A stretch of DNA of 64,000 bases from Microthrixaceae bacterium (GTDB taxonomy: Bacteria > Actinomycetota > Acidimicrobiia > Acidimicrobiales > Poriferisodalaceae), in assembly GCA_011523825.1 (NCBI GenBank), contig WTFX01000026.1, positions 1 through 64,000 on the forward strand, read 5' to 3'. This document shows positions 1 to 64,000 of the stretch, piece after piece (position 1 is the stretch's first letter; each line of letters opens with the position of its first letter). A program made the position numbers and the translations under genes. A model generated the notes under the pieces. The model was not told the DNA's origin and ran no database searches. It was given only the letters and a program-made list of their open reading frames with translations.

Positions 1-181
1 GAGAACCGGCGAACTCACGAGTGTCGCCGATGCCGTCGCTGTTCGTATCGATCAGCACCTCACCAGAGGTATTTGCGGCTTGAGCCGGGCCACCCGCTAC
101 GACCGAGAGCACCGATGCCATAAGCATCGCTGCCAAGATCGCAGCAAGGGTCCTGCCCCGCCGCTTCGTTCGAATAGTCAA
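1..181 (-). CDS. Secreted protein with calcium-loop motif, partial (3' end outside window)
   Basis: Only the first 60 codons are present. I place the start at a TTG (179-181) because it sits 8 bases after a strong AGGAGG ribosome site and opens a clean signal peptide: basic start (TIRTKRRGR), a hydrophobic stretch (LAAILAAMLMASVLSVVAG) and an Ala-x-Ala-type cleavage region (AQAAN). The mature part begins with LIDTNSDGIGDTREF, a D-x-N-x-D-G-x-G-D calcium-binding loop of the thrombospondin-type-3/dockerin kind. The product is therefore probably exported and calcium-binding; its function cannot be told from this fragment. The same loop type ends the 925-residue protein downstream, so the two may belong to one surface system. 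Confidence 0.6.
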   Translation of the reverse strand, partial: MTIRTKRRGRTLAAILAAMLMASVLSVVAGGPAQAANTSGEVLIDTNSDGIGDTREFAGS

Positions 182-676
182 GTTCCAAGCCTCCTGCTAG
201 GAATTCAATCTGTTGGTCGGGACTTGAATGTTCCGAACGCGCATGACGCCGGCTTCTCGCCCTCGCATGTAAAACCGCGCCAAAGAGTTCTCTGTGACAC
301 GCAGCGCTTAACGATACGGCCCAGCAGACAGAAGTACAAGCCGAACCGCGGGGCCGCGGCTGGGGCCTGCTGGCCTCGCAGGCTGGCTGCACGGCGGCAG
401 CCAGCGGCAGCGCAACCGTGAGCGTACGGCGTCACAGCGGGAGTCGATGCGAACGCCTGGCACGGAGTGGCTGCATGCCGCCGTCGAAGTAGCCGCAGCG
501 GTCCGGCCCGAGTCCAGCGAAGCCGACGCCGGCCGCTCCCCACCTAGATGAAGTCGCGCAACGCGAACCGTCGCACCATTACGTCGACAACCACAGCCGA
601 TTCGCAGCCTTCGTGGATGTGAGGCAGCCGCGCGGCGATATCGGCCCGACGGAATGCCCGAAACCGTTGCAGCGTC
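182..676. other. Intergenic stretch, no convincing gene
   Basis: Nearly 500 bases between the partial secreted gene and the small membrane peptide gene. The short open frames here are mutually overlapping, have no ribosome sites and resemble no family I know. The only clear signal is the ribosome site of the leftmost gene at its left edge. It presumably carries that gene's promoter, but I see no convincing -35/-10 pair. Confidence 0.4.
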
Positions 677-799
677 TTAGCTCGACAGTGAGACTGCGAA
701 GAGATTCGACAGCACGGCACCCGCAAGAACCGTCAGGACCAGAGAGCCGACTACGACCAGCGCATGCAGGTCGCGCTGCTTGCCTTGGGACGTCGGCAT
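677..799 (-). CDS. Small single-pass membrane peptide, 40 aa
   Basis: A 40-codon ATG frame starting 6 bases after the stop of the large secreted protein gene, with a GGGAG ribosome site about 10 bases before the start. The product has a short polar head (MPTSQGKQRD) and then one long hydrophobic segment (about residues 11-38) ending in SLSS, so it should be a one-pass membrane peptide. The tight spacing says it is co-translated with the 925-residue gene, and it may anchor or help export that protein. No homologue is recognised. It could also be a chance frame, but spacing, ribosome site and composition together argue for a real gene. Confidence 0.5.
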   Translation of the reverse strand: MPTSQGKQRDLHALVVVGSLVLTVLAGAVLSNLFAVSLSS

Positions 800-805
800 C
801 ACTGC

Positions 806-3583
806 TCAGCTCCCTGTTCCTAGGCACAGTGCGCCCGGTTGCAGGCACGGATGCGGCGGTGTGGTGATCGGGTAGCAGAACCCTGTGGGGTGTCCGCCGA
901 GGTCAGCGGTCCAGCTTCCGTCACCATTGATGTCGGTGTAGGGCTCGCCGCTGTCCCAGCTGCCGTCGCCGTTGGTGTCGGTGTACGGCTCAGCGTGCCC
1001 GACTGGATACACAGCAGATTGCAGCGTCGGGTCGTGAGAGCAGAGGGGGATGATGACGACTGGGGTCGGGCAGGTGCTCGTCGCGGATGCTGCGGACCAT
1101 GCGCTCCAGGGTCCGAAACTGGACCAGTTTGACCATGTGGATCCGTGCGCGTTAGTGGCCGACACTCGCGCAGAGCCTTGCGCACGAACCCGGACGCTCA
1201 CAATGTCCCCAGCCGCGAGCCCAGCTGTCAGCTCTGCGGGCGGCGCCGCAAGGAACGGAGTCACTGACGGCCACACGAGCGTTGTGACTGTGCCCGAACG
1301 GTCAACCGTGAACTCGATCTGATACTGCTCTATATAACTGGCAGTTCGCGCCTGCCCCCTCCACGAGGCAGTGGCCTTCAGTCCGCCTGAGCCGTCATCA
1401 GCGCAAACCAAAGTCGGGCTCGTCGGGACTGGCGCAGCAGGAGGCGCAGGAGTCGCCGGTGGTGGCGGCGGGGCGGAGCAGATCGGAGTCGTGTGGGTGT
1501 GCCAGCCCGACCATGCGCTCCACAGCGACCATGGCGCCCATACGGTGCCGGTCCATTCGCGTTGGCGTCCGCGGACACGGACTCTGATGTCGATGGTGTT
1601 GAGAGGGTCCTCGGGTCCTTGGAAGGTGTGCTCGCCGGTGACGGCATCACGGGTCGCGGTCAGCGCCCGCCAGACGCTGTTGGGGTCCCGGTATTCGAGG
1701 TCGTATTCGGCTTCGCGTCGCCAGTCGACGGCGGCTTGGTCTTCCCAGGCGGTGCTGATGACGCCGCTGAACTGTCCGGAGTCGCATTCAAGGACCGGTG
1801 CGGGGTCGGGGGGCGTGGCGGGAGCCGGTGGTCGGGTGGTGGGGCATGTTGGCAGGGTGTGCTGCTGATGGGCGCTGGTGGCACCCCAGTCGCTCCACAG
1901 CGACCATGCGCCGTCGATGTTCTGGCGGTGCCGGTACTGACTGGCGATGCTCACCGTCACTGTGTGGAAACGGGAGATGCTGAAGCTGTACAGCCCGTCG
2001 TCGCCGAGGTAGGCCGTGAAGCTGCCGTGAGCACTGATGTAGGGGTTGCCGATGAATTCAGCGATGACATAGGTGCCGACATAGCGGGCTTCGCGTTCCC
2101 AGCCTGCGGGAGCAGCAGGCACGGCGGGGTCGAGGGACACTCGGGCAATCGGGTAGGAGTACTGCGTGGGGTACGGATCGAGGATCGTGTAGGTGTAGAC
2201 GTCGCATTCCACGACCGGCGTCGGAGGGTCAGGCGGGGTGTCGGTGGGCGCGTCGGGGGTCGGCGTGCAGAACTCGGTCGTCTCGTTGACCGACGCGAGT
2301 GTGCGCATCCCTGCGGTCGCGTAGCCGTCGCTGTCCAGGATCGGGGTGACCGCGAGGCTCCAGCCTTTGGAGCGGCCGTTCGCGTAGCCGCTGCTGTACA
2401 CCCACTCCAGCGAGATGTCGATGTTCGTGTCGGGCGAGCTAATCGTCTCGGTGATGCGGACCGCGCCGCCTGCGTAGTCGTAGTAGGACGTGAAGTCGTC
2501 GGGGTTGGTGAAGTACCAGTAGCCGCCCGCCGCCTCCACGACCCAGCCGACGACCTGCGGATTGGTGCCGTCGTCTGTGCCTTGGGTGAACTCGACCCGC
2601 ATGCGCACGGTGCGCATCGGCTCATAGATGCTGGTGTCGTGACGGACCTGGTTGGGATAGTGGCCGTGGTACACGGGAGTGGGGTCCTGCTGCATCACGA
2701 TCGGATGCAGGCACGGCGTCACCCCGACAATCGTGGGCAAATCCACAGCAGGACACGGCGGCGTTTCGAACACATGCCACGCACCGGGCACCACACCGGT
2801 GGTGATGATGTCGGTGGTCGTGGTGCTCCCGTAGCCCGGTGTCGGCAGCGGCCGGGTCTGAGCGCGAGGCACAGCGCCCCACAGACCCCAGATCGTCTCG
2901 GTGCCTTCGTTGTTCCCCGGATCGCGACCCGCGCGGCCTGAGATGCGCACCTGCGTCTGACCCCCGACCGCCGCGGGGACCTCCACGCCGGACAGCGTGG
3001 CGTCGCCGTCAGCGTCCGCCGCGACCTCGAACACTTCCTGCCCGCCGCTGGTCAGCAGCCGAGTCCACACGCCGTCAGAGTCGCCGTAGGGACGATGTTC
3101 GATGATCAACTGCACATAATCGGTGGCGATCGTTCCCGACCTCGCAGCTGCCGCGTCGAAGCGGATCACACTCCCCGCCGTGCACGCCAACGACTCGACC
3201 GACACCGCAGGAGCCAACGGCATGCGCGGACCCACCGTCGGCGCATACCCGCCGTCCCCGAAATCAGGCTGAGGGATGCTCACCCCGTAGGTCGAGACAT
3301 CGTTGATCACATTGATTTCGCAGCCGCCCCCGCACAACTCCTGATACTCGGGATGCTGCTCGAACAACTCGCTGACCGTCGTCTCAGAGAAATAATGCGC
3401 CGGAAGCCCGCCCTGACTGGTCTCCACCTCGATCACACCCGTGTCAGGATTGACTTGGACATCGGTGATCGGGGACTCGGTGCTGTCGCCGTCTATCGCG
3501 GCGGCGGGAGATGCCCACACCGCCAAGACGGTCGCCACAGCAACAGCTGCCGCAATCGTTCTAATGCTTGCTGTGTGCCTCAC
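806..3583 (-). CDS. Large secreted Trp-rich FN3-like protein with C-terminal calcium loops
   Basis: A 925-residue protein with a classical signal peptide (RTIAAAVAVATVLAVWASPAAA, cleavage near residue 29). I use the GTG at 3581-3583. From about residue 430 the chain shows repeated units of roughly 110-130 residues. Each begins after a Pro/Thr linker with a cysteine (VVECD, VLECD, LVCAD) and ends in Trp clusters such as AWSLWSDWG, WSLWSAWSGW and WSNWSSFGPWSAWS before another Cys. This recalls the WSxWS edge of fibronectin-III-like folds, with one disulphide per unit. The C-terminus has two near-identical YTDxNGDGSW loops, which look like calcium sites. It lies 22 bases after a lipoprotein gene and just before the 40-residue membrane peptide. 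A cell-surface or adhesive role is inferred; no enzyme motif is seen. Confidence 0.75.
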   Translation of the reverse strand: MRHTASIRTIAAAVAVATVLAVWASPAAAIDGDSTESPITDVQVNPDTGVIEVETSQGGLPAHYFSETTVSELFEQHPEYQELCGGGCEINVINDVSTYGVSIPQPDFGDGGYAPTVGPRMPLAPAVSVESLACTAGSVIRFDAAAARSGTIATDYVQLIIEHRPYGDSDGVWTRLLTSGGQEVFEVAADADGDATLSGVEVPAAVGGQTQVRISGRAGRDPGNNEGTETIWGLWGAVPRAQTRPLPTPGYGSTTTTDIITTGVVPGAWHVFETPPCPAVDLPTIVGVTPCLHPIVMQQDPTPVYHGHYPNQVRHDTSIYEPMRTVRMRVEFTQGTDDGTNPQVVGWVVEAAGGYWYFTNPDDFTSYYDYAGGAVRITETISSPDTNIDISLEWVYSSGYANGRSKGWSLAVTPILDSDGYATAGMRTLASVNETTEFCTPTPDAPTDTPPDPPTPVVECDVYTYTILDPYPTQYSYPIARVSLDPAVPAAPAGWEREARYVGTYVIAEFIGNPYISAHGSFTAYLGDDGLYSFSISRFHTVTVSIASQYRHRQNIDGAWSLWSDWGATSAHQQHTLPTCPTTRPPAPATPPDPAPVLECDSGQFSGVISTAWEDQAAVDWRREAEYDLEYRDPNSVWRALTATRDAVTGEHTFQGPEDPLNTIDIRVRVRGRQREWTGTVWAPWSLWSAWSGWHTHTTPICSAPPPPPATPAPPAAPVPTSPTLVCADDGSGGLKATASWRGQARTASYIEQYQIEFTVDRSGTVTTLVWPSVTPFLAAPPAELTAGLAAGDIVSVRVRAQGSARVSATNAHGSTWSNWSSFGPWSAWSAASATSTCPTPVVIIPLCSHDPTLQSAVYPVGHAEPYTDTNGDGSWDSGEPYTDINGDGSWTADLGGHPTGFCYPITTPPHPCLQPGALCLGTGS

Positions 3584-3605
3584 TTTCCATCGTCTCCCCT
3601 TTCAC

Positions 3606-5087
3606 TCACTGTCCGCATGCCAGCGACCTCAGCACCCGCCCAATGGGATGCTCGGCTGCCAACATCTGATCCGGTGTTTCATCTGATGCGCAGACCGACA
3701 TCAACGCGTCAGCGACGCAGTTGGCGTCGTGCGCTTGGAACAGGCTCGCCAGTGGCCATGCGACCGGCTCCTGTGTCGTCGGCGGCTGCGCATATCGGAA
3801 CCGCACCCAACTCGACATCAAGTTGCCGACATTGATGCTGTCCGGCCAAGCGCCAGCGCCAGCGATACCGCGACTCGTCGCTCGCAACATGTCAGCGAAA
3901 CTGCTCAGATTGTGTCCTCGGTGCTCCATTGCGGCACGCAGCGAGGTGAGCGTGCGCGGTGTTCCTTGCTCATGAGCAACCGGAGCGATGGTGTCGGGCC
4001 ACAGCCCAACGGTGTCCATGATCGGGTGATACGTGGCGTGCTCGTACGCCATCTCAGCGGTGACGCCAGCACCGGGCAGCCAACGGTCAAGCTGCTCGTC
4101 GGTCCACCAACCCGACGCCACGTGATAGCCGCCCAACTCGACCGTCTCGGCATCCCAGTTCGCCCAAGTGCGGTCGAAACCGGCCAGCCGGTCAGTCAGC
4201 CAGTCCGGCCAAACCTCTGGCGGACAGTGCGACCACAACGGCAGATCAATCAGCGCCTGATGGTTCCAACGGCGCAACTCGACTGACTGAGACACAGGCT
4301 CGGTTGTCTGCGGTTCGTCGGGTTCTACGGCATCGGGGTCGATCTCGTCATCGCCGGTGGGCTCATCGGCGCCGTCGCCCAACTCAGCGCCGGCTTCGTC
4401 AGATTCCGAAACTGCAGCATCCGATTGCGACTTCGAAGTGCCCGTCACGGACTCGCGGGCGCCGCCCTGAGCCGGCTCACCGCCGCAGCCCGGCACGAGA
4501 GCCGCGGTGACAATGAGTGTCCCTGTCGCTCCACCGCCGAACGCTGCGTATTGGACCCGAACTGCTGCACCGCCGTCGCCGTCGTCGACCACATCAGCGG
4601 ACTCCAGACGCAAGTCCCAAGAGCGACCATCCATGAGCGGATGCACCGCAGGAGCAAACTCCGCCTGCCACGACTCAGGATCGACCTCACAGTCCCGCCA
4701 CTCGCCGAACAGCGTCACCCCAACGCTGACCGGCATCAGCGCAATCCTCTCGCCGGGACGCTGCACAGCCAGCCCGACCACGACCTCGAAGGAACCGTCA
4801 GATGCTCGGGTCGTGTCGACCTCTAAGGCAGTCCAGCGTTCTGTCCCCTTGGCCGGCTCAGTCACAACTGGTCGAGTGGTCGGTGCCGTGGTGGTTTCTG
4901 TCTCGGCTGGTGCCGTGGTGGTGGTCGGCGTGCTTCTGACAGTCGGCGCTGGGGCCGCCCCGGTTGTCACCGGTGCCTGAGTCGTTGGAGAATCCTCAGC
5001 GACGCCACTGCTGCATGCCGCAGCGATCAGTGCCGCGGCGCAGCCGATCACGCATAGTCGGCGTCTTGTTGTCTTGTTCATTGTCAT
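3606..5087 (-). CDS. Lipoprotein with Thr/Pro-rich stalk, unknown function
   Basis: A 493-residue protein. The start at 5087 (MTMNKTT) is preferred over the longer frame because it begins a lipoprotein signal: RRRLCVIGCAAALIAAAC, with the lipobox cysteine near residue 24. A low-complexity Thr/Pro/Ala linker follows (about residues 30-75), then a beta-rich segment (about 75-210), an acidic linker (about 220-270, SDEAGAELGDGADEP), and a Trp-rich C-terminal domain (WSHCPPEVWPDW, WANWDAE, SGWWTDEQLDRW) with several cysteines. It should be anchored on the outer face of the membrane. It ends 22 bases before the 925-residue secreted gene, so the two are probably one transcript with the 40-residue peptide. 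I recognise no family. Confidence 0.75.
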   Translation of the reverse strand: MTMNKTTRRRLCVIGCAAALIAAACSSGVAEDSPTTQAPVTTGAAPAPTVRSTPTTTTAPAETETTTAPTTRPVVTEPAKGTERWTALEVDTTRASDGSFEVVVGLAVQRPGERIALMPVSVGVTLFGEWRDCEVDPESWQAEFAPAVHPLMDGRSWDLRLESADVVDDGDGGAAVRVQYAAFGGGATGTLIVTAALVPGCGGEPAQGGARESVTGTSKSQSDAAVSESDEAGAELGDGADEPTGDDEIDPDAVEPDEPQTTEPVSQSVELRRWNHQALIDLPLWSHCPPEVWPDWLTDRLAGFDRTWANWDAETVELGGYHVASGWWTDEQLDRWLPGAGVTAEMAYEHATYHPIMDTVGLWPDTIAPVAHEQGTPRTLTSLRAAMEHRGHNLSSFADMLRATSRGIAGAGAWPDSINVGNLMSSWVRFRYAQPPTTQEPVAWPLASLFQAHDANCVADALMSVCASDETPDQMLAAEHPIGRVLRSLACGQ

Positions 5088-5644
5088 TCTTCTTTCCGGT
5101 GCTCCCAGATCGGGTATTGCGTCAAATTCCTTCGGTCGCCATTCAGTTGAGAATGTCCGAATCAGCAGCCGAAGAACCGGCATAAACTGCCCGCGTCCCG
5201 ACTGCTCAATTTGCCTCAAATGGCGTCGAGAATCGTACTGCAGACGCCAAAAATGGCGCCAATCGCAATTCGCCGGGAAACTAGCGCCGCCAACTGGGAG
5301 TCTGTCCAAGAGAAGGTCCCGGAATTGTGTGCCCGTTGGCAGCATGTTTCTGATTGCTTTTTCGTGGTCTGACTGTTCAGATAACGGCATTTGCGCGCAT
5401 TCTGCAGCCAGGACCAATGTCCAGTTGTTTGGGACTCCTGGCGCCGGATTGGCCCTCTTGTCAAGCAGAACTGCCATTGATCACACCGCACAGCCGACTT
5501 GCCGCGGCAGACCTCACACAGCGATATCTGCGCGCACCGGGCACCCTGCCAAAGTGCGCACTGTGCAGGTCAGTCGCTGACGCGCTCGATTTCGCAGACA
5601 TCCAGTCGGAAACGCAGGCGTTGTCGACAGACAGCTCGTACGCG
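5088..5644. other. Intergenic stretch with inverted repeats, upstream of the lipoprotein operon
   Basis: About 560 bases with no supported gene, visibly richer in A/T than its surroundings. Near 5221-5249 there is an inverted repeat TGGCGTC/GACGCCA around a 15-base loop, and at 5254-5261 a perfect palindrome TGGCGCCA. The stretch presumably carries the promoter for the minus-strand lipoprotein operon (start 5087) and the 3' end of the transcript from 5645-7504. One minus-strand frame (5216-5491) ends in a hydrophobic stretch but has no ribosome site and no recognisable similarity. Confidence 0.4.
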
Positions 5645-7504
5645 TCATCGGCAGCCTGCGGCTTCGCCGACTGCGAGCCATGCTGCTAGCACGGCGCGTT
5701 CATATGGCGGTCGGCTTGCTTCGCTGTCGGCGCGGGCACGCTGCAGTTCTGCCTCAGCCGAGAGAAGCTCGTTGTGCGGCGAGGACGCTCGTTGTCGAAG
5801 ATCGCTCAGGCTCTGAAGCTCGCTCGTGAGCGCGGTGTCGGCATCGCTCGCGGCTTGGCGCGCTGCGGCGACACGCGGGTCTGACTCCACCAGTGACTGC
5901 ATCTCGGTGTCGCTGCTTTGACCGATTTCTGCGCTTTCGACGCGGACTTCGGTGATTTTCTGTTGTGCGGCTGCGGCCAGCGCGTCCAATGCGCCCTTGA
6001 ATCCTCGCCAAGCGATGTTGTCCAGCGTCGGGGTGCCGCGGTTGTTGAGGCGATTCTCGCTGATCGCTCTGGTTCGTTCTGCGTCGAGCGCCAAGGCCGC
6101 AGTCTGAAAGGCGGCCATGACCGACGAGTCGGCAGACCAGGCTGCTTCCTCGGCGTCAGCGGCTGACACCGATTCGCCGACTGGCACCATGTCGGCAGCG
6201 GTGGTGCGTGCGTATCGGACGAGCTGCTCGTAAACCATCTGGTCGTAGGCGTCCTGATTGTTGAGCGCGTACGCCAGCGCCGCATCAGCGAAGTCGGCGT
6301 ATTCGCCTCGGATGATGCTGTCGACAGTTTCGGCCCAATCGAGCTGGCCGGCGTCTGCCCATGCTCTTTGGCGCGCCTCGATCACCGACTCGAAGCTCGC
6401 GAGCACCTCGGTCTGCAAGCCAACTTGGTCGGCAAGCATGTGCAAACGCCGGCTCAAGGCCCCGTATGAAGCGAAGTCCGCATCCCACGCGGTGTTGTAT
6501 GCGGCCGGCCGGCCGATCCGGTCGCCCCAATGACGAGCGCCGCCCGCCGCCACGTAATGATCGGAGGCGTCCTTGAGGGCGAAGTCATAGCCCACGACCT
6601 CGCCCGCGCGGACCGGGTTGTCGCCGCCGGCGAGCCGCACAATCAGCCCCAACCGAAAGAGCCGGTCCTCAAATGCGGCCAGCTCGTCGGCTCGGCGCGT
6701 CTCGAATCGCTCCGCAAACTCGGACTCCACGACGGCGACGACTCGGCTCACTTCGTCAATGGCGGCACCGAAGATGACCTCCGCGTCGCGTACAGCGGCA
6801 TCCTGTACTGAGATCGCCGCCAACTCCACCTCGTACACCGCCGTCGCCTGCTCGACACGCTGTGCGGCGTTGTCGACCTGGGCGAGCGCAACGGCACGCT
6901 GAGCCTCGGACAGCGCCAGCGCCGCCTCAGTCGCGGCCTCCGCGGCCTCGCCATATGCCTCCGATCGCCTCTCAGGCAACGGCATCCCTCGCGCTGCCGA
7001 GTGCGCTGCGTCCAGCGCCGCAGCGAAAGCATCAGAAGCGGCCTGCGCGGCGTAGCGTGTGTCGTCGTCGAGAGCCGTGTCGGCGATCGCATCCTCGGCC
7101 GCAGCCTGGGCGCGGGACTGAGCCAGCAGGAACAGCTCGTGAGCTGTCACGACATCGGCTTGGGCAGCATCCGCAGCCTCGCCAGCGGACTCCAGTGCGG
7201 ACTCAGCATCAGCGATCGCCACCCGATCGCTGCCGTCAGCGACCCGCAGATACTCGTCTCGGGCGTCTTCGAGCGCTTCCTCAGCTAACGGCAGCGCCTC
7301 GTAGGCAGCGTCCAGTTCGACTATCGCCGCTTGCAGGGCGCCGTACTCAGCGCAATGAGGCCAATTCTCCTTGACATCTTCGATCTCGCCCAGCGAATCA
7401 TCCGCACCGGCACCAGACGGCTCGGCATCGCCGCTGCAAGCACCAGCCACCAGCGCCACGCACAACAACCCGATCCACGGCCCCCCAGACCGCCGCAGAC
7501 TCAC
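5645..7504 (-). CDS. Ala-rich coiled-coil lipoprotein, unknown function
   Basis: A 619-residue protein starting MSLRRSGG, with lipoprotein signal WIGLLCVALVAGACSG (lipobox Cys near residue 23). Almost the whole mature chain is predicted helix: long Ala/Glu/Arg-rich heptad-like runs at about residues 50-260 (for example YEALPLAEEALEDARDEYLRVA) and 500-610. Between them, around residues 280-400, is a more mixed part (FRLGLIVRLAGGDNPVRAGEVV). It ends with Cys-Arg. The likely form is a rod-like protein tethered to the cell surface. It is the first gene of the leftmost minus-strand block but is separated by about 560 bases from the next lipoprotein gene, so it is probably its own transcript. No known family. 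Confidence 0.75.
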   Translation of the reverse strand: MSLRRSGGPWIGLLCVALVAGACSGDAEPSGAGADDSLGEIEDVKENWPHCAEYGALQAAIVELDAAYEALPLAEEALEDARDEYLRVADGSDRVAIADAESALESAGEAADAAQADVVTAHELFLLAQSRAQAAAEDAIADTALDDDTRYAAQAASDAFAAALDAAHSAARGMPLPERRSEAYGEAAEAATEAALALSEAQRAVALAQVDNAAQRVEQATAVYEVELAAISVQDAAVRDAEVIFGAAIDEVSRVVAVVESEFAERFETRRADELAAFEDRLFRLGLIVRLAGGDNPVRAGEVVGYDFALKDASDHYVAAGGARHWGDRIGRPAAYNTAWDADFASYGALSRRLHMLADQVGLQTEVLASFESVIEARQRAWADAGQLDWAETVDSIIRGEYADFADAALAYALNNQDAYDQMVYEQLVRYARTTAADMVPVGESVSAADAEEAAWSADSSVMAAFQTAALALDAERTRAISENRLNNRGTPTLDNIAWRGFKGALDALAAAAQQKITEVRVESAEIGQSSDTEMQSLVESDPRVAAARQAASDADTALTSELQSLSDLRQRASSPHNELLSAEAELQRARADSEASRPPYERAVLAAWLAVGEAAGCR

Positions 7505-7880
7505 AGCGCACGCACCTGCGACGCGGGGGCTGCACCCCAGACACCGAACGCAGCTGCGGCAGGGAATCGGAATGCGTCAAGCAGCGCAGCGAGAGTCGTG
7601 CTCACGGGTGGGTCCCTCCGGCTAGCAGGTCAACGATCGCCTTGAACGCAACACAACTGATCCGAAGGGACCCCCGGTGGGGGACCCGCTGCTTCTCAGT
7701 TGTGCACCGCCCATAGAAGGACGTTGCGTTCAAGGCGAACGGAACGGTAGCCGACGAGGCTTCAGATCGCGGCCTGTTCGCGGCACAAACATCAGGTTCA
7801 GGCCTAATCGGTGCAGGTCTTGCAGTAGGACGCTGGCGCCGTCCCGCCGCGCTGGCTGTGAGCGCTCCGCAGGGCGATGC
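7505..7880. other. Intergenic stretch containing a long imperfect inverted repeat
   Basis: About 375 bases between the start of the coiled-coil lipoprotein gene and the stop of the 227-residue gene, both minus strand. The main structure is the long inverted repeat at 7637-7738 listed separately. The rest shows no supported gene. A plus-strand frame across the repeat encodes GSGLIGAGLAVGRWRR at about 7796, resembling the tail of a surface protein, but it has no start or ribosome site. Confidence 0.4.
7637..7738. repeat. Long imperfect inverted repeat with one interrupted arm
   Basis: Left arm 7637-7660 (TCGCCTTGAACGCAA then CACAACTGA). Its reverse complement is found on the right as TCAGTTGTG (7696-7704) and TTGCGTTCAAGGCGA (7724-7738), separated by a 19-base insert. 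Inside lies a second hairpin: GGG-A-CCCCC, loop GGT, GGGGG-A-CCC (7667-7687), with GAAG/CTTC pairing outside it. The whole could fold as one long hairpin of about 100 bases. It could be a transcript end for the gene at 7881-8564, a remnant of a small mobile repeat, or a structured RNA. Confidence 0.7.
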
Positions 7881-8564
7881 TCAGGCTGCCGCTGGGGCGT
7901 TGTGCTGTGCGGTGTGGGATCGGATGTGCGCCAAGCTCTCGACGTGCTCGAAGCCGGGCGCTACTGCGGTTTCGGGATCCTCGTCGACGAAGCTGCGGAT
8001 GCGGCTCATGACCTGGTCATGCAGTGCGAAGTGCGCATTGTGGCAGCACAGTTCGTGGGCGCGCAGCAGCCCACGGAGGCGTTCTGCGGCGTCGACCGGT
8101 TCCAGGTCGGCGATCTCCAGATAGGCGAAGACGGCTTCGCGGCTGTGCTGTGCGCGGTTCCCGTGGCCTCGTACCCAAAGCAGATCGCTGAGCCTGGCCC
8201 GCAGCAGCGGATTCAGGATCAGCCGATCGTGGTTCGCGCACGCATCCCACAGATCCAGCGTCCGGTGCGGCACGTACGGCAGCGGCATCGGAGACGGCGT
8301 TCCCTCATCGTCGACCGGGGACGGAACAAACGGCCCGTGCCCGCGGCCACGTGTGGCGGTCTCGAGCTGCAGGTCATATAAGGCTGCATCAGCCATCGCC
8401 CGATAACCCCACTCGTCGGACTCGCTCTCGGCCCATTCGAGAAAGAACACCTCACCGACGTCCCGCACCCGAACCGGCCAGAAGCACGCATCCCCGATCA
8501 AGTCGTCGAAATAGCTGTCCGCAAAACTCATGAACGGAAGGGGGTCGATTGTCTCGTCGCACAT
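7881..8564 (-). CDS. Hypothetical helical protein, 227 aa
   Basis: A soluble protein with no signal peptide or membrane segment. The N-terminal half is acidic (DSYFDDLIGD, EWAESESDEWGYRAMADAALYDLQ). The C-terminal half is helical with many His and Arg (LRARLSDLLWVRGHGNRAQHSREAVFAYLEIADLEPVDAAERLRGLLRAHELC), resembling in style the helical N-terminal regions of DUF4209-like proteins. That resemblance is by eye and weak. If right, this would be only the N-terminal part of a longer protein. There is no clear ribosome site; CATACT seven bases before the ATG could be a -10 box of a leaderless mRNA. Function unknown. Confidence 0.6.
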   Translation of the reverse strand: MCDETIDPLPFMSFADSYFDDLIGDACFWPVRVRDVGEVFFLEWAESESDEWGYRAMADAALYDLQLETATRGRGHGPFVPSPVDDEGTPSPMPLPYVPHRTLDLWDACANHDRLILNPLLRARLSDLLWVRGHGNRAQHSREAVFAYLEIADLEPVDAAERLRGLLRAHELCCHNAHFALHDQVMSRIRSFVDEDPETAVAPGFEHVESLAHIRSHTAQHNAPAAA

Positions 8565-8740
8565 GACGGGGAGTATGCGAAGCCCCGAGACATCCGGTCA
8601 CGAATTGCACGCCGGGAACTGCAACGCCACACCCGAACTGGAATACGCCGCAGCATCGACCCGAACCGCACCTGGTCGACTGAATGTCAAGTCAGCGCCA
8701 CGAGCGCAGGGAAACTGCCTGCCGCTGCCAGACTGACCGC

Positions 8741-9148
8741 ATGGCGAAACGCAGCATGTCAGATGAGCACAAAGCGGCGATCGCTGCGGGACGAATTGAG
8801 TCCGCGGCAGTGCGGGACTACTTGGAGGCGTTGGAGGCTCAGCGTCCGAAACCAGGGCGGCGCGTAAGCGCTGAGACGCTCAAGGAGCGGCGTGCCGGCA
8901 TCGCTGAACAGCTTGGCTCTGGTGACATCAAGCCGATCAAGCGGCTGGAGCTGCTGCAGGCAGGCCGTGACATCGACGCGCAACTTGCCGCCATCGCAGA
9001 TGAACCCGACATGGGTGCCGTGGAGACCGGCTTCGTCGAGCACGCCGCCGCGTTTGGGACGCGCAAAGGCATCGCTTATGCGACATGGCGCGAGGCGGGT
9101 GTCCCGGCTGACCTCTTGGCACGGGCGGGGATCACGCGAGGGCGATAG
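8741..9148 (+). CDS. Small conserved-looking helical protein, 135 aa
   Basis: Start chosen at ATG 8741 (MAKRSMSDEHKAAIAAGR). The upstream extension to 8684 has a Cys/Arg-rich sequence unlike the rest. The product is charged and helical: an N-terminal basic helix with VRDYLEALEAQRPKPGRRVSAETLKERRAGI, a middle helix pair (IKPIKRLELLQAGRDIDAQLAA), and a C-terminal AFGTRKGIAYATWREAGVPADLLARAGITRGR. The last part, with its KGIxYxxWRExGVP pattern, looks like a compact conserved domain common in small actinobacterial proteins I cannot name. A DNA-binding or structural role is possible but unproven. It precedes the HEPN-like gene by 130 bases on the same strand. Confidence 0.65.
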   Translation: MAKRSMSDEHKAAIAAGRIESAAVRDYLEALEAQRPKPGRRVSAETLKERRAGIAEQLGSGDIKPIKRLELLQAGRDIDAQLAAIADEPDMGAVETGFVEHAAAFGTRKGIAYATWREAGVPADLLARAGITRGR

Positions 9149-9278
9149 CAGCGACATCGCCGAATCGTCCTCCAGCGCTGCGCCCACAAGCGAGCTAGCG
9201 GTGCGAGAGAGTCCCGCGGATTTGAGACGAGCCGGCGCGACGGATCAGCGGATGATTGAGACGGGTTGTTGAGTTGAC

Positions 9279-10397
9279 ATGGCTGATGACCCGAAATCGC
9301 CAGAAGGCCGATTGCGGTCGTTGCTGCCTCGTGCGGCCTCTCGCAATCTGACACTCGCTGGAGCGCGGGCGATGTACTCGGGCATCGGTGGGGTTGAGCT
9401 GGCATGTACCATCAGCGGCCATCGGCGAACCCGGGTGTTCGAGTTCCCGGGCGCTCGTGCGACTGAGAAGATCGACGAGCCGCATCAGACCATTTTCGAG
9501 TCGGCATCGATGCGGGCGGTGGTCACATCGGACCTCGTGGACTTTTTTGCTAGGTCATCTTTCGGTGATCACTATGACATCAGCCCGTCCTTACGGCATG
9601 CCGTGGAGGAGATTTCGCCGTCGGTGGCGAAGGCGAACGGCACGACGTTGTTCGTCGTGATCGAGGAGAGTGACGATCTGACGGCGGTCGAGATGAGCCG
9701 AGGCGAATGCAGCGTTTCCGATGAAGTCATCACGACGGACGGCGACCATGTGTCCATGCTGATTGGCGGTCGTGAAGGCAAGCAGTTCATCACGGCCTGG
9801 GCGACAGTCGACGGTTCGTGGCCCGAACTCCCTGCCGATCAGACGCTCGTGAACATGGTCATGGCATGCGTGAGGGCCGGACAGCAGCACGCAGGGGCGA
9901 TCCGTAAGCTGCTGGACCAGCGCTGCCTCGTCACTGACGACGGCCGCTTCGTGGTCATCATGCAACCAACCATGCATGCAGCAGTCACCGGCGTTGCTCC
10001 GCTCGACGCTGCCAACTACGCCGAGAGAACGGCCTCCTTGCGCGACGCCATCGACCGGATGAAACGAGACATCGGCGACGCCCGCGTCGCGTTGCTGGCT
10101 CGTTCGATGTACTGCGAGGAAACCGGGGATGATTCGTTCCAGCAGCTCCTGTACCTGCATCTATGGCAGTCAGTCGTCGACACTGCGGGCTTCATGTACG
10201 ACCCAAGGCAAGTCGCAGCCGCGGATGCGCCGCTAGTCGGCAGCAAGACCCCACACGAGCTAAGGGACTACAGACACGATATTGCGCATGGCCGCACCGA
10301 TGACATGGACATGAACTTCTTGGTTGACCTCCAGCTCAATGTCAATCAACTTGTCCGAGGCAAGTATTTCGGAGGCTCTGCCGCCGATTCTGACTGA
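9279..10397 (+). CDS. Protein with C-terminal HEPN-type R-x4-H motif, unknown function
   Basis: A 372-residue soluble protein. The first 240 residues look like mixed alpha/beta (HRRTRVFEFPGAR, GTTLFVVIEESDD, GRFVVIMQP). From about residue 245 it is helical and ends with ELRDYRHDIAHGR, where R332-x4-H337 matches the R-x4-6-H signature of HEPN nucleases, preceded by a helix of the right kind (FQQLLYLHLWQSVVDTAG). HEPN domains with this motif are usually RNA-cleaving and common in defence and toxin systems. The match rests on one short motif, and the N-terminal part is unrecognised. The element setting fits a defence gene. No ribosome site is visible. Confidence 0.65.
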   Translation: MADDPKSPEGRLRSLLPRAASRNLTLAGARAMYSGIGGVELACTISGHRRTRVFEFPGARATEKIDEPHQTIFESASMRAVVTSDLVDFFARSSFGDHYDISPSLRHAVEEISPSVAKANGTTLFVVIEESDDLTAVEMSRGECSVSDEVITTDGDHVSMLIGGREGKQFITAWATVDGSWPELPADQTLVNMVMACVRAGQQHAGAIRKLLDQRCLVTDDGRFVVIMQPTMHAAVTGVAPLDAANYAERTASLRDAIDRMKRDIGDARVALLARSMYCEETGDDSFQQLLYLHLWQSVVDTAGFMYDPRQVAAADAPLVGSKTPHELRDYRHDIAHGRTDDMDMNFLVDLQLNVNQLVRGKYFGGSAADSD

Positions 10398-10566
10398 ATC
10401 TGTGTCAGACAGCGGCTTCGTCGAGACCATGAGACATCCCGTCACAGGGCTGTGCGATCTGTGCCGGCGTGGAGCGGGCCAAGCGGACTGGTCACTGGGA
10501 GGGGCCGCTCGCATGCGGACTTATGCGCCGGAGGAAGCGTGAAACCAGATTCCCGTGCGCCAGGCC

Positions 10567-10842
10567 TCAGATGCAAAGTGCGCTGAGGAACCGGTCGGTG
10601 CCGCATTCGGGGCAGGTTTCGCCAGCGTGGAGTGGGAATGTGTCGCACCGCAGGCAGATGGCTGCGAACTGGTCGCTGGGTTGGCCTTCGGTGAGCTGCC
10701 GGGCGTTGTGATACAGCAGCTGGTGAGCAACCAATTCCGTCTCGTCCGCTACGTCAGCCTGATCCGGTGACACGCCGGGCACCGTAGCTGCGGCCAAGCG
10801 GACTAGGCCATGCCTTCGACGTTCGATTCCCGGCTTCCGCAC
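10567..10842 (-). CDS. Small zinc-ribbon protein next to Panacea gene
   Basis: About 91 residues if started at the GTG at 10840-10842; the frame is open further upstream, so the start is uncertain. The C-terminal part has two Cys pairs, CLRC and CPEC, separated by ten residues (about positions 63-80), a compact zinc-ribbon pattern. The central part is helical (DETELVAHQLLYHNARQLTEGQ). It begins 31 bases after the Panacea-domain gene on the same strand. Panacea proteins act as antitoxins for diverse partners encoded next door, so this protein is the natural partner candidate. There is no direct evidence that it is toxic. Confidence 0.55.
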   Translation of the reverse strand: MRKPGIERRRHGLVRLAAATVPGVSPDQADVADETELVAHQLLYHNARQLTEGQPSDQFAAICLRCDTFPLHAGETCPECGTDRFLSALCI

Positions 10843-10873
10843 GCGCTCCGGAAACCGGACGGTGCTCGGTGGC

Positions 10874-11509
10874 TCAGGACGCCAGGAACTTGCGCAGGTC
10901 TGGCAGGTCGCGTGGAGGTGCTTCGAGAGCTTCGAACCACGCTTCGGCGTCTTCGGAGGCGATGGTCGCTGGCGTGAATGCTCGGATGTGCTCGAAATGG
11001 AAGTACAGCTCCCAGGCCGCTGGGCTGGGCTCGTCTCGGGCAAGTTCCCGTCGGCTGGGCAGGCACACAGGTTCGAAGATATTCCTTATGGAGATCGGGT
11101 CCAGCGCTGCGGAGCCATGTGCCTCAGGCGGCTGATCACCGCGAGCCGACAGCCAAGGGCTTTCGCGTCGAATCGACTCTGCGAGCGCTTCAGCAGACCA
11201 GTCGCCAAGCACGGCCGCAACCGAGTTGAGAACCTCAATTGCATCTCGGGGCAGTGTGCGGCGTGATTCGTTGAGTGTTTCCGCATCGGGCCAGGGAGTC
11301 TTGAGCCTGCGCCCACGCTGCCTCACCGGCCAGATGCTTCTGATCATCGGTCCATCTGGTCCGGTTTCCAAAGGATCATCGAAAAGTGGCTCTCGGTGCA
11401 ACGCCAAATGGCAGCCTTGGGCGTAGTACAGCAGGTAGTGAATGTGTCTCAAGGAGGCTTCGTCCAAATGGTGCGCCAAGTGCGCCGCGGCGTGAACTGC
11501 CTTGTTCAT
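10874..11509 (-). CDS. Panacea-domain (SocA/DUF4065-like) protein, probable antitoxin
   Basis: 211 residues from the ATG at 11507-11509, chosen because an excellent AAGGAGGTGA ribosome site lies about ten bases upstream. The family pattern is clear: LLYYAQGCHLALHREPLFDDPLETGPDGPMIRSIW at about residues 25-60, then VLGDWSAEALAESIRRESPWLSARG and IRNIF. In known systems this domain neutralises an adjacent toxin, or acts as a proteolytic adaptor as in SocA. The next gene downstream encodes a small zinc-ribbon protein. The product is longer than a minimal Panacea domain, with about 50 extra C-terminal residues (WELYFHFEHIRAFTP) that might confer partner specificity. Confidence 0.8.
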   Translation of the reverse strand: MNKAVHAAAHLAHHLDEASLRHIHYLLYYAQGCHLALHREPLFDDPLETGPDGPMIRSIWPVRQRGRRLKTPWPDAETLNESRRTLPRDAIEVLNSVAAVLGDWSAEALAESIRRESPWLSARGDQPPEAHGSAALDPISIRNIFEPVCLPSRRELARDEPSPAAWELYFHFEHIRAFTPATIASEDAEAWFEALEAPPRDLPDLRKFLAS

Positions 11510-11692
11510 AATGTTCTCACCTCCTTGTGTCTGCAAAATCGAGCGTAACTCCGCAGTGCGGTTCACTCCAAGCGATTAACTGCTCTGCGCTGTCTGCTAG
11601 TGGGACGCAGACCTCCCCTCCCGTCTGCTCACACATCTTGTCGTCCTCAATGCTGCCGCCTAGGTCTTCCTGCGTCGGCGAACCAAAGAAGA

Positions 11693-11716
11693 AGCCCCGG
11701 CCATTCGGCCGGGGCT
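11693..11716 (-). terminator. Hairpin terminator of the AlpA-like gene
   Basis: A perfect 10-base stem AGCCCCGGCC/GGCCGGGGCT with a 4-base loop, about 55 bases after the stop of the AlpA-like gene. Read on the minus strand the stem is followed by TCTTCTTTGG, a T-rich tail, so it fits an intrinsic terminator for that gene. Confidence 0.7.
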
Positions 11717-11769
11717 CATTCGTGTTGTTTGGCTGTCAAGGTGGTTCCTTGCTGTAGTGGTTTGCCTGT

Positions 11770-11985
11770 CTAGTTGAGTTTGCACGGTTCGAGTTCGTCA
11801 AGCCACTTCATGACTTCGTCTTGTTTCCACCCGACAGCGGCGCTGCCGGGGCCTCCTAGTCGGAACGGCTCCGGGAATTGGCCTTGTGCGATTCGGCGGT
11901 AAAGGGTGCTTTTTGACAGGCCGGTCATTTCAAGGACTTGTGGCCTCTTGAGGATTCGGGGCGATATTGTAGCTAGTGTTTCCAT
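11770..11985 (-). CDS. AlpA-family regulator / excisionase-like protein
   Basis: A 71-residue protein with a winged helix-turn-helix of the MerR/AlpA type: RPQVLEMTGLSKSTLYRRIAQGQFPEPFRLG (residues about 14-44), followed by VGWKQDEVMKWLDE, the usual AlpA ending. These proteins regulate, and assist excision by, integrases of prophages and integrative elements. The integrase gene begins its frame 210 bases upstream on the same strand. A strong ribosome site (AGGAAAAAG) precedes the ATG, and a near-consensus promoter lies immediately upstream. Its own promoter and terminator make it an independent unit. Confidence 0.85.
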   Translation of the reverse strand: METLATISPRILKRPQVLEMTGLSKSTLYRRIAQGQFPEPFRLGGPGSAAVGWKQDEVMKWLDELEPCKLN

Positions 11986-12021
11986 GTCTTTTTCCTATAT
12001 GTTCGGATGACATTTGACACT

Positions 12022-12050
12022 ATTATAGTACAATTCGCTTCCCCAGTAAA
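12022..12050 (-). promoter_or_regulatory. Near-consensus promoter for the AlpA-like gene
   Basis: On the minus strand: -35 TTTACT (12045-12050), a 17-base spacer, and a perfect -10 TATAAT (12022-12027), about 37 bases before the ATG at 11985. This is the clearest housekeeping-sigma promoter in the window and lies in an A/T-rich pocket unlike the core genome. Confidence 0.7.
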
Positions 12051-12084
12051 GTGAAATAAGCCGAGAAGTGGCCGCACTTATTCC

Positions 12085-12111
12085 GAAAATGCCCGGCAAC
12101 CAGGCATTTTC
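12085..12111 (-). terminator. Hairpin after the integrase gene
   Basis: GAAAATGCC/GGCATTTTC, a 9-base stem with a 9-base loop, about 85 bases past the integrase stop. The 3' arm on the minus strand contains a T run (GCATTTTC). It could end the integrase transcript or be part of the A/T-rich control region upstream of the AlpA promoter. Confidence 0.45.
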
Positions 12112-12195
12112 TTCGAAAAACCAGGTGCAGATTCGGCACTCATTTCGCGCTTCTTTTGGCGCACAATCAGATTCCTTGCTGATTTTCTTCTCTCT

Positions 12196-13425
12196 CTAGG
12201 GCGCTTTTCTGGGTTTTCCTGACCAATAGGCAGGAATGCCTTTTGGCTGTATGACCTTGGCCCAGTCTTCCATTAGAGGCCGGCGTTGCTGAAGAAGCGC
12301 CGTGCGCAGGTAGGCGCCTTGGACTCCTGGCACTGTGTGAGCCAGTGCCTGCTCGGCGACCTCTTCCGGGACCAGATTCTCGGCGGCCCAGTCTCGGAAC
12401 GTGGCTCGCAGGCCGTGCGGCACGAAGCCGAGTTCCAGTTCGCGGCACAGCTTGCTCATGGTGCTGTCGCTGAGCACGGCGCCCCGCGGCGACGGGAACA
12501 CCAGCGCCTCGCCCCGCAGCGGCAGAGGGTCATCTGCGTCCTTCTGCATCAGCTCAGCCCTGCGGAGCACCTCAATGGCGTAGTCGCTCAAGGGCACCTT
12601 GTGCGAGGTTCTTGCCTTCATGCGACCAGCGGGAACCGTCCATGTGCGGGTGTCGAAGTCGATCTCGCTCCAAGTGGCTTCGCGGGCCTCTCCGCTGCGC
12701 GCCGCTGTCAGGGCAACGAACTCGAAGCACAGCACCGTGCTCAGGTGCGCTTCGCTCTGACGCACCCGCTCCAGCAGCGGAGGCAGTTTGGTGTGATGGA
12801 CAGATGCATGACTCTCCTTCTTCTTGCCACGGATGAGAGTCAAGCCGGATCGTGCATCCGGAACCGGGTTGTAGTCGCGATAACCCTTGCGGACAGCCCA
12901 AGACATGATCGTGCCGATCCGCTGAAGCACCTTCTTGTGAGTGTCGGTCGTCTCTGCCCAACCCTTCTTCAGGCATTCCTCGATGTCGCCGGCGGTGACC
13001 TTGTCGACGGCCTTGGCGCCTAACTCGGGAAGCACGATTTTTTCGAGCGTCGACCGCCACTGCCTCTCGCTGCGAGGGCTGCTCCACATCCCGCGGCGTT
13101 CAGCTATGACGGCATCGGCGGCCTCTCGAAGCGTCGGCACCCCACGAGTGGAATGCAGGGGGTTCTCGCCTCGCGCGACTGCCTGCTTGTTCTCCACGGC
13201 CTGCTGTTCCGCCTGCGCCAACGAGATGACTGGGTAGGTGCCTAGCCCGATGTTTGTTTCCTTGCCGTTGATCCTGATGCGCTGCGAGAAGGCCTTGGCG
13301 ATGCGTCCGTTGGCGGTCTCCCTCACAAGTAGGCTCAAGCCGTGGCCGCCTCTGCCGTGGCCGTAGCGTCCGGGTTTGGTCACCTTGTCGACGAAGGTGG
13401 CGGAGAGTCGATCTGGCTTGCTCAT
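12196..13425 (-). CDS. P4-type tyrosine integrase
   Basis: 409 residues from ATG 13425 (MSKPDRLS), with GGAAAG upstream; this is the normal length for the family. The N-terminal arm-binding DUF4102-like part (residues about 8-90, GRYGHGRGGHGLSLLVRE through NIGLGTYPVISLAQAEQQA) is followed by a SAM-like core domain (about 97-190) and the catalytic domain. The residues are visible: R243 (ALTAARSGEARE), H337-x-x-R340 (PHGLRATFRDW), H363 (ALAHTVPG) and the nucleophile Y372 (GAYLRT). It should catalyse site-specific integration and excision of the element. The gene reads into the element; its 5' end faces core genes, so the attachment site is expected at about 13,430-13,590. Confidence 0.92.
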   Translation of the reverse strand: MSKPDRLSATFVDKVTKPGRYGHGRGGHGLSLLVRETANGRIAKAFSQRIRINGKETNIGLGTYPVISLAQAEQQAVENKQAVARGENPLHSTRGVPTLREAADAVIAERRGMWSSPRSERQWRSTLEKIVLPELGAKAVDKVTAGDIEECLKKGWAETTDTHKKVLQRIGTIMSWAVRKGYRDYNPVPDARSGLTLIRGKKKESHASVHHTKLPPLLERVRQSEAHLSTVLCFEFVALTAARSGEAREATWSEIDFDTRTWTVPAGRMKARTSHKVPLSDYAIEVLRRAELMQKDADDPLPLRGEALVFPSPRGAVLSDSTMSKLCRELELGFVPHGLRATFRDWAAENLVPEEVAEQALAHTVPGVQGAYLRTALLQQRRPLMEDWAKVIQPKGIPAYWSGKPRKAP

Positions 13426-13592
13426 GGGTAACTTTCCGATATCAGTATTTTGCTGGGATTGTGCGCACCGAGATGGGACTCGGTGGGACAGCTTCAACGC
13501 TGTGAGCAGGCAATTTAGCCCTGAGATGGTCCCGCGAGGTCTCAGATGACACCGTCACCCGGCGCCACACTCTCCGCATGTCAGACTGAGCA
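13426..13592. other. Probable element boundary region with two small hairpins
   Basis: The stretch between the integrase start and the first core gene. It holds two short stem-loops, ACCGAG/CTCGGT near 13,468-13,485 and CTGAGA/TCTCAG near 13,522-13,546, and no tRNA. In P4-type elements the attachment site lies beside the integrase promoter, so it should be here; I cannot define it without the other end. Confidence 0.35.
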
Positions 13593-14594
13593 GTGATGAC
13601 CAGCTCCGGGCTGCCCACCAGGGAAGCCAAGGGCTACGAGCCGGACCTGCCCATCTCGGTCTCCACGATTTTGGACTGGCCGCCGCGGCCCCTGCAGACC
13701 CTGCGGCACATCTCGCTGATGATGCTCCCCCAGGGACTGCTGTGGGTGGCGATGTCCGCGGTGGTGTGGAACTTCTTCACGCCGTCCATGGAGCGCATGG
13801 CCAGCCTGCGCCCCAGGTGGGTCCTGGAGATCTACCTCCGCAACGTGGTGCTGTTCACGCTGGTCGCAGAGACGCTGCACGTCGCGCTGTACATCCGGCG
13901 GGTTCAGCAGCAGCGCTACAAGTACAACCGCCAGTGGCTCAGCACCACCAACCGGGCGTTCCTGTGGAACCACCAGACCCGGGACAACATCTTCTGGTGC
14001 CTGGTGAGCGGCTGCGCGGTGTGGTCGGCGTACGAGGCGCTGACGATGTGGTTCTACGCCAACGACTGGATCCCGTCGGTGGAGTGGGGCACGTGGTGGC
14101 CCTACATCTGCGCGCTCACGGTGATCGCGTCGCTGTGGTCAGTCGTGCACTTCTATTGCATCCACCGGGTGCTGCACATGCGCTGGGTGTATGACCACGT
14201 GCACTACCTGCATCACCGCAACGTGAACACCGGGCCGTGGAGCGGGCTGTCGATGCACCCGGTCGAGCACATGATGTACCTGAGCATGATCGTGCTGTGG
14301 TGGGTGGTGCCCGCTCACCCGTTCATCCTGATCCTCACCCTGCTGTCCAACGCCGTGGCCACCTCGTTCTCCCACTCGGGGTTCGAGCGCTTCGAGATCG
14401 GCAAGCGCGAGGGGCCGACGATGGCCGGAGCCGACTATTTCCACCACCTGCACCATCGCTACTTCGAGTGCAACTACGGCAACCGGCCCGTGCCGCTCGA
14501 CAAGCTGTTCGGCACGTTCCACGACGGCACGCCCGAGGCCCACGCCCGGATGCGCGAGCGGGCGAAGAGACGGCGCGGCATCTCGACCGCCTGA
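13593..14594 (+). CDS. Fatty acid hydroxylase / sterol desaturase family membrane protein
   Basis: 333 residues with several membrane segments (about 45-62, 82-100, 133-155, 170-190, 228-255). The di-iron histidine clusters typical of the family are present: H191-R-V-L-H195, H204-Y-L-H-H208, H222-P-V-E-H226, H261, and H284-H-L-H-H288 in YFHHLHHRYFECNYGN. The family inserts oxygen into, or desaturates, sterols, fatty acids or carotenoids; the substrate here is unknown. It is the first gene outside the integrated element and is followed about 55 bases later by tadA on the same strand. The first codons are ambiguous (two ATG or GTG options nearby). Confidence 0.85.
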   Translation: MMTSSGLPTREAKGYEPDLPISVSTILDWPPRPLQTLRHISLMMLPQGLLWVAMSAVVWNFFTPSMERMASLRPRWVLEIYLRNVVLFTLVAETLHVALYIRRVQQQRYKYNRQWLSTTNRAFLWNHQTRDNIFWCLVSGCAVWSAYEALTMWFYANDWIPSVEWGTWWPYICALTVIASLWSVVHFYCIHRVLHMRWVYDHVHYLHHRNVNTGPWSGLSMHPVEHMMYLSMIVLWWVVPAHPFILILTLLSNAVATSFSHSGFERFEIGKREGPTMAGADYFHHLHHRYFECNYGNRPVPLDKLFGTFHDGTPEAHARMRERAKRRRGISTA

Positions 14595-14649
14595 TACCGC
14601 CGCCTGACACTGCTGCCTGACGTGACGCACTAGCGGCCACACTTCGGGT

Positions 14650-15096
14650 GTGACAGACGAAGCGGCCATCGAGTTGGCGTTGGAACAGGCCCGGCAGGCG
14701 GCAGCTGCGGGCGAGGTGCCGGTCGGCGCTGTGGTGATCGTCGACGGCGAAGTGATCGCTGCGCGCCACAACGAGCGCGAGACCACCAACGATCCCACCG
14801 CGCACGCCGAGGTGCTGGCCCTGCGCGATGCCGCCGCGGCGATCGGCGACTGGAGGCTCAGCGACGCAACCCTGGCGACGACGCTCGAACCGTGTCCCAT
14901 GTGCGCCGGGGCGGTGCTCGCGGCCCGGGTGCCGCGGGTGGTGTTCGGGGCCTACGACCCCAAGGCGGGCGCCACGGCGACGCTCTACAACCTGCTCGTG
15001 GACCCGCGCTTCAACCACAACTCCGAGGTCGTGGGCGGTGTGCGCGAGGAGGAGTGCGGCGAGCTGCTCAGCGACTTCTTCGGCAACTACCGCTGA
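14650..15096 (+). CDS. tadA: tRNA-specific adenosine deaminase
   Basis: 148 residues from GTG 14650. It shows the zinc deaminase signatures: T-A-H-A-E (about residues 49-53, His ligand and catalytic Glu) and E-P-C-P-M-C (about 81-86, two Cys ligands), plus the family's C-terminal DPRFNHN-like segment. The enzyme converts adenosine at the wobble position of tRNA-Arg(ACG) to inosine so that one tRNA reads CGU, CGC and CGA. That substrate tRNA gene is in this window at 40454-40527. Length and motifs are complete. Confidence 0.95.
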   Translation: MTDEAAIELALEQARQAAAAGEVPVGAVVIVDGEVIAARHNERETTNDPTAHAEVLALRDAAAAIGDWRLSDATLATTLEPCPMCAGAVLAARVPRVVFGAYDPKAGATATLYNLLVDPRFNHNSEVVGGVREEECGELLSDFFGNYR

Positions 15097-15128
15097 GCCG
15101 TCCGCTGCGCTGCGCCTGGCGTTGGCTG

Positions 15129-15220
15129 TGGCGGAAGGTGTGGGATTCGAACCCACGGTGACCCGAAGGCCACAACGGTTTTCGAGACCGCCCCATTCGT
15201 CCGCTCTGGCAACCTTCCGC
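15129..15220 (-). tRNA. tRNA-Ser (anticodon CGA), CCA encoded
   Basis: On the minus strand the gene begins GGAAGGT and closes with ACCTTCC, a perfect 7-base acceptor, then discriminator G and an encoded CCA (15129-15131). The anticodon loop is CTCGAAA between GCGGT and ACCGT, giving CGA, which reads UCG. The long variable arm (GTGGCC...GGTCAC) and the GGTTCGAATCC T-loop are typical of serine tRNA. It lies between tadA and xseA. Confidence 0.95.
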
Positions 15221-15325
15221 AGCGCACCCTATCGACGCCTGCACTGCTGACGGCCTGGCCTGCAGCCCCAACTGCAAGCGGTAATTCGGTCGCGCCGGGG
15301 ACGAATTCGTGACAGCCTCAGGGCC

Positions 15326-16735
15326 GTGAGCAGCGCTGTTGAAGACATCGACGCCGCGGCCGGAGACACTGCAGGGCAGCCGGACGGCACGTGGTCGGTT
15401 TCTGGTCTGGCGGCGGCCGTCGGCGAGACGATCCAGCGGGCCTTCCCCAGCGAAGTCTGGGTGCGCGGCGAGATCATCGGGTATTCACCGGCAGCGAGCG
15501 GCCACATCTACTTCAACCTCATCGAACCCGGAACGGGCAACGACCGCCGGGGCGCACGCATGCGGGTGGCCCTGTTCAAGGGACGCCAGCGTGGGGTGAA
15601 CCGGGACCTGGCCGCAGCAGGCGGACTGACACTCGTCGACGGCATCGAGGTACGGATCCGGGCCGAGGTGGAGTACTACGCCGGCAGCGGGCAGGTCCAG
15701 CTCATCATGAGCGGCGTCGACCCGCACTTCACGCTCGGCGTGCTGGCTGCCGACCGCGAGCGCACGCTGGCCGAGCTGACCAAGTCGGGGCTGCTGCGCC
15801 GCAATGCCGCTGTGCCGCTGGCCCTGGTGCCACTGCGTGTCGGCCTCGTCACAGCCGCAGGCAGCGCAGCCCATGCGGACTTCGTCCACGAGCTCGCCTC
15901 CAGCGGGTACGCGTTCGAGGTGCTGCTGTGCGACGCCCGGGTGCAGGGCGTCACGGCAGAAGCCGACCTGCTTGCGGCACTTCGAACGCTCGGAGGTGCC
16001 GACGTCGACGTGGTCGCCGTGGTGCGCGGCGGGGGCGACCGCACCGATCTGCTGGCGTTCGACCTCGCCAGCGTGGCCAAGGCCATCGCGCTGTGCCCGC
16101 TGCCGGTGTTCTGCGGCATCGGCCACGAGACCGACACCTCGGTGGCCGATCAGGTGGCACACACGGCTGCCAAGACACCCACCGCGTGTGCGGGTGCGCT
16201 CGTCGCCCATGTCGCCGCGTTCGACGAACGCCTGGCCCAGGCTCGCCGCACGCTGGGGCTGCTGGCCGAGCGCCGCCTGGCTCGCCCGCGTGCGCGGCTC
16301 AGCGAGATCCGGCTGCGGCTGGGTCATCACGCGCAACGCCATTGCCGCGCCGCCGCCGGCAAGCTCGCCGGCTCGCGCCAGGCGCTGCAGCGCAGCCAAG
16401 TCCATACCCAGCGCGGCATGGCATCGCTCCGCTCCCGACGACCTCGGCTGCGACACGCCTCGATGCGACGCCTCGACGCCGCCAGGGCTCGGCTGCGTTC
16501 CGCATCAGCACTGGTGTCGGCGGTCGCACCCGAGCGGACGCTGGCTCGAGGGTTCTCGATTACGCGCGCGGCGGACGGGAGCATCGTGCGCGAGCTGCCC
16601 GCCGCCGGCGACACCATCTCCACCCAGACCCAGCACGCCGTGTTCGCCAGCGTCGTCGAACACAGCCGGGCGACCGACCCACAACCAGGCGAACCAGCTG
16701 ACATTCCGACGACCGGAAGGACAACCGATGGCTGA
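15326..16735 (+). CDS. xseA: Exodeoxyribonuclease VII large subunit
   Basis: 469 residues from GTG 15326. The N-terminal OB-fold (about residues 20-120: WSVSGLAAAVGETIQRAFPSEVWVRGEI, GHIYFNL) binds single-stranded DNA. The catalytic part follows (about 135-330) with the conserved VGLVTAAGSAAHADF, VVAVVRGGGDRTDLLAFD and PVFCGIGHETDTSVADQVAHTAAKTPTACA. An Arg-rich helical region runs to about 420, and the C-terminal ARGFSITRAADGSIV segment is typical. With XseB it forms the nuclease that degrades single-stranded DNA in repair. Its end overlaps the start of xseB by 8 bases, so the two are co-translated. Confidence 0.95.
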   Translation: MSSAVEDIDAAAGDTAGQPDGTWSVSGLAAAVGETIQRAFPSEVWVRGEIIGYSPAASGHIYFNLIEPGTGNDRRGARMRVALFKGRQRGVNRDLAAAGGLTLVDGIEVRIRAEVEYYAGSGQVQLIMSGVDPHFTLGVLAADRERTLAELTKSGLLRRNAAVPLALVPLRVGLVTAAGSAAHADFVHELASSGYAFEVLLCDARVQGVTAEADLLAALRTLGGADVDVVAVVRGGGDRTDLLAFDLASVAKAIALCPLPVFCGIGHETDTSVADQVAHTAAKTPTACAGALVAHVAAFDERLAQARRTLGLLAERRLARPRARLSEIRLRLGHHAQRHCRAAAGKLAGSRQALQRSQVHTQRGMASLRSRRPRLRHASMRRLDAARARLRSASALVSAVAPERTLARGFSITRAADGSIVRELPAAGDTISTQTQHAVFASVVEHSRATDPQPGEPADIPTTGRTTDG

Positions 16736-16985
16736 TGACACCGACAGCGGCACTGACAGAGACGGAACAGCATTCGGGGGCTATGCCGAGTCGATGGTCG
16801 AGCTCGAGGCAATCCTGGCCAGCCTGGAGAGCGACGACGTCGACATCGATGCGCTGGCCTCGCAAGTCGAACGCGCCTCGCAGCTCATCGTGCACTGCGA
16901 AGGGCGCCTGCGGGCAACCGAGCTATCGCTGCAGACCATCCTGGCCCAGCACGAACCGGACTCGCCGGGTAGCGATGGCTCCTGA
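16728..16985 (+). CDS. xseB: Exodeoxyribonuclease VII small subunit
   Basis: 85 residues from ATG 16728, with GGAAGG seven bases upstream, overlapping the end of xseA by 8 bases. The core YAESMVELEAILASLESDDVDIDALASQVERASQLIVHCEGRLRATE (about residues 20-65) is the family's paired helices; the first 15 residues are an acidic extension. Its only known job is to partner XseA in exonuclease VII. Confidence 0.93.
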   Translation: MADDTDSGTDRDGTAFGGYAESMVELEAILASLESDDVDIDALASQVERASQLIVHCEGRLRATELSLQTILAQHEPDSPGSDGS

Positions 16986-17013
16986 ACGGCCTCGCGCTGG
17001 GTCACGGGCATGT

Positions 17014-17053
17014 GTGGACCGAGGGAGTTGGTGGGCGCTCCCCCGGTCCACAT
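17014..17053 (+). terminator. Strong hairpin after xseB
   Basis: TGTGGACCG-A-GGGAG pairs with CTCCC-C-CGGTCCACA around a 10-base loop, 28 bases past the xseB stop. There is no T tract, so it may be a structured transcript end or a small RNA element rather than a classical terminator. Direct repeats GTCACGGGC flank it (about 17002 and 17060). Confidence 0.5.
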
Positions 17054-17157
17054 GCGCGTCACGGGCCGGTGGAAAGCCCGGAGCGCACGCTCACACCGTC
17101 GCGGAATCTGCCCACTGTGAGTGACCGCGGCGGCTCGTCGAAATCAACGAGGAACCT

Positions 17158-19239
17158 ATGAGTTCACCATCGCCCTGTCAAGATGCGCCGCGTCAACAAG
17201 GCACCACCCGAAGTCCCAGCAACTCCGGGGATTTTCCGCATGGAGCGTGGCCGTCACCACTGCATGCGGCCGACGTCGCCGCAGGTGTGCGACGGACTGA
17301 GCCGCGCATCGCCGGCGGTTGGGCCTATTGGGTGGAGGAACGGCCCCTTGACCATGGACGAGGCGCCGTGGTGCGGGTGCACCTCGACGACCCCGGTGCG
17401 GGGCCCGTCGACCTTCCCCATACGGCGGAAGCAGACATCCGCACCGCCGTCCATGAATACGGCGGCGGCGCCTGGCTGCCGTACGAAGCAGCCGATGGCA
17501 GCCACTTCGTGCTGGCCAGCTGCATGAGCGACCACCGGGTGCGGCTGTTCGACGCGACCGGGCAGGCCGCGCCGCGTGCGGTGACCCCGGAGCCGGCCAT
17601 CCCGCGGGGACTGCGGTACGCCGACCCAGCGCTGGTGCCGGCGCCGCAGCGCGGCTCCAGCGGAGCGGCTGCCGATGTCATCAGCGTGTGGGTGCGCGAG
17701 ACCCACGACGCCGCGGGGCCGGAGCCGCGCAACGAGCTGGTAGCGATCCGCCTGGACGGCACGGTCGGCGTGGTGGCCACCAGTGCCGACTTCTACTCCT
17801 CGCCACGGCCCGCGCCGGACGGGTCGAGGCTGGCATATCTCAGCTGGGATCACCCGAACATGCCGTGGGATCACACGCGCCTGCATCTGGTCGACTTGCG
17901 CGACGGCGATCCCGTGCCTGGCACCGACCGGGTTCTGTGCGACGGCCCCGCGCTGACTCAGCCGGCCTGGAGTCCCGACGGAAGCTTGCACATCGTCACC
18001 GATGTCAACGGCTGGTGGTCGATCCATCGCGTCGACATCGAGACGGGTGCCACCGAACCGGTGCTCGACGGCACAGCGGCCGGCGCAGAACGCCGCCGCG
18101 AGTTCGGCGTGCCGGCGTGGGTCTTCGCGCAAGCCACCTACGGCTGGGACGGCAACGGCACGTTGTGGTGCATGTGGATGTCAGGCGGGATCGGGCACCT
18201 GGGCACCATCCGCGACAGACGGCTGGCAGAGACCCCGAGCGGGTACACCGACTTCGGGCGCCTTGCAGTCACGGCCGGCCGATCGGTCGTGACGGTGGCT
18301 GCGAGCTGGACACGCCGGGCCGCCGTGGTGGAGATCGCATCCGACGGCACGCACCGTCAGCTCAGCGCCAACGAGCCTTCGTCCCTGGAGCCCGGCGACG
18401 TATCGGTCCCCGAGGCCGTCACCTTCGACAGCGACGATGGACGCCAAGCTCACGCGTTCTACTTCCCGCCCGTCAATTCGGCCGTGACCGCACAGCCTGC
18501 CGACCCGCCGCCGCTCCTGGTGCTCAGCCACGGCGGGCCCACTGGCTCGGCCCGCAGCTCGCTCGACTTGGGCATCCAGTACTGGACCACCCGCGGCATC
18601 GCCGTGGTGGACGTGAACTACGGCGGCAGCACCGGCTACGGCACGGCCTTCCGCAACCTGCTGCGAGGCCAGTGGGGTGTCGTCGACACGCAGGACTGCA
18701 TCGCCGCGGCGCTCCACCTGGCCGCCGAGGGCGCCGTGGACAGCCGGCGTCTCGTCATCAAGGGCGGCTCGGCAGGGGGCTACACCACGCTGTGCGCGCT
18801 GACCGGCAGCGACGTGTTCGCAGCAGGCATCTCTCGATATGGCGTGGCCGATCTGGAAGCGCTCGCTCGCGACACCCACAAGTTCGAAGCCCGCTATCTC
18901 GACGGGCTCATCGGCCCCTGGCCAGAGCAGGCCGACCTGTACCGGGAGCGGTCGCCCATCTGGCGAACCGACCAGCTGCGGACCCCGATGATCGTGCTGC
19001 AAGGCACCGAGGACCGGGTGGTGCCACAGAGCCAGTCAGAACAGGTGGTGGCCGCCTTGGCAGATGCGGGCGTGCCGCACGCCTACCTGCTGTTCGAGGG
19101 CGAGGGGCACGGCTTCCGGCGCGGGCCCAACATCGTGGCAGCGCTCGAAGCCGAGCTGTCGTTCCTCGGCCAGGTGCTGGGCTTCGAACCCGCAGGTGGC
19201 ATCGCCCGCGTCGAGGTGCGCGACGGCCGCCAGCAGTAG
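17158..19239 (+). CDS. S9-family serine peptidase (prolyl oligopeptidase-like)
   Basis: 693 residues, no signal peptide, so probably cytoplasmic. The N-terminal two-thirds look like a beta-propeller (repeats such as GSRLAYLSWDHPNMPWD and QPAWSPDGSLHIVTD, about residues 45-420). The C-terminal alpha/beta hydrolase domain carries the triad: Ser538 in GGSAGG, Asp619 in GTEDRVVP, His651 in GEGHGF. NYGGSTGYG (about 498) is also typical. The family cleaves short peptides, often dipeptides or after proline. A GAGGAA ribosome site precedes ATG 17158. SURF1 follows 18 bases later. Confidence 0.9.
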   Translation: MSSPSPCQDAPRQQGTTRSPSNSGDFPHGAWPSPLHAADVAAGVRRTEPRIAGGWAYWVEERPLDHGRGAVVRVHLDDPGAGPVDLPHTAEADIRTAVHEYGGGAWLPYEAADGSHFVLASCMSDHRVRLFDATGQAAPRAVTPEPAIPRGLRYADPALVPAPQRGSSGAAADVISVWVRETHDAAGPEPRNELVAIRLDGTVGVVATSADFYSSPRPAPDGSRLAYLSWDHPNMPWDHTRLHLVDLRDGDPVPGTDRVLCDGPALTQPAWSPDGSLHIVTDVNGWWSIHRVDIETGATEPVLDGTAAGAERRREFGVPAWVFAQATYGWDGNGTLWCMWMSGGIGHLGTIRDRRLAETPSGYTDFGRLAVTAGRSVVTVAASWTRRAAVVEIASDGTHRQLSANEPSSLEPGDVSVPEAVTFDSDDGRQAHAFYFPPVNSAVTAQPADPPPLLVLSHGGPTGSARSSLDLGIQYWTTRGIAVVDVNYGGSTGYGTAFRNLLRGQWGVVDTQDCIAAALHLAAEGAVDSRRLVIKGGSAGGYTTLCALTGSDVFAAGISRYGVADLEALARDTHKFEARYLDGLIGPWPEQADLYRERSPIWRTDQLRTPMIVLQGTEDRVVPQSQSEQVVAALADAGVPHAYLLFEGEGHGFRRGPNIVAALEAELSFLGQVLGFEPAGGIARVEVRDGRQQ

Positions 19240-19257
19240 CCCCAATAGGTTCATGCC

Positions 19258-20157
19258 GTGTACAGCTTCGCCCGGAAGCCGATCTGGCTGGCCGGCCACG
19301 CGCTCGCCGGTGGTCTGCTGGTGATCTTCGTGATCGCCGGCTTCTGGCAGCTCAGCCGCCACAACGAAGTGCGCGACCGCAACGGAGCAATTGTCGAACG
19401 GACGGAAATGCGTCCGCTCGACACCGACCGCTTCTTCGAAGCCGTGAGTGATGGCGGGCTCACCGATGAGCTGGAATACCGGATGGTCAGCCTTCCAATG
19501 GTGAGCCTTCACTACGACGAAATGGTCGTGATCCGCAACCGCAGCCTCGGCGGTCGGGCCGGGTGTCACCTCGCCGTGCCTGCAGAGGCAACTTCGGTGA
19601 GCGACGAAGCGTCGCACGGGGTGCTCGTGCTCGCGGGTTGGTTGCCGGAGGTGGGATGCGCGGCCATGCGCGGTGACGAGTCGGACTCCACTGACGCCGT
19701 CTTCCTTCGACTCGCCACGCCAACGCCGATCACTGGCCGGGTCCGCTTGAGCCAAGAACGCGGCCTGCTTGGGCCGACCGACCCGGCCGAAGGACGGCTT
19801 TCCACGTTCGCCCGCGTCGACGTGGAGCGCATCAACCGCCAAACGACACTGGATCTCGTTCCGGTCTATATCGAGCGCACCGACCAGCAGATCGCCGCCG
19901 ATGACGCAGCGGAGCGATTCGAAGACGTGACTGCGAAGACCCCGACGGGGGAAACCCTCACTTGGGGCGAGAACACGGCTGTGGACGCGACGATGCTCTC
20001 GCCCGTGCCGCTCCCGCCTCCAGCGCTCGACCTCGGGCCGCACTTGGGCTACACGTTTCAGTGGTTCAGCTTCGCCGCCGTCGCCATAGTCGGCTACACG
20101 CTCGTGCTGCGCCACCAAGCCCGCAAAGGCGAATCCGAACAGATCGCCGACGACTAG
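19258..20157 (+). CDS. SURF1-family cytochrome oxidase assembly protein
   Basis: 299 residues from GTG 19258. It has the SURF1 layout: an N-terminal membrane segment (about residues 10-30, LAGHALAGGLLVIFVIAGFWQLSRH), an outside domain with the GFWQLxR signature just after the first helix, and a C-terminal membrane helix (about 262-285, HLGYTFQWFSFAAVAIVGYTLVL) followed by a basic tail. SURF1 proteins help insert haem into cytochrome c oxidase. The stop overlaps that of the convergent aminotransferase gene in the sequence CTAG. Confidence 0.88.
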   Translation: MYSFARKPIWLAGHALAGGLLVIFVIAGFWQLSRHNEVRDRNGAIVERTEMRPLDTDRFFEAVSDGGLTDELEYRMVSLPMVSLHYDEMVVIRNRSLGGRAGCHLAVPAEATSVSDEASHGVLVLAGWLPEVGCAAMRGDESDSTDAVFLRLATPTPITGRVRLSQERGLLGPTDPAEGRLSTFARVDVERINRQTTLDLVPVYIERTDQQIAADDAAERFEDVTAKTPTGETLTWGENTAVDATMLSPVPLPPPALDLGPHLGYTFQWFSFAAVAIVGYTLVLRHQARKGESEQIADD

Positions 20158-21308
20158 CGGCCGATGGCCTTGGCCATGCGAGCGGTGGCCTCATCGAGCA
20201 TGGCCGGCGAGGTGGCAAAGTTGAGCCGCACGTGACCTGCGCCTTCGGGCCCGAAGTCCAACCCAGAGTTCAGGTACACGCGACCGCGCCCCAAGAACAC
20301 CGAGGCAGGATCGTCGCCGAGGTCCAGCTCCCGGCAATCCATCCACGCCAGGTAGGTGGCGTCGGGCGGCCGGTACTGCACCTCGGGCAGCCGCTCCGAC
20401 AGCAGCTCCGCCAGCAGGTGCCGGTTGCTGTCCAAGCCGGCCACCAGCTCGTCCAGCCAGTCCAGCGCCTCGGTCCAGCCGGCAATGGTGGCAACCTGCC
20501 CGAGGATCCCGATGCCGCCGATCAACCGCTTGGGGATCTTCTTGACAATCGGGCCGTAGCGCGACGACGCAGAGTGCAGGAAGGCCATGCGGAGGCCCGC
20601 CATGTTGAACGACTTCGTGGCAGCAGTGACGGTGACGGTCCGCTCCGAGGCCAGCTCGCTGACCGACGCCACCGGGATGTGCCGCCGGGGCGCATACACC
20701 AAGTCGCAGTGAATCTCATCGGAGATCACCACCAAGTCCTGGCGCTCGGCAATGTCGATCACTGCGGCAATGCCGTCGGCGTCGAGCACCATGCCGCACG
20801 GGTTGTGCGGCTGGCACAGGATCACCGCGGTCACATCGGGCGCCGAAGCCACCGATTCGAAATGGTCGAGGTCGAGCCGCCAGCCGTCGTCGTGGCGGAT
20901 GAGCGGGTTGGGCACCACCCGGCGCCCATGCCCCTCCACGCTGGAGAAGAACGGCGGGTAGGCGGGGGTCTGGAAGATGACGCCGTCGCCGGGCTCGGTG
21001 CAGTAGGTGATCGCCAGCTCCAAGCCCTGGATCACGTCGTGCACCCGCACGACGTCGAGCGGGTCGACCTGCCAGCCGAACGCCTCGCCCATGCGCTTGG
21101 CGAAGACGCGCAGCACGGGGATCGGCTGGTCATAGAAGTCGTAGCCCAGGCCGCCCGAGTCGATGCGCTCGCGTACGGCGTCGAGTACGACTGCGGGCAG
21201 CTCCACGTCCATGTCGGCGACCCATGCCGCCAGCACGTCCGGGCCTTCGCGTCCCCACTTGATGCCCGGGCGGTTCCGAACCCGTTCCGCGTCCAGTTCG
21301 AATATCAC
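20154..21308 (-). CDS. MalY/PatB-type PLP-dependent C-S lyase (aminotransferase class I/II)
   Basis: 384 residues. Fold-type-I PLP enzyme of the cystathionine beta-lyase/MalY group: KWGREGPDVLAAWVADMDVELPAVVLDAVRERID at the N-terminus, LCQPHNPCGMVL (about 167-178), ISDEIHCDLVY (about 196-206) and the PLP lysine in TAATKSFNMAGLR (about residue 232). Members split cystathionine or cysteine conjugates to a thiol, ammonia and pyruvate; the true substrate is unknown. It converges on the SURF1 gene with a 4-base overlap. Confidence 0.88.
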   Translation of the reverse strand: MIFELDAERVRNRPGIKWGREGPDVLAAWVADMDVELPAVVLDAVRERIDSGGLGYDFYDQPIPVLRVFAKRMGEAFGWQVDPLDVVRVHDVIQGLELAITYCTEPGDGVIFQTPAYPPFFSSVEGHGRRVVPNPLIRHDDGWRLDLDHFESVASAPDVTAVILCQPHNPCGMVLDADGIAAVIDIAERQDLVVISDEIHCDLVYAPRRHIPVASVSELASERTVTVTAATKSFNMAGLRMAFLHSASSRYGPIVKKIPKRLIGGIGILGQVATIAGWTEALDWLDELVAGLDSNRHLLAELLSERLPEVQYRPPDATYLAWMDCRELDLGDDPASVFLGRGRVYLNSGLDFGPEGAGHVRLNFATSPAMLDEATARMAKAIGR

Positions 21309-21340
21309 GGCGTGACCCTACGCGCCCAGCCGTTGAGTTC

Positions 21341-22081
21341 TCAGTACAGGCCGATCATGCGGCCCGCGAGGCCGAGGACTGCGACGGCCAGGACAGGGCG
21401 GATCAGCCGCTCGCCGCCGCGCACTGCCCAGCATGCACCCAGCCAGCCGCCGACAGCGAAGCCCGCGGCCACGATGACCGCGAATCCCCAGTGCACCTGG
21501 TCGTTCAGGATGAACACCGGCACCGCCACGACGGTCAGCACGGCGATCACCACCACCTTGACTGCGTTGGCGTTCACCAAGTCCAGCCCGGCATGTGAGA
21601 GCGCCAGCACCAGCAAGAGCCCCACACCTGCTTGAAATGCCCCGCCGTAGGCGCCGATCAGGAAGAACACCGCCACGGTCAGCGCCCGCGGCCAGACGAT
21701 CTCATCGCCGCGGGCCTTCGGCGGCCACAGGCTCAGGATCAGCAACGGCACCATCAAGATGCCGAAGACCCGCTCGAAGGCCGTGTCGCTGAGCAGGCTG
21801 GAGACGGCATAGGCGCCGATCACCGAGCCGATCAACGCCGGCAGCAGCACAGGCACCGAGCGCCGCAGGCCCGACACGCCCTCCGATCGGTAGCCGGCAA
21901 CCGATGCCAGGTTCTGCGTCACAACGCCGATGCGGTTGGTGCCATTGGCCACCAGCCCGCCCACGTCGCCCACCACCGTGAGCAAGCTGACCGTCAGCAG
22001 CGAACCGCCGCCGGCCATGGCATTCACCACGCCCGCAACCACGCCCGCGGCCGCGACGAGCGCAATCTGTGCGATGTCCAT
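21341..22081 (-). CDS. TauE/SafE-family sulfite/organosulfonate exporter-like permease
   Basis: 246 residues, almost entirely hydrophobic, with about 7-8 membrane segments. The N-terminal AGVVAGVVNAMAGGGSLLTVSLL and the internal repeat half FFLIGAYGGAFQAGVGLLLVLAL are the TauE/SafE duplicated motifs. Members move sulfite, sulfoacetate or other anions; the substrate is unknown here. The start at 22081 lies 10 bases after the aroC stop, so it is probably in one operon with aroC. The frame is open upstream inside aroC but that part is not membrane-like. Confidence 0.85.
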   Translation of the reverse strand: MDIAQIALVAAAGVVAGVVNAMAGGGSLLTVSLLTVVGDVGGLVANGTNRIGVVTQNLASVAGYRSEGVSGLRRSVPVLLPALIGSVIGAYAVSSLLSDTAFERVFGILMVPLLILSLWPPKARGDEIVWPRALTVAVFFLIGAYGGAFQAGVGLLLVLALSHAGLDLVNANAVKVVVIAVLTVVAVPVFILNDQVHWGFAVIVAAGFAVGGWLGACWAVRGGERLIRPVLAVAVLGLAGRMIGLY

Positions 22082-22091
22082 CGGCTGCCCG

Positions 22092-23207
22092 TCAGCCGGA
22101 TGGCTGCGGCGGCGACGGAGTGTCTGCGAGTTGGGTTGTCTGCTGGCGCAGGAGATGGTCGGCCAGCACGAGGCAGACCATCGCCTCCACCATCGGCACC
22201 GCCCGGGGCAGCACGCACGGGTCGTGACGGCCGCGGGCGGCGAGCACCGTGGCCTCGCCGGAACTGGTGACTGTCTTCTGCTCGCTCGCAATCGTGGCGG
22301 TGGGCTTGAAGGCCACACGCAGCACGATGTCGGCGCCGTTGCTGATGCCGCCCTGGATGCCGCCGCTGCGGTTGGTGACCGTGACGGGTCGGCCGTCGGG
22401 ACCGGGTGCGAACTCGTCGTTGTGCGTGCGACCGGTCATCAGCGTTCCGGCGAAGCCGCTGCCGATCTCCATGCCCTTGGCTGCCGGCAGTGACATAACC
22501 GCGCCGGCCAGCTCGGCGTCCAGCTTGTCGAAGACCGGTTCGCCCAAGCCCGGCGGCACGCCACGCGCCACACAGGCCACCACTCCGCCCAGCGAGTTTC
22601 CGTCGTGGCGGGCAGCGTCGATGGCCTCTGTGATGCGAGCGGCGGCAGCAGTATCCGGGCAACGGGTCGGATCGGCCTCCACGTCGTCGCGGGTCACCTC
22701 CGCGGGATCGACATCGGCGGTGATATCGCTGACCGAGCTGACCCAGCCCAATACCTCCACACCTGCCAGTGCCAGGATCTTGCGAGCCACCGCCCCCGCC
22801 GCGACCCGGCCGACGGTCTCACGAGCCGATGCCCGGCCGCCTCCCTGCCAGTTCCGGATGCCGTACTTGGCATCGGTGGTGTAGTCGGCATGGCTCGGCC
22901 GGTAGGTGGTGGCCATTTCGGAATACGCGCCCGGCCGGGCATCGGTGTTGGCCACGGTCATGCCGATGGGCGTGCCGAGCGTGAGACCCTCGAAGACGCC
23001 CGAGTGGATCGTGACCCGGTCGGCCTCCTGGCGCTGGGTGACGATGCGGCTCTGGCCGGGCCGGCGGCGGTCCAGGTCGACCTGCACATCTGCTTCGCTC
23101 AGCTCGATGCGCGCCGGGCAACCGTCGACGATCACGCCGAGCGCGCCGCCGTGCGATTCGCCGAACGTCGTGACCGCGAAGCGTTCCCCGAAGGTGCTGC
23201 CGCCCAT
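22092..23207 (-). CDS. aroC: Chorismate synthase
   Basis: 371 residues, full length. Signatures: [18 protein letters not shown] (residues about 15-32), RRRPGQS, the long [22 protein letters not shown] (about 122-143) and [16 protein letters not shown]-type motif ([16 protein letters not shown], about 278-293). It removes phosphate from EPSP to make chorismate with reduced FMN, the last common step for aromatic amino acids. pheA, a user of chorismate-derived prephenate, is in this window at 42817. Confidence 0.96.
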
Positions 23208-23290
23208 GTCAGAACCCTACGACGGCGACTGCCCGCCAACGGCGGCATTTTGCGAGTTCTGCGGGCGGTCGACCGCGCCGGCCGCTGCAC

Positions 23291-24217
23291 TCAGTCCCGA
23301 TTGTCAGGCGCCGTGGGGTCGGGGGGCGTCTCGCCGGGAGGCGACTCGCGCTGCTCGGCCAGGAACTTCTGGAATTCCAGCGCTATGTCGTCGCCGCTCG
23401 GCAGGTTCTCCTCGTCAGTGCGGTCTGCTTCGGCTTCGAGCTGGCGGATATAGGCCACGATCTCGGGATCCCGCGCCACCGCCTCATCGACCCGCTGCTC
23501 CCACGTCTGCACATTGCGGTCCAGTTCGCGGTAGCCGGTCCGCACGCCGGTGACAGTCTCGAAGTGGGCCAGCAGCGCCCGCGTGCCCTTGGGATTCGGC
23601 GGGCCCGCGACGTAGTGGGGCACCCCCACGCGCAGCGACACCACAGGGAATGCAGCCCGATCCAGCACGTCGTGCAGCGTCCCGATGATGCCGGTGGGGC
23701 CCTGGTAGGTGGGGCTGTCGAGGCCGAGACGAGCGGCCAGCTCCCCGTTGGCGGCGCTGCCCTTCACCGAGGCGGCCCGCGAGTGGGCCACGCCCGCCAC
23801 CATGGCCCCGAGCGTCACCACCATCTGGCAGCCGAGTCCACGGGCGATCTCCGCCACTCCCTCGCAGAACGTGCGCCAGCGCATCCGCGGCTCGATGCCC
23901 GACAGCAGCACGAGGTCGTGCGGCGGGGCAGCCGGCACGACATGGCACTCGATCTCGGGCCACCGGATACGGCGTTCCCCTTCATCGGTGATCTCGATGT
24001 GCGGTCGACTCTCCTGGAAGTCGAAGAACTCCTCGGGGTCGATATGGCAGACCCGCCGTGCCTCGCTTCGCTCGCGGATCCACGTCAGGGCACCGGTGGC
24101 ACATTCGCCGGCGTCGAACCAGCCCTCGAACGCCACCAGCAGGAGCGGGTTGTGCAGGTTCGGCGCGCCGTCCCACACGACGATCGGTTGCTCTGGAGGA
24201 TCGTCTGGTGGGTTCAC
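23291..24217 (-). CDS. PAC2-family protein
   Basis: 308 residues. The PAC2 fold is recognisable from LLLVAFEGWFDAGECATGALTWI (about 25-47), CQMVVTLGAMVAGVAHSRA (about 132-150) and PTYQGPTGIIGTLHDVL (about 168-184). The C-terminal 70 residues are acidic and helical (VDEAVARDPEIVAYIRQLEAEADRTDEEN). The family is named for a eukaryotic proteasome assembly chaperone and is widespread in actinobacteria, where its job is not settled. It lies about 80 bases upstream of aroC on the same strand. Confidence 0.88.
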   Translation of the reverse strand: MNPPDDPPEQPIVVWDGAPNLHNPLLLVAFEGWFDAGECATGALTWIRERSEARRVCHIDPEEFFDFQESRPHIEITDEGERRIRWPEIECHVVPAAPPHDLVLLSGIEPRMRWRTFCEGVAEIARGLGCQMVVTLGAMVAGVAHSRAASVKGSAANGELAARLGLDSPTYQGPTGIIGTLHDVLDRAAFPVVSLRVGVPHYVAGPPNPKGTRALLAHFETVTGVRTGYRELDRNVQTWEQRVDEAVARDPEIVAYIRQLEAEADRTDEENLPSGDDIALEFQKFLAEQRESPPGETPPDPTAPDNRD

Positions 24218-24265
24218 GGCATCACTATGGCCGATGCGTGCGCTGATCGCGCCCGGATTTGTGGC

Positions 24266-26548
24266 TCAGCGGGCCCAGGTGAGCAGCGAGGCACGCTCCA
24301 GCGAGTCCAGCCAGACCGATTCGAGCGCCTTGTGCGATGCGAGGTAGAGCCGGTCGCCGACCACGGCGCTGGCTGTCACTTGCGCCTGCCAGTCGGTGTC
24401 GAACCAGCAGTAGCGCTCCCACGGGCCCGGCTCTTCGCTGCCATCGGGCCGGACGACGATCTCGCGCGACTCGCGGCACCTGCGTAGCGGCGGGTCGGCA
24501 TGGCTGATGCGTGCGCGCTCGGTGAGCTCCGCGCCTGCCGTGCCCAACGCCACGGCGCCGAGGAACGGGGGCTCGCTGCCGCTGTCGTCGAACGGGTACT
24601 GGTTCAGCGGCAGCACGGCCAGATCGCTCGGCTGCCAGTGCAGGAAGGCGAGCGCGTTGAACTCCACCTGGCTGTGGCCGCCCGGGGCAGTCCACTGGGC
24701 GATGCGCTCTGGCCGGTCCAGGTCGGCGATGTCGAACAGCGACACCTGGGTGCCCACGGTGAAGCCCTCCTCGGTGGCCTCCTGGCCCACGCCGAGCAGC
24801 AGGTTGTCGCCGAGCGGATGGAGGTAGGCCGAGTAGCCGGTGATCTTCAGCTCGCCGCGCACCGCAGGCGCGGCCGGCTCGGACAGATCCAGCAGGTACA
24901 GCGGATCGACCTGGCGGAACGTCACCACGGCGGCGATGTCGCCCAGGTATCGCACAGCGAAGATGCGCTCGCCGATACCGAGCCCGCCGACCTGGCCGAC
25001 TTCGGACGGGCCGGCGGCGCCGACGGCGAACACCGTCACGAAGCTCTCGGACTCGGGACCGCTCTCGGTGCGCCACGGCTGCCACGCCGGGGCGGTCGTG
25101 GTGGCGATCCGCAGGTGACCCTCGTGCTCGGACATCGAGTACTGATTCAGCACGGTGCCGATCACCGACGCGGACCCGACGTAGGTGCTGGTGGCGCGCC
25201 CGGTGATGTCAAACATGTGGATCTCGGTCTCGACGGGCGCGCTGTCGCCGGGCCCTGCCGGCTCGATGCGCCAGTCGTGCCAGCGCGTCGTGGTCACGTA
25301 GAGATGGTCAAGCGAGGCGTAGACCGTGCTGCCGCCGGACATGATCGAGCTCGTATCCATCGGCCCGTCGAGGCCGTCTGACGAGATGTCGATGGTGGTG
25401 ACGCTGAGCGTGCCAGGGCCGGCGTAGTGCGGCGGGACCCAGACGCGGTCGCAGTCGACGAGGCGCCCGCCTGCGGTGGCAGTGCCGGAGGCATTGCTGA
25501 GCGCGAAACGAGGCAGCCAGTCATCAACGGTCGTGCTCGCGATGAGGTCCCGATTTGCCCCCGTCGCCCGTTCCTGTGCGGCAAGGTCGGCGGTTTCGGG
25601 CACAGCCCAGGGAATCGCTCGCGGGCGTGAGCGAGTGACCAGCCGCACGACGCCGTCGGTCAGGCGGGCGCCGATGTAATCGCCTTCGATGTCCAGCCGC
25701 CTGGTGACCCGCGGAGTTGCGCCGCTCAGATCGATCTCGACGATCCCGGTCGTCGGCCCCCACGACGACATCGGCTCGATCTCCGAAGCGGTGTCGCCCG
25801 GTTCGGCGAACGGAACGATGACGTCCCACTGCGAGGCGAACACGAGCACGCGGTCGCCGTGCAGCAGCAGATTCGAGATCCAGTGGTCGCCGATCTCGAC
25901 CGTGGCGACCAGCACCGGCGCCGGGCCGGTCACGTCGACTACGTGCACCCGGTTCTCACTTGCCACCACCATGCGCCGACCGTCGGTCTTGAGCACATGG
26001 GGCTCGTCGATGCCTGCCTCCTGCACATTGGAGGTGCTGTAGTCGACCCCGGGTTGCAGCGACCCGCTCTCGGCGGCCGCCGCATCGTCGTTCGCTATCT
26101 CGGCTTCCAGCACCTCGCCAGCGATGCCGAAGCCGTCACCGAGGCCCCACGGGCCGACAGCTTGAGCCGCATACTCCTGGACATAGTCGAGCACGGCATC
26201 GCACTCGTCGAACTGGCGCAGCATCGCTGCGGCCACAGCGGTGTCGGTCTCATCGGTGCCGGGCTCATCGCCGCTTGGTGTCTCTTCAGAGGGGTCGTCG
26301 ACGGCTGGCTCATCGGGGGCAGAAGCCGGGTCGTCGTCGGTCCCGGCTTCGGCCGCGTCAGGCACGTCGGGGTCAGCGGGCTCGGCATCGTCCGTGCTGG
26401 TAGTCGCCGCGGGTTCGGTGGTGTCCGGTGCCGGTTCGTCGACGGCGCCGTCATCGGGGTCACTGGCGCAGGCGGCAGCCAACAGAGTCGCGGCAGCCAG
26501 CACTGCGAGCGACCACCCGGTCCTGGTGCGCTTGGGTGAGTTCGTCAT
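24266..26548 (-). CDS. Beta-propeller lipoprotein (COG4880-like)
   Basis: 760 residues from ATG 26548. The longer frame starts before the lipoprotein signal, which is clear here: RTGWSLAVLAAATLLAAAC (lipobox Cys near 28). A long Asp/Glu/Pro/Thr linker follows (about 30-100). The mature domain from about residue 130 carries the family's repeats, such as NVQEAGIDEPHVLKTDGRRMVVASENRVHVVDV, DRVLVFASQW, VSLFDIADLDRPERIAQW and VGDRLYLASHKALE, typical of secreted proteins with a C-terminal beta-propeller. Probably a surface protein of unknown function. The end lies 48 bases past the PAC2 gene start, same strand. Confidence 0.88.
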   Translation of the reverse strand: MTNSPKRTRTGWSLAVLAAATLLAAACASDPDDGAVDEPAPDTTEPAATTSTDDAEPADPDVPDAAEAGTDDDPASAPDEPAVDDPSEETPSGDEPGTDETDTAVAAAMLRQFDECDAVLDYVQEYAAQAVGPWGLGDGFGIAGEVLEAEIANDDAAAAESGSLQPGVDYSTSNVQEAGIDEPHVLKTDGRRMVVASENRVHVVDVTGPAPVLVATVEIGDHWISNLLLHGDRVLVFASQWDVIVPFAEPGDTASEIEPMSSWGPTTGIVEIDLSGATPRVTRRLDIEGDYIGARLTDGVVRLVTRSRPRAIPWAVPETADLAAQERATGANRDLIASTTVDDWLPRFALSNASGTATAGGRLVDCDRVWVPPHYAGPGTLSVTTIDISSDGLDGPMDTSSIMSGGSTVYASLDHLYVTTTRWHDWRIEPAGPGDSAPVETEIHMFDITGRATSTYVGSASVIGTVLNQYSMSEHEGHLRIATTTAPAWQPWRTESGPESESFVTVFAVGAAGPSEVGQVGGLGIGERIFAVRYLGDIAAVVTFRQVDPLYLLDLSEPAAPAVRGELKITGYSAYLHPLGDNLLLGVGQEATEEGFTVGTQVSLFDIADLDRPERIAQWTAPGGHSQVEFNALAFLHWQPSDLAVLPLNQYPFDDSGSEPPFLGAVALGTAGAELTERARISHADPPLRRCRESREIVVRPDGSEEPGPWERYCWFDTDWQAQVTASAVVGDRLYLASHKALESVWLDSLERASLLTWAR

Positions 26549-26695
26549 CAACTCACACGACGCCTCGCGCCCTTTGGGGGTTCCGCGCCCGACGTTACGT
26601 TGCGATGACAAGCCGCCCCGATACTGGATATCGAGCTCAGATCGAAAATCAATCTGATGCAATGAAAGTGTTGCCGTATGGTCGGCACGGGACGG

Positions 26696-26748
26696 GACGG
26701 GACCGCCCGCGCTACCGGCGTAGCTCTGACCACCGGGCGGATCCCGTC
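26696..26748. repeat. Inverted repeat between two minus-strand genes
   Basis: GACGGGA-CCGCCCG pairs with CGGGCGG-A-TCCCGTC (one bulged A) around a 24-base loop, about 71 bases past the stop of the acyl-CoA-dehydrogenase-like gene. An 11-base direct repeat GCGTAGCTCTG occurs in its loop (26718-26728) and again 60 bases on (26778-26788), and a CACGAC-AC-GTCGTG palindrome is at 26751-26764. A transcript end for the catabolic operon, or control sites for the lipoprotein gene, are both possible. Confidence 0.55.
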
Positions 26749-26818
26749 CTCACGACACGTCGTGTGTGCCGTTCACAGCGTAGCTCTGGAGAGCAAGAAC
26801 GGTCGACAGAATTAGGGC

Positions 26819-28033
26819 TCAGCTGTCGTCGGGCAGGTCCTCGTAGAGGCCGTTGCGGCCGAGGCGCACCAGCAGCTCCTCAGTGCTCCACGGCAGCATC
26901 GTGGCCCCGCAGCGTGCGTCACGGTAGTGCTGCTCGAGACGGCCGGGGCGCAACAGCGACCGGCCGCCGCACGTGCGCAGCGCCAGCGATGCCATTTCGG
27001 GAGCGCTCTCCATGGTGGTGACCGTCGCCACGTGCGCCCGCCGCAGCTCATCGGGGCTGGGGTCGGCACGAAGCTCGCTCAAGACCCGGTACGTCAGCGA
27101 TTGCGCCCGGTCGTAGATGAGCTGCAGCTGCGCCCAGCCGGTCTGCTTGATCGGATGATCACGTGACGCCTTCACTCCCGACTCGCCCCGCAAGTAGGTG
27201 CGGGTGGCATCCAGGATGGCCCGCATCAGCCCCAGATAGCTGAACGACAAGGTCATGTAGAACTGCGGGAAGCGCTCCACCATCGCGTTGAACATGCCCG
27301 CTGGCAGCACCTCGTTGCGGGCAGGCACGAACACGTCGTCCATCACCAGCGTGCGGGAGTCGGTGCCGCGCATGCCGATCGGGTCCCAGTCGCCGACGAT
27401 CTCGGCACCGTCTCCGTCGGCCGGCACGCCGAGCAGGCGGATGTGAGGGTCGCCCTCCACCACCGCCAGCACGTTGTGAACGTGAGCAGCGCCGCTCAGC
27501 GAGGCGAAGATCTTGCGCCCGGTCACGCGATAGCCGCCCTCGGTGGGCACCGCCATGGTGCTGAAGCCCGATCGGGCGCCGGGCGCCTGGCCCTCGGAGA
27601 ACGGCTGGGAATGGATGACGCGGCCACGAACCATGCCCTCCCACAGGTGCGGGCGGGTGTTCTCCAGGTGCGCGGCCATGGACCCGTCCGGATCCAGATC
27701 GCGGCCGCGCTCGCCAGCCAGCAACGCCTCGGCGATCGGTCCCGACAGCAGCGCCGTGGCCGTGTGCATGTTGAACGTCAGCGCAGTGGTCGCGCAGTGC
27801 CGGCCCATCTCCTCGGCCACCAGCGCGTAGCCCACGAAATCGGCACCCAGCCCGCCGACCTCTTTGGGCACGCACAGGCCCAGGAACCCGGCATCGGCAA
27901 GGTCGGCCCAGTTCTCGTGCGGGAAGCTGGCTTCCCGGTCGTACTTGGGCGCGCGCTCCGCGAACGCCGGGCCCAGCTCGGCCATCCTGGCCACGAGCTC
28001 GGCTCGCTCGGGCGTCAGCACCTGTTCATTCAT
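26819..28033 (-). CDS. Acyl-CoA-dehydrogenase-like flavoprotein without the usual catalytic motif
   Basis: 404 residues with the ACAD fold: N-terminal helices (FPHENWADLADAGFLGLCVPKEVGGLGADFVGYALVAEEMGRHCATTALTF), middle beta domain (SGFSTMAVPTEGGYRVTGRKIFASLSGAAH) and C-terminal helices. The C-terminal YRDARCGATMLPWSTEELLVRLGR keeps the R-D-A-R motif but lacks the Y-E-G segment that holds the catalytic Glu in short-chain ACADs, so it may act as an oxygenase-type or other ACAD relative. It is the last gene of the SDR-hydratase-RidA-oxoprolinase operon (48-base gap), which suggests a step in that pathway. Confidence 0.8.
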   Translation of the reverse strand: MNEQVLTPERAELVARMAELGPAFAERAPKYDREASFPHENWADLADAGFLGLCVPKEVGGLGADFVGYALVAEEMGRHCATTALTFNMHTATALLSGPIAEALLAGERGRDLDPDGSMAAHLENTRPHLWEGMVRGRVIHSQPFSEGQAPGARSGFSTMAVPTEGGYRVTGRKIFASLSGAAHVHNVLAVVEGDPHIRLLGVPADGDGAEIVGDWDPIGMRGTDSRTLVMDDVFVPARNEVLPAGMFNAMVERFPQFYMTLSFSYLGLMRAILDATRTYLRGESGVKASRDHPIKQTGWAQLQLIYDRAQSLTYRVLSELRADPSPDELRRAHVATVTTMESAPEMASLALRTCGGRSLLRPGRLEQHYRDARCGATMLPWSTEELLVRLGRNGLYEDLPDDS

Positions 28034-28081
28034 CGCTCACCCTGTCTGGTTCGGCAGTCCATGCAACGGCTCATCGGGCAC

Positions 28082-31849
<3,768 letters not shown>

Positions 31850-31904
31850 CTCACGACCTTAGGTGTCGTTCTGGCGGCGATTTCCAGCACGGACGGCGTC
31901 CCGC

Positions 31905-32312
31905 TCAGTCAGGCACCACCGCGATGGCGATGATCTCCACCATGGCATCGGGTTCGACCAGTCCGGTTGTCCCCAGCAGCGCCATGGCCGGGAAGTGCCG
32001 ATCGAGATGTTTGCGATGGGCCGCGCCCACGCCTCGGAGCTCATCGCGGTACGCCTGCACATCGGTTGCATACACCACCATCGACACGATGTCGTGCGGC
32101 TCGCCGCCGGCGTGCGCAAGCGCCTCGACGACGTTGCCGAGTGCCACGTCGTACTGCTCGGCGAACGTGTCGCCGACAACTGCCCCAGTCGCGTCCGCAG
32201 CGATCTGCCCAGCGAGGTAGACGGTCCGCCCGTCGGCCGGCACAACGGCGTGCGCGAATCCGGGTGAGGGGGACATCGATTCGGGGCTGATCAGCCGGTG
32301 CGGTGTCGTCAC
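31905..32312 (-). CDS. RidA-family protein (enamine/imine deaminase-like)
   Basis: 135 residues from GTG 32312, which has GGAGG 9 bases upstream. The RidA fold signatures are GFAHAVVPADGRTVYLAGQIAADATG (about 17-42), VVEALAHAGGEPHDIVSMVVYATD (about 62-85), and MALLGTTGLVEPDAMVEIIAIAVV at the end, though the classic catalytic Arg region reads LLGTTGLVEPDAMVEI, not the exact R-S-x-V. RidA proteins hydrolyse reactive enamines and imines to ketones plus ammonia. Within this operon it could release the amino group of a 2-amino cyclohexenone-CoA intermediate. Confidence 0.85.
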   Translation of the reverse strand: MTTPHRLISPESMSPSPGFAHAVVPADGRTVYLAGQIAADATGAVVGDTFAEQYDVALGNVVEALAHAGGEPHDIVSMVVYATDVQAYRDELRGVGAAHRKHLDRHFPAMALLGTTGLVEPDAMVEIIAIAVVPD

Positions 32313-32361
32313 GACCGTGTACCTCCGTTTCGGAGTTTCTCTGCCGGCGTAGGCCAGCCCT

Positions 32362-33186
32362 TCATCGTCCTGTCCAGTTCGGCGCTTCAGAGGCCCCGAA
32401 CGCACGGTGGAATTCTGCGTGATCGTCAGTGCGCATGAGCAGCGCCTGGGTCATGGCTTCCAGCTCGATGGCGGAGGACAGGCTCATGTCCGCCTCCCGG
32501 CTGATCAGCAGCTTGGTGGCCTGGTAGGCCAGCCTTGGTCCGTCAGCGAGCCGCCGCGCGAGCGCCAGGGACTCCTCCAGCAGCTCTTCGGGAGCAACGA
32601 CGCGGTTCGCCAGGCCGATCTGGACTGCGTCGGCGGCGGTCACTGCATCGCCGAGCATCAGGATCTCGGTGGCGCGCCCCTGCCCGACGAGGCGGGGCAG
32701 CAAGTAGGCCGAGCCCATGTCGCCGCCCGACAGCCCGACGTTGGTGAACAGGAAGCGGAATTTGGCATGGGGCACGCAGATGCGGAAATCCGATGCCAAC
32801 GCGATCACCGCTCCCGCTCCGGCGACCGTGCCGTTGATGGCGGCGATGATCGGAGTCGGGCACTCGCGCATGTTCTGAATCACCGCACCGGTCATGTGGG
32901 TGAACTCGAGCAGCTGCTTCGGATCGAACTTCACGAGCTCGCCGATGATCTCGTCGACATCCCCGCCCGAGCAGAAGCCCCGGCCCTCGCCGGTGATGAC
33001 GATGGCGTCGATGTCGCCGCGCAGCGGCGCCTCCCGGAACAGGTCCCGCAAGTCGGCGTAGACGTCGAATGTGAGCGCGTTGAGCTTGGTGGGCCGCTGG
33101 AAGGTGATGGTGGCCACCCGGTCGTCGACGCTGAAGTCGAAGTGCTCCCAGTCGTCGGTGAAGCGTGCGGATGCGCGGAATGTCAT
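32362..33186 (-). CDS. Enoyl-CoA hydratase/isomerase family protein
   Basis: 274 residues. Crotonase signatures: VATITFQRPTKLNALTFDVYADLRDLF, AIVITGEGRGFCSGGDVDEII (about 62-82, first oxyanion strand), PTPIIAAINGTVAGAGAVIALASDFRI (about 113-140) and VGLSGGDMGSAYLLPRLVG (about 149-167). It hydrates, hydrolyses or isomerises a CoA-bound enoyl. The start overlaps the SDR stop by 4 bases, so the two are translationally coupled; RidA begins 49 bases after. Confidence 0.9.
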   Translation of the reverse strand: MTFRASARFTDDWEHFDFSVDDRVATITFQRPTKLNALTFDVYADLRDLFREAPLRGDIDAIVITGEGRGFCSGGDVDEIIGELVKFDPKQLLEFTHMTGAVIQNMRECPTPIIAAINGTVAGAGAVIALASDFRICVPHAKFRFLFTNVGLSGGDMGSAYLLPRLVGQGRATEILMLGDAVTAADAVQIGLANRVVAPEELLEESLALARRLADGPRLAYQATKLLISREADMSLSSAIELEAMTQALLMRTDDHAEFHRAFGASEAPNWTGR

Positions 33187-33893
33187 GACGGGCCTCCGTC
33201 GAGCACGATCTCCTGCCCGCTGAGGTCGCCGGCCAGCAGCTCCATCACTGCGTCGACCACCTCAGCGATCTCGATGATCCGGCCGTGCGGCGTGGCCTTG
33301 GCCAGTGCAACCTCGGCATCAGCGAGGTTCTTGCCGGTTCTCTCGGCGATGTTGGCGATCGTGGCCACGGTCATCTCGGTGCGGACAAAGGTGGGGCACA
33401 CCGAGTTGACGGTGACCCCGGTGCCGGCCACTTCGGCCGCCACGACGCGCATGAGGCCCATGACCGCATGCTTAGACGCCGCGTAGGCGGCGATGTAGGG
33501 GGCGCCCTCGACACCGGCGATGGACGCGACGGTCACGATCTTGCCGGAGTCGCGTTCCAGCATCTGGTCGATCACCGCTCGCGTGCACAGGAACGTCCCG
33601 GTCGCATTGACCGCGATGTTGCGGTTCCACTCCTCCAGCGTTGTGCGGCCAAGCCGATTCGATCCCGACACCCCTGCGTTGTTCACGAGGACGTCCACCG
33701 CGCCGATGTCAGAAAAGACCGCGGCGACCTGCTGAGGATCGGTGACGTCGCAGACGCGGGCGTCGACGCCGTCCGGCGTCTCGTCGGGCAGCGAGGTGGC
33801 GAGCGCAATGACGTGGTGACCTTCGCCGGCAAGCCCAGCGCTGATGGCCCCGCCGATGCCGCGGGTCCCACCGGTGACAACCACGGTGCTCAC
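33183..33893 (-). CDS. Short-chain dehydrogenase/reductase
   Basis: 236 residues from GTG 33893, preferred to the ATG at 33914 because GAGGCGG lies just before it and the Rossmann strand begins at once. Motifs: VTGGTRGIGGA (residues about 6-16), VLVNNAGVSG (about 80), and the catalytic Tyr-x3-Lys in YAASKHAVMG (about 145-154). It is the first gene of the five-gene operon and would oxidise or reduce a hydroxy/keto-acyl-CoA. It is divergent from the fused monooxygenase gene, sharing a 165-base promoter region. Confidence 0.88.
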   Translation of the reverse strand: MSTVVVTGGTRGIGGAISAGLAGEGHHVIALATSLPDETPDGVDARVCDVTDPQQVAAVFSDIGAVDVLVNNAGVSGSNRLGRTTLEEWNRNIAVNATGTFLCTRAVIDQMLERDSGKIVTVASIAGVEGAPYIAAYAASKHAVMGLMRVVAAEVAGTGVTVNSVCPTFVRTEMTVATIANIAERTGKNLADAEVALAKATPHGRIIEIAEVVDAVMELLAGDLSGQEIVLDGGPS

Positions 33894-33990
33894 GCCGCCG
33901 CCTCGCGGGCACACCCGCCGGCTAGATGGGAGGGCGAGTGCTGGCGGACAGCGGCGGGGCTCAGCATGTCCAAGACCGTACTACTCTTTT

Positions 33991-34017
33991 TGACATCGCA
34001 AATGTCCCGCTATGTCA
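33991..34017. promoter_or_regulatory. Possible operator in the divergent promoter of the anthraniloyl-CoA cluster
   Basis: TGACAT (33991-33996) and ATGTCA (34012-34017) form an inverted pair, with a further ATGTC at 34002-34006. A TTGACA -35-like hexamer lies at 33990-33995 and TATGTC 15 bases downstream. The location between two divergent catabolic transcripts suits a PaaX site, but I see no matching copy before the ligase gene. Confidence 0.3.
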
Positions 34018-34058
34018 CCGATGCAACCGACGACGATGAAACCCCCACAGGTGCCTCG

Positions 34059-36389
34059 ATGAGGATCGCCTGCATCGGGGGCGGCCCGGCGAGCCTGTTC
34101 TTCAGCATCCTGATGGCCAAGCAGGACCCAGGCCACGACATCACCGTGTACGAGCGCAACCGTCGCGGAGACACCTTCGGGTTCGGCGTCGTGTTCTCCG
34201 ACGAGACGCTCGCCAACATCGCCGAGACCGACCCCGGTTCGATTGCCGCGATCGAGTCGGAATTCCGCTACTGGGGAGCGATGGACGTCCGCTACCGGGG
34301 GCGGACAATCACCTCCGACGGTCACGGCTTCGCTGCCTTGTCGCGGGTGCGCCTGCTCGAGATCCTGACGAGCCGGGCCATCGAGCTCGGCGTCCGCGTC
34401 GAATTCGAGACCGAGGCCGATGTCGATGACGTGGCCGGCGATGTCGACCTGGTCGTAGCCGGAGACGGTGTCAACAGCGGCACCCGAACCCGCTGCGCCC
34501 ACGACGTGCGCCCGGTGATCCGTAGCGGTTCGGCGAAGTACATCTGGACCGCCACCGACGCCCCCTTCGACCGGTTCACGTTCATCTTCGAGGATTTGTT
34601 CCTCGAAGACGGGGCGCAGCGCACTGTGCTGGCGCACATCTACCCCTACGACGAGACTCGTTCGACGTTCATCGTGGAGATGGCCGAATCGACCTGGGAA
34701 CGGCTGCAGCTCGGAGGTCACGACGCAGGCCTCAGCCCAGGCGAATCCGACGAGCACGCGTTGAATTGGTGCAGCCGGCTCTTCAGCCGCCACCTGGGGG
34801 GCCGGCCCCTCATCGGCAACAACTCGAGATGGATCAGCTTCCCCCGCATCTCGTGCAGTTCATGGGTCGTGAACAACGTCGTCCTGCTGGGCGACGCCGC
34901 CCACACCGCTCACTACTCGGTGGGCAGCGGCACCAAGATGGCGCTGGAGGACGCCATCGCACTCGCCGATGCCATGGCCACGGTGACGGCCGCTGGCGGT
35001 GACGTCGCCACCGCGCTCAAGAACTACGAGTCCGAGCGGCGTCCCCAGATCGAGAGCCTGCAGCGGGCTGCGGCAACCAGCGAGGACTGGTTCAGCCACG
35101 TCGATCACCACCGCCAGCGGCCGTTCGAGCAGTTCGCGTTCTCGCTGTTCACCAGGTCACAGCGGGTGACCTACGACAACCTGCGCGAACGCGACGCCCG
35201 CTACCACGAAGAGACCCTGAGCTGGTTCGCAGAACAGCAGCCGCCCGCTCACCGACCGCCGACCCCTGACACGCCGCCGATCTTCTACCCGTTCGCGCTG
35301 CGCGAGGTGACGTTTCACAACCGGATCGGCGTGTCGCCGATGGCGCAGTACAGCGCCGTCGACGGGATGCCGAACGACTGGCACAAGGTGCACCTCGGCA
35401 GTCGAGCCGTCGGCGGTGCCGCGCTCGTGATGACCGAGATGACCTGCACCTCGCCCGACGCGCGCATCACACCCGGCTGCACCGGCATCTGGAACGCCCG
35501 CCAGACCGAGGCGTGGGCCGGCATCACCCGCTTCGTGCACGACTTCACCGACACCAAGATCGGGATGCAGCTCGGGCACGCCGGCCGCAAGGGCTCGACG
35601 AAGGTGCCGTGGGAAGGCGAGGACGTGTCGCTGGACGAAGGCAACTGGCCGCTGATCTCGGCCTCGCCGCTGCGTTACCGGGCCGGCTGCCAAGTCCCCC
35701 AGGAGATGACCTACGCGCAGATGGACACGGTGCTCGACGACTTCGTGGCGGCCACCCGACGCGCAGCCGAGGCTGAGTTCGACCTCGTCGAGCTGCATGC
35801 GGCGCACGGCTACCTGCTGTCGTCGTTCCTGTCGCCGGTGACCAACCGGCGAAGCGACGACCACGGCGGCTCGTTGGAGAACCGGGCGCGCTTCCTGCTG
35901 CGCGTGACCGAAGCGGCTCGGGATGCCTGGCCGCACGCCAAGCCGCTGTCGGTGCGGATATCGGCCACCGACTGGGTCGAGGGCGGCTTCAGCCGATCGG
36001 AGGCCATCGAGCTGAGCGACATGCTCAAGGGCGCCGGCGTCGACATCATCGACGTGTCCAGCGGCCAGGTGGATCCTGCCGGCCAACCTTCCTACGGACG
36101 GCTGTACCAAACGCCGTTCGCCGAGGCGATCCGCAACACCGTCGGCATCCCGACCATGGCCGTGGGCGCCATCTCCAGCATCGACGACGTCAACACCGTG
36201 CTGATGGCGGGCCGGGCAGACATCTGCCTGATCGCCCGGGCTCACCTCGTCGATCCCTACTGGACGCTCAACGCGGCAATCGATCTCGGTCGCAGCGAGC
36301 AGCCGTGGCCGATCCAGTACTGGCAGGGCCGCACCAGCCGCCGGCGCGAACAGGTTCCGGACGCGCTGATCGACCGCGACCTGCGCTAG
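34059..36389 (+). CDS. Bifunctional anthraniloyl-CoA/salicylyl-CoA monooxygenase-reductase (FAD hydroxylase fused to old-yellow-enzyme domain)
   Basis: 776 residues from ATG 34059, which starts the FAD strand MRIACIGGGPASLFFSILMA. Residues 1 to about 395 are a PHBH-like flavin hydroxylase (GDGVNS about 135, second FAD motif GDAAHTAHYSVGSGTKMALEDA at 279). From about 408 there is a full old-yellow-enzyme/NADH:flavin oxidoreductase domain (FALREVTFHNRIGVSPMAQYSA, QLGHAGRKGS, HAAHGYLLSSFLSPVTNRRSDDHGGSLENRARF). This fusion is the hallmark of 2-aminobenzoyl-CoA monooxygenase/reductase, which hydroxylates and dearomatises anthraniloyl-CoA, and of salicylyl-CoA 5-hydroxylase relatives. A longer start (33966 or 34003) is possible. 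Confidence 0.88.
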   Translation: MRIACIGGGPASLFFSILMAKQDPGHDITVYERNRRGDTFGFGVVFSDETLANIAETDPGSIAAIESEFRYWGAMDVRYRGRTITSDGHGFAALSRVRLLEILTSRAIELGVRVEFETEADVDDVAGDVDLVVAGDGVNSGTRTRCAHDVRPVIRSGSAKYIWTATDAPFDRFTFIFEDLFLEDGAQRTVLAHIYPYDETRSTFIVEMAESTWERLQLGGHDAGLSPGESDEHALNWCSRLFSRHLGGRPLIGNNSRWISFPRISCSSWVVNNVVLLGDAAHTAHYSVGSGTKMALEDAIALADAMATVTAAGGDVATALKNYESERRPQIESLQRAAATSEDWFSHVDHHRQRPFEQFAFSLFTRSQRVTYDNLRERDARYHEETLSWFAEQQPPAHRPPTPDTPPIFYPFALREVTFHNRIGVSPMAQYSAVDGMPNDWHKVHLGSRAVGGAALVMTEMTCTSPDARITPGCTGIWNARQTEAWAGITRFVHDFTDTKIGMQLGHAGRKGSTKVPWEGEDVSLDEGNWPLISASPLRYRAGCQVPQEMTYAQMDTVLDDFVAATRRAAEAEFDLVELHAAHGYLLSSFLSPVTNRRSDDHGGSLENRARFLLRVTEAARDAWPHAKPLSVRISATDWVEGGFSRSEAIELSDMLKGAGVDIIDVSSGQVDPAGQPSYGRLYQTPFAEAIRNTVGIPTMAVGAISSIDDVNTVLMAGRADICLIARAHLVDPYWTLNAAIDLGRSEQPWPIQYWQGRTSRRREQVPDALIDRDLR

Positions 36390-36434
36390 TTGCGCCCCCA
36401 CAGCTAGGGCATCTGTGCCTATCGGCTCAGTTGG

Positions 36435-37253
36435 TTAGCGGCGGGTGGCTGCTTCAAGCGTCGCCAGGTAGAAGCGGTGGGCGGCGGGGCGGAGTTGGCG
36501 GTGCAGTTTGGTGAACACCTCGCGGGCTTCGTCTGCGAGCCAACCCGCCTGCGTGACTGAGGGCGGCAGGCCGGGGTCGGCGTAGGGCAGGGGTCGCCAC
36601 GCGCTGATGTTGTTCATGTGGGCGACGAACGCGTCGCGGTCAGAACCCGGCTCGGCGACCCAGGCCTCCGAGATCGGCTGCTGTGTTGCCAGATACTCGC
36701 TGTAGAGCTTGTTGATCACCCCAAAGTCCCACGCCTCGGTCGCGACGTGGGGCTCGTCGCCGTGGGGGCGGAAGTCGCCCTCGAAGAACGACACGTAGCC
36801 GTCGAGCCCATGGCGCCGCAGCATCGTGCGAGCCTCGTCCGCCAGCGAGGCGGGGGCAATCCACGACGCAGCAGGACCGGGCGCGAAGCCCAAGCGGGCC
36901 AGCTGCGACCGGATCAGATAGCGATTGCTGCGCTCTGGCTCGGGGATCGAGAACAGCAACAGCAGCCATCGGTCGTCGCTGGGCCGAATTCCATTGCCGA
37001 AGATGCGCCGGTCGCCGGCTTCGAGGATGTCGCGCCCATCAGCGCTGAGGGCGTATCCGGCTTTGCCGTCGACCCGCTCGGGCACCAACAGGCCTGAACG
37101 CTTCATGCGAGACGCCGCGGATCGCACGGCCTGCGCGTCGACATCGAGCTCGCGCAGCAACGCGATGAGCCCGCTGACCGCGACCCAGCCGCCGTGGTCA
37201 CGGGCGAACAGCCCGTAGGTATCGAGAATGCGGTCTCGCGGGGACTTCGTCAT
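36435..37253 (-). CDS. PaaX-family transcription regulator
   Basis: 272 residues. N-terminal winged helix (RILDTYGLFARDHGGWVAVSGLIALLRELDVDAQAVRSAASRMKRSGLL, residues about 8-57), then a PaaX-type central domain (WLLLLFSIPEPERSNRYLIRSQLARLGFAPGPAASWIAP, about 95-133) and a C-terminal domain (ARQVF-like ending DEAREVFTKLHRQLRPAAHRFYLATLEAATRR). Such regulators repress aromatic CoA-thioester pathways and are relieved by the aryl-CoA product. It starts 12 bases after the CoA ligase stop, same strand, so ligase and regulator form one operon. Confidence 0.9.
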   Translation of the reverse strand: MTKSPRDRILDTYGLFARDHGGWVAVSGLIALLRELDVDAQAVRSAASRMKRSGLLVPERVDGKAGYALSADGRDILEAGDRRIFGNGIRPSDDRWLLLLFSIPEPERSNRYLIRSQLARLGFAPGPAASWIAPASLADEARTMLRRHGLDGYVSFFEGDFRPHGDEPHVATEAWDFGVINKLYSEYLATQQPISEAWVAEPGSDRDAFVAHMNNISAWRPLPYADPGLPPSVTQAGWLADEAREVFTKLHRQLRPAAHRFYLATLEAATRR

Positions 37254-37265
37254 GCCGTCCCGGAT

Positions 37266-38903
37266 CTAATCCCGCCGATCTTCGCCGAGCAGGTCGCTCA
37301 GCCCGCGGCGCCGGAGCTTCCCTGTCGGCGTCGTGGGCAGCGGCTCGGCACAGAACGTGATCCGGCGAGGGTACTTGTACGGGGCAATCGAGGCCTTCAC
37401 GTGGTTCTGCAGTTCGCACGCCAGCGAGTCGGTCGCCGACGATGGGTCGCGCAGGTGGACGAAGGCATGGACCACCATCCCCCGATGCGCGTCAGGCGAG
37501 CCGATGACGCCCGCCTCGGCGACCGCCTCGTGGCTCAGCAAGGCTTCCTCCACCTCGGGGGCGGCGATGTTGTAGCCGGCGCTGATGATCATGTCGTCGG
37601 CCCGGGCCTGGTACCAGAAGTAGCCATCGGCATCGCGCACGTAGACATCGCCCGTGAAGTTCCAACCGTCGCGCACATAGGCGGTCTGGCGGTCGTCGTC
37701 GAGGTAGCGGCATCCGATCGGCCCCTTCACAGCGAGCAGCCCTGCTTCGCCGTCTGGGACGGGAGCGCCGTCAGCGTCGAAGATCGCCGCCTCCCATCCC
37801 GGGAGCGGCTTGCCGGTCGAACCGGGCCGGATCTGGGCATCGGCCGCCGAGATGAAGATGTGCAGCAGCTCGGTTGCGCCGATCCCGTCGGTCAGCCTCA
37901 GGCCGAGTTCGCTCTCGACGAGCTCGAATGTCGACTGCGGCAGCCACTCGCCGGCCGACACGCCGCATCGCAGCGAGGACACGTCCGGTCGGGGATCGAG
38001 CGCCACCATGGCCCGGTACGCAGTGGGCGAGCTGAAGCACACGGTGGCCCGTCGCTCGGCGATGAGCTCCGCCAGCGCGGCGGGGCCTGGCTCTTCGCAG
38101 AACCAAGTGCACGCTCCTGCTCGCATCGGGAAGACGACCTCCCCGCCGAGACCGAACGTGAACGCCAGCGGGGGGCTCCCGACGAACACGTCGTCGCTGC
38201 GTGCCTGCAGGATCGGCTCGATCCCGTCGGCAATCGCCAGCAGGTCACGATGAACATGCACAGCGACCTTGGGGTCGCCGGTGGTGCCCGAGGTAGACGC
38301 CAGCAGGGCAGGATCGGTCGCGGCGGTGTCCACTGCAGCAAACTCGCCGGACTTGGCTGCAGCAGCGGTGTTGAGATCTCCGTTCGGACCCCAGATGGCG
38401 ATCGGGCCGCCAGCTGCTCGGTGCAGCTCGGCTTCCATTCCCGCTTCGCACAGCGAGACCGACGGCTCGCATTTCGAGATCACCTTCGCGAGCTCGGCCG
38501 CCCGCAGCAGCGGCATCGTCGTGACCGCCACAGCGCCGGCTTTCAGCACGGCAAGCCAGGCAGCCACCATCCAGGGAGCATTGGCGCCCCGGAGCAGGAC
38601 GCGGTTGCCCGGAACGATGCCGTAGTCGTCGACGAGCACCGCAGCGATGCGGTTGGCACAGTCGGCTACCTCGGCATAGGTCCACAAGTCATCACCGAGT
38701 CCCATGCAAGGATGAGATCCCCAGCCCCGCTCGATCGCTCCATCGAGCAAGACGGCGGCTGCGTTCAACCGGTCCGGGTAGCAGTACAGCGATTCGTCGA
38801 GCCGGATCTCGGGCCAGTGCTCCGCGGGCGGCAGTCCATCCAGCACGAAGCGATCGACGTGCGCTGTCGCTGCGTCCAGGTCTGCCCTCATGCCCAACCG
38901 CAC
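37266..38903 (-). CDS. Benzoate-CoA ligase family (probable 2-aminobenzoate-CoA ligase)
   Basis: 545 residues from GTG 38903 (an ATG 12 bases later is also possible). Adenylate-forming enzyme: LLASTSGTTGDPKVAVHVH (P-loop, about 195-212), SAGEWLPQSTFE, DGIGATELLHIFIS (A5 motif, about 333-345), TGDVYVRDADGYFWYQARADDMI (about 417-440) and the catalytic Lys in TPTGKLRRRGL near the end. The PEHWP-type N-terminus (GLPPAEHWPEIRLDESLYCYPDRLNAAAVLLD) is typical of the benzoate-CoA ligase group. Together with the fused monooxygenase and PaaX it points to an amino- or hydroxybenzoate substrate. Confidence 0.88.
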   Translation of the reverse strand: MRLGMRADLDAATAHVDRFVLDGLPPAEHWPEIRLDESLYCYPDRLNAAAVLLDGAIERGWGSHPCMGLGDDLWTYAEVADCANRIAAVLVDDYGIVPGNRVLLRGANAPWMVAAWLAVLKAGAVAVTTMPLLRAAELAKVISKCEPSVSLCEAGMEAELHRAAGGPIAIWGPNGDLNTAAAAKSGEFAAVDTAATDPALLASTSGTTGDPKVAVHVHRDLLAIADGIEPILQARSDDVFVGSPPLAFTFGLGGEVVFPMRAGACTWFCEEPGPAALAELIAERRATVCFSSPTAYRAMVALDPRPDVSSLRCGVSAGEWLPQSTFELVESELGLRLTDGIGATELLHIFISAADAQIRPGSTGKPLPGWEAAIFDADGAPVPDGEAGLLAVKGPIGCRYLDDDRQTAYVRDGWNFTGDVYVRDADGYFWYQARADDMIISAGYNIAAPEVEEALLSHEAVAEAGVIGSPDAHRGMVVHAFVHLRDPSSATDSLACELQNHVKASIAPYKYPRRITFCAEPLPTTPTGKLRRRGLSDLLGEDRRD

Positions 38904-39057
38904 CGTGCCTTTGAAGTGCTGTTGAAGTGACGATCTCTAATCGAACGCTATATCGAGACACAGCGCAGTGCAAGGGCTTCCAAGCGTGCCCGCAGATGCG
39001 GGACGACGCCCGGGCTCGATCGCCACAGCCGCACGATGCGGCCGGGCGTGCAGGCGG

Positions 39058-40425
39058 CTAGGCCTTGATCCGCCGGAATCGAGCGCCGTGCAGGATGCCG
39101 CCGTAGTAGTTGAAGACCTCGCGGGCGTTGGCGTCGTCGAACGGGTAGTCCGCACCGATCTGGGTGGCGGCGGCGAGTCCGGTCACGAAGCAGGTCTCCT
39201 GGCTGTTCACCAGCGTGTGCGCCCCGCAGTACCAACTGCGGCGCTTGCCCTGGATGAAACGGAACAGCGGCACGAGCAGTGCCACATGACGCACGTCGTG
39301 AACGACGTGCTGGAACCACCAGCGCTTGATGACCTTGGTGTCGTCGATCGGTGAGATCGGGTTGTAGGTCACCAGGCAGGGCTTGTCGGAACCGTAAGCC
39401 CAGGGCTGCTGGTTGTGCATGATGTAGGTGATCTCGTAGTTGTCGGGCCGGGCGCCGTACTGCTCAACGTGATTGGTGCGCGTTCGCAGGCATGCCACCT
39501 CGTCGTCGGGCAGGACCGACGAGTCGGAATGCACCAGCGTGTGGTTGTGCAGCTCGCTCTCGTAGCGGACCGATGAGAGCACGTAGCGCTCCAGCGCCGT
39601 GGGCTTGTCCAGCATCATCAGGGTCTGGTTGGCGTTGGCGGCGAAGATCACCTCGTCGAACGTCTCGCGGACCCCGTCTGCGTCCTCCACCACGACTTCT
39701 GATGCCCCGCGGTACACCTTGCTGACCGGCCGGCTCAGATGGATCTTGTCCCGGAAGTCCGCCGACAGGTGCTCGTAGATGCGCCGCGTGCCTTGGTCCC
39801 AAGTCTGCATGGGCGTCGCCGATTCGATGTCGAAGAACTCGAGATAGCGCGCGAACAGCGCGGCGGGCATGTCGAACACGTTGGTCGCCATCAGGAAGTT
39901 GACGAACATCGGCTTGAGAATCTTGTACCTGAAGTCGGCGGAGAACCCGCCGAGGTTCAGCACTGTCTTCATGCTGACGTAGTTGAAGGGGTTCAGCGCG
40001 TTCAGGAGCTTCGACCGTGCCCGGGTGAGGCGGCCGAAGGAGTGCAGGCGGCGCAGCAGGCGCTGGAAACGCTCAATCTCGTCCTGCAGCTGGTCCTTGA
40101 TGTCGGAGTCGAAGTCGTGGGCGTACCTGCGGCCTTGGTACTTCACGCTGTAGTTGAACTTGGTGTCGAACAGCTCGATGCCGAAGCGCTCCAGCAGCAG
40201 CAGGACGTGGTCGTAGACCGATGGAATGAGCGCTGTGACCGAGATGTCGAACGGGATCGATGTGCCGTCGTCCTGGGGCATGTCGGCGGTGAACGCATTG
40301 CCGCCGAGGCGATCGTTGGCCTCGAACAGCCGGAAGTCGAACCGGTCAGGATGATGTGCCAGCGCCCACGCTGCGCCCAGCCCCGACATGCCGCCGCCGA
40401 TGATTGCGATCCTGCGCTGTGTCAT
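39058..40425 (-). CDS. FAD/NAD-dependent oxidoreductase (COG2907-like, amine-oxidase fold)
   Basis: 455 residues. N-terminal dinucleotide fold RRIAIIGGGMSGLGAAWALAHH (residues 4-25) with FEANDRLGGNAFT (about 34-46), and the C-terminal FAD segment CFVTGLAAATQIGADYPFDDANAREVFNYYGG. The family is often next to cyclopropane synthase and DUF1365 genes and linked to unusual lipids or carotenoid-like chemistry. Here those partners are absent and the gene is alone between the ligase gene and a tRNA. Substrate unknown. Confidence 0.82.
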   Translation of the reverse strand: MTQRRIAIIGGGMSGLGAAWALAHHPDRFDFRLFEANDRLGGNAFTADMPQDDGTSIPFDISVTALIPSVYDHVLLLLERFGIELFDTKFNYSVKYQGRRYAHDFDSDIKDQLQDEIERFQRLLRRLHSFGRLTRARSKLLNALNPFNYVSMKTVLNLGGFSADFRYKILKPMFVNFLMATNVFDMPAALFARYLEFFDIESATPMQTWDQGTRRIYEHLSADFRDKIHLSRPVSKVYRGASEVVVEDADGVRETFDEVIFAANANQTLMMLDKPTALERYVLSSVRYESELHNHTLVHSDSSVLPDDEVACLRTRTNHVEQYGARPDNYEITYIMHNQQPWAYGSDKPCLVTYNPISPIDDTKVIKRWWFQHVVHDVRHVALLVPLFRFIQGKRRSWYCGAHTLVNSQETCFVTGLAAATQIGADYPFDDANAREVFNYYGGILHGARFRRIKA

Positions 40426-40453
40426 CGTGCTCCCACCGCTCAGGATGCCTCAG

Positions 40454-40527
40454 CGCGCTTGCAGGGATTCGAACCCCGAACCTTCTGATCCGTAGTCAGA
40501 TGCTCTGTCCAATTGAGCTACAAGCGC
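40454..40527 (-). tRNA. tRNA-Arg (anticodon ACG)
   Basis: On the minus strand GCGCTTG opens and CAAGCGC closes the acceptor stem, discriminator G, no CCA encoded. The anticodon loop is CTACGGA between TCTGA and TCAGA, anticodon ACG; the T-loop is GGTTCGAATCC. The A34 must be deaminated to inosine, the job of TadA (gene at 14650). Confidence 0.95.
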
Positions 40528-40612
40528 TGGTTGCCACTGGCCAGGCTGGGAGGCCCGTCGGCGCCCGAACAGTCTAGGAGAGTGTGTCCGCGGGGCTTCA
40601 AGCGGATTCGCG

Positions 40613-41929
40613 TCACGAAGCCGGATCGCCGTCGAATTCGCTGGATGCGGCCATCGAACCGGCGGCCCGGGCGACGTCGGCTGGCGTGCGGTTGAGTGCT
40701 GCGGCTGCAGCAGCGACGTCGTCCCACTCGGGCTTGCTGCGGTGCGGACCGTGCTTGACGCGGATGGCGTGCCCGCCGACATCGACCGTCGACGTGTGCC
40801 GTTCGAGAGCTGTGCGCACGACGGTGCGGGCCCGCAGTCCGAGCGTGCCGGTGAGCTGCGCTGCCAGGTCGGCCAGCCGCGTGACGTCGGCGGGCTCGCA
40901 CAGCACCGTCAGCGTGTACGCCGGACGGCCCTTCTTCATCACGATCGGGACGGCCCACACATCCAGCGCGCCAGCGCCGAGCAGCGCATCGATCGCGTGT
41001 CCCAGCACCTCGCCGGAGACATCATCCAGATTCGTCGCCAGCTCCACCAGCTCGGTCGTGCTGCCGGCTCCCGGCACGGCAGCCAGGGCAGCGGTCAACG
41101 AGGTCGCCTGCTCGTCTCGGGCGACGGTGCCGATCAGCACGCCGGTGACGTTGGGGCGGCCCGGCAGCTCACGGGTACCGGCACCGAAACCGGAGCTGGC
41201 GATGGTCATGGCCGGAGCCGCGCCGAAGTGACCGGCCAGGGCTGCAACGATGGCGGCTCCGGTGGGCGTGGTGAGCTCCCGGTCGATGTCCACACCGACG
41301 ATCGGCCGGTCGGCGAGCAGGTTCACTACGGCCGGCGGCGGGTTCGGCAGCACGCCGTGGGCGGCATTGATCGTGCCCTTGCCCACCGCGACCGGTCCGC
41401 AGCACACGGCATCGACGCTGAGCGATTCAAGCGCGGCGCACACACCCACGATGTCCACGATGGCGTCGAGCGCACCGACCTCGTGGAAGTGGACCTCGTC
41501 GGCCGGCACCCCGTGTACCTGGCCTTCCGCGACTGCCAGCGCTTCGAACACCGCAAGTGCGCGGCCGCGGACCCGATCGACCAGCGGTGCGGCTTCCAGC
41601 AGCGACCGGATGTCGCGCCAGCGGCGATGGTGATGTTCCTCGGGTGCATCGACGATGGCGCGAGTTGCGGCGAGCTCATTCCTGGTCACCCGCTCGCTGC
41701 CGAGCTGCCAGCCGTCAAGGCCCAGCGTCTGCAACTGCGCCGTCACGTAGCTCAGGTCCGCGCCCGCATCCAGCAACGCGCCCAGTGCCATGTCGCCGGC
41801 AATGCCCGAGATCGGGTCGAACCAGGCCACCGTGTTGCCCGACAGTTCGCGTCCCGCGGGCGCAGCGATCCCGGCCGGCGCAGGACGCGGCTCGACAACG
41901 GGCGCGCCGGCGCCGTGGCTGTCGTGCAT
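40613..41929 (-). CDS. larC: Nickel-pincer cofactor biosynthesis protein LarC
   Basis: 438 residues from ATG 41929, whose first base is shared with the larB stop (TGATG). Signatures: VAWFDPISGIAGDMALGALLDAGAD (about 34-58), EVHFHEVGALDAIVDIVG (about 140-157) and ELATNLDDVSGEVLGHAIDALLGAGALDVW (about 305-334), then KKGRPAYTLTVLCEP. LarC inserts nickel into the pyridinium bis-thiocarboxylate made by LarB and LarE. In several bacteria larC needs a programmed frameshift; here it is one intact frame. Neither larE nor larA is in the window. Confidence 0.93.
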   Translation of the reverse strand: MHDSHGAGAPVVEPRPAPAGIAAPAGRELSGNTVAWFDPISGIAGDMALGALLDAGADLSYVTAQLQTLGLDGWQLGSERVTRNELAATRAIVDAPEEHHHRRWRDIRSLLEAAPLVDRVRGRALAVFEALAVAEGQVHGVPADEVHFHEVGALDAIVDIVGVCAALESLSVDAVCCGPVAVGKGTINAAHGVLPNPPPAVVNLLADRPIVGVDIDRELTTPTGAAIVAALAGHFGAAPAMTIASSGFGAGTRELPGRPNVTGVLIGTVARDEQATSLTAALAAVPGAGSTTELVELATNLDDVSGEVLGHAIDALLGAGALDVWAVPIVMKKGRPAYTLTVLCEPADVTRLADLAAQLTGTLGLRARTVVRTALERHTSTVDVGGHAIRVKHGPHRSKPEWDDVAAAAAALNRTPADVARAAGSMAASSEFDGDPAS

Positions 41930-42750
41930 CACCCCGTGCCGCCGTCGGAGCGGGCCGCCGAGTCCAAGATGCGCATGGCCGCCATGGCTGCTCCGAAACC
42001 GTTGTCGATGCCCACCACGGTGATGCCCGCCGCGCATGACGCGTGCATGGCCAGCAGCGCCGTCACGCCGTCGAGCGCGGCGCCGTAGCCGGCGCTGGTC
42101 GGCACAGCGATGACCGGCGCCGAGGTGACGCCCGCAACCGCCGTGGCCAGAGCCCCCTCCATCCCGGCCACCACGATGACGACCTCCGCCGACGCCAGCG
42201 TGTCGATCTCGGCCAGGAAGCGATGGAGTCCCGCGAGGCCGATGTCAGTCACCGCCCCGGCATCGACGCCGAATGCCCCGAGCACCGCCGCCGCTTCGGC
42301 TGCCACCGGTCCGTCCGACGTGCCTGCCGAGGCCACGACCACCCGATCGGAACGCTCCGCGGCGGCGCGCCACACCACGGTTGCCAAGTCGGTCGAGAGC
42401 ATTCCTGGGCCGTCTGCCGAGTCGGGCTCCCGGTCGGCTGGACGATGCACCACGCCATCGGGGCACGCAGCCAGTGCCGCTGCGGCCTGATCGGAGTTTG
42501 CCCGGGTCAGCAGCACCGGCCCGGATCCGCCGCTCAGCATCTCGGCCACGATGCGCGCGCACTGGCTGGGCGACTTGCCCGGCCCGTACACCGCCTCGGG
42601 ATGGCCCGTGCGCAGCGTCCGGTGATGGTCGATGCGGGCGCCGGCGATGTCCGCATACGGCAGCCGGCGCAGCCGCGCCAGCGCGTCGTCGGCACTCATT
42701 GTCCCGTCACGAACCTCTGCCAGCAATCCGGCGAGCTGTTCAGCGTCCAT
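41929..42750 (-). CDS. larB: Nickel-pincer cofactor biosynthesis protein LarB
   Basis: 273 residues from ATG 42750. N-terminal part: PYADIAGARIDHHRTLRTGHPEAVYGPGKSPSQC (about 31-64). C-terminal PurE-like carboxylase domain with VVASAGTSDGPVAAEAA (about 140-156), VVIVVAGMEGALATAVAGVTSAPVIAVPTSAGYGA (about 200-235). LarB carboxylates and hydrolyses nicotinic acid adenine dinucleotide to start the nickel-pincer cofactor. It is translationally coupled to larC. Divergent from pheA with about 66 bases between. Confidence 0.93.
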   Translation of the reverse strand: MDAEQLAGLLAEVRDGTMSADDALARLRRLPYADIAGARIDHHRTLRTGHPEAVYGPGKSPSQCARIVAEMLSGGSGPVLLTRANSDQAAAALAACPDGVVHRPADREPDSADGPGMLSTDLATVVWRAAAERSDRVVVASAGTSDGPVAAEAAAVLGAFGVDAGAVTDIGLAGLHRFLAEIDTLASAEVVIVVAGMEGALATAVAGVTSAPVIAVPTSAGYGAALDGVTALLAMHASCAAGITVVGIDNGFGAAMAAMRILDSAARSDGGTG

Positions 42751-42816
42751 CGCCTGCCGTTCTACCCGCCGCGGCACGGGGTTCGGTGCCCGCGGCACGG
42801 TGCGTATCCTGCCCCG

Positions 42817-43794
42817 ATGGCTGCTGCCGCTGCACCCCCGGGCACCCTTGCCCTCTCATCGTCGACCCGCATCGGGTACATGGGCCCGCGCGGCACCTTT
42901 ACCGAGGCTGCGCTGGCGACCCAGCCCGACCTGTCGCAATGCACGCCTGTCCCGCTCATCTCGGTGCCCGAGGTGCTCTCGGCGCTCGACGACGGCGCAG
43001 TCGACTACGGCTTCGTGCCGGTGGAGAACGCCATCGAAGGCGCGGTCAACGTCACGCAGGACGCGCTGGCGTTCGACTTCGACTTCCTCATCCAGCGAGA
43101 AGTGGTGGTGAACGTCCAGCTCGATCTGATGGCGCTGCCGGGCACCGCCACTGCCGATGACCTGACGGCAATCCACACCGTGCTGTCCTTCCCGGTGGCC
43201 ATCGCCCAGTGCCGTGCGTTCCTGCACACCCAGCTGCCCGATGCCGAGATCGAGGCGGCCACCTCGACCGCCCTCGCGGCCCGGCGCATCGGCGAAGAAC
43301 AGCTCACCGGCGTCGCGGCCATTGCCAGCCCCACCGCCGCAGAGATCTACGGGCTGGAAACGGTCGCAGCCGGCATCGAGGACCATCGCGAGAACCAGAC
43401 ACGCTTCCTGCTGCTGGCCAAGAACCAGGTGCCCCCGGCCAGCGGCAACGACAAGACCAGCATCGTGGTGTTCCAGCAGCAGAACGAGCCGGGCAGCCTG
43501 CTCGGAATCCTCATGGAGTTCGAGGCCCGGCGCATCGATCTCTCGCGGCTCGAATCGCGCCCCACCCGCCGCGGCCTCGGCGAGTACTGCTTTCTGCTGG
43601 ATTTCGAGGGTCACATCTCCGATGAAGTCGTCGCTGATTGCTTGCGCGCACTCAAGATGAAGCAGCGCGACGTCAAGTTCCTGGGCTCATTCCCGGCCGC
43701 CAACGGCAACTCGTCGGGCCGCGAACCGATCAGCGAGGAAGCCTGGACGTCATCCGATGACTGGCTGAAGTCGCTGCGCCGCCTCATCGGTTGA
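42817..43794 (+). CDS. pheA: Prephenate dehydratase
   Basis: 325 residues from ATG 42817. Catalytic domain about residues 18-200: IGYMGPRGTFTEAAL, PVENAIEGAVNVTQDAL, and the T-R-F motif ENQTRFLLLA (about 193-202). Regulatory ACT domain about 212-285: NEPGSLLGILMEFEARRIDLSRLESRPTRRGLGEYCFLLDFEGH, with the ESRP motif that senses phenylalanine. It converts prephenate to phenylpyruvate. Two small genes follow with 9- and 3-base gaps in one probable operon. Confidence 0.95.
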   Translation: MAAAAAPPGTLALSSSTRIGYMGPRGTFTEAALATQPDLSQCTPVPLISVPEVLSALDDGAVDYGFVPVENAIEGAVNVTQDALAFDFDFLIQREVVVNVQLDLMALPGTATADDLTAIHTVLSFPVAIAQCRAFLHTQLPDAEIEAATSTALAARRIGEEQLTGVAAIASPTAAEIYGLETVAAGIEDHRENQTRFLLLAKNQVPPASGNDKTSIVVFQQQNEPGSLLGILMEFEARRIDLSRLESRPTRRGLGEYCFLLDFEGHISDEVVADCLRALKMKQRDVKFLGSFPAANGNSSGREPISEEAWTSSDDWLKSLRRLIG

Positions 43795-43803
43795 GCGCCG
43801 CTG

Positions 43804-44583
43804 ATGCGCCCCGACGCCGACCAGCCGGCTGAGTTCCCCCGTTCGGCGAACTACGACCCAGATTGGGTCCTCGACAACATGATGGGACCCCATGCGCTGT
43901 GGCTCACCGAGTCCCTCGCCGCAGCGATGGGGCTCAGCCCGGACATGCGTGTCCTGGACTTGGGCTGCGGCCGGGCGCTGAGCTCGATCTTCCTGGCCAA
44001 GGAATTCGGCGTGCAGGTGTGGGCGACCGATCTGTGGATCGACGCCAGCGAGAACTACCGCCGGATCTGCGCCGCCGGCGTCGAGGACCGGGTGTTTCCC
44101 ATCGGGGCCGAAGCACACGCACTGCCCTTTGCCGAGGGGTTCTTCGACGCCATGGTGAGCATCGACGCGTTTCACTACTTCGGCACCGACGACCTCTACC
44201 TGGAGAGTCACCTGGCCGGGCTGGTCACGGCAGGCGGCCAGCTCGGCATCGTGGTTCCGGGACTGGTCGAAGAACTGGCCTCAACCGAGCCGCCGGAGCA
44301 TCTCCGGCGCTACTGGGAGCCCGCGTTCTTCAGCTTCCACAGCCCGGCGTGGTGGAAGCGTCACTGGGAACGCAGCGGGATGGTGACCGTCGAGCTCGCC
44401 GACCTCGCACCGGACGGGTGGAGGCACTGGATGCAGTCAGACCTGATGTGGTCCGAGCGGCTCAACAAGCCCGCTGACGAGGCGGACATGCTCGCACTCG
44501 ATGCCGGGCGAACCCTGGGACTCGTCCGCATGGTTGCCCGCCGCAACGAACGGCCGCCAGTTCGCCCCGATGAATTGGAGTAA
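43804..44583 (+). CDS. Class I SAM-dependent methyltransferase
   Basis: 259 residues. SAM-binding motif I VLDLGCGRALSSIFLAKEFG (about 51-70), acidic motif VWATDLWID (about 73-81), and motif DAMVSIDAFHYFGTDDLYLESHLAGLVTAGGQLGIVVPGL (about 115-155). The ending is Trp- and His-rich. A substrate cannot be inferred. It lies 9 bases after pheA and 3 bases before an SRPBCC gene. Confidence 0.85.
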   Translation: MRPDADQPAEFPRSANYDPDWVLDNMMGPHALWLTESLAAAMGLSPDMRVLDLGCGRALSSIFLAKEFGVQVWATDLWIDASENYRRICAAGVEDRVFPIGAEAHALPFAEGFFDAMVSIDAFHYFGTDDLYLESHLAGLVTAGGQLGIVVPGLVEELASTEPPEHLRRYWEPAFFSFHSPAWWKRHWERSGMVTVELADLAPDGWRHWMQSDLMWSERLNKPADEADMLALDAGRTLGLVRMVARRNERPPVRPDELE

Positions 44584-44586
44584 GGG

Positions 44587-45105
44587 ATGAATCAGACCTC
44601 CCAACCACTTGGCGAGATCGTCCGTCACGGCGACGGCACCACGAGCCTGCGCTTCGAACGCCAGCTGGCGCGTCCGCCCGAGCGGGTATGGCGGGCGCTC
44701 ACCGAGAGCGGCCAGCTCCGGCACTGGATGCCGTGCGACATCGTCGGGCCTCGGGAAGAAGGAGCCGAGGTCGCCGCCCCGTTCTGGGATGACGTTGTTG
44801 CCAAGTACGGCATCGAGGACACGGTGCTCGCCGGTCGCATCGTCACTTGGCGCCCGCCCAGGTCCTTCGCCTGGGAATGGGACGACGAGCTGCTCACCTA
44901 CCACCTTGAGCCGACACCGACCGGCACGCAGCTCAAGCTGAACGTCGATCTCGGAAGCAAAGGCCCAGACGTGCATCTCGTGGCCGCGGGCTATCACGTC
45001 TGCCTGGACCAACTGTGCGCTCTGGTCGACACCGGCGAGGCACCGCCGTTCATCGACGCCGACCCAAGCCAGTACGAAGCCCGCTACGCCGAGCTCGCTG
45101 GGTAG
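44587..45105 (+). CDS. SRPBCC/AHSA1-like domain protein
   Basis: 172 residues of the START/Bet v1-like fold: TTSLRFERQLARPPERVWRALTESGQLRHWMPCDIVG (about 17-54) is the classic AHSA1 start, with the hydrophobic pocket part SFAWEWDDELLTYHLEPTPTGTQLKLNVDLG (about 95-125). Members bind hydrophobic ligands or act as small stress-related enzymes; function here unknown. Start ATG 44587 follows AGTAAGGG. It converges with the flavoprotein gene, 24 bases between stops. Confidence 0.85.
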   Translation: MNQTSQPLGEIVRHGDGTTSLRFERQLARPPERVWRALTESGQLRHWMPCDIVGPREEGAEVAAPFWDDVVAKYGIEDTVLAGRIVTWRPPRSFAWEWDDELLTYHLEPTPTGTQLKLNVDLGSKGPDVHLVAAGYHVCLDQLCALVDTGEAPPFIDADPSQYEARYAELAG

Positions 45106-45129
45106 TACGCGGCGAGGAGCCGCTGTCGG

Positions 45130-46593
45130 CTACACCCAGGGGCAGTTGGAGTTGCGGTCGCCGAAGGTGCCGCCGGTGCGGTAGCGGTCGAGGGTGAACG
45201 GCTTGAGCTCGTCGGGCTTGTCGCCGTGCACCATCATCTCGGCGGTGAGCTTGCCCACGCCGATCATCTTGAAGCCGTGGTTGGAGTCGGCAATCACCCA
45301 GGCGTTGTCGGCCACGTAGTCGAACACCGGCACGTTGTCGGGGGTGAACGCCCCGATGCCGCCGTTGCGGCGTTCCTTGAAGTACGGCCGCAGATCCTCG
45401 AGGCGCTTGAACAGCATGCCGAGCGTGGCGCAGTAGTAATCCGCGAACCACTCCTCGGCCTGGTACTCGTCGTTCAGGTGGCCGTACGGCTCCACGGCGG
45501 CTCTCGGCCCGATCTTGACCGGGATCGTCCCGCCCTGCAGCCCGGGCGCGCCCACCCGCTCCGCTGCGTAACGGGTGTAGGTGTAGAAGTGGTCTTTGAG
45601 GAACCGGCCGTCGGGTGAGTACACCGGGGTGTTCATCAGCTCCACGTGCAGCACCGGCGAGTCCTTGTGCTGGGCGGTGCGGAAGTCGACGCCGGGGGGC
45701 AGCAGGACCTCGCCTTCCAGCAGCCGCCAGTAGGTCCACATGTCCATCTGTTCCTCGACGTGACCGTCGGGATACACCACGTCGAGGTGGCTGGGGCCGC
45801 CCAGCCACTCCCAGTGCGTCGGCGTCCACGCCCCCGCACCCACCACGACCTGCTCACACGCGATCGACCCCTGAGTGGTCTCGACCGCGGTGACCGAGCC
45901 TGAGTTGTCGAACTCATAGCCGGTCACGGTGGCGCCGTACACCCGCTGCACGCCCCATTGCCGGCACTTCTGGTCCAAGCCCCACACCGCCAGGTGGGTG
46001 CCGGCGTAGCCGGAGCGATGCTCGTGCAGCACCACGTCGCAGTTCTCGGTCTTGAAGTCGGGCCACAGGTTGGTGAGAAAGGCCCGGGCCTCGGCGCCCG
46101 TATAGACGTCGGAGGGGTACCCGCTGGCCGCTTGGGACGCCTGCAGCTTGAGGTAGTCGTCGGTCTGGTTTGCCTCGCCGACGGACACGTAGCCGACCTG
46201 CTGGAAGCCGAAGTTCACGGGATCGGATTCCCACACCTCCACGCTGGCTCGCAGGATCGCGTGCAGCGGACCGGTCATGTACATGTTGCGGACGCAGCCG
46301 CACGCCAGCCCGGTGGCGCCCGCCCCCGGACCCTGCTTGTCAATCAGCACCACGTCGCTGCCCGAACCCTTGCCGGTGCGCTCGAGGTACATGGCCAGGT
46401 GGTAGGCGCTCGACAGGCCGTGCACGCCGGCGCCCACCACCACGAACCGAGCGTGGGGCGGCAGCGGCACCGCGTCGAACACCGGGATGGCGGCCGGGTT
46501 GATTGCCTGGCCTTCCACCTCTGGCGGCAGGGGCCGGTTGGCGAACGGGTACCACTGGTTGTGCCCCGTCGGATTGGGAATGGTCTCGGTCAT
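45130..46593 (-). CDS. FAD-dependent oxidoreductase (DAO family), last gene of the hut operon
   Basis: 487 residues. After about 45 N-terminal residues comes the FAD fold FVVVGAGVHGLSSAYHLAMY (about 50-69) and GPGAGATGLACGCVRNMYMTG (about 88-108). CEQVVVGAGAWT and the C-terminal NAWVIADSNHGFKMIGVGKLTAEMM complete the D-amino-acid/sarcosine-oxidase-like architecture. It begins 42 bases after hutI, same strand, so is probably co-transcribed. It might oxidise an N-methylated or D-form amino acid that feeds the histidine pathway; this is inference from position. Confidence 0.85.
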   Translation of the reverse strand: MTETIPNPTGHNQWYPFANRPLPPEVEGQAINPAAIPVFDAVPLPPHARFVVVGAGVHGLSSAYHLAMYLERTGKGSGSDVVLIDKQGPGAGATGLACGCVRNMYMTGPLHAILRASVEVWESDPVNFGFQQVGYVSVGEANQTDDYLKLQASQAASGYPSDVYTGAEARAFLTNLWPDFKTENCDVVLHEHRSGYAGTHLAVWGLDQKCRQWGVQRVYGATVTGYEFDNSGSVTAVETTQGSIACEQVVVGAGAWTPTHWEWLGGPSHLDVVYPDGHVEEQMDMWTYWRLLEGEVLLPPGVDFRTAQHKDSPVLHVELMNTPVYSPDGRFLKDHFYTYTRYAAERVGAPGLQGGTIPVKIGPRAAVEPYGHLNDEYQAEEWFADYYCATLGMLFKRLEDLRPYFKERRNGGIGAFTPDNVPVFDYVADNAWVIADSNHGFKMIGVGKLTAEMMVHGDKPDELKPFTLDRYRTGGTFGDRNSNCPWV

Positions 46594-46635
46594 GGCTGTT
46601 GCTCTTTCTGGTCTTGCTGGTCTATCGATGTCGGA

Positions 46636-47814
46636 TCATGCCGGGCTGTCGGCGGGTGGGAGCCGGTAGTCGGCGCCCAAGGTCCGCCAGATCAAGGGGA
46701 CGCCGGGCCGGTAGGCCAGGTGGTACCGGCTGGGTGCGTCCAGGATGGTCACGTGAGCCGGACTGCCGTTGGTGAGCCGCCCAACGTCAGTCCGGCCCAG
46801 CGCGACTGCTCCGCCGACCGTCACTGCGGCGACGGCTTCGTCGATCGTCATGCCCATGTCGCGCACCGCCATCGCAATGCAGAACGAGATGGACGTGGTG
46901 TAGCTGGAACCGGGGTTGCAGTTCGAGGCCATCGCCACCTTGACCCCGGCGTCAATCGCCCGCCGGGCATCGGGGTAGGGCTGGCGGGTGGAGAAGTCGG
47001 TGGCCGGCAAGAACGTGGCCACGGTGTCGCTACCGGCCAAGGCCTCGATGTCGTCTTCGGAGAGGTAGGTGCAGTGGTCGACCGACGAGCAGCCCAGCTC
47101 GACGGCGAGCTGCACGCCCGGTCCGTGGCCGAGCTGATTGCCATGCACGCGCAGACCCAGCCCCGCAGCCCGACCGGCTTCGAGCACTGCCCGGGACTGC
47201 TCGACGTTGAACGCGCCGGTCTCGCAGAACACGTCGATCCAGCGGACACGGTCCTTGACTGCCTCCAGCATCGGCCCGCACACCAGGTCGATGTAGTCGT
47301 CGGCTCGCCCGTGGTACTCGTGCGGCAGCAGGTGGGCGCCCAGGAAGGTGGCTTCGGGCGTGACGTCGGCGGCCAGCGAGGCCAGTTCGATCTCGGACTC
47401 CAGTGAGAGGCCGTAGCCGGTCTTGATCTCCACCGTGGTGGTGCCGGCCCGGTGCACCTCGGCCAGCCGCTGATCGAGCGAGGCCGCCAGTGCGTCGCGG
47501 CCCGCGCTGCGCGTGGCCTCGGTGGTGACCCGGATGCCGCCGCCGTCATAGGGCTCGCCAGCCATCCGCCGGGTGAACTCCTCGGCTCGATCGCCGGCGA
47601 ACACCAGGTGGGAGTGGGAGTCGACGAAGCCGGGCAGCACGCACCGGCCGCCGGCGTCGAGGCGCTCATCGGCGACCGCGCCCGTGGGGCCCACGGCCAC
47701 CACCGTGTCGCCGTCGATGACCAGCGACGCGTCGGTCACGATGCCGAGCGGGCCGTCGCCCAGCTCGGGATCGTTGGTCACCAGCTCGGCGATGTTGTCG
47801 ATCACGAGGGTCAT
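46636..47814 (-). CDS. hutI: Imidazolonepropionase
   Basis: 392 residues. Amidohydrolase metal motif GFVDSHSHLVFAGDRAEEFTRRMAG (about 61-85), VEIKTGYGLSLESEIE (about 127-142), LRVHGNQLGHGPG (about 221-233), SVDHCTYLSEDDIEALA (about 242-258) and a late NPGSSYTTSISFCIAMA. It opens imidazolone-5-propionate to N-formimidoyl-L-glutamate, third step of histidine breakdown. The start overlaps the hutF stop by 4 bases. Confidence 0.95.
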   Translation of the reverse strand: MTLVIDNIAELVTNDPELGDGPLGIVTDASLVIDGDTVVAVGPTGAVADERLDAGGRCVLPGFVDSHSHLVFAGDRAEEFTRRMAGEPYDGGGIRVTTEATRSAGRDALAASLDQRLAEVHRAGTTTVEIKTGYGLSLESEIELASLAADVTPEATFLGAHLLPHEYHGRADDYIDLVCGPMLEAVKDRVRWIDVFCETGAFNVEQSRAVLEAGRAAGLGLRVHGNQLGHGPGVQLAVELGCSSVDHCTYLSEDDIEALAGSDTVATFLPATDFSTRQPYPDARRAIDAGVKVAMASNCNPGSSYTTSISFCIAMAVRDMGMTIDEAVAAVTVGGAVALGRTDVGRLTNGSPAHVTILDAPSRYHLAYRPGVPLIWRTLGADYRLPPADSPA

Positions 47815-49175
47815 GGCGCAGTGACCTCCGTGATGGCCGCTGCCAGCTCGGCCGCGACGTCGACGGTCGTGTGGCGCCCGTCACGCACGACGGTCCTGCC
47901 GCCGACCACGAGGTGATGCACATCGGTGCTCGCCGCCGCGAAGATCGCCGCATCCAGCGCAGTGTCGGCGTCGGCACCGGCCATCCGCACCGAGCTGAGC
48001 GCCACGGTTGCAAAATCGGCCAGTGCGCCCTCCTCCAGCCGGCCGCCCTCCGGCCACCCGAGGGCCCGGCAGCCGCCGGACGTGGCCATCGCTGCCAAGG
48101 CGTCCGCGCCGAACACGCCCCGGTTGTTGCTTGCCGCCCGCTGGTCGAGCTCGACCGTACGGGCCTCTTGGAACAGGTCCACAACGGCGTGGGAATCAGA
48201 GCCCAGGCACAGCTCTGCGCCGTGGCGGGCCAAGCCGACACTGGGCCCGATGCCGTCGGCGAGATCCCGCTCCGTGGTCGGGCACAGGCAGCAGCTCGCT
48301 CCCGCCTCGCCGATCATCGCCTGGTCCCGATCGTCAGCATGGGTGGCGTGCACGAGCGTTGTATCCGACCCGAGCCCTCCGGCCTGAGCGATGACCTCGA
48401 CAGGGGTCACGCCGTGGGCGCCGAGGCATTGCTCGTTCTCTGCGGGCTGCTCGGAAGCGTGGAAGTGCACGGGAGCGCCCCGCTCGCGGGCCCAGTCAGT
48501 GGCCACTTTGATGGACGGCGGATCGACGGCCCTCACCGAGTGCACCGCCGCGCCTATCCGGGTCATCGGCCCCGACACGGTCGACGCCAGCCGCTCGACC
48601 CGATCGGCCCAGCGGTCGGCACTGCCGTCGCCGAATCGGGCCTGCGCCGGCCGGAGCGGCTCGTAGCCGCCCAGTGCGGCATCGAGCCCGCCATGGAGAT
48701 ACAAGGTGTCCAGCAGGGTCAGGCGGATGCCCGCGTCGCGGGCCGCAGCCGCCACCGCGGTGCCCATGGCATTGGGGTCGTCGTAGCTGGCCCCGTCGGG
48801 GCGGTGATGGACGTAGTGGAACTCGCCGACGACACCGATGCCGGCCAGTGCCATCTCGGCGAACACCGCCCGGGCCAGCCGGTAGTAGTTGTCGGGATCG
48901 AGGCGGCCCGCCACCCGATACATCAGGTCGCGCCACGTCCAGAAGTTGCCCCGCCCGGCGTGAGTCCGACCCCGCAGGGCGCGATGGAAGGCGTGGCTGT
49001 GCGCGTTGGCCAGCGCCGGCAGTGTCAGGCCCGCCAGCGGCACCGCCCCCTCGGGCCGGACTGGCACACCGGCACAAACTGCAGTGATGCGGTCGTCGTC
49101 GACGGCGATCACCACGCCTTGGGTGGCCCGGGGACCTCCGAGCCAGGCCAACTCGCACCAGTAATGAGCGGTCAT
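47811..49175 (-). CDS. hutF: Formimidoylglutamate deiminase
   Basis: 454 residues from ATG 49175 (MTAHYWCELAWL), overlapping the deformylase stop. Metal site LPALANAHSHAFHRALRGRTH (about 53-73), GEFHYVHHRPDG (about 115-126), FHASEQPAENEQC (about 237-249), VHATHADD and LGSDSHAVVDLFQEARTVE (about 330-348). HutF removes ammonia from N-formimidoylglutamate to give N-formylglutamate, the five-enzyme version of the pathway, which then needs a deformylase. The classic deformylase HutG is not in this window. Confidence 0.95.
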   Translation of the reverse strand: MTAHYWCELAWLGGPRATQGVVIAVDDDRITAVCAGVPVRPEGAVPLAGLTLPALANAHSHAFHRALRGRTHAGRGNFWTWRDLMYRVAGRLDPDNYYRLARAVFAEMALAGIGVVGEFHYVHHRPDGASYDDPNAMGTAVAAAARDAGIRLTLLDTLYLHGGLDAALGGYEPLRPAQARFGDGSADRWADRVERLASTVSGPMTRIGAAVHSVRAVDPPSIKVATDWARERGAPVHFHASEQPAENEQCLGAHGVTPVEVIAQAGGLGSDTTLVHATHADDRDQAMIGEAGASCCLCPTTERDLADGIGPSVGLARHGAELCLGSDSHAVVDLFQEARTVELDQRAASNNRGVFGADALAAMATSGGCRALGWPEGGRLEEGALADFATVALSSVRMAGADADTALDAAIFAAASTDVHHLVVGGRTVVRDGRHTTVDVAAELAAAITEVTAP

Positions 49176-49741
49176 GCGAGCACGCGCTCGTTGAAGCGGG
49201 TGATGCGCTCGATGAACGCATCCCGGTGGTGCTGTTCGAACTGCTCCCACGTGCACAGCGTGGCGGGGTCGGCCCGGTCAGTGATCAGCACGCCGTCGAG
49301 GTGATCGCACTCGTGCTGCCACGTCCCCGCGGTCAGTCCCCGTGCGGTGATGCAGTGCTCGTTGCCGCGCCGATCGAAGTAGCGGACCCCGAGATTGACC
49401 GAGCGGACAACGTCGCCGCGCAGCGGCACCGACAGGCAGCCCTCGTTGATCACCACGGTCTCGTCGCCGAGCACTTCGAGCTCGGGATTGATGGCCACCG
49501 TCAAGGGAATCGGCGGCTTGTAGGGATAGCGCGGGTTGTCGTTCACCTCGATGACGACGATCCGGGCTGTCTCGCCGATCTGATTCGCGGCCAAGCCGGC
49601 ACCGTTGGCGTGGCGCATCGTGTCGATGAGATCGTCGATGATGCCCTGCACCCGTGCGGTGGCGATGTCGTCGTGCGGCACCGCTACGGCCGTCTCTCGC
49701 AGCACCGGGTGGCCGATGGAGAGAATCTCCCGGACGCTCAT
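49172..49741 (-). CDS. def: Peptide-deformylase family protein inside the hut operon
   Basis: 189 residues from ATG 49741. All three deformylase motifs are present: G47-A-G-L-A-A-N-Q54, E100-G-C-L-S104 (Cys metal ligand) and H143-E-C-D-H147 (two His ligands and catalytic Glu). The variant SVPLRGDVVRS and the N-terminal ILSIGHPVLRE put it with the secondary def-type proteins rather than the main housekeeping one. It lies 16 bases after hutU and overlaps hutF by 4 bases. By family it removes formyl from formyl-Met peptides; by position it may deformylate N-formylglutamate in place of HutG. Confidence 0.9.
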   Translation of the reverse strand: MSVREILSIGHPVLRETAVAVPHDDIATARVQGIIDDLIDTMRHANGAGLAANQIGETARIVVIEVNDNPRYPYKPPIPLTVAINPELEVLGDETVVINEGCLSVPLRGDVVRSVNLGVRYFDRRGNEHCITARGLTAGTWQHECDHLDGVLITDRADPATLCTWEQFEQHHRDAFIERITRFNERVLA

Positions 49742-49757
49742 GCGTGTCGCCTGACGC

Positions 49758-51449
49758 TCACTGCGCGGCCGGCCGGTCGGCCGGGATCTGCACGCCGCGC
49801 TCGGCGGCCACGTCCCACGCCCGGTCGTAGCCAGCATCGGCGTGGCGCATCACGCCGGTGCCGGGGTCGTTCAGCAGCACCCGCTCCAGCTTCTGGGCGG
49901 CCAGGTCGCTGCCGTCGGCCACGCTCACCTGACCGGCATGGATCGACCGGCCGATGCCCACCCCGCCGCCGTGGTGAATGCTCACCCACGAGGCGCCCGA
50001 GGATGTGTTGACCATCGCGTTCAGCAGGGGCCAGTCGGCAATGGCGTCGCTGCCGTCTGCCATGTCCTCGGTCTCCCGGTAGGGCGACGCCACCGAACCC
50101 GAGTCGAGATGGTCGCGTCCGATGACGATCGGCGCCTTGATCTCGCCGGAAGCGACCAGCTCGTTGAACCGCAGGCCGAGCCGGTGGCGCTCCCCGTAAC
50201 CGAGCCAGCAGATGCGCGCCGGCAGTCCCTGGAACGCCACTCGCTCGCCGGCCAGGGTGATCCAGCGCTTGAGCGGCTCGTCGTCGGGGAACTCCTCGAG
50301 CACGGCCCGGTCGGTGGCGGCGATGTCGGCCGGGTCTCCCGACAGCGCCACCCAGCGGAACGGTCCCTTGCCCTCGCAGAACAGCGGCCTGATGTAGGCG
50401 GGGAGGAAGCCCGGATAGTCGAACGCCCGGCTGTAGCCGCCCAGCTCGGCCTCGGCGCGCAGGCTGTTGCCGTAGTCGAACACCTCCGCGCCGGCGTCGA
50501 GGAAGCCCACCATGGCCTCCACGTGGGTGGCCATGGCCGCGCGGGACCGGCGGATGAGCTCGTCGGGCTGGTTGCGCCGCATCTCCTCCGACGCCTCGGG
50601 CGACAGGTCGTTGGGCACGTAGGTGAGCGGGTCGTGCGCGGAGGTCTGGTCGGTGACGATGTCGGCGGCGACGCTGTCGGCCAGCAGGCGCGGCATCAGG
50701 TCGGCCGCGTTGCCGACCAGCCCCACCGACAGCGGGCGGCGCGCCCGCACGGCTTCGTCGCACCGGCGCAGCGCGTCGGCGTAGTCGTCGGCGACCACGT
50801 CGAGATAGCGGGTCTCCACGCGTCGAGCGACCCGTTCGGGGTCGACTTCGATGCACAGGGCAACCCCCTCGTTCATGGTGATGGCCAGCGGCTGTGCGCC
50901 GCCCATGCCGCCCAGCCCGGAGGTGACGGTGAGGGTTCCGGCCAGCGACCCGCCGAAGCGCTTGCGGGCGATGGCCCCGAAGCACTCATAGGTGCCCTGG
51001 AGAATCCCCTGGGTGCCGATGTAGATCCACGACCCGGCGGTCATCTGGCCGAACATGGTCAGGCCGAGATGCTCCAGCCGGCGGAACTCGTCCCAGGTGC
51101 CCCAGTCGGGCACCAGGTTGGAGTTGGCGATCAGCACCCTGGGCGCCCATTCGTGCGTCTGGACCACGCCGACCGGCTTGCCCGACTGCACCAGCAGGGT
51201 CTCGTCGTCGGCGAGGTCGGTCAGCGCCCGGATCATGGCGTGAAAGGCGGGCCACGAGCGGGCCGCACGTCCGGTCCCCCCGTACACGACAAGTTCCTCG
51301 GGGCGCTCGGCCACTTCGGGATCGAGGTTGTTCTGCAGCATGCGGAACGCAGCTTCCTGGGGCCAGCCGCGGCAGGTCAGCGAGGTGCCGGTGGGCGCTC
51401 GCACCCCGCCGGGCGGGGCGTCGGCTGCGTGCTGTGTGCTGAGGGCCAT
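49758..51449 (-). CDS. hutU: Urocanate hydratase
   Basis: 563 residues from ATG 51449, with GAGGTGG just upstream. Conserved NAD-binding stretch [22 protein letters not shown] (about 168-189), the N-terminal [36 protein letters not shown] (about 30-65) and the C-terminal [28 protein letters not shown]. It hydrates urocanate to imidazolone propionate with NAD as electrophile. First gene of the minus-strand hut operon, divergent from the IclR gene. Confidence 0.96.
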
Positions 51450-51516
51450 GGACCACCTCGAACTGCGAGATGTGCGGTGTGCCACACGTTAGTGAGCTAC
51501 GGCCTATGCTGTCAAT

Positions 51517-52251
51517 ATGCAGCAAGAGATTTCAGTATCTGAAACTAACGCTGGAATCAGCGCTGCTGCTCCCCTGCACCGGTCGCGCTCGGCAGAACGG
51601 GTGCTGGCGCTGCTGGACGCGGTCGTCACCGGCGGGGAGCTCAGCCTGACTGAGGCTGCTGCCCATACCGGCATGCCGGCCAGCACGGCCCTGCGGCACC
51701 TGCGGGTGCTCACCGACCGGGGCTACCTCGTCAAGGGCAGTTCTGGCTCGTACTCGGTCGGTCCGGCGTTCGTGCGCACCGCCTTGGCGTCGCTGCAGTC
51801 GGGTCCGTACGCCCGTCTGAGAGCAGCCGCCCTGCCGGAGCTGGAACGGCTGGTGGAGGTCACCGAGGAGTCGGCGTACCTGGCCGTGCGCGACGGCGAT
51901 GCCGCCGTGTACATCGCCACCGTCGAGGGCCGCCGGGCCATCCGCCACGTCGGCTGGGTGGGCCGCTCGGTGCCCATCGACGGCACCGCTGTGGGCGAGG
52001 CGTTGCTCTCGGCTCCGCTGGCGCCCGGCGCCCGCCCCGGGCCCATCTTCAATACCGGTGCCATCGAGCCCGACGTCACCGCCGTGTGCGCGCCGATACA
52101 CGGCGCCGGCGGCCCGATAGCAGCCCTGTCCGTGCTGGGCCCCGCAGACCGGCTCACCGGCGCGCGCCTGCGGACGGCGGCCGACGCCGTGACCGATGCG
52201 GCCGCGGCCACCTCGTCCGCGCTGTCGTCGGTCCCTGCGGAGGTGACCTGA
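51517..52251 (+). CDS. IclR-family regulator, probable hut regulator
   Basis: 244 residues. Winged HTH RSAERVLALLDAVVTGGELSLTEAAAHTGMPASTALRHLRVLTDRGYLVKG (about 22-73), then the IclR ligand domain (LERLVEVTEESAYLAVRDGDAAVYIATVEG, PIDGTAVGEALL, CAPIHGAGGPIAALSVLGPADRLT). It is divergent from hutU and 2 bases before hutH, so it very likely controls histidine use. There is no ribosome site; TATGCT ends six bases before the ATG (51505-51510), which suits a leaderless mRNA. Confidence 0.9.
   Translation: MQQEISVSETNAGISAAAPLHRSRSAERVLALLDAVVTGGELSLTEAAAHTGMPASTALRHLRVLTDRGYLVKGSSGSYSVGPAFVRTALASLQSGPYARLRAAALPELERLVEVTEESAYLAVRDGDAAVYIATVEGRRAIRHVGWVGRSVPIDGTAVGEALLSAPLAPGARPGPIFNTGAIEPDVTAVCAPIHGAGGPIAALSVLGPADRLTGARLRTAADAVTDAAAATSSALSSVPAEVT
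51530..51544. promoter_or_regulatory. Palindrome TTTCAG-TAT-CTGAAA, possible IclR operator
   Basis: A perfect 6-3-6 palindrome a few codons inside the IclR gene and about 80 bases before hutU. A more distant inverted pair CGTTAGT (51488-51494)/ACTAACG surrounds it. Such a site just past the regulator's transcription start would suit autoregulation and control of the divergent hutU operon. Confidence 0.35.
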
Positions 52252-52253
52252 CC

Positions 52254-53777
52254 GTGGAACTGGACGGCCCTGGCGTCACCGTTGCCGATGTCGTCGCGGT
52301 TGCCCGCCACGGCGTCCGGGTGCAGCTGAGCGCCGACGCCCTCGACCGGATGGCCGCTGCCCGCAGCATCGTCGAAACCCTGGCTGATGGCGAGCCTGCC
52401 TACGGGATCTCCACCGGCTTCGGCGCCCTGGCCAACACCACGATTCCCGCCGATCGACGGGTCGCACTGCAGCAGTCGCTGATCCGCTCCCACGCCGCCG
52501 GCATGGGCCCGCCGGTCGAAGCCGAAGTAGTGCGGGCGATGATGTTTCTGCGAGCGCGCACGCTGGCCTTCGGCGCCTCGGGGGCGAGACCGCAGGTGGC
52601 AGAGACGCTGGTGCGCCTGCTCAACGCGGGTGTGGTGCCCGTGGTGCCCGAGCACGGTTCGCTGGGCGCCAGCGGCGATCTTGCCCCGCTGGCTCACGCT
52701 GCGCTGGTGCTGATGGGCGAAGGCGAGGCGATGACCGGCGACGGGGGCACCGTCAGCGGCGCTGCGGCCCTTGCGGCGGCGGGCATCGAGCCGCTGGTGC
52801 TCGCCGAGAAGGAAGGCCTCGCCCTCACCAACGGCACCGACGGGATCCTCGGGATGCTGTGCCTGGCCGTCCACGATCTGGCCGGCCTGCTGCAGGTTGC
52901 CGACATCGTGGCCGCCTGCAGCGTCGAGGCGCTGCTGGCCACCGATCGGGCCTTCGCCGCCGACCTGCTCGAGTTGCGGTCCCATCCCGGCCAGCAGGCC
53001 AGCGCCGCCAACCTCCGGGCAGTGCTGGCCGGCTCGCCCATCGTGGCCAGCCACCGTCATGGTGACGACCGGGTGCAGGACGCCTACTCCATCCGCTGCA
53101 CCCCCCAGGTGCACGGCGCCGCCCGCGACACCCTCGACTTCGCCGCCGGCGTGACCGATCGGGAGCTGGCCTCGGCCATCGACAATCCGATGGTGCTGCC
53201 TGACGGCCGCGTCGAGTCGTGCGGCAACTTCCACGGGGCACCCATTGCGCTGGCTGCCGACTATCTCGCCATCGCCGCAGCCGAGGTCGGCGCGATCGCC
53301 GAGCGCCGCATCGACCGCTTGCTCGACGCCAAGCGCTCCCACGGACTGCCGCCGTTCCTGGCTGACGATCCGGGCGTGGACAGCGGTCTGATGATCGGCC
53401 AGTACACCGCAGCGGCCCTGTGCGCCGAGAACCGGCGTCTCGCCTCGCCGGCCTCGGTGGATTCGCTGCCCACCTCCGCCATGCAGGAAGACCACGTGTC
53501 GATGGGCTGGGGCGCAGCCCGCAAACTGCGCCGCGCCGTCGCCAACCTGCGCCGCATCCTCGCCATCGAATGGGTGACCGCCGCCCGCGGCATAGAACTG
53601 CGAGCTCCCCTGCAGCCCGCAGCCGGCACCGCAGCCGCGCTCACCCTGCTGCGCAACGCCGTTCCCGGCCCGGGCCCCGACCGCTGGCTCTCCCCCGAAC
53701 TCGCGGCAGCCGATCAGCTCCTCACCGACGAAGCCCTCGTCCCCGCAGTCCAATCCACCACCGCCCCCCTCGCCTGA
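52254..53777 (+). CDS. hutH: Histidine ammonia-lyase
   Basis: 507 residues from GTG 52254, two bases after the IclR stop, with GGAGGTGA inside the end of that gene. The MIO prosthetic group forms from A139-S140-G141 in GASGDLAPLAH. Other signatures: YGISTGFGALANTTI (about 50-64), the NGT motif ALTNGTDGILGM and QDAYSIRCTPQVHGAARDTL. It removes ammonia from histidine to give urocanate, the first step. The unusual split leaves hutH on the opposite strand to the other hut genes, co-expressed with the regulator. Confidence 0.96.
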   Translation: MELDGPGVTVADVVAVARHGVRVQLSADALDRMAAARSIVETLADGEPAYGISTGFGALANTTIPADRRVALQQSLIRSHAAGMGPPVEAEVVRAMMFLRARTLAFGASGARPQVAETLVRLLNAGVVPVVPEHGSLGASGDLAPLAHAALVLMGEGEAMTGDGGTVSGAAALAAAGIEPLVLAEKEGLALTNGTDGILGMLCLAVHDLAGLLQVADIVAACSVEALLATDRAFAADLLELRSHPGQQASAANLRAVLAGSPIVASHRHGDDRVQDAYSIRCTPQVHGAARDTLDFAAGVTDRELASAIDNPMVLPDGRVESCGNFHGAPIALAADYLAIAAAEVGAIAERRIDRLLDAKRSHGLPPFLADDPGVDSGLMIGQYTAAALCAENRRLASPASVDSLPTSAMQEDHVSMGWGAARKLRRAVANLRRILAIEWVTAARGIELRAPLQPAAGTAAALTLLRNAVPGPGPDRWLSPELAAADQLLTDEALVPAVQSTTAPLA

Positions 53778-53814
53778 ACCGATTCGGTTTCGGGCGAATC
53801 CGTCCGCACTTCGA

Positions 53815-53831
53815 ATGTACAATTTGTACAT
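53815..53831. promoter_or_regulatory. Perfect operator palindrome over the antitoxin start
   Basis: ATGTACAA-T-TTGTACAT, 8-base arms with one central base. It contains a -10-like TACAAT (53818-53823) seven bases before the ATG at 53830, so the transcript would begin at the start codon. Phd/YefM antitoxins repress their own promoters through such palindromes. Confidence 0.6.
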
Positions 53832-54081
53832 GACGGAGATCGCGTTCACCGACGCACGGAACCGCCTGGCCGATGTGATCACCGAGACCAGCCGGTCCGG
53901 CGAGCCGATTTCAGTGACGCGGCGCGGCCGTCGGGTCGCAGTGATCCTGAGCGCTGACGCGTTCGACCAACTCGTCGACCGTGCCGATGAGGCCGAGGAC
54001 GGCCGCGCACTCGACGCAGCTCGAGCCGAGGATGACTACGTGCCGTGGGAAGAGGTCAAGGCTGCCCTCGGGCTCGAGTGA
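53830..54081 (+). CDS. Phd/YefM-type antitoxin
   Basis: 83 residues from ATG 53830 (an in-frame ATG at 53815 would add MYNLY). The fold start TEIAFTDARNRLADVITETSRSGEPISVTRRGRRVAVILSADAFDQLVD is the classic Phd/YefM DNA-binding domain; the acidic tail (EAEDGRALDAARAEDDYVPWEEVKAALG) would bind the toxin. The toxin follows 12 bases later. There is no ribosome site, in keeping with a leaderless message. Confidence 0.92.
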   Translation: MTEIAFTDARNRLADVITETSRSGEPISVTRRGRRVAVILSADAFDQLVDRADEAEDGRALDAARAEDDYVPWEEVKAALGLE

Positions 54082-54093
54082 GCCGGCACATCA

Positions 54094-54360
54094 GTGAGTC
54101 GATACACGGTCGAAATCTCCCGTCAGGCTGTCAAGGCGATCGCCAGGCTCGAACGCGCTGACCAGCTCCGAATTCGGGCAGCGATCGACCTGCTGGCGGA
54201 CGAGCCACGTCCTCCTGGCTGCGTCAAGCTCACCGGGGAAGCGTCCGCGTACCGCGTGCGGGTAGGCGACTACCGGATCGTCTACGACGTCATCGACAAC
54301 CGACTCGTGATCCAAGTCGTCCGGGTAGGCCACCGCCGCGACATCTACCGAAACCCCTGA
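54094..54360 (+). CDS. RelE/ParE-family toxin
   Basis: 88 residues from GTG 54094. The RelE fold is plain: YTVEISRQAVKAIARLERADQLRIRAAIDLLADEPRPPGCVKLTGEASAYRVRVGDYRIVYDVIDNRLVIQVVRVGHRRDIYR. The YRVRVGDYRIVY motif and basic C-terminus match mRNA-cleaving RelE members. It forms a toxin-antitoxin operon with the gene just upstream. Confidence 0.93.
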   Translation: MSRYTVEISRQAVKAIARLERADQLRIRAAIDLLADEPRPPGCVKLTGEASAYRVRVGDYRIVYDVIDNRLVIQVVRVGHRRDIYRNP

Positions 54361-54370
54361 ACTCGCCTCA

Positions 54371-54391
54371 GCCGGGCAATAGCTTGCCGGC
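54371..54391. terminator. Hairpin between convergent toxin and RidA genes
   Basis: GCCGgGCAA (one bulged G) pairs with TTGCCGGC around a short loop, followed on the plus strand by GAGTCTCTTTGG. It lies 11 bases after the toxin stop and 44 before the RidA stop, so it may serve both. Confidence 0.5.
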
Positions 54392-54434
54392 GAGTCTCTT
54401 TGGCCGTAGTGAGGGGGCCGAGCCGCCTGGGGTC

Positions 54435-54830
54435 TCAGTCGGCGGCGATGGCCTCGATCTCGATCATGAGTCCGGGGAAGGCGAGCTGGGTGGCCCCGAT
54501 CAACGTCATCGGCGGGGTTGCGCCCAGCGGGCCGAACCGTTCGCCGAACGCGCCGAAGTGCTTCAGCGCCTCGTCCATGTCGGTGACGTAGACGGTGAGC
54601 CGCGTGATGTTGGTCAGATCCATGTCGGCAGCGTTCACGACGGCTTCGAGATTGTCGAGCGCCAGCGTCATCTGGCTTCGCATGTCCCCGGCGTGCTGGG
54701 GCTTGCCCTCGGCATCGACCGATGTCTGACCTGAACAGACCAGTTGCCTGCTCGCTCCCTCGATGATCTCGGCTTGGTTGAAGCCGAAGTTCAGCGACCA
54801 CGGCCACGGGTTGACTGGCGTCCTCTTCAT
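54435..54830 (-). CDS. RidA-family protein (second copy)
   Basis: 131 residues from ATG 54830, with GGAAGGGAAA upstream. YjgF/RidA signatures are LNFGFNQAEIIEGASRQLVCSGQTSVDAEGKPQHAGD (about 13-49), LDNLEAVVNAADMDLTNITRLTVYVTDMDEAL (about 58-89) and TLIGATQLAFPGLMIEIEAIA. The terminal catalytic Arg of deaminase RidA is not evident (PPMTLIGATQLAFPGLMIEIEA), so it may be a non-deaminating subgroup. It stands alone between a toxin-antitoxin pair and a tRNA. Confidence 0.85.
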   Translation of the reverse strand: MKRTPVNPWPWSLNFGFNQAEIIEGASRQLVCSGQTSVDAEGKPQHAGDMRSQMTLALDNLEAVVNAADMDLTNITRLTVYVTDMDEALKHFGAFGERFGPLGATPPMTLIGATQLAFPGLMIEIEAIAAD

Positions 54831-54897
54831 TGCGTCGTTTCCCTTCCTTCGAATGTCCGCTGCACAGGCCGTCACCAGCTCGCTGGCCTGAACGGCT

Positions 54898-54985
54898 TGG
54901 CGGAGGGAGGGGGATTCGAACCCCCGGAGGCTTGCGCCTCAACGGTTTTCAAGACCGTCGCAATCGTCCACTCTGCCACCCCTCC
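54898..54985 (-). tRNA. tRNA-Ser (anticodon UGA), CCA encoded
   Basis: On the minus strand GGAGGGG pairs with TCCCTCC (one G-T pair), discriminator G, and CCA is encoded (54898-54900). The anticodon loop CTTGAAA gives TGA, reading UCA. A long variable arm (GAGGCGCAAGCCTC) is present. Confidence 0.95.
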
Positions 54986-55099
54986 GCCGGCCAACCTACC
55001 GGCAGGTCCCGCCGGCACCGGCAACTCGGGGCATCGCGGTTGGTGCCCAGGTGGGGCTATCTTGAGTCGGCGCACTGGCTGCTGTCAGCCCGCTGCGCA

Positions 55100-55191
55100 T
55101 GGAGAGGTGGCCGAGTCCGGTTGAAGGCGCTTCCCTGCTAAGGAAGTAACTGCCGCAAGGTGGTTCGTGGGTTCGAATCCCACCCTCTCCG
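55100..55191 (+). tRNA. tRNA-Ser (anticodon GCU)
   Basis: GGAGAGG pairs with CCTCTCC, discriminator G, no CCA encoded. The anticodon stem-loop CTTCC-CTGCTAA-GGAAG gives GCT, reading AGC/AGU. A long variable arm is present. The ClC channel gene begins 33 bases later. Confidence 0.95.
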
Positions 55192-55224
55192 CACCTCCCA
55201 ATCGTCCGAAGTGAAACGACCTGC

Positions 55225-56898
55225 ATGAGAAACCGGCTGCTGCGCTTCGCGACATATGTCGCCGTGGGCGTCGTCACTGGTTTGATCGTCGCCGCAGTGG
55301 CCGAGCTCAGCGAGAAGGTTCTGCTGGAGCGGGTGCTGCACCTGCCGCCCTGGCAACGGATGATCGCGCCGGCACTCGGTCTGTGGGGTGCCGTGCTGCT
55401 GCTGCGCTGGGCCGACGCCGGGCGGCGGCTCGCGCCCTCGACCTCCGAGGAGTACATCCGCGCCTTCCACGACCGCAACCACCCGATGCGATTCCGGGAC
55501 CTGCCCACTCGCCTGCTGGCAGGCATCGTGACGGTGGGCTCCGGCGGCGCAGTCGGACTCGAGGGTCCGTCCATCTACGCCGGCGCCACCGCCGGAAATG
55601 CGATGCAGCGGGTCGTCCGCCGGCTGTTCCGGGGCCGCGAGGGCTACGCGCTGCTCGTCGCAGGCGCCGCCGCAGGTGTCAGCGCCATCTTCCAGGCGCC
55701 TGCCACCGGCGTGCTGTTCGCGCTCGAAGCCCCCTACAAGAGCGACCTCGGCCGCAGGGCGCTGCTGCCCGCCCTGCTCTCCAGCGCTGCCAGCTATGTC
55801 GTGTACGTGCTGGTCACCGACTTCGACGATCGCCCGTTCGAGATCGGCACCGAGATGGTGAGCGTGCAGTTCGGCCGCCAGGAACTGCTGGGGGCCGCAG
55901 TCGTCGGCGCCCTCTGCGGCCTCGCGGCGGCGGCATTCTGCCGCGTGCTGAACCTGGCCAAGCGGATCCACGCCTCTGACCGGCCGTGGTGGCTGATCGC
56001 ACTGAGCGCCGGGGGAATCCTGGTGGGCCTCGCTGCGCTGTGCGAAGTGCTGTTCGACGCACCCCTGTCGCTGGGACCGACCGCCGAGGGGCAGCTGACG
56101 GACTGGGCGCTGAACCCCGAGGCGTCGCTGTGGTTGCTGGGCGTCCTGCTCGTGATCCGGATCGTGGCGACCTCGACGGTGCTGGCGGGCGGCGGCGTGG
56201 GCGGCGTGTTCATCCCGCTCGCGGTCTTCGGCCTGATCGTGGGTCGCCTGGTCGGCGGGTGGATCGAGCTGGGGCCCGAATCGCTGGCGTTCTTCCCCTT
56301 CATCGGCGTGGCCGCGTTCCTGGCAGCCGGCTACCGCACCCCGCTCGCAGCGGTGATGTTCGTGGCCGAGTCCACCGGGGCTCCGCTGTTCGTCGTGCCG
56401 GCCCTAGTGGCCGTGGCCGTGTCGCAGGTGCTGATCGGCAATGCCTCGGTCTCGCAGTACCAGCGCGACAGCCGCACGGGACACCTCGAACGGCGCCTCG
56501 AGATGCCGGTCAATTCCGCCATGTCCACCGAGGTGCCGACGGTGAATGCCGATGCCCCGCTGGCCGACTTCGTGTGGGGCGTGGCACTGCCCCACAAGCA
56601 GCTCGAAGCCATCGTGGTGGGCCCGGCTCAAGACTTCCTGGGCGTGATTCGGCTGAGCGACACCCGCGACGTGGACCGGAACGACTGGATGTCGGTGACG
56701 TGCGGCGAAGTGATGACCACCGACATCACCCCGGCGCGCCCGTCGTGGACACTGCGCGAGGTCACCGAGGCGATGGCTGACGCCGATATCGAGCTGTACC
56801 CGGTGATCGACAGCGGCGGGCGCATCGCGGGCGTCGTCACCGAGAACGCCATCGTCAAGCTGGTGGACTTCCTCAACGAGACACAGGGCGACCGCTGA
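55225..56898 (+). CDS. ClC-family chloride channel/antiporter with CBS pair
   Basis: 557 residues. The membrane part (about 1-405) has the ClC signatures: GSGGAVGLEGPSIYAGATAGNAM (about 108-130, in place of GSGIP and GREGP), AGAAAGVSAIFQAPATGVLFALE (about 149-171), GGGVGGVFIPLAVFGLIVGRL (about 322-342) and the AAGYRTPLAAVMFVAE helix. Two CBS domains follow (about 425-545; MSTEVPTVNADAPLADFV and VMTTDITPARPSWTLREVTEAMADADIELYPVIDS). The gating Glu is kept in GLEGP. It moves chloride or a related anion across the membrane. No fluoride riboswitch is seen upstream. Confidence 0.92.
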   Translation: MRNRLLRFATYVAVGVVTGLIVAAVAELSEKVLLERVLHLPPWQRMIAPALGLWGAVLLLRWADAGRRLAPSTSEEYIRAFHDRNHPMRFRDLPTRLLAGIVTVGSGGAVGLEGPSIYAGATAGNAMQRVVRRLFRGREGYALLVAGAAAGVSAIFQAPATGVLFALEAPYKSDLGRRALLPALLSSAASYVVYVLVTDFDDRPFEIGTEMVSVQFGRQELLGAAVVGALCGLAAAAFCRVLNLAKRIHASDRPWWLIALSAGGILVGLAALCEVLFDAPLSLGPTAEGQLTDWALNPEASLWLLGVLLVIRIVATSTVLAGGGVGGVFIPLAVFGLIVGRLVGGWIELGPESLAFFPFIGVAAFLAAGYRTPLAAVMFVAESTGAPLFVVPALVAVAVSQVLIGNASVSQYQRDSRTGHLERRLEMPVNSAMSTEVPTVNADAPLADFVWGVALPHKQLEAIVVGPAQDFLGVIRLSDTRDVDRNDWMSVTCGEVMTTDITPARPSWTLREVTEAMADADIELYPVIDSGGRIAGVVTENAIVKLVDFLNETQGDR

Positions 56899-56925
56899 GC
56901 TCGCCAGAACAGGGCAGACCAGACA

Positions 56926-57654
56926 ATGAGCAAGGCTGAATTCGAAACCGGGACCGAGTCGATTGGATTGCTCGAGGGTCTGGCGACCACTCGCGCCATC
57001 CGCCGCTACCTGCCCGACCCGATCCCCGACGAGGACCTGGCGACGATCCTGTGGCACGCCGGCCGGGCGCCCAGCGGCTCCAACCGGCAGATGTTCCGCT
57101 TCGTCGTGCTGCGCAACGGGCCAGCAGCGCAGCAGGCCAAGGCACTGCTCGGCCAGTGCTTTCGTGACGGGTGGAATTCGAAGCGTTCAGGCGACGGCTA
57201 CGCGCAAGGCTCCGGCGTCGACGACGACTCGCCCAAGGCCCGCATGGCTCGCACCATGCAGCACTTCGTCGACCATTTCGAGGAAACGCCGGTCGTGATC
57301 CTGGCGTGCTTGGTGCGCTACCGGAAACCCACCTACGCCGAAGGTGCGTCGGTGTACCCGGCGGTGCAGAACCTGTTGCTGGCGGCCCGGGCGCTCGGCT
57401 ACGGCGGCGTCATCACCGGCTGGCACCGCGACGTCGAAGACGAACTACGGGAGCTGCTCGGCATTCCCGATGGTGTGGCCATCCACGCGACGATCCCGCT
57501 CGGCCGGCCCGCAGGGCGTCATGGCCCGGTACGACGCCGGCCACTGCGCGAGCTCGTCTACGAGGATCGCTGGGCTCAGGACGCGGAATGGGCCGTCGAT
57601 CCGCCCGGCACGCGCTTCGCCTCGGCGGGACCGCCGCCGGGCTCGCCTACCTGA
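56926..57654 (+). CDS. Nitroreductase-family flavoprotein
   Basis: 242 residues. FMN/NAD(P)H fold with LATTRAIRRYLPDPIPDEDLATILWHAGRAPSGSNRQMFRFVVL (residues about 19-63, phosphate-binding Arg and Ser), YPAVQNLLLAARALGYGGVITGW (about 142-164) and LLGIPDGVAIHATIPLGRPAGR near the end. It likely reduces an unknown nitro, quinone or enone substrate. It begins 28 bases after the ClC gene and converges with the sulfurtransferase gene. Confidence 0.88.
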   Translation: MSKAEFETGTESIGLLEGLATTRAIRRYLPDPIPDEDLATILWHAGRAPSGSNRQMFRFVVLRNGPAAQQAKALLGQCFRDGWNSKRSGDGYAQGSGVDDDSPKARMARTMQHFVDHFEETPVVILACLVRYRKPTYAEGASVYPAVQNLLLAARALGYGGVITGWHRDVEDELRELLGIPDGVAIHATIPLGRPAGRHGPVRRRPLRELVYEDRWAQDAEWAVDPPGTRFASAGPPPGSPT

Positions 57655-57688
57655 GCACGCCCGCCGTGGAGGCGGCAGGAGATTCCGC

Positions 57689-58519
57689 TCAGACCGTCTC
57701 GGCGGGGCGGTCGGTGTGGCTCCATTGCGACCAGGAGCCGATGTACACACGCGGGCGGCCGAGGCCGGCACGCTCCATGGCCAGGGCGTCCATGCAGGCG
57801 CTGACCCCTGAGCCGCAGTAGACGACGGCATTGTTGCCATCGCCAGGGTCCTCCACACCTTCAGCCTGATAGCGGGCGCGCAGCGTTTCGGGGTCGGCGA
57901 ACCGTCCGTCGGGGCCGAGATTGTCCGTCATCGGCACGTTGACCGCGCCGGGGATGTGGCCAGGCCGCGGATCGACCGGCTCGGTCTCTCCGCGGTAGCG
58001 GTCGCCCCCGCGTGCATCGATGAGCACGATCTCGGGGCTGGCCCCGGCGTCGGCCGCACTGTCGATATCGACGAATGCGCCCGCCGGCCAGGGCCGCACC
58101 GGGCACTCGGCCGCGGCGCGTGCGTTCGGTGCCGTCTCGGTGGCGCCGGTCCACGAGCCCAGTCCCCCATCGAGCAGTGCCGCATCGTGGCCGAGCACGC
58201 GCAGCATCCACACCATCCGGCCTGCCGCGGTGCCGTTCAGGTCGTCGTAGGCCACCACCGGGTCGTCGGGGCCGATTCCGAGACTCCCCAGTGACGCGGC
58301 GAAGTCGTCCGCTGCCGGCAGCGGATGGCGGCCATGGGCGGGTGCGCCATGCGCGGACAGATGCGCGTCGAGGTCCACCCAGATCGCTCCGGCGATATGG
58401 CCCTCGAGATAGGCGTCGTAGCCGGAGCGACCGTCGAGATACCACCGCACGTCGCACAGCACGATGTCGTCGCGGCCAGTCAGCTCGGCGGCGCTCACCA
58501 CCGGCGGAAGCGGGGCCAT
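57689..58519 (-). CDS. Thiosulfate/3-mercaptopyruvate sulfurtransferase (two rhodanese domains)
   Basis: 276 residues from ATG 58519, whose first base is shared with the upstream stop (TGATG). N-terminal rhodanese domain: DIVLCDVRWYLDGRSGYDAYLEGHIAGAIWVDLDAHLS (about 17-54). C-terminal catalytic domain ends with the active loop VVYCGSGVSACMDALAM (Cys about 237), and HIPGAVNVPM. It moves sulfur from thiosulfate or mercaptopyruvate. The coupled metallo-beta-lactamase partner upstream makes a persulfide-handling pair. Confidence 0.92.
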   Translation of the reverse strand: MAPLPPVVSAAELTGRDDIVLCDVRWYLDGRSGYDAYLEGHIAGAIWVDLDAHLSAHGAPAHGRHPLPAADDFAASLGSLGIGPDDPVVAYDDLNGTAAGRMVWMLRVLGHDAALLDGGLGSWTGATETAPNARAAAECPVRPWPAGAFVDIDSAADAGASPEIVLIDARGGDRYRGETEPVDPRPGHIPGAVNVPMTDNLGPDGRFADPETLRARYQAEGVEDPGDGNNAVVYCGSGVSACMDALAMERAGLGRPRVYIGSWSQWSHTDRPAETV

Positions 58520-59277
58520 CAGCCCTGGCCGAACATCATCAGCCACTGCTGCTCGCTGCGCGGCTTGAACACGTAGTTCATCTGGCGGGTCTGTCCCATG
58601 GTGGCGCTGGGTTCGAACGAGTACCGGTGGCCGGGAAACAGCACGGCCGAATCGGGCACCTTGGCGAGCGTGTCGTGCAGCGACCGGTACATCGCCGCCG
58701 GGTCGCTGCCTGGCAGGTCCATGCGGCCGCAGCCGTCCAGGAACAGGGTGTCGCCGGCAACGAGCGCCCCGCCCACCAGGAAGCACTGGCTGCCAGGGGT
58801 GTGCCCGGGGGTGTGCAGCAGCTCGATTTCCACCGCACCCACCGACACGACATCGCCGGGGGCGTGCAACTCCATGTCGCTCATGGAGATGCCGGTGGTC
58901 TTTTGCACCAGCTCGGCCTCGGGTGCCTGCAGGTGGATCTTCGTGCCCTGGCGCTCGAGCAGATGGGCCACGCCCTCGATGCTGTAGCCCATCATGTTCC
59001 CGCCGATGTGATCGGCGTGAAAATGGGTGGCCAGCACGCCGGTGAGCTGCATCTCGTCTTCGGCCAGGATGTCGAGCAGGTCGTCGACGGCATACGCCGG
59101 GTCCACCACGACCGCCTCGCGGGTTTCCCGGTCGCCGATGAGGTAGGCGAAGTTGACCATCTGGCGGGCGATCGGATCGCCGGTGGCGAAGTCCTGGCCC
59201 GACAGCAGCTGGCGGAAATACAGCCTGCTCTCGTCGTGCTGGTGAGCCTGTGGGGCGTCGGCCGTGTCATCACCCAT
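58519..59277 (-). CDS. Metallo-beta-lactamase fold hydrolase, persulfide dioxygenase/glyoxalase II-like
   Basis: 252 residues from ATG 59277. Metal motif T-H-F-H-A-D-H-I-G-G (about 82-91), NFAYLIGDRETREAVVVDPAY near the start, HTPGHTPGSQCFLVGGALVAGDTLFLDGCGRMDLPGSDPAAMY (about 165-207), and PGHRYSF. GCGRTD-like GCGRMDLPGSDP is characteristic of the ETHE1/persulfide-dioxygenase branch. With the sulfurtransferase it would oxidise glutathione- or other persulfides. Confidence 0.9.
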   Translation of the reverse strand: MGDDTADAPQAHQHDESRLYFRQLLSGQDFATGDPIARQMVNFAYLIGDRETREAVVVDPAYAVDDLLDILAEDEMQLTGVLATHFHADHIGGNMMGYSIEGVAHLLERQGTKIHLQAPEAELVQKTTGISMSDMELHAPGDVVSVGAVEIELLHTPGHTPGSQCFLVGGALVAGDTLFLDGCGRMDLPGSDPAAMYRSLHDTLAKVPDSAVLFPGHRYSFEPSATMGQTRQMNYVFKPRSEQQWLMMFGQG

Positions 59278-59369
59278 GGCAGCGCACAGTACCCACCAGC
59301 TGTGCGGCGAGACACGCCCGTTGTGAAGGCGGGTTGGCCCGGCTGCCGCCAGCGCGGCAGTATTCGCCC

Positions 59370-60542
59370 ATGAGCCAGACGCCTGCACCCCTGTCGGACT
59401 TCTACGAGATGGACGAATACCTGTCTGATGAGGAGGTCATGATCCGCGACACGGTCGCCGCGTTCGTCGCCAAGGAGTGGGACCCGATCGTCGGCGAGCA
59501 CTTCGAGGCGGGCACCTTCCCGATGGAGCTGGTCCCGACCATTGCCGACATGGGCCTGCTCGGCATGCACCTCGACGGTTACGGCTGCGCGGGTGCCTCG
59601 GCGATGGCGTACGGCGTGGCCTGCCGGGAACTGGAGGCGGGCGACAGCGGGCTGCGCAGCTTCGTGTCGGTGCAGGGATCGCTGTGCATGTTCCCGATCT
59701 GGCGCTACGGCTCGACCGAGCAGAAGGAGCACTGGCTGCCGCGCATGGCCGCGGGCGAGGTCATCGGCTGCTTCGGGTTGACCGAGCCCGACCACGGCTC
59801 CGACCCGGCATCGATGACCACCCGGGCGGTACGCCGGGGCGACACGTGGGTCCTGAACGGTGCCAAGCGGTGGATCACCAACGCCGGGCTGGCCGACTTG
59901 GCCATCGTGTGGGCCAACACCGATGACGGCTTCCGGGGCTTCCTGGTGCCCACCGATTCGCCCGGCTTCGAGGCTCGCAAGATCCAGAACAAGCTCTCGC
60001 TGCGGGCCTCGGTGACCGGCGAGTTCTACATGGACGATGTCGAGGTGACCGAGTCGATGCGCCTGCCCGACGCGCTCAGCATCGGCGCGCCGCTGAGCTG
60101 CCTGTCCGAAGCCCGTTTCGGCATCGCGTTCGGGGCCGTCGGAGTGGCCCGCTGCTGCTACGAGCAGGCGCTCAGCTACCAGCTCGAACGCCCCCAGTTC
60201 GGCAAGCCGCTGGCCAGCTTCCAGATCAGCCAGATCAAGTTCGCCGACATGCTCACCGACATCACCAACGCCAACCTGCAGGCCATGCGGCTCGGTCAGC
60301 TCAAGGAGCAGCACCGGCTGCGGCCGCACCACATCTCGATGGCGAAGCGGCACAACTGCCGGGTGGCCATCGACACGGCCCGCACCGCCCGAGCGATGAT
60401 GGGTGCCAACGGCGTCTCAACGGAGTACGCGCCGATGCGCCATGCGGCGAACATGGAATCGGTCATGACCTACGAAGGCACCGAAGAGATCCACGGGCTG
60501 ATCCTCGGCCAGCAGATCACCAACATCCCCGCGTTCCGCTGA
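59370..60542 (+). CDS. gcdH: Glutaryl-CoA dehydrogenase-like acyl-CoA dehydrogenase
   Basis: 390 residues from ATG 59370. It follows the glutaryl-CoA dehydrogenase pattern closely: YGVACRELEAGDSGLRSFVSVQGSLCMFPIWRYGSTEQK (about 71-109), IGCFGLTEPDHGSDPASMTTRA (about 131-152), NKLSLRASVTGEFYMDDVEV and the catalytic YEG motif TYEGTEEIHGLILGQQ (about 369-384). That enzyme decarboxylates glutaryl-CoA to crotonyl-CoA in lysine and tryptophan breakdown; a related substrate is possible. Confidence 0.85.
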   Translation: MSQTPAPLSDFYEMDEYLSDEEVMIRDTVAAFVAKEWDPIVGEHFEAGTFPMELVPTIADMGLLGMHLDGYGCAGASAMAYGVACRELEAGDSGLRSFVSVQGSLCMFPIWRYGSTEQKEHWLPRMAAGEVIGCFGLTEPDHGSDPASMTTRAVRRGDTWVLNGAKRWITNAGLADLAIVWANTDDGFRGFLVPTDSPGFEARKIQNKLSLRASVTGEFYMDDVEVTESMRLPDALSIGAPLSCLSEARFGIAFGAVGVARCCYEQALSYQLERPQFGKPLASFQISQIKFADMLTDITNANLQAMRLGQLKEQHRLRPHHISMAKRHNCRVAIDTARTARAMMGANGVSTEYAPMRHAANMESVMTYEGTEEIHGLILGQQITNIPAFR

Positions 60543-60690
60543 CGGCGCGCCTGGGTCGTATGACATAGCGGTACGTCATAGATTCCTGAACGACACGGAA
60601 CTGCAATGGCGCTGCGGGAACTGCGACGGGACCATGGGCGTCACTCCGGTAGAGCCGTTCGATGAGCGGCCGACCGAGGGAGGGGACGCC

Positions 60691-62115
60691 ATGACCGTTC
60701 CAAGCAACCGCACGATCACCGGTTCGGTGGCCAGATGGGCACGATGGCTGGCCGTCGCCGTGGCAGTACTGGCCGTGACAGTCCTTGCCGCAGCCTGCGG
60801 TGGCGGGAGCGATGACAGCGACGCGTCCGCCGCCGAAGACGCGCCAGCCGCGACTCTCGCCATGTCTCAAGAGTCCCTCGAGGCCGCTTCGGAAGAGATG
60901 GCTGACGAAGAAATGATGGACATGGACGAATCAGCCAGGGAGGTCCGACTGACTTCGGGCGGCGCCGCCGCGGAGGAGGACATGTCGGACGAATCCGGCA
61001 CCGACACGCTGGCAGCCGGGGTGCCCGCAGTGCCAGCAGATCTCGGGCGGGACATCATCTACACGGCCTGGATAGCTGTGGAGACCGCCGACGTGGCAGC
61101 CGCCGCAGCACAGGCCAACTCGATTATCAGCGGGCTCGGCGGATTCACGTTCTCCCAGGACACCCGCACCCAAGACCGGGCTTACACCACACTGACCTTC
61201 AAGGTCCGGCCCGAGCAGTTCTCGACCGCGTTGGAGCGACTGTCCAACATCGGCGAACTCGTCGAGCAGTCCGTGAACGCCGAGGATGTCACCGACATCG
61301 TCGTGGACCTGAACAGCCGCATCTCGACCGCGGAGATCAGCGTCAACCGGCTGCGCGACTTCCTGTCGCAGGCCACCGACGTGGAAGGCGTGGCCGAGCT
61401 GGAGCGTGAGCTGGCAGACCGCGAGACCAACCTGGAACGGCTCCGTGGACAGTTGCGCTCGCTGCGCGACCGGGTGGACTTGGCCACGATCACGCTGTCG
61501 ATCACGGAGTCCGTCGAGGCGGTGCCGCGCACCTCGGCGATCCTGCGGGCCTGGATGGCCTCCGGCGACGAAGACCCGTGCCTCGGATTCACCGACCTGG
61601 CCGCGCCGCCAGACGGTGATGTGGGTTTCTGCTTCGAGCTGGAGAACGAAGGCGAAACCGTGCTCACCGAGGTGACGCTGAGCTCGAATGAGCTGCGATT
61701 CAACACCGATGACTTGAGCGTCGCCGAAGGGACCGTTCTCGAGCGAATCGAACCTGGCGAGCGGGCGGTCGCCACGCTGAGCCTGCCCGTCACGGACGGG
61801 CGCATCGCTGGGCGGGTGGCGACCCGCGGGCTGGAGATCAACGTTCGCTTGAGCGCGGTGCCGGTCACCGAAACCGGCACCGAACTGGCTCGACTCGCCC
61901 GCAGCCACGGCTTGTATCTCTTTGTCGAAGAAGAAGACACCCCACCGAGCTTCGGCGATGCGCTGAGCGGCGGCTGGAATGCGCTCGTGGCCGTGGGCAA
62001 CGGCGTGCTGCTGGTCATCGGTGCACTGCTGCCGTTCCTGCCGGTCATCTTGATCGCTCTGGCGGTGGCGTGGTGGCGGCTGCAGCGCCGCCGTGCTCGC
62101 CGTGCCGATGGCTGA
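60691..62115 (+). CDS. DUF4349-domain lipoprotein
   Basis: 474 residues from ATG 60691, after GGGAGGGGA. Lipoprotein signal WLAVAVAVLAVTVLAAAC (Cys about 36), acidic low-complexity part (about 40-120), and a DUF4349 domain (about 125-290): RDIIYTAWIAVETADVAAAAAQANSIISGLGGF through LNSRISTAEISVNRLRDFLSQATDVEGVAELERELADRETNLERLRGQL (coiled coil) and DLATITLSITE. A C-terminal membrane helix (about 435-460) and basic tail follow. Function unknown. A small inverted repeat TATGAC/GTCATA lies upstream at 60559-60580. Confidence 0.85.
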   Translation: MTVPSNRTITGSVARWARWLAVAVAVLAVTVLAAACGGGSDDSDASAAEDAPAATLAMSQESLEAASEEMADEEMMDMDESAREVRLTSGGAAAEEDMSDESGTDTLAAGVPAVPADLGRDIIYTAWIAVETADVAAAAAQANSIISGLGGFTFSQDTRTQDRAYTTLTFKVRPEQFSTALERLSNIGELVEQSVNAEDVTDIVVDLNSRISTAEISVNRLRDFLSQATDVEGVAELERELADRETNLERLRGQLRSLRDRVDLATITLSITESVEAVPRTSAILRAWMASGDEDPCLGFTDLAAPPDGDVGFCFELENEGETVLTEVTLSSNELRFNTDDLSVAEGTVLERIEPGERAVATLSLPVTDGRIAGRVATRGLEINVRLSAVPVTETGTELARLARSHGLYLFVEEEDTPPSFGDALSGGWNALVAVGNGVLLVIGALLPFLPVILIALAVAWWRLQRRRARRADG

Positions 62116-62117
62116 GT

Positions 62118-62159
62118 CGGACAATTCCGGACAGGCTCCGGGATGTCCGTTTTTGTCCG
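62118..62159. promoter_or_regulatory. Four-hexamer dyad (CGGACA x2, TGTCCG x2) upstream of the repair fusion
   Basis: CGGACA at 62118-62123 and 62128-62133, then TGTCCG at 62144-62149 and 62154-62159. Each same-strand pair is spaced exactly 10 bases, one helical turn, and the array is symmetrical about 62138.5. It lies 24 bases before the ATG of the AdaA-AlkA gene. It could bind a dimeric regulator, possibly the AraC-type HTH of that protein. The inner hexamers plus five T's (62128-62154) could also work as a terminator for the DUF4349 gene. Confidence 0.6.
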
Positions 62160-62183
62160 GTACAAGCCCGCCAGACTGCTCGC

Positions 62184-63632
62184 ATGCAGGTCGAGGCCGT
62201 TCGCACCACGGGCATCTACTGCCGGGCAGATTGCTCGGCTGAGCCGCTGCCCCAGAACGTCACGCACTATTCCAACCCCGTGGCGGCCGAAGTCGCCGGC
62301 TTCCGGCCGTGCCTGCGCTGCCATCCAGAACGCCGCGCCGGCTCCCTGGCCGATCTCGACGTGCCCGCACCAGTGGGAGCTGCGCTGTTGCGGATCAACG
62401 ACGGCTACCTCGACGACCACGACGAAGACGCCCTGGCGGCACAGGTGGGCTACAGCGCCCGGCAGCTTCGACGGCTGTTCGAACAGCATGTCGGGGCGAC
62501 ACCCACCACCATCGCCCGCTCACGGCGAGCGCACTTCGCGCGCTGCCTCATCGACGACACCGATCTGACGTTCACCGAGATTGCCCGCGCCGCAGGATTC
62601 GGCGGAGCTCGGCAACTGCACCGGGCAATGACCTCGGTGTTCTGCTTCACACCGACTGAGCTGCGCTCCAAGCGACGCCGCAGCGACTACGCCGAGCTCG
62701 ACGGGGGTCTGGTCCTGGAGGTGCCCGCCCTGACGCCCTACGACTTCGGCACGTTCGTCGCACACCAGGACTGCCGGGCGATCCCCGGCGTGGAAGCAGT
62801 GGCCAGCGACACGGCCGGAACGACCTACGTGCGCAGCTTCAGTGCCTGTGGGCATCCGGGCATCGCTGAAGTGACGGCACCCTCACACGGCGGCAACGAC
62901 AGCTTGCAGCTGCGGCTGCACCTGCCGACCTACGACTCGATCATCGATGCTGTGAGTCGGGTCCGAGCACTGCTGGGAACCGACGAAGACCCGGCGCCAG
63001 TGACCGCAGCGCTGGAAGGCGACCCCATGATCGGCCCACTGGTGCGAGCAGCACCGGGACTGCGCGTGCCGCGCTCATGGGATCGTTTCGAGACCGCTGT
63101 GCGGATCATCGTTGGGCAGCAGATCTCGCTCGCAGCCGCCTCCACGCTCAGCGGCCGCATCGCCGAGCGCTTCGGCACGCCGATCGATCCCGTGCTGGAG
63201 TGCTGCGACGACGTCTTGGTGCCGCTCACCCACCTGTTTCCGGGCGCCGCGACGCTTGCCAGCGCCGGTGGGGCGGGATTCGCCGGCCTGGGGTTCACCC
63301 AGCAGCGCATCGACACCATCGTCGGCTTCTCCCAAGCGGTCGCCGACGGCGAGTTTGACCTGAGCGCCGCAGACACGCTGGATGCGACCGTCGCCCGGCT
63401 CTGCGAGCTGCCGGGGATCGGCCCGTGGACAGCGCACCTCATCGCCATGCGCGTCTTCGGCCATGACGACGCGTTCCCGGCGTCCGATCTGGGTTTGCGG
63501 CGTGCAGCGGAGCGCTTGGCCGGCCACCCGGTCAGTGCCCGAGAACTCGAGGCTCTCGCGGACAGCTGGCGCCCGTACCGTTCGTGGGCCGCGCAGCACC
63601 TCTGGCATGGCGGCCGCCAATCCGCTCGCTGA
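62184..63632 (+). CDS. AdaA-AlkA fusion: phosphotriester-sensing regulator and 3-methyladenine DNA glycosylase
   Basis: 482 residues from ATG 62184. Domains: Ada zinc domain (about 4-50) with all four Cys, VRTTGIYCRADCSAEPL and PCLRCHPE; AraC-type HTH (about 65-150; ALAAQVGYSARQLRRLFEQHVGATP); AlkA N-terminal (about 170-265) and HhH glycosylase (about 290-470) with LCELPGIGPWTAHLIAMRVFGHDDAFPASDLGL holding the catalytic Asp. The Ada part lacks the usual DGxF residues before VRTTG, so the N-terminus is shorter than usual. It senses methylated DNA, regulates and excises alkylated bases. ogt follows 66 bases later. Confidence 0.92.
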   Translation: MQVEAVRTTGIYCRADCSAEPLPQNVTHYSNPVAAEVAGFRPCLRCHPERRAGSLADLDVPAPVGAALLRINDGYLDDHDEDALAAQVGYSARQLRRLFEQHVGATPTTIARSRRAHFARCLIDDTDLTFTEIARAAGFGGARQLHRAMTSVFCFTPTELRSKRRRSDYAELDGGLVLEVPALTPYDFGTFVAHQDCRAIPGVEAVASDTAGTTYVRSFSACGHPGIAEVTAPSHGGNDSLQLRLHLPTYDSIIDAVSRVRALLGTDEDPAPVTAALEGDPMIGPLVRAAPGLRVPRSWDRFETAVRIIVGQQISLAAASTLSGRIAERFGTPIDPVLECCDDVLVPLTHLFPGAATLASAGGAGFAGLGFTQQRIDTIVGFSQAVADGEFDLSAADTLDATVARLCELPGIGPWTAHLIAMRVFGHDDAFPASDLGLRRAAERLAGHPVSARELEALADSWRPYRSWAAQHLWHGGRQSAR

Positions 63633-63698
63633 TCTGCCCGCCCACCATCGGCCTCTTCTACGACACGCCTCTCTCAGCAGACCAACCCAGGAGCCAAC

Positions 63699-64000
63699 AT
63701 GAGCACCGACACCCATTGGCATACGACCGTCGACAGCCCCATCGGGCCATTGGGCTTGGTGGCCACCGATACGGGACTGCGTGCCGTGTCGTGGCGCGGT
63801 GACGAGACCTCCGTCAAGCTGCCCGACGACATGGCCGAGGATGCTGAGCATCCGATCCTGCAGCGCGCTGCGCAGCAGCTCGACGAGTACTTCGACGGGA
63901 CGCGCACCAGCTTCGACCTTCCGCTGGACCTGCGCGGCACGCCATTCCAAGAGGCCGCCTGGCGCGCACTCGGCGACATCCCCTACGGCAGCACCCGCAG
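63699..64000 (+). CDS. ogt: Methylated-DNA-[protein]-cysteine S-methyltransferase, partial
   Basis: The first 100 codons only; the gene runs off the window. AGGAG precedes ATG 63699. The N-terminal domain (HTTVDSPIGPLGLVATDTGLRAVSW) and the helix GTPFQEAAWRALGDIPYGSTR just before the PCHR active-site motif identify the O6-alkylguanine repair family. It directly follows the AdaA-AlkA gene, making an alkylation-repair operon. Confidence 0.9.
   Translation, partial: MSTDTHWHTTVDSPIGPLGLVATDTGLRAVSWRGDETSVKLPDDMAEDAEHPILQRAAQQLDEYFDGTRTSFDLPLDLRGTPFQEAAWRALGDIPYGSTR

Follow-up and report, generated by a model that had tools for sequence, protein, structure and literature searches.

In Escherichia coli the Ada box, AAT-N6-GCAA, lies in the ada, alkA and aidB promoters (PMC3788762), and methyl transfer to Cys38 of Ada switches on sequence-specific binding (PMC10957082, PMC3788762). 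In Caulobacter, the site of Cada2 consists of a B box, GCAA, and an X box, CGG (about 10 bp, not inverted; PMC10957082). When M. tuberculosis is treated with MNNG, only alkA (ada-alkA) and ogt are induced (PMC5057432). How Actinobacteria, M. tuberculosis among them, control their adaptive response has been described as still largely unknown (PMC7432924), and no operator for the mycobacterial ada operon is described in the open-access literature that we found.

The window analyzed here, a stretch of 64,000 nucleotides from a Microthrixaceae bacterium, carries a predicted four-hexamer operator array before its ada-alkA gene, CGGACA-N4-CGGACA-N10-TGTCCG-N4-TGTCCG (62118..62159, no strand assigned), recognized by its sequence and its conservation in relatives. 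We consider it highly probable that this array is the autoregulatory operator of ada-alkA(-ogt), bound by the AraC-type protein Ada-AlkA and acting in activation after methylation. Like the E. coli Ada box, it would let an Ada-family methyl sensor regulate its own gene, through two half-elements that lie about one turn from each other, upstream of the -35 region (PMC3788762). However, the E. coli box is single and asymmetric and controls several promoters, while the array is made of inverted pairs of identical hexamers of unrelated sequence, with a single target and a predicted leaderless promoter. The array does lie in the promoter of an ada gene itself, but AAT-N6-GCAA is absent from it and it is therefore not classed as an E. 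coli Ada box. Cada2 is similar in being a self-regulating Ada-type regulator with two helix-turn-helix motifs (HTHs) that uses other, GC-rich half-sites (PMC10957082); it differs in having no Ada Zn domain and in being switched by its methyltransferase Cys. The mycobacterial ada operon (ada-alkA, ogt) has the gene fusion and gene order of the window, but a full-length Ada domain and, in our phylum set, a single site of the canonical type described below. MarA/AraC-type sites are about 16-17 bp long and accommodate two HTHs in successive major grooves; HTH_18 is the common element, whereas in the array the half-sites are identical and the arms inverted and helically phased. In the open-access literature searched we found neither the actinobacterial canonical site nor the inverted array; no paper there connects TGTCCG with Ada, and the canonical strings lead to unrelated papers. 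Both appear, as sequences, to be new beside the Ada boxes already known (AAT-N6-GCAA; GCAA plus CGG for Cada2).

Sequence and geometry of the array

CGGACA is found on the plus strand at 62118-62123 and 62128-62133, and TGTCCG at 62144-62149 and 62154-62159, with the symmetry point at 62138.5. This agrees with an earlier note on this DNA, which had described four hexamers arranged symmetrically about one point. The left arm (62118..62133), which reads TGTCCG-N4-TGTCCG on the minus strand, is predicted from relatives to be the distal, inverted monomer site of an AraC-type protein, and is degenerate or missing in some of them. The right arm, TGTCCG-N4-TGTCCG (62144..62159, plus strand), is oriented like the canonical site that full-length Ada-AlkA genes have in single copy, and its end lies 24 nt before the ada-alkA ATG. 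Each arm contains a 10-bp repeat, the half-element spacing of AraC/MarA-type sites, and this repeat is present in all relatives having both hexamers.

By itself, CGGACA is no commoner in the window than expected (40 occurrences, against 58 by expectation). A chance scan for any hexamer W in the arrangement W-Nd-W-Nm-W'-Nd-W' (d 0-10, m 0-30) returned the present array as the single case in the window and nothing in 40 Markov-simulated windows, so that the spacing is indeed unlikely by chance, as had been claimed. In the 3.3-Mb genome, exact CGGACA-N4-CGGACA occurs as the two arms of the array and at one other place, inside a coding region. The array was also considered as a repeat element or a regulon site and rejected as such: elsewhere in the genus TGTCCG-N4-TGTCCG is matched no more often than by chance, as judged by a reversed-pattern control, and the two exact recurrent matches inspected (L163 and L003) are coding, that in L003 lying within a dehydrogenase ORF. 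The sequence TGTCCGACCATGTCCG, recurrent in the genus (L163, about 1500; G006, G009, G010, G002, G008), marks where the coding sequence of an enoyl-CoA hydratase-like gene begins (codons M-S-D-H-V). The pattern scan allowing 3 mismatches was too loose, ada-alkA excepted. The damage promoter of PafBC/RecA-NDp type has the consensus TTGTCRGTG-N8-TANNNT. Inspection by eye gave TTGTCCGGT at 62153, followed by N8 and GCCAGA, with no TANNNT at that spacing.

Neighboring genes and predicted promoter

The upstream gene, encoding a DUF4349 protein (60634..62115, plus strand), stops 2 nt before the array and is not its constant neighbor. A similar C-terminus is found upstream of the array in L049 and L056, and a different gene is there in other relatives. 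A predicted -10 element, CAGACT (62172..62177, plus strand), lies 6 nt before the start codon of ada-alkA. The sequence GCCAGACT is invariant in the aligned relatives and the ATG is conserved too (CAGACT, 6 nt, ATG). In L051 the triplet at 3001-3003 is ATA where all relatives have the ada-alkA ATG, which may be a non-standard start, a sign that a later GTG is used, or a sequencing error. In the loci with the canonical site, a NANNNT hexamer precedes the start codon at the same distance as CAGACT in the window. A sigma-70 promoter scan found none. We infer from these sequences that the promoter is leaderless and that +1 coincides with the start codon or adjoins it; if the ATG is +1, the array extends from -66 to -25. 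Downstream, after a gap of 66 nt and with AGGAG before its ATG, is an ogt/MGMT gene (6-O-methylguanine methyltransferase, Pfam; 63699..64000, plus strand), of which the N-terminal part is present before it runs off the window. It is probably the second gene of an ada-alkA operon, and the order ada-alkA, ogt is identical in M. tuberculosis (PMC5057432).

Conservation in relatives and the hairpin

Of 61 related genomes, 56 have an ada-alkA gene, and a second collection contributed 13 loci. Every species of the genus that we examined has the four hexamers at the same position, and they also occur in other families, always before ada-alkA; the array thus passes the conservation check proposed in the earlier note. 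Over 16 loci, two other genera included, 373 of 384 hexamer bases (97%) match CGGACA/TGTCCG, whereas pairwise identity in the N4 spacers of the same loci is 52 to 62%, and most of these spacers are not complementary. The gene upstream differs between species while the array is constant. The inner spacer falls into two classes, 10-12 or 21-23 bp, as does the distance from the right arm to the start codon, 23-24 or 33-35 nt; L150 is an exception (spacer 9 or 19, with one mismatch; distance 37), and L014-L016 and L079 have no clear left arm. In L014 and L096 the palindrome GGGGTCAGACCCCTA occurs twice beside the right arm, in the left-arm position, upstream of ada-alkA. Rayleigh tests of the phasing are indicative only, as their input list had been thinned by hand. 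The whole-turn spacing classes suggest that the proteins sit on one face of the helix. Because the hexamers are constant while the spacers, the upstream gene and the hairpin with its T-run vary, the array has the features of a protein site, as had been suggested, and the comparison of sequences supports that reading.

The same DNA folds into a terminator-like, species-specific hairpin with a T-run (62118..62154, plus strand). The predicted RNA stem joins the outer left hexamer (62118) to the inner right hexamer (62144), extended by TTCCGGA/TCCGGGA, and has 13 bp followed by T5, behind the DUF4349 stop (z -3.5); one terminator-like match was found on the plus strand, against 0.2 expected over both strands. 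These figures would suit an intrinsic terminator serving the DUF4349 gene, or an attenuator, an RNA hairpin in the leader of ada-alkA. We regard both as extremely improbable explanations of the array, since relatives have another stem or no T-run and the two occur together only in the species of the window (L044 keeps T5 but not the stem), the N4 spacers mostly cannot pair, and the hexamers are invariant rather than compensated. In addition, the upstream genes differ among relatives, the predicted transcription start is downstream of the array, and hairpin folding is expected of any inverted operator. A terminator or attenuator as the main function was therefore rejected, the hairpin with T-run not being conserved. 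The earlier proposal that the inner pair and the T-run form a terminator holds for this species as regards hairpin and T-run, but the stem is outer-left with inner-right and is not conserved. Termination as a second function of the array is weakly supported; it is possible that the hairpin ends the DUF4349 transcript in this species, as a by-product.

The Ada-AlkA protein

The ada-alkA gene (62184..63632, plus strand) encodes an Ada Zn domain, an HTH_18 region with two HTHs, AlkA_N and an HhH-GPD glycosylase domain, according to Pfam, PDB matches and a structure model. The Ada Zn domain (PF02805, E 2.4e-16) covers Pfam positions 20-65, the first 19 profile positions being missing, and keeps all four cysteines, Cys13, 17, 43 and 46, acceptor included. 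HTH_18 (E 1.3e-17), AlkA_N and HhH-GPD were also detected by Pfam. The protein thus combines the four-Cys Ada Zn domain of the Ada-AlkA family with its AraC-type HTH pair and AlkA glycosylase, and by its N-terminally shortened Ada domain it is a shortened subtype of that family. The recognition helix of HTH1 is ARQLRRLFEQH (residues 92-102; 62457..62489, plus strand; alignment and model), and that of HTH2 is ARQLHRAMTSVF (residues 142-153; 62607..62642, plus strand), in which the canonical D/E is replaced by R. The model, with mean pLDDT 85, has the recognition helices at these residues. PDB sequence matches included N-Ada (1wpk, 1u8b), an AraC domain (3oio) and AlkA (1diz), and the fold search result, which covers the AlkA part, matched the AlkA fold with Z 34.9 and 2.1 A over 278 residues. 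Weaker Ada Zn domains are present in proteins of about 260-400 aa in several Acidimicrobiia families (G072, G093, G101, G132, G143, G168 and others); these shorter proteins are not of Ada-AlkA build.

From a single site to four hexamers

Across the class and phylum, genes for full-length Ada-AlkA have one 17-bp site, TGTC[C/G/T]GAWWYCCGCYAG. With at most 2 mismatches it was found at 76 loci (shuffled sequences give about 5.7), and in 74 of these it ends 32-34 nt before the start codon, for which we took the first in-frame start lying at least 25 nt beyond the site. An exact search of 30 genomes gave 19 matches in 18 genomes, and comparison of match coordinates with ada-alkA loci placed all 19 directly before ada-alkA, with none for the reversed-pattern control; the canonical site is therefore specific to ada-alkA. 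One genome (G426) has two ada-alkA genes (C8:21257 and C30:50550; L112 and L159), each with its own exact 17-bp site. In the genome of the window, matches to the 17-mer (1-2 mismatches) do not exceed chance level; the operator was thus a replacement and not an addition.

The inverted form of the site goes with proteins having a shortened Ada domain (profile start about position 18). At these loci the proximal half is CGTCCAG (L090), CGTCCAT (L087), CGTCCGA (L150), TGTCGC (L081) or TGTCCG (L089, L021, L025 and the genus), while the canonical one is CCGCCAG. In parallel, the HTH2 recognition helix changes from RQFND/E in canonical proteins to RQ[M/L/F]xR in shortened-Ada proteins. Both groups share the distal half TGTCCG and, in HTH1, the R-x-x-x-R. 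In the window, HTH2 (ARQLHRA) is nearly identical to HTH1 (ARQLRRL), just as the two hexamers of an arm are identical. D versus R in HTH2, set against CGC versus GTC/GGC in the half-site, gives 43:1 versus 0:30 (Fisher 7e-20), a p-value that overstates the correlation, because on the tree operator and HTH2 change on one branch only, as one event. L015 and L016 have R in HTH2 yet a CCGGCTG half, thus the HTH2 residue alone does not fix the half-site sequence. In a nested clade (L020, L022, L024, L026-L028) the HTH helices are degenerate, the four Cys are kept and the operator is lost; a better -10, GATACT, stands next to a GTG start, and the enzyme is perhaps constitutive.

The array of the window accordingly looks like a derived form, in which TGTCCG took the place of the proximal half CCGCCAG and duplication of the site produced an inverted pair; the operator change coincides with the D/E-to-R switch in HTH2 and with the shortened Ada domain. 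We tentatively propose, at slightly below even chances, that a transcription factor and its sole operator co-evolved in one actinobacterial clade: as HTH2 went from RQFND/E to RQxxR and came to resemble HTH1, the asymmetric 17-bp site would have become a pair of identical hexamers, and a later inverted duplication of that pair would have yielded a cooperative two-molecule methylation switch at a leaderless promoter.

The array might instead serve another regulator, such as an unknown AraC-type or damage regulator, given that the role of Ada-AlkA is argued from sequence and that these genomes encode further AraC-type proteins. This is very unlikely, since exact canonical matches in the 30 genomes searched occur only before ada-alkA, both copies in the two-copy genome included, the operator form tracks HTH2 of Ada-AlkA, and the clade with degenerate Ada-AlkA HTHs has lost the operator. 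An Ada-type protein as the regulator, which had been offered as a possibility, agrees with how the site is built, with its having a single target and with the operator and the second HTH having changed in parallel.

Proposed mode of action

With Ada-AlkA as the binding protein, each arm would be the site of one AraC-type monomer, one hexamer per HTH, and the inverted arms would bring two molecules face to face. A methyl group passed from damaged DNA to Cys13 of the Ada Zn domain would lead to tight binding to the array, and the methylated protein would recruit RNA polymerase to the leaderless promoter (CAGACT, 6 nt, ATG), giving more Ada-AlkA and Ogt in a positive feedback. We infer the binding protein, the assignment of HTHs to hexamers and the methyl switch from the anatomy of Ada-AlkA and by analogy with E. 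coli Ada.

By the same analogy, activation after methylation is the most likely sign of regulation. In the reverse arrangement, with operator and protein unchanged, unmethylated Ada-AlkA would sit on the -35 region as a repressor and be released by methylation; the right arm (-40 to -25) does overlap that region, where a good -35 element is lacking. We think repression unlikely, because the canonical site, which spans roughly -50 to -34, has the usual class II activator position, a weak -10 with an absent -35 is as in activator-dependent promoters, and the operator-less clade has the better -10, GATACT. To our knowledge, moreover, all characterized Ada proteins activate when methylated.

Autoregulation by Ada-AlkA is supported by conservation, helical phasing, the fixed distance to the start codon, the single target and the way in which operator and HTH2 changed together. 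Against the operator reading we count the one-event correlation, the unclear left arm in L014-L016 and L079, and the ATA in L051. The Ada-AlkA of M. smegmatis has been reported to bind DNA without sequence specificity, which also counts against an autoregulatory operator; the probe was not designed from the array or 17-mer site, and apparently no methylation was involved (PMC7432924).

Significance

The 17-bp site, found generally once per genome and only before ada-alkA, at a fixed distance to a predicted leaderless start, is a concrete target for footprinting and reporters. The MNNG response of M. tuberculosis fits what would be expected of a one-site, single-target switch, and a 17-bp site of this kind would explain why only the ada-alkA/ogt operon is induced there. 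The array in the window may then be read as an example of a one-regulator, one-site pair that was rebuilt in evolution.
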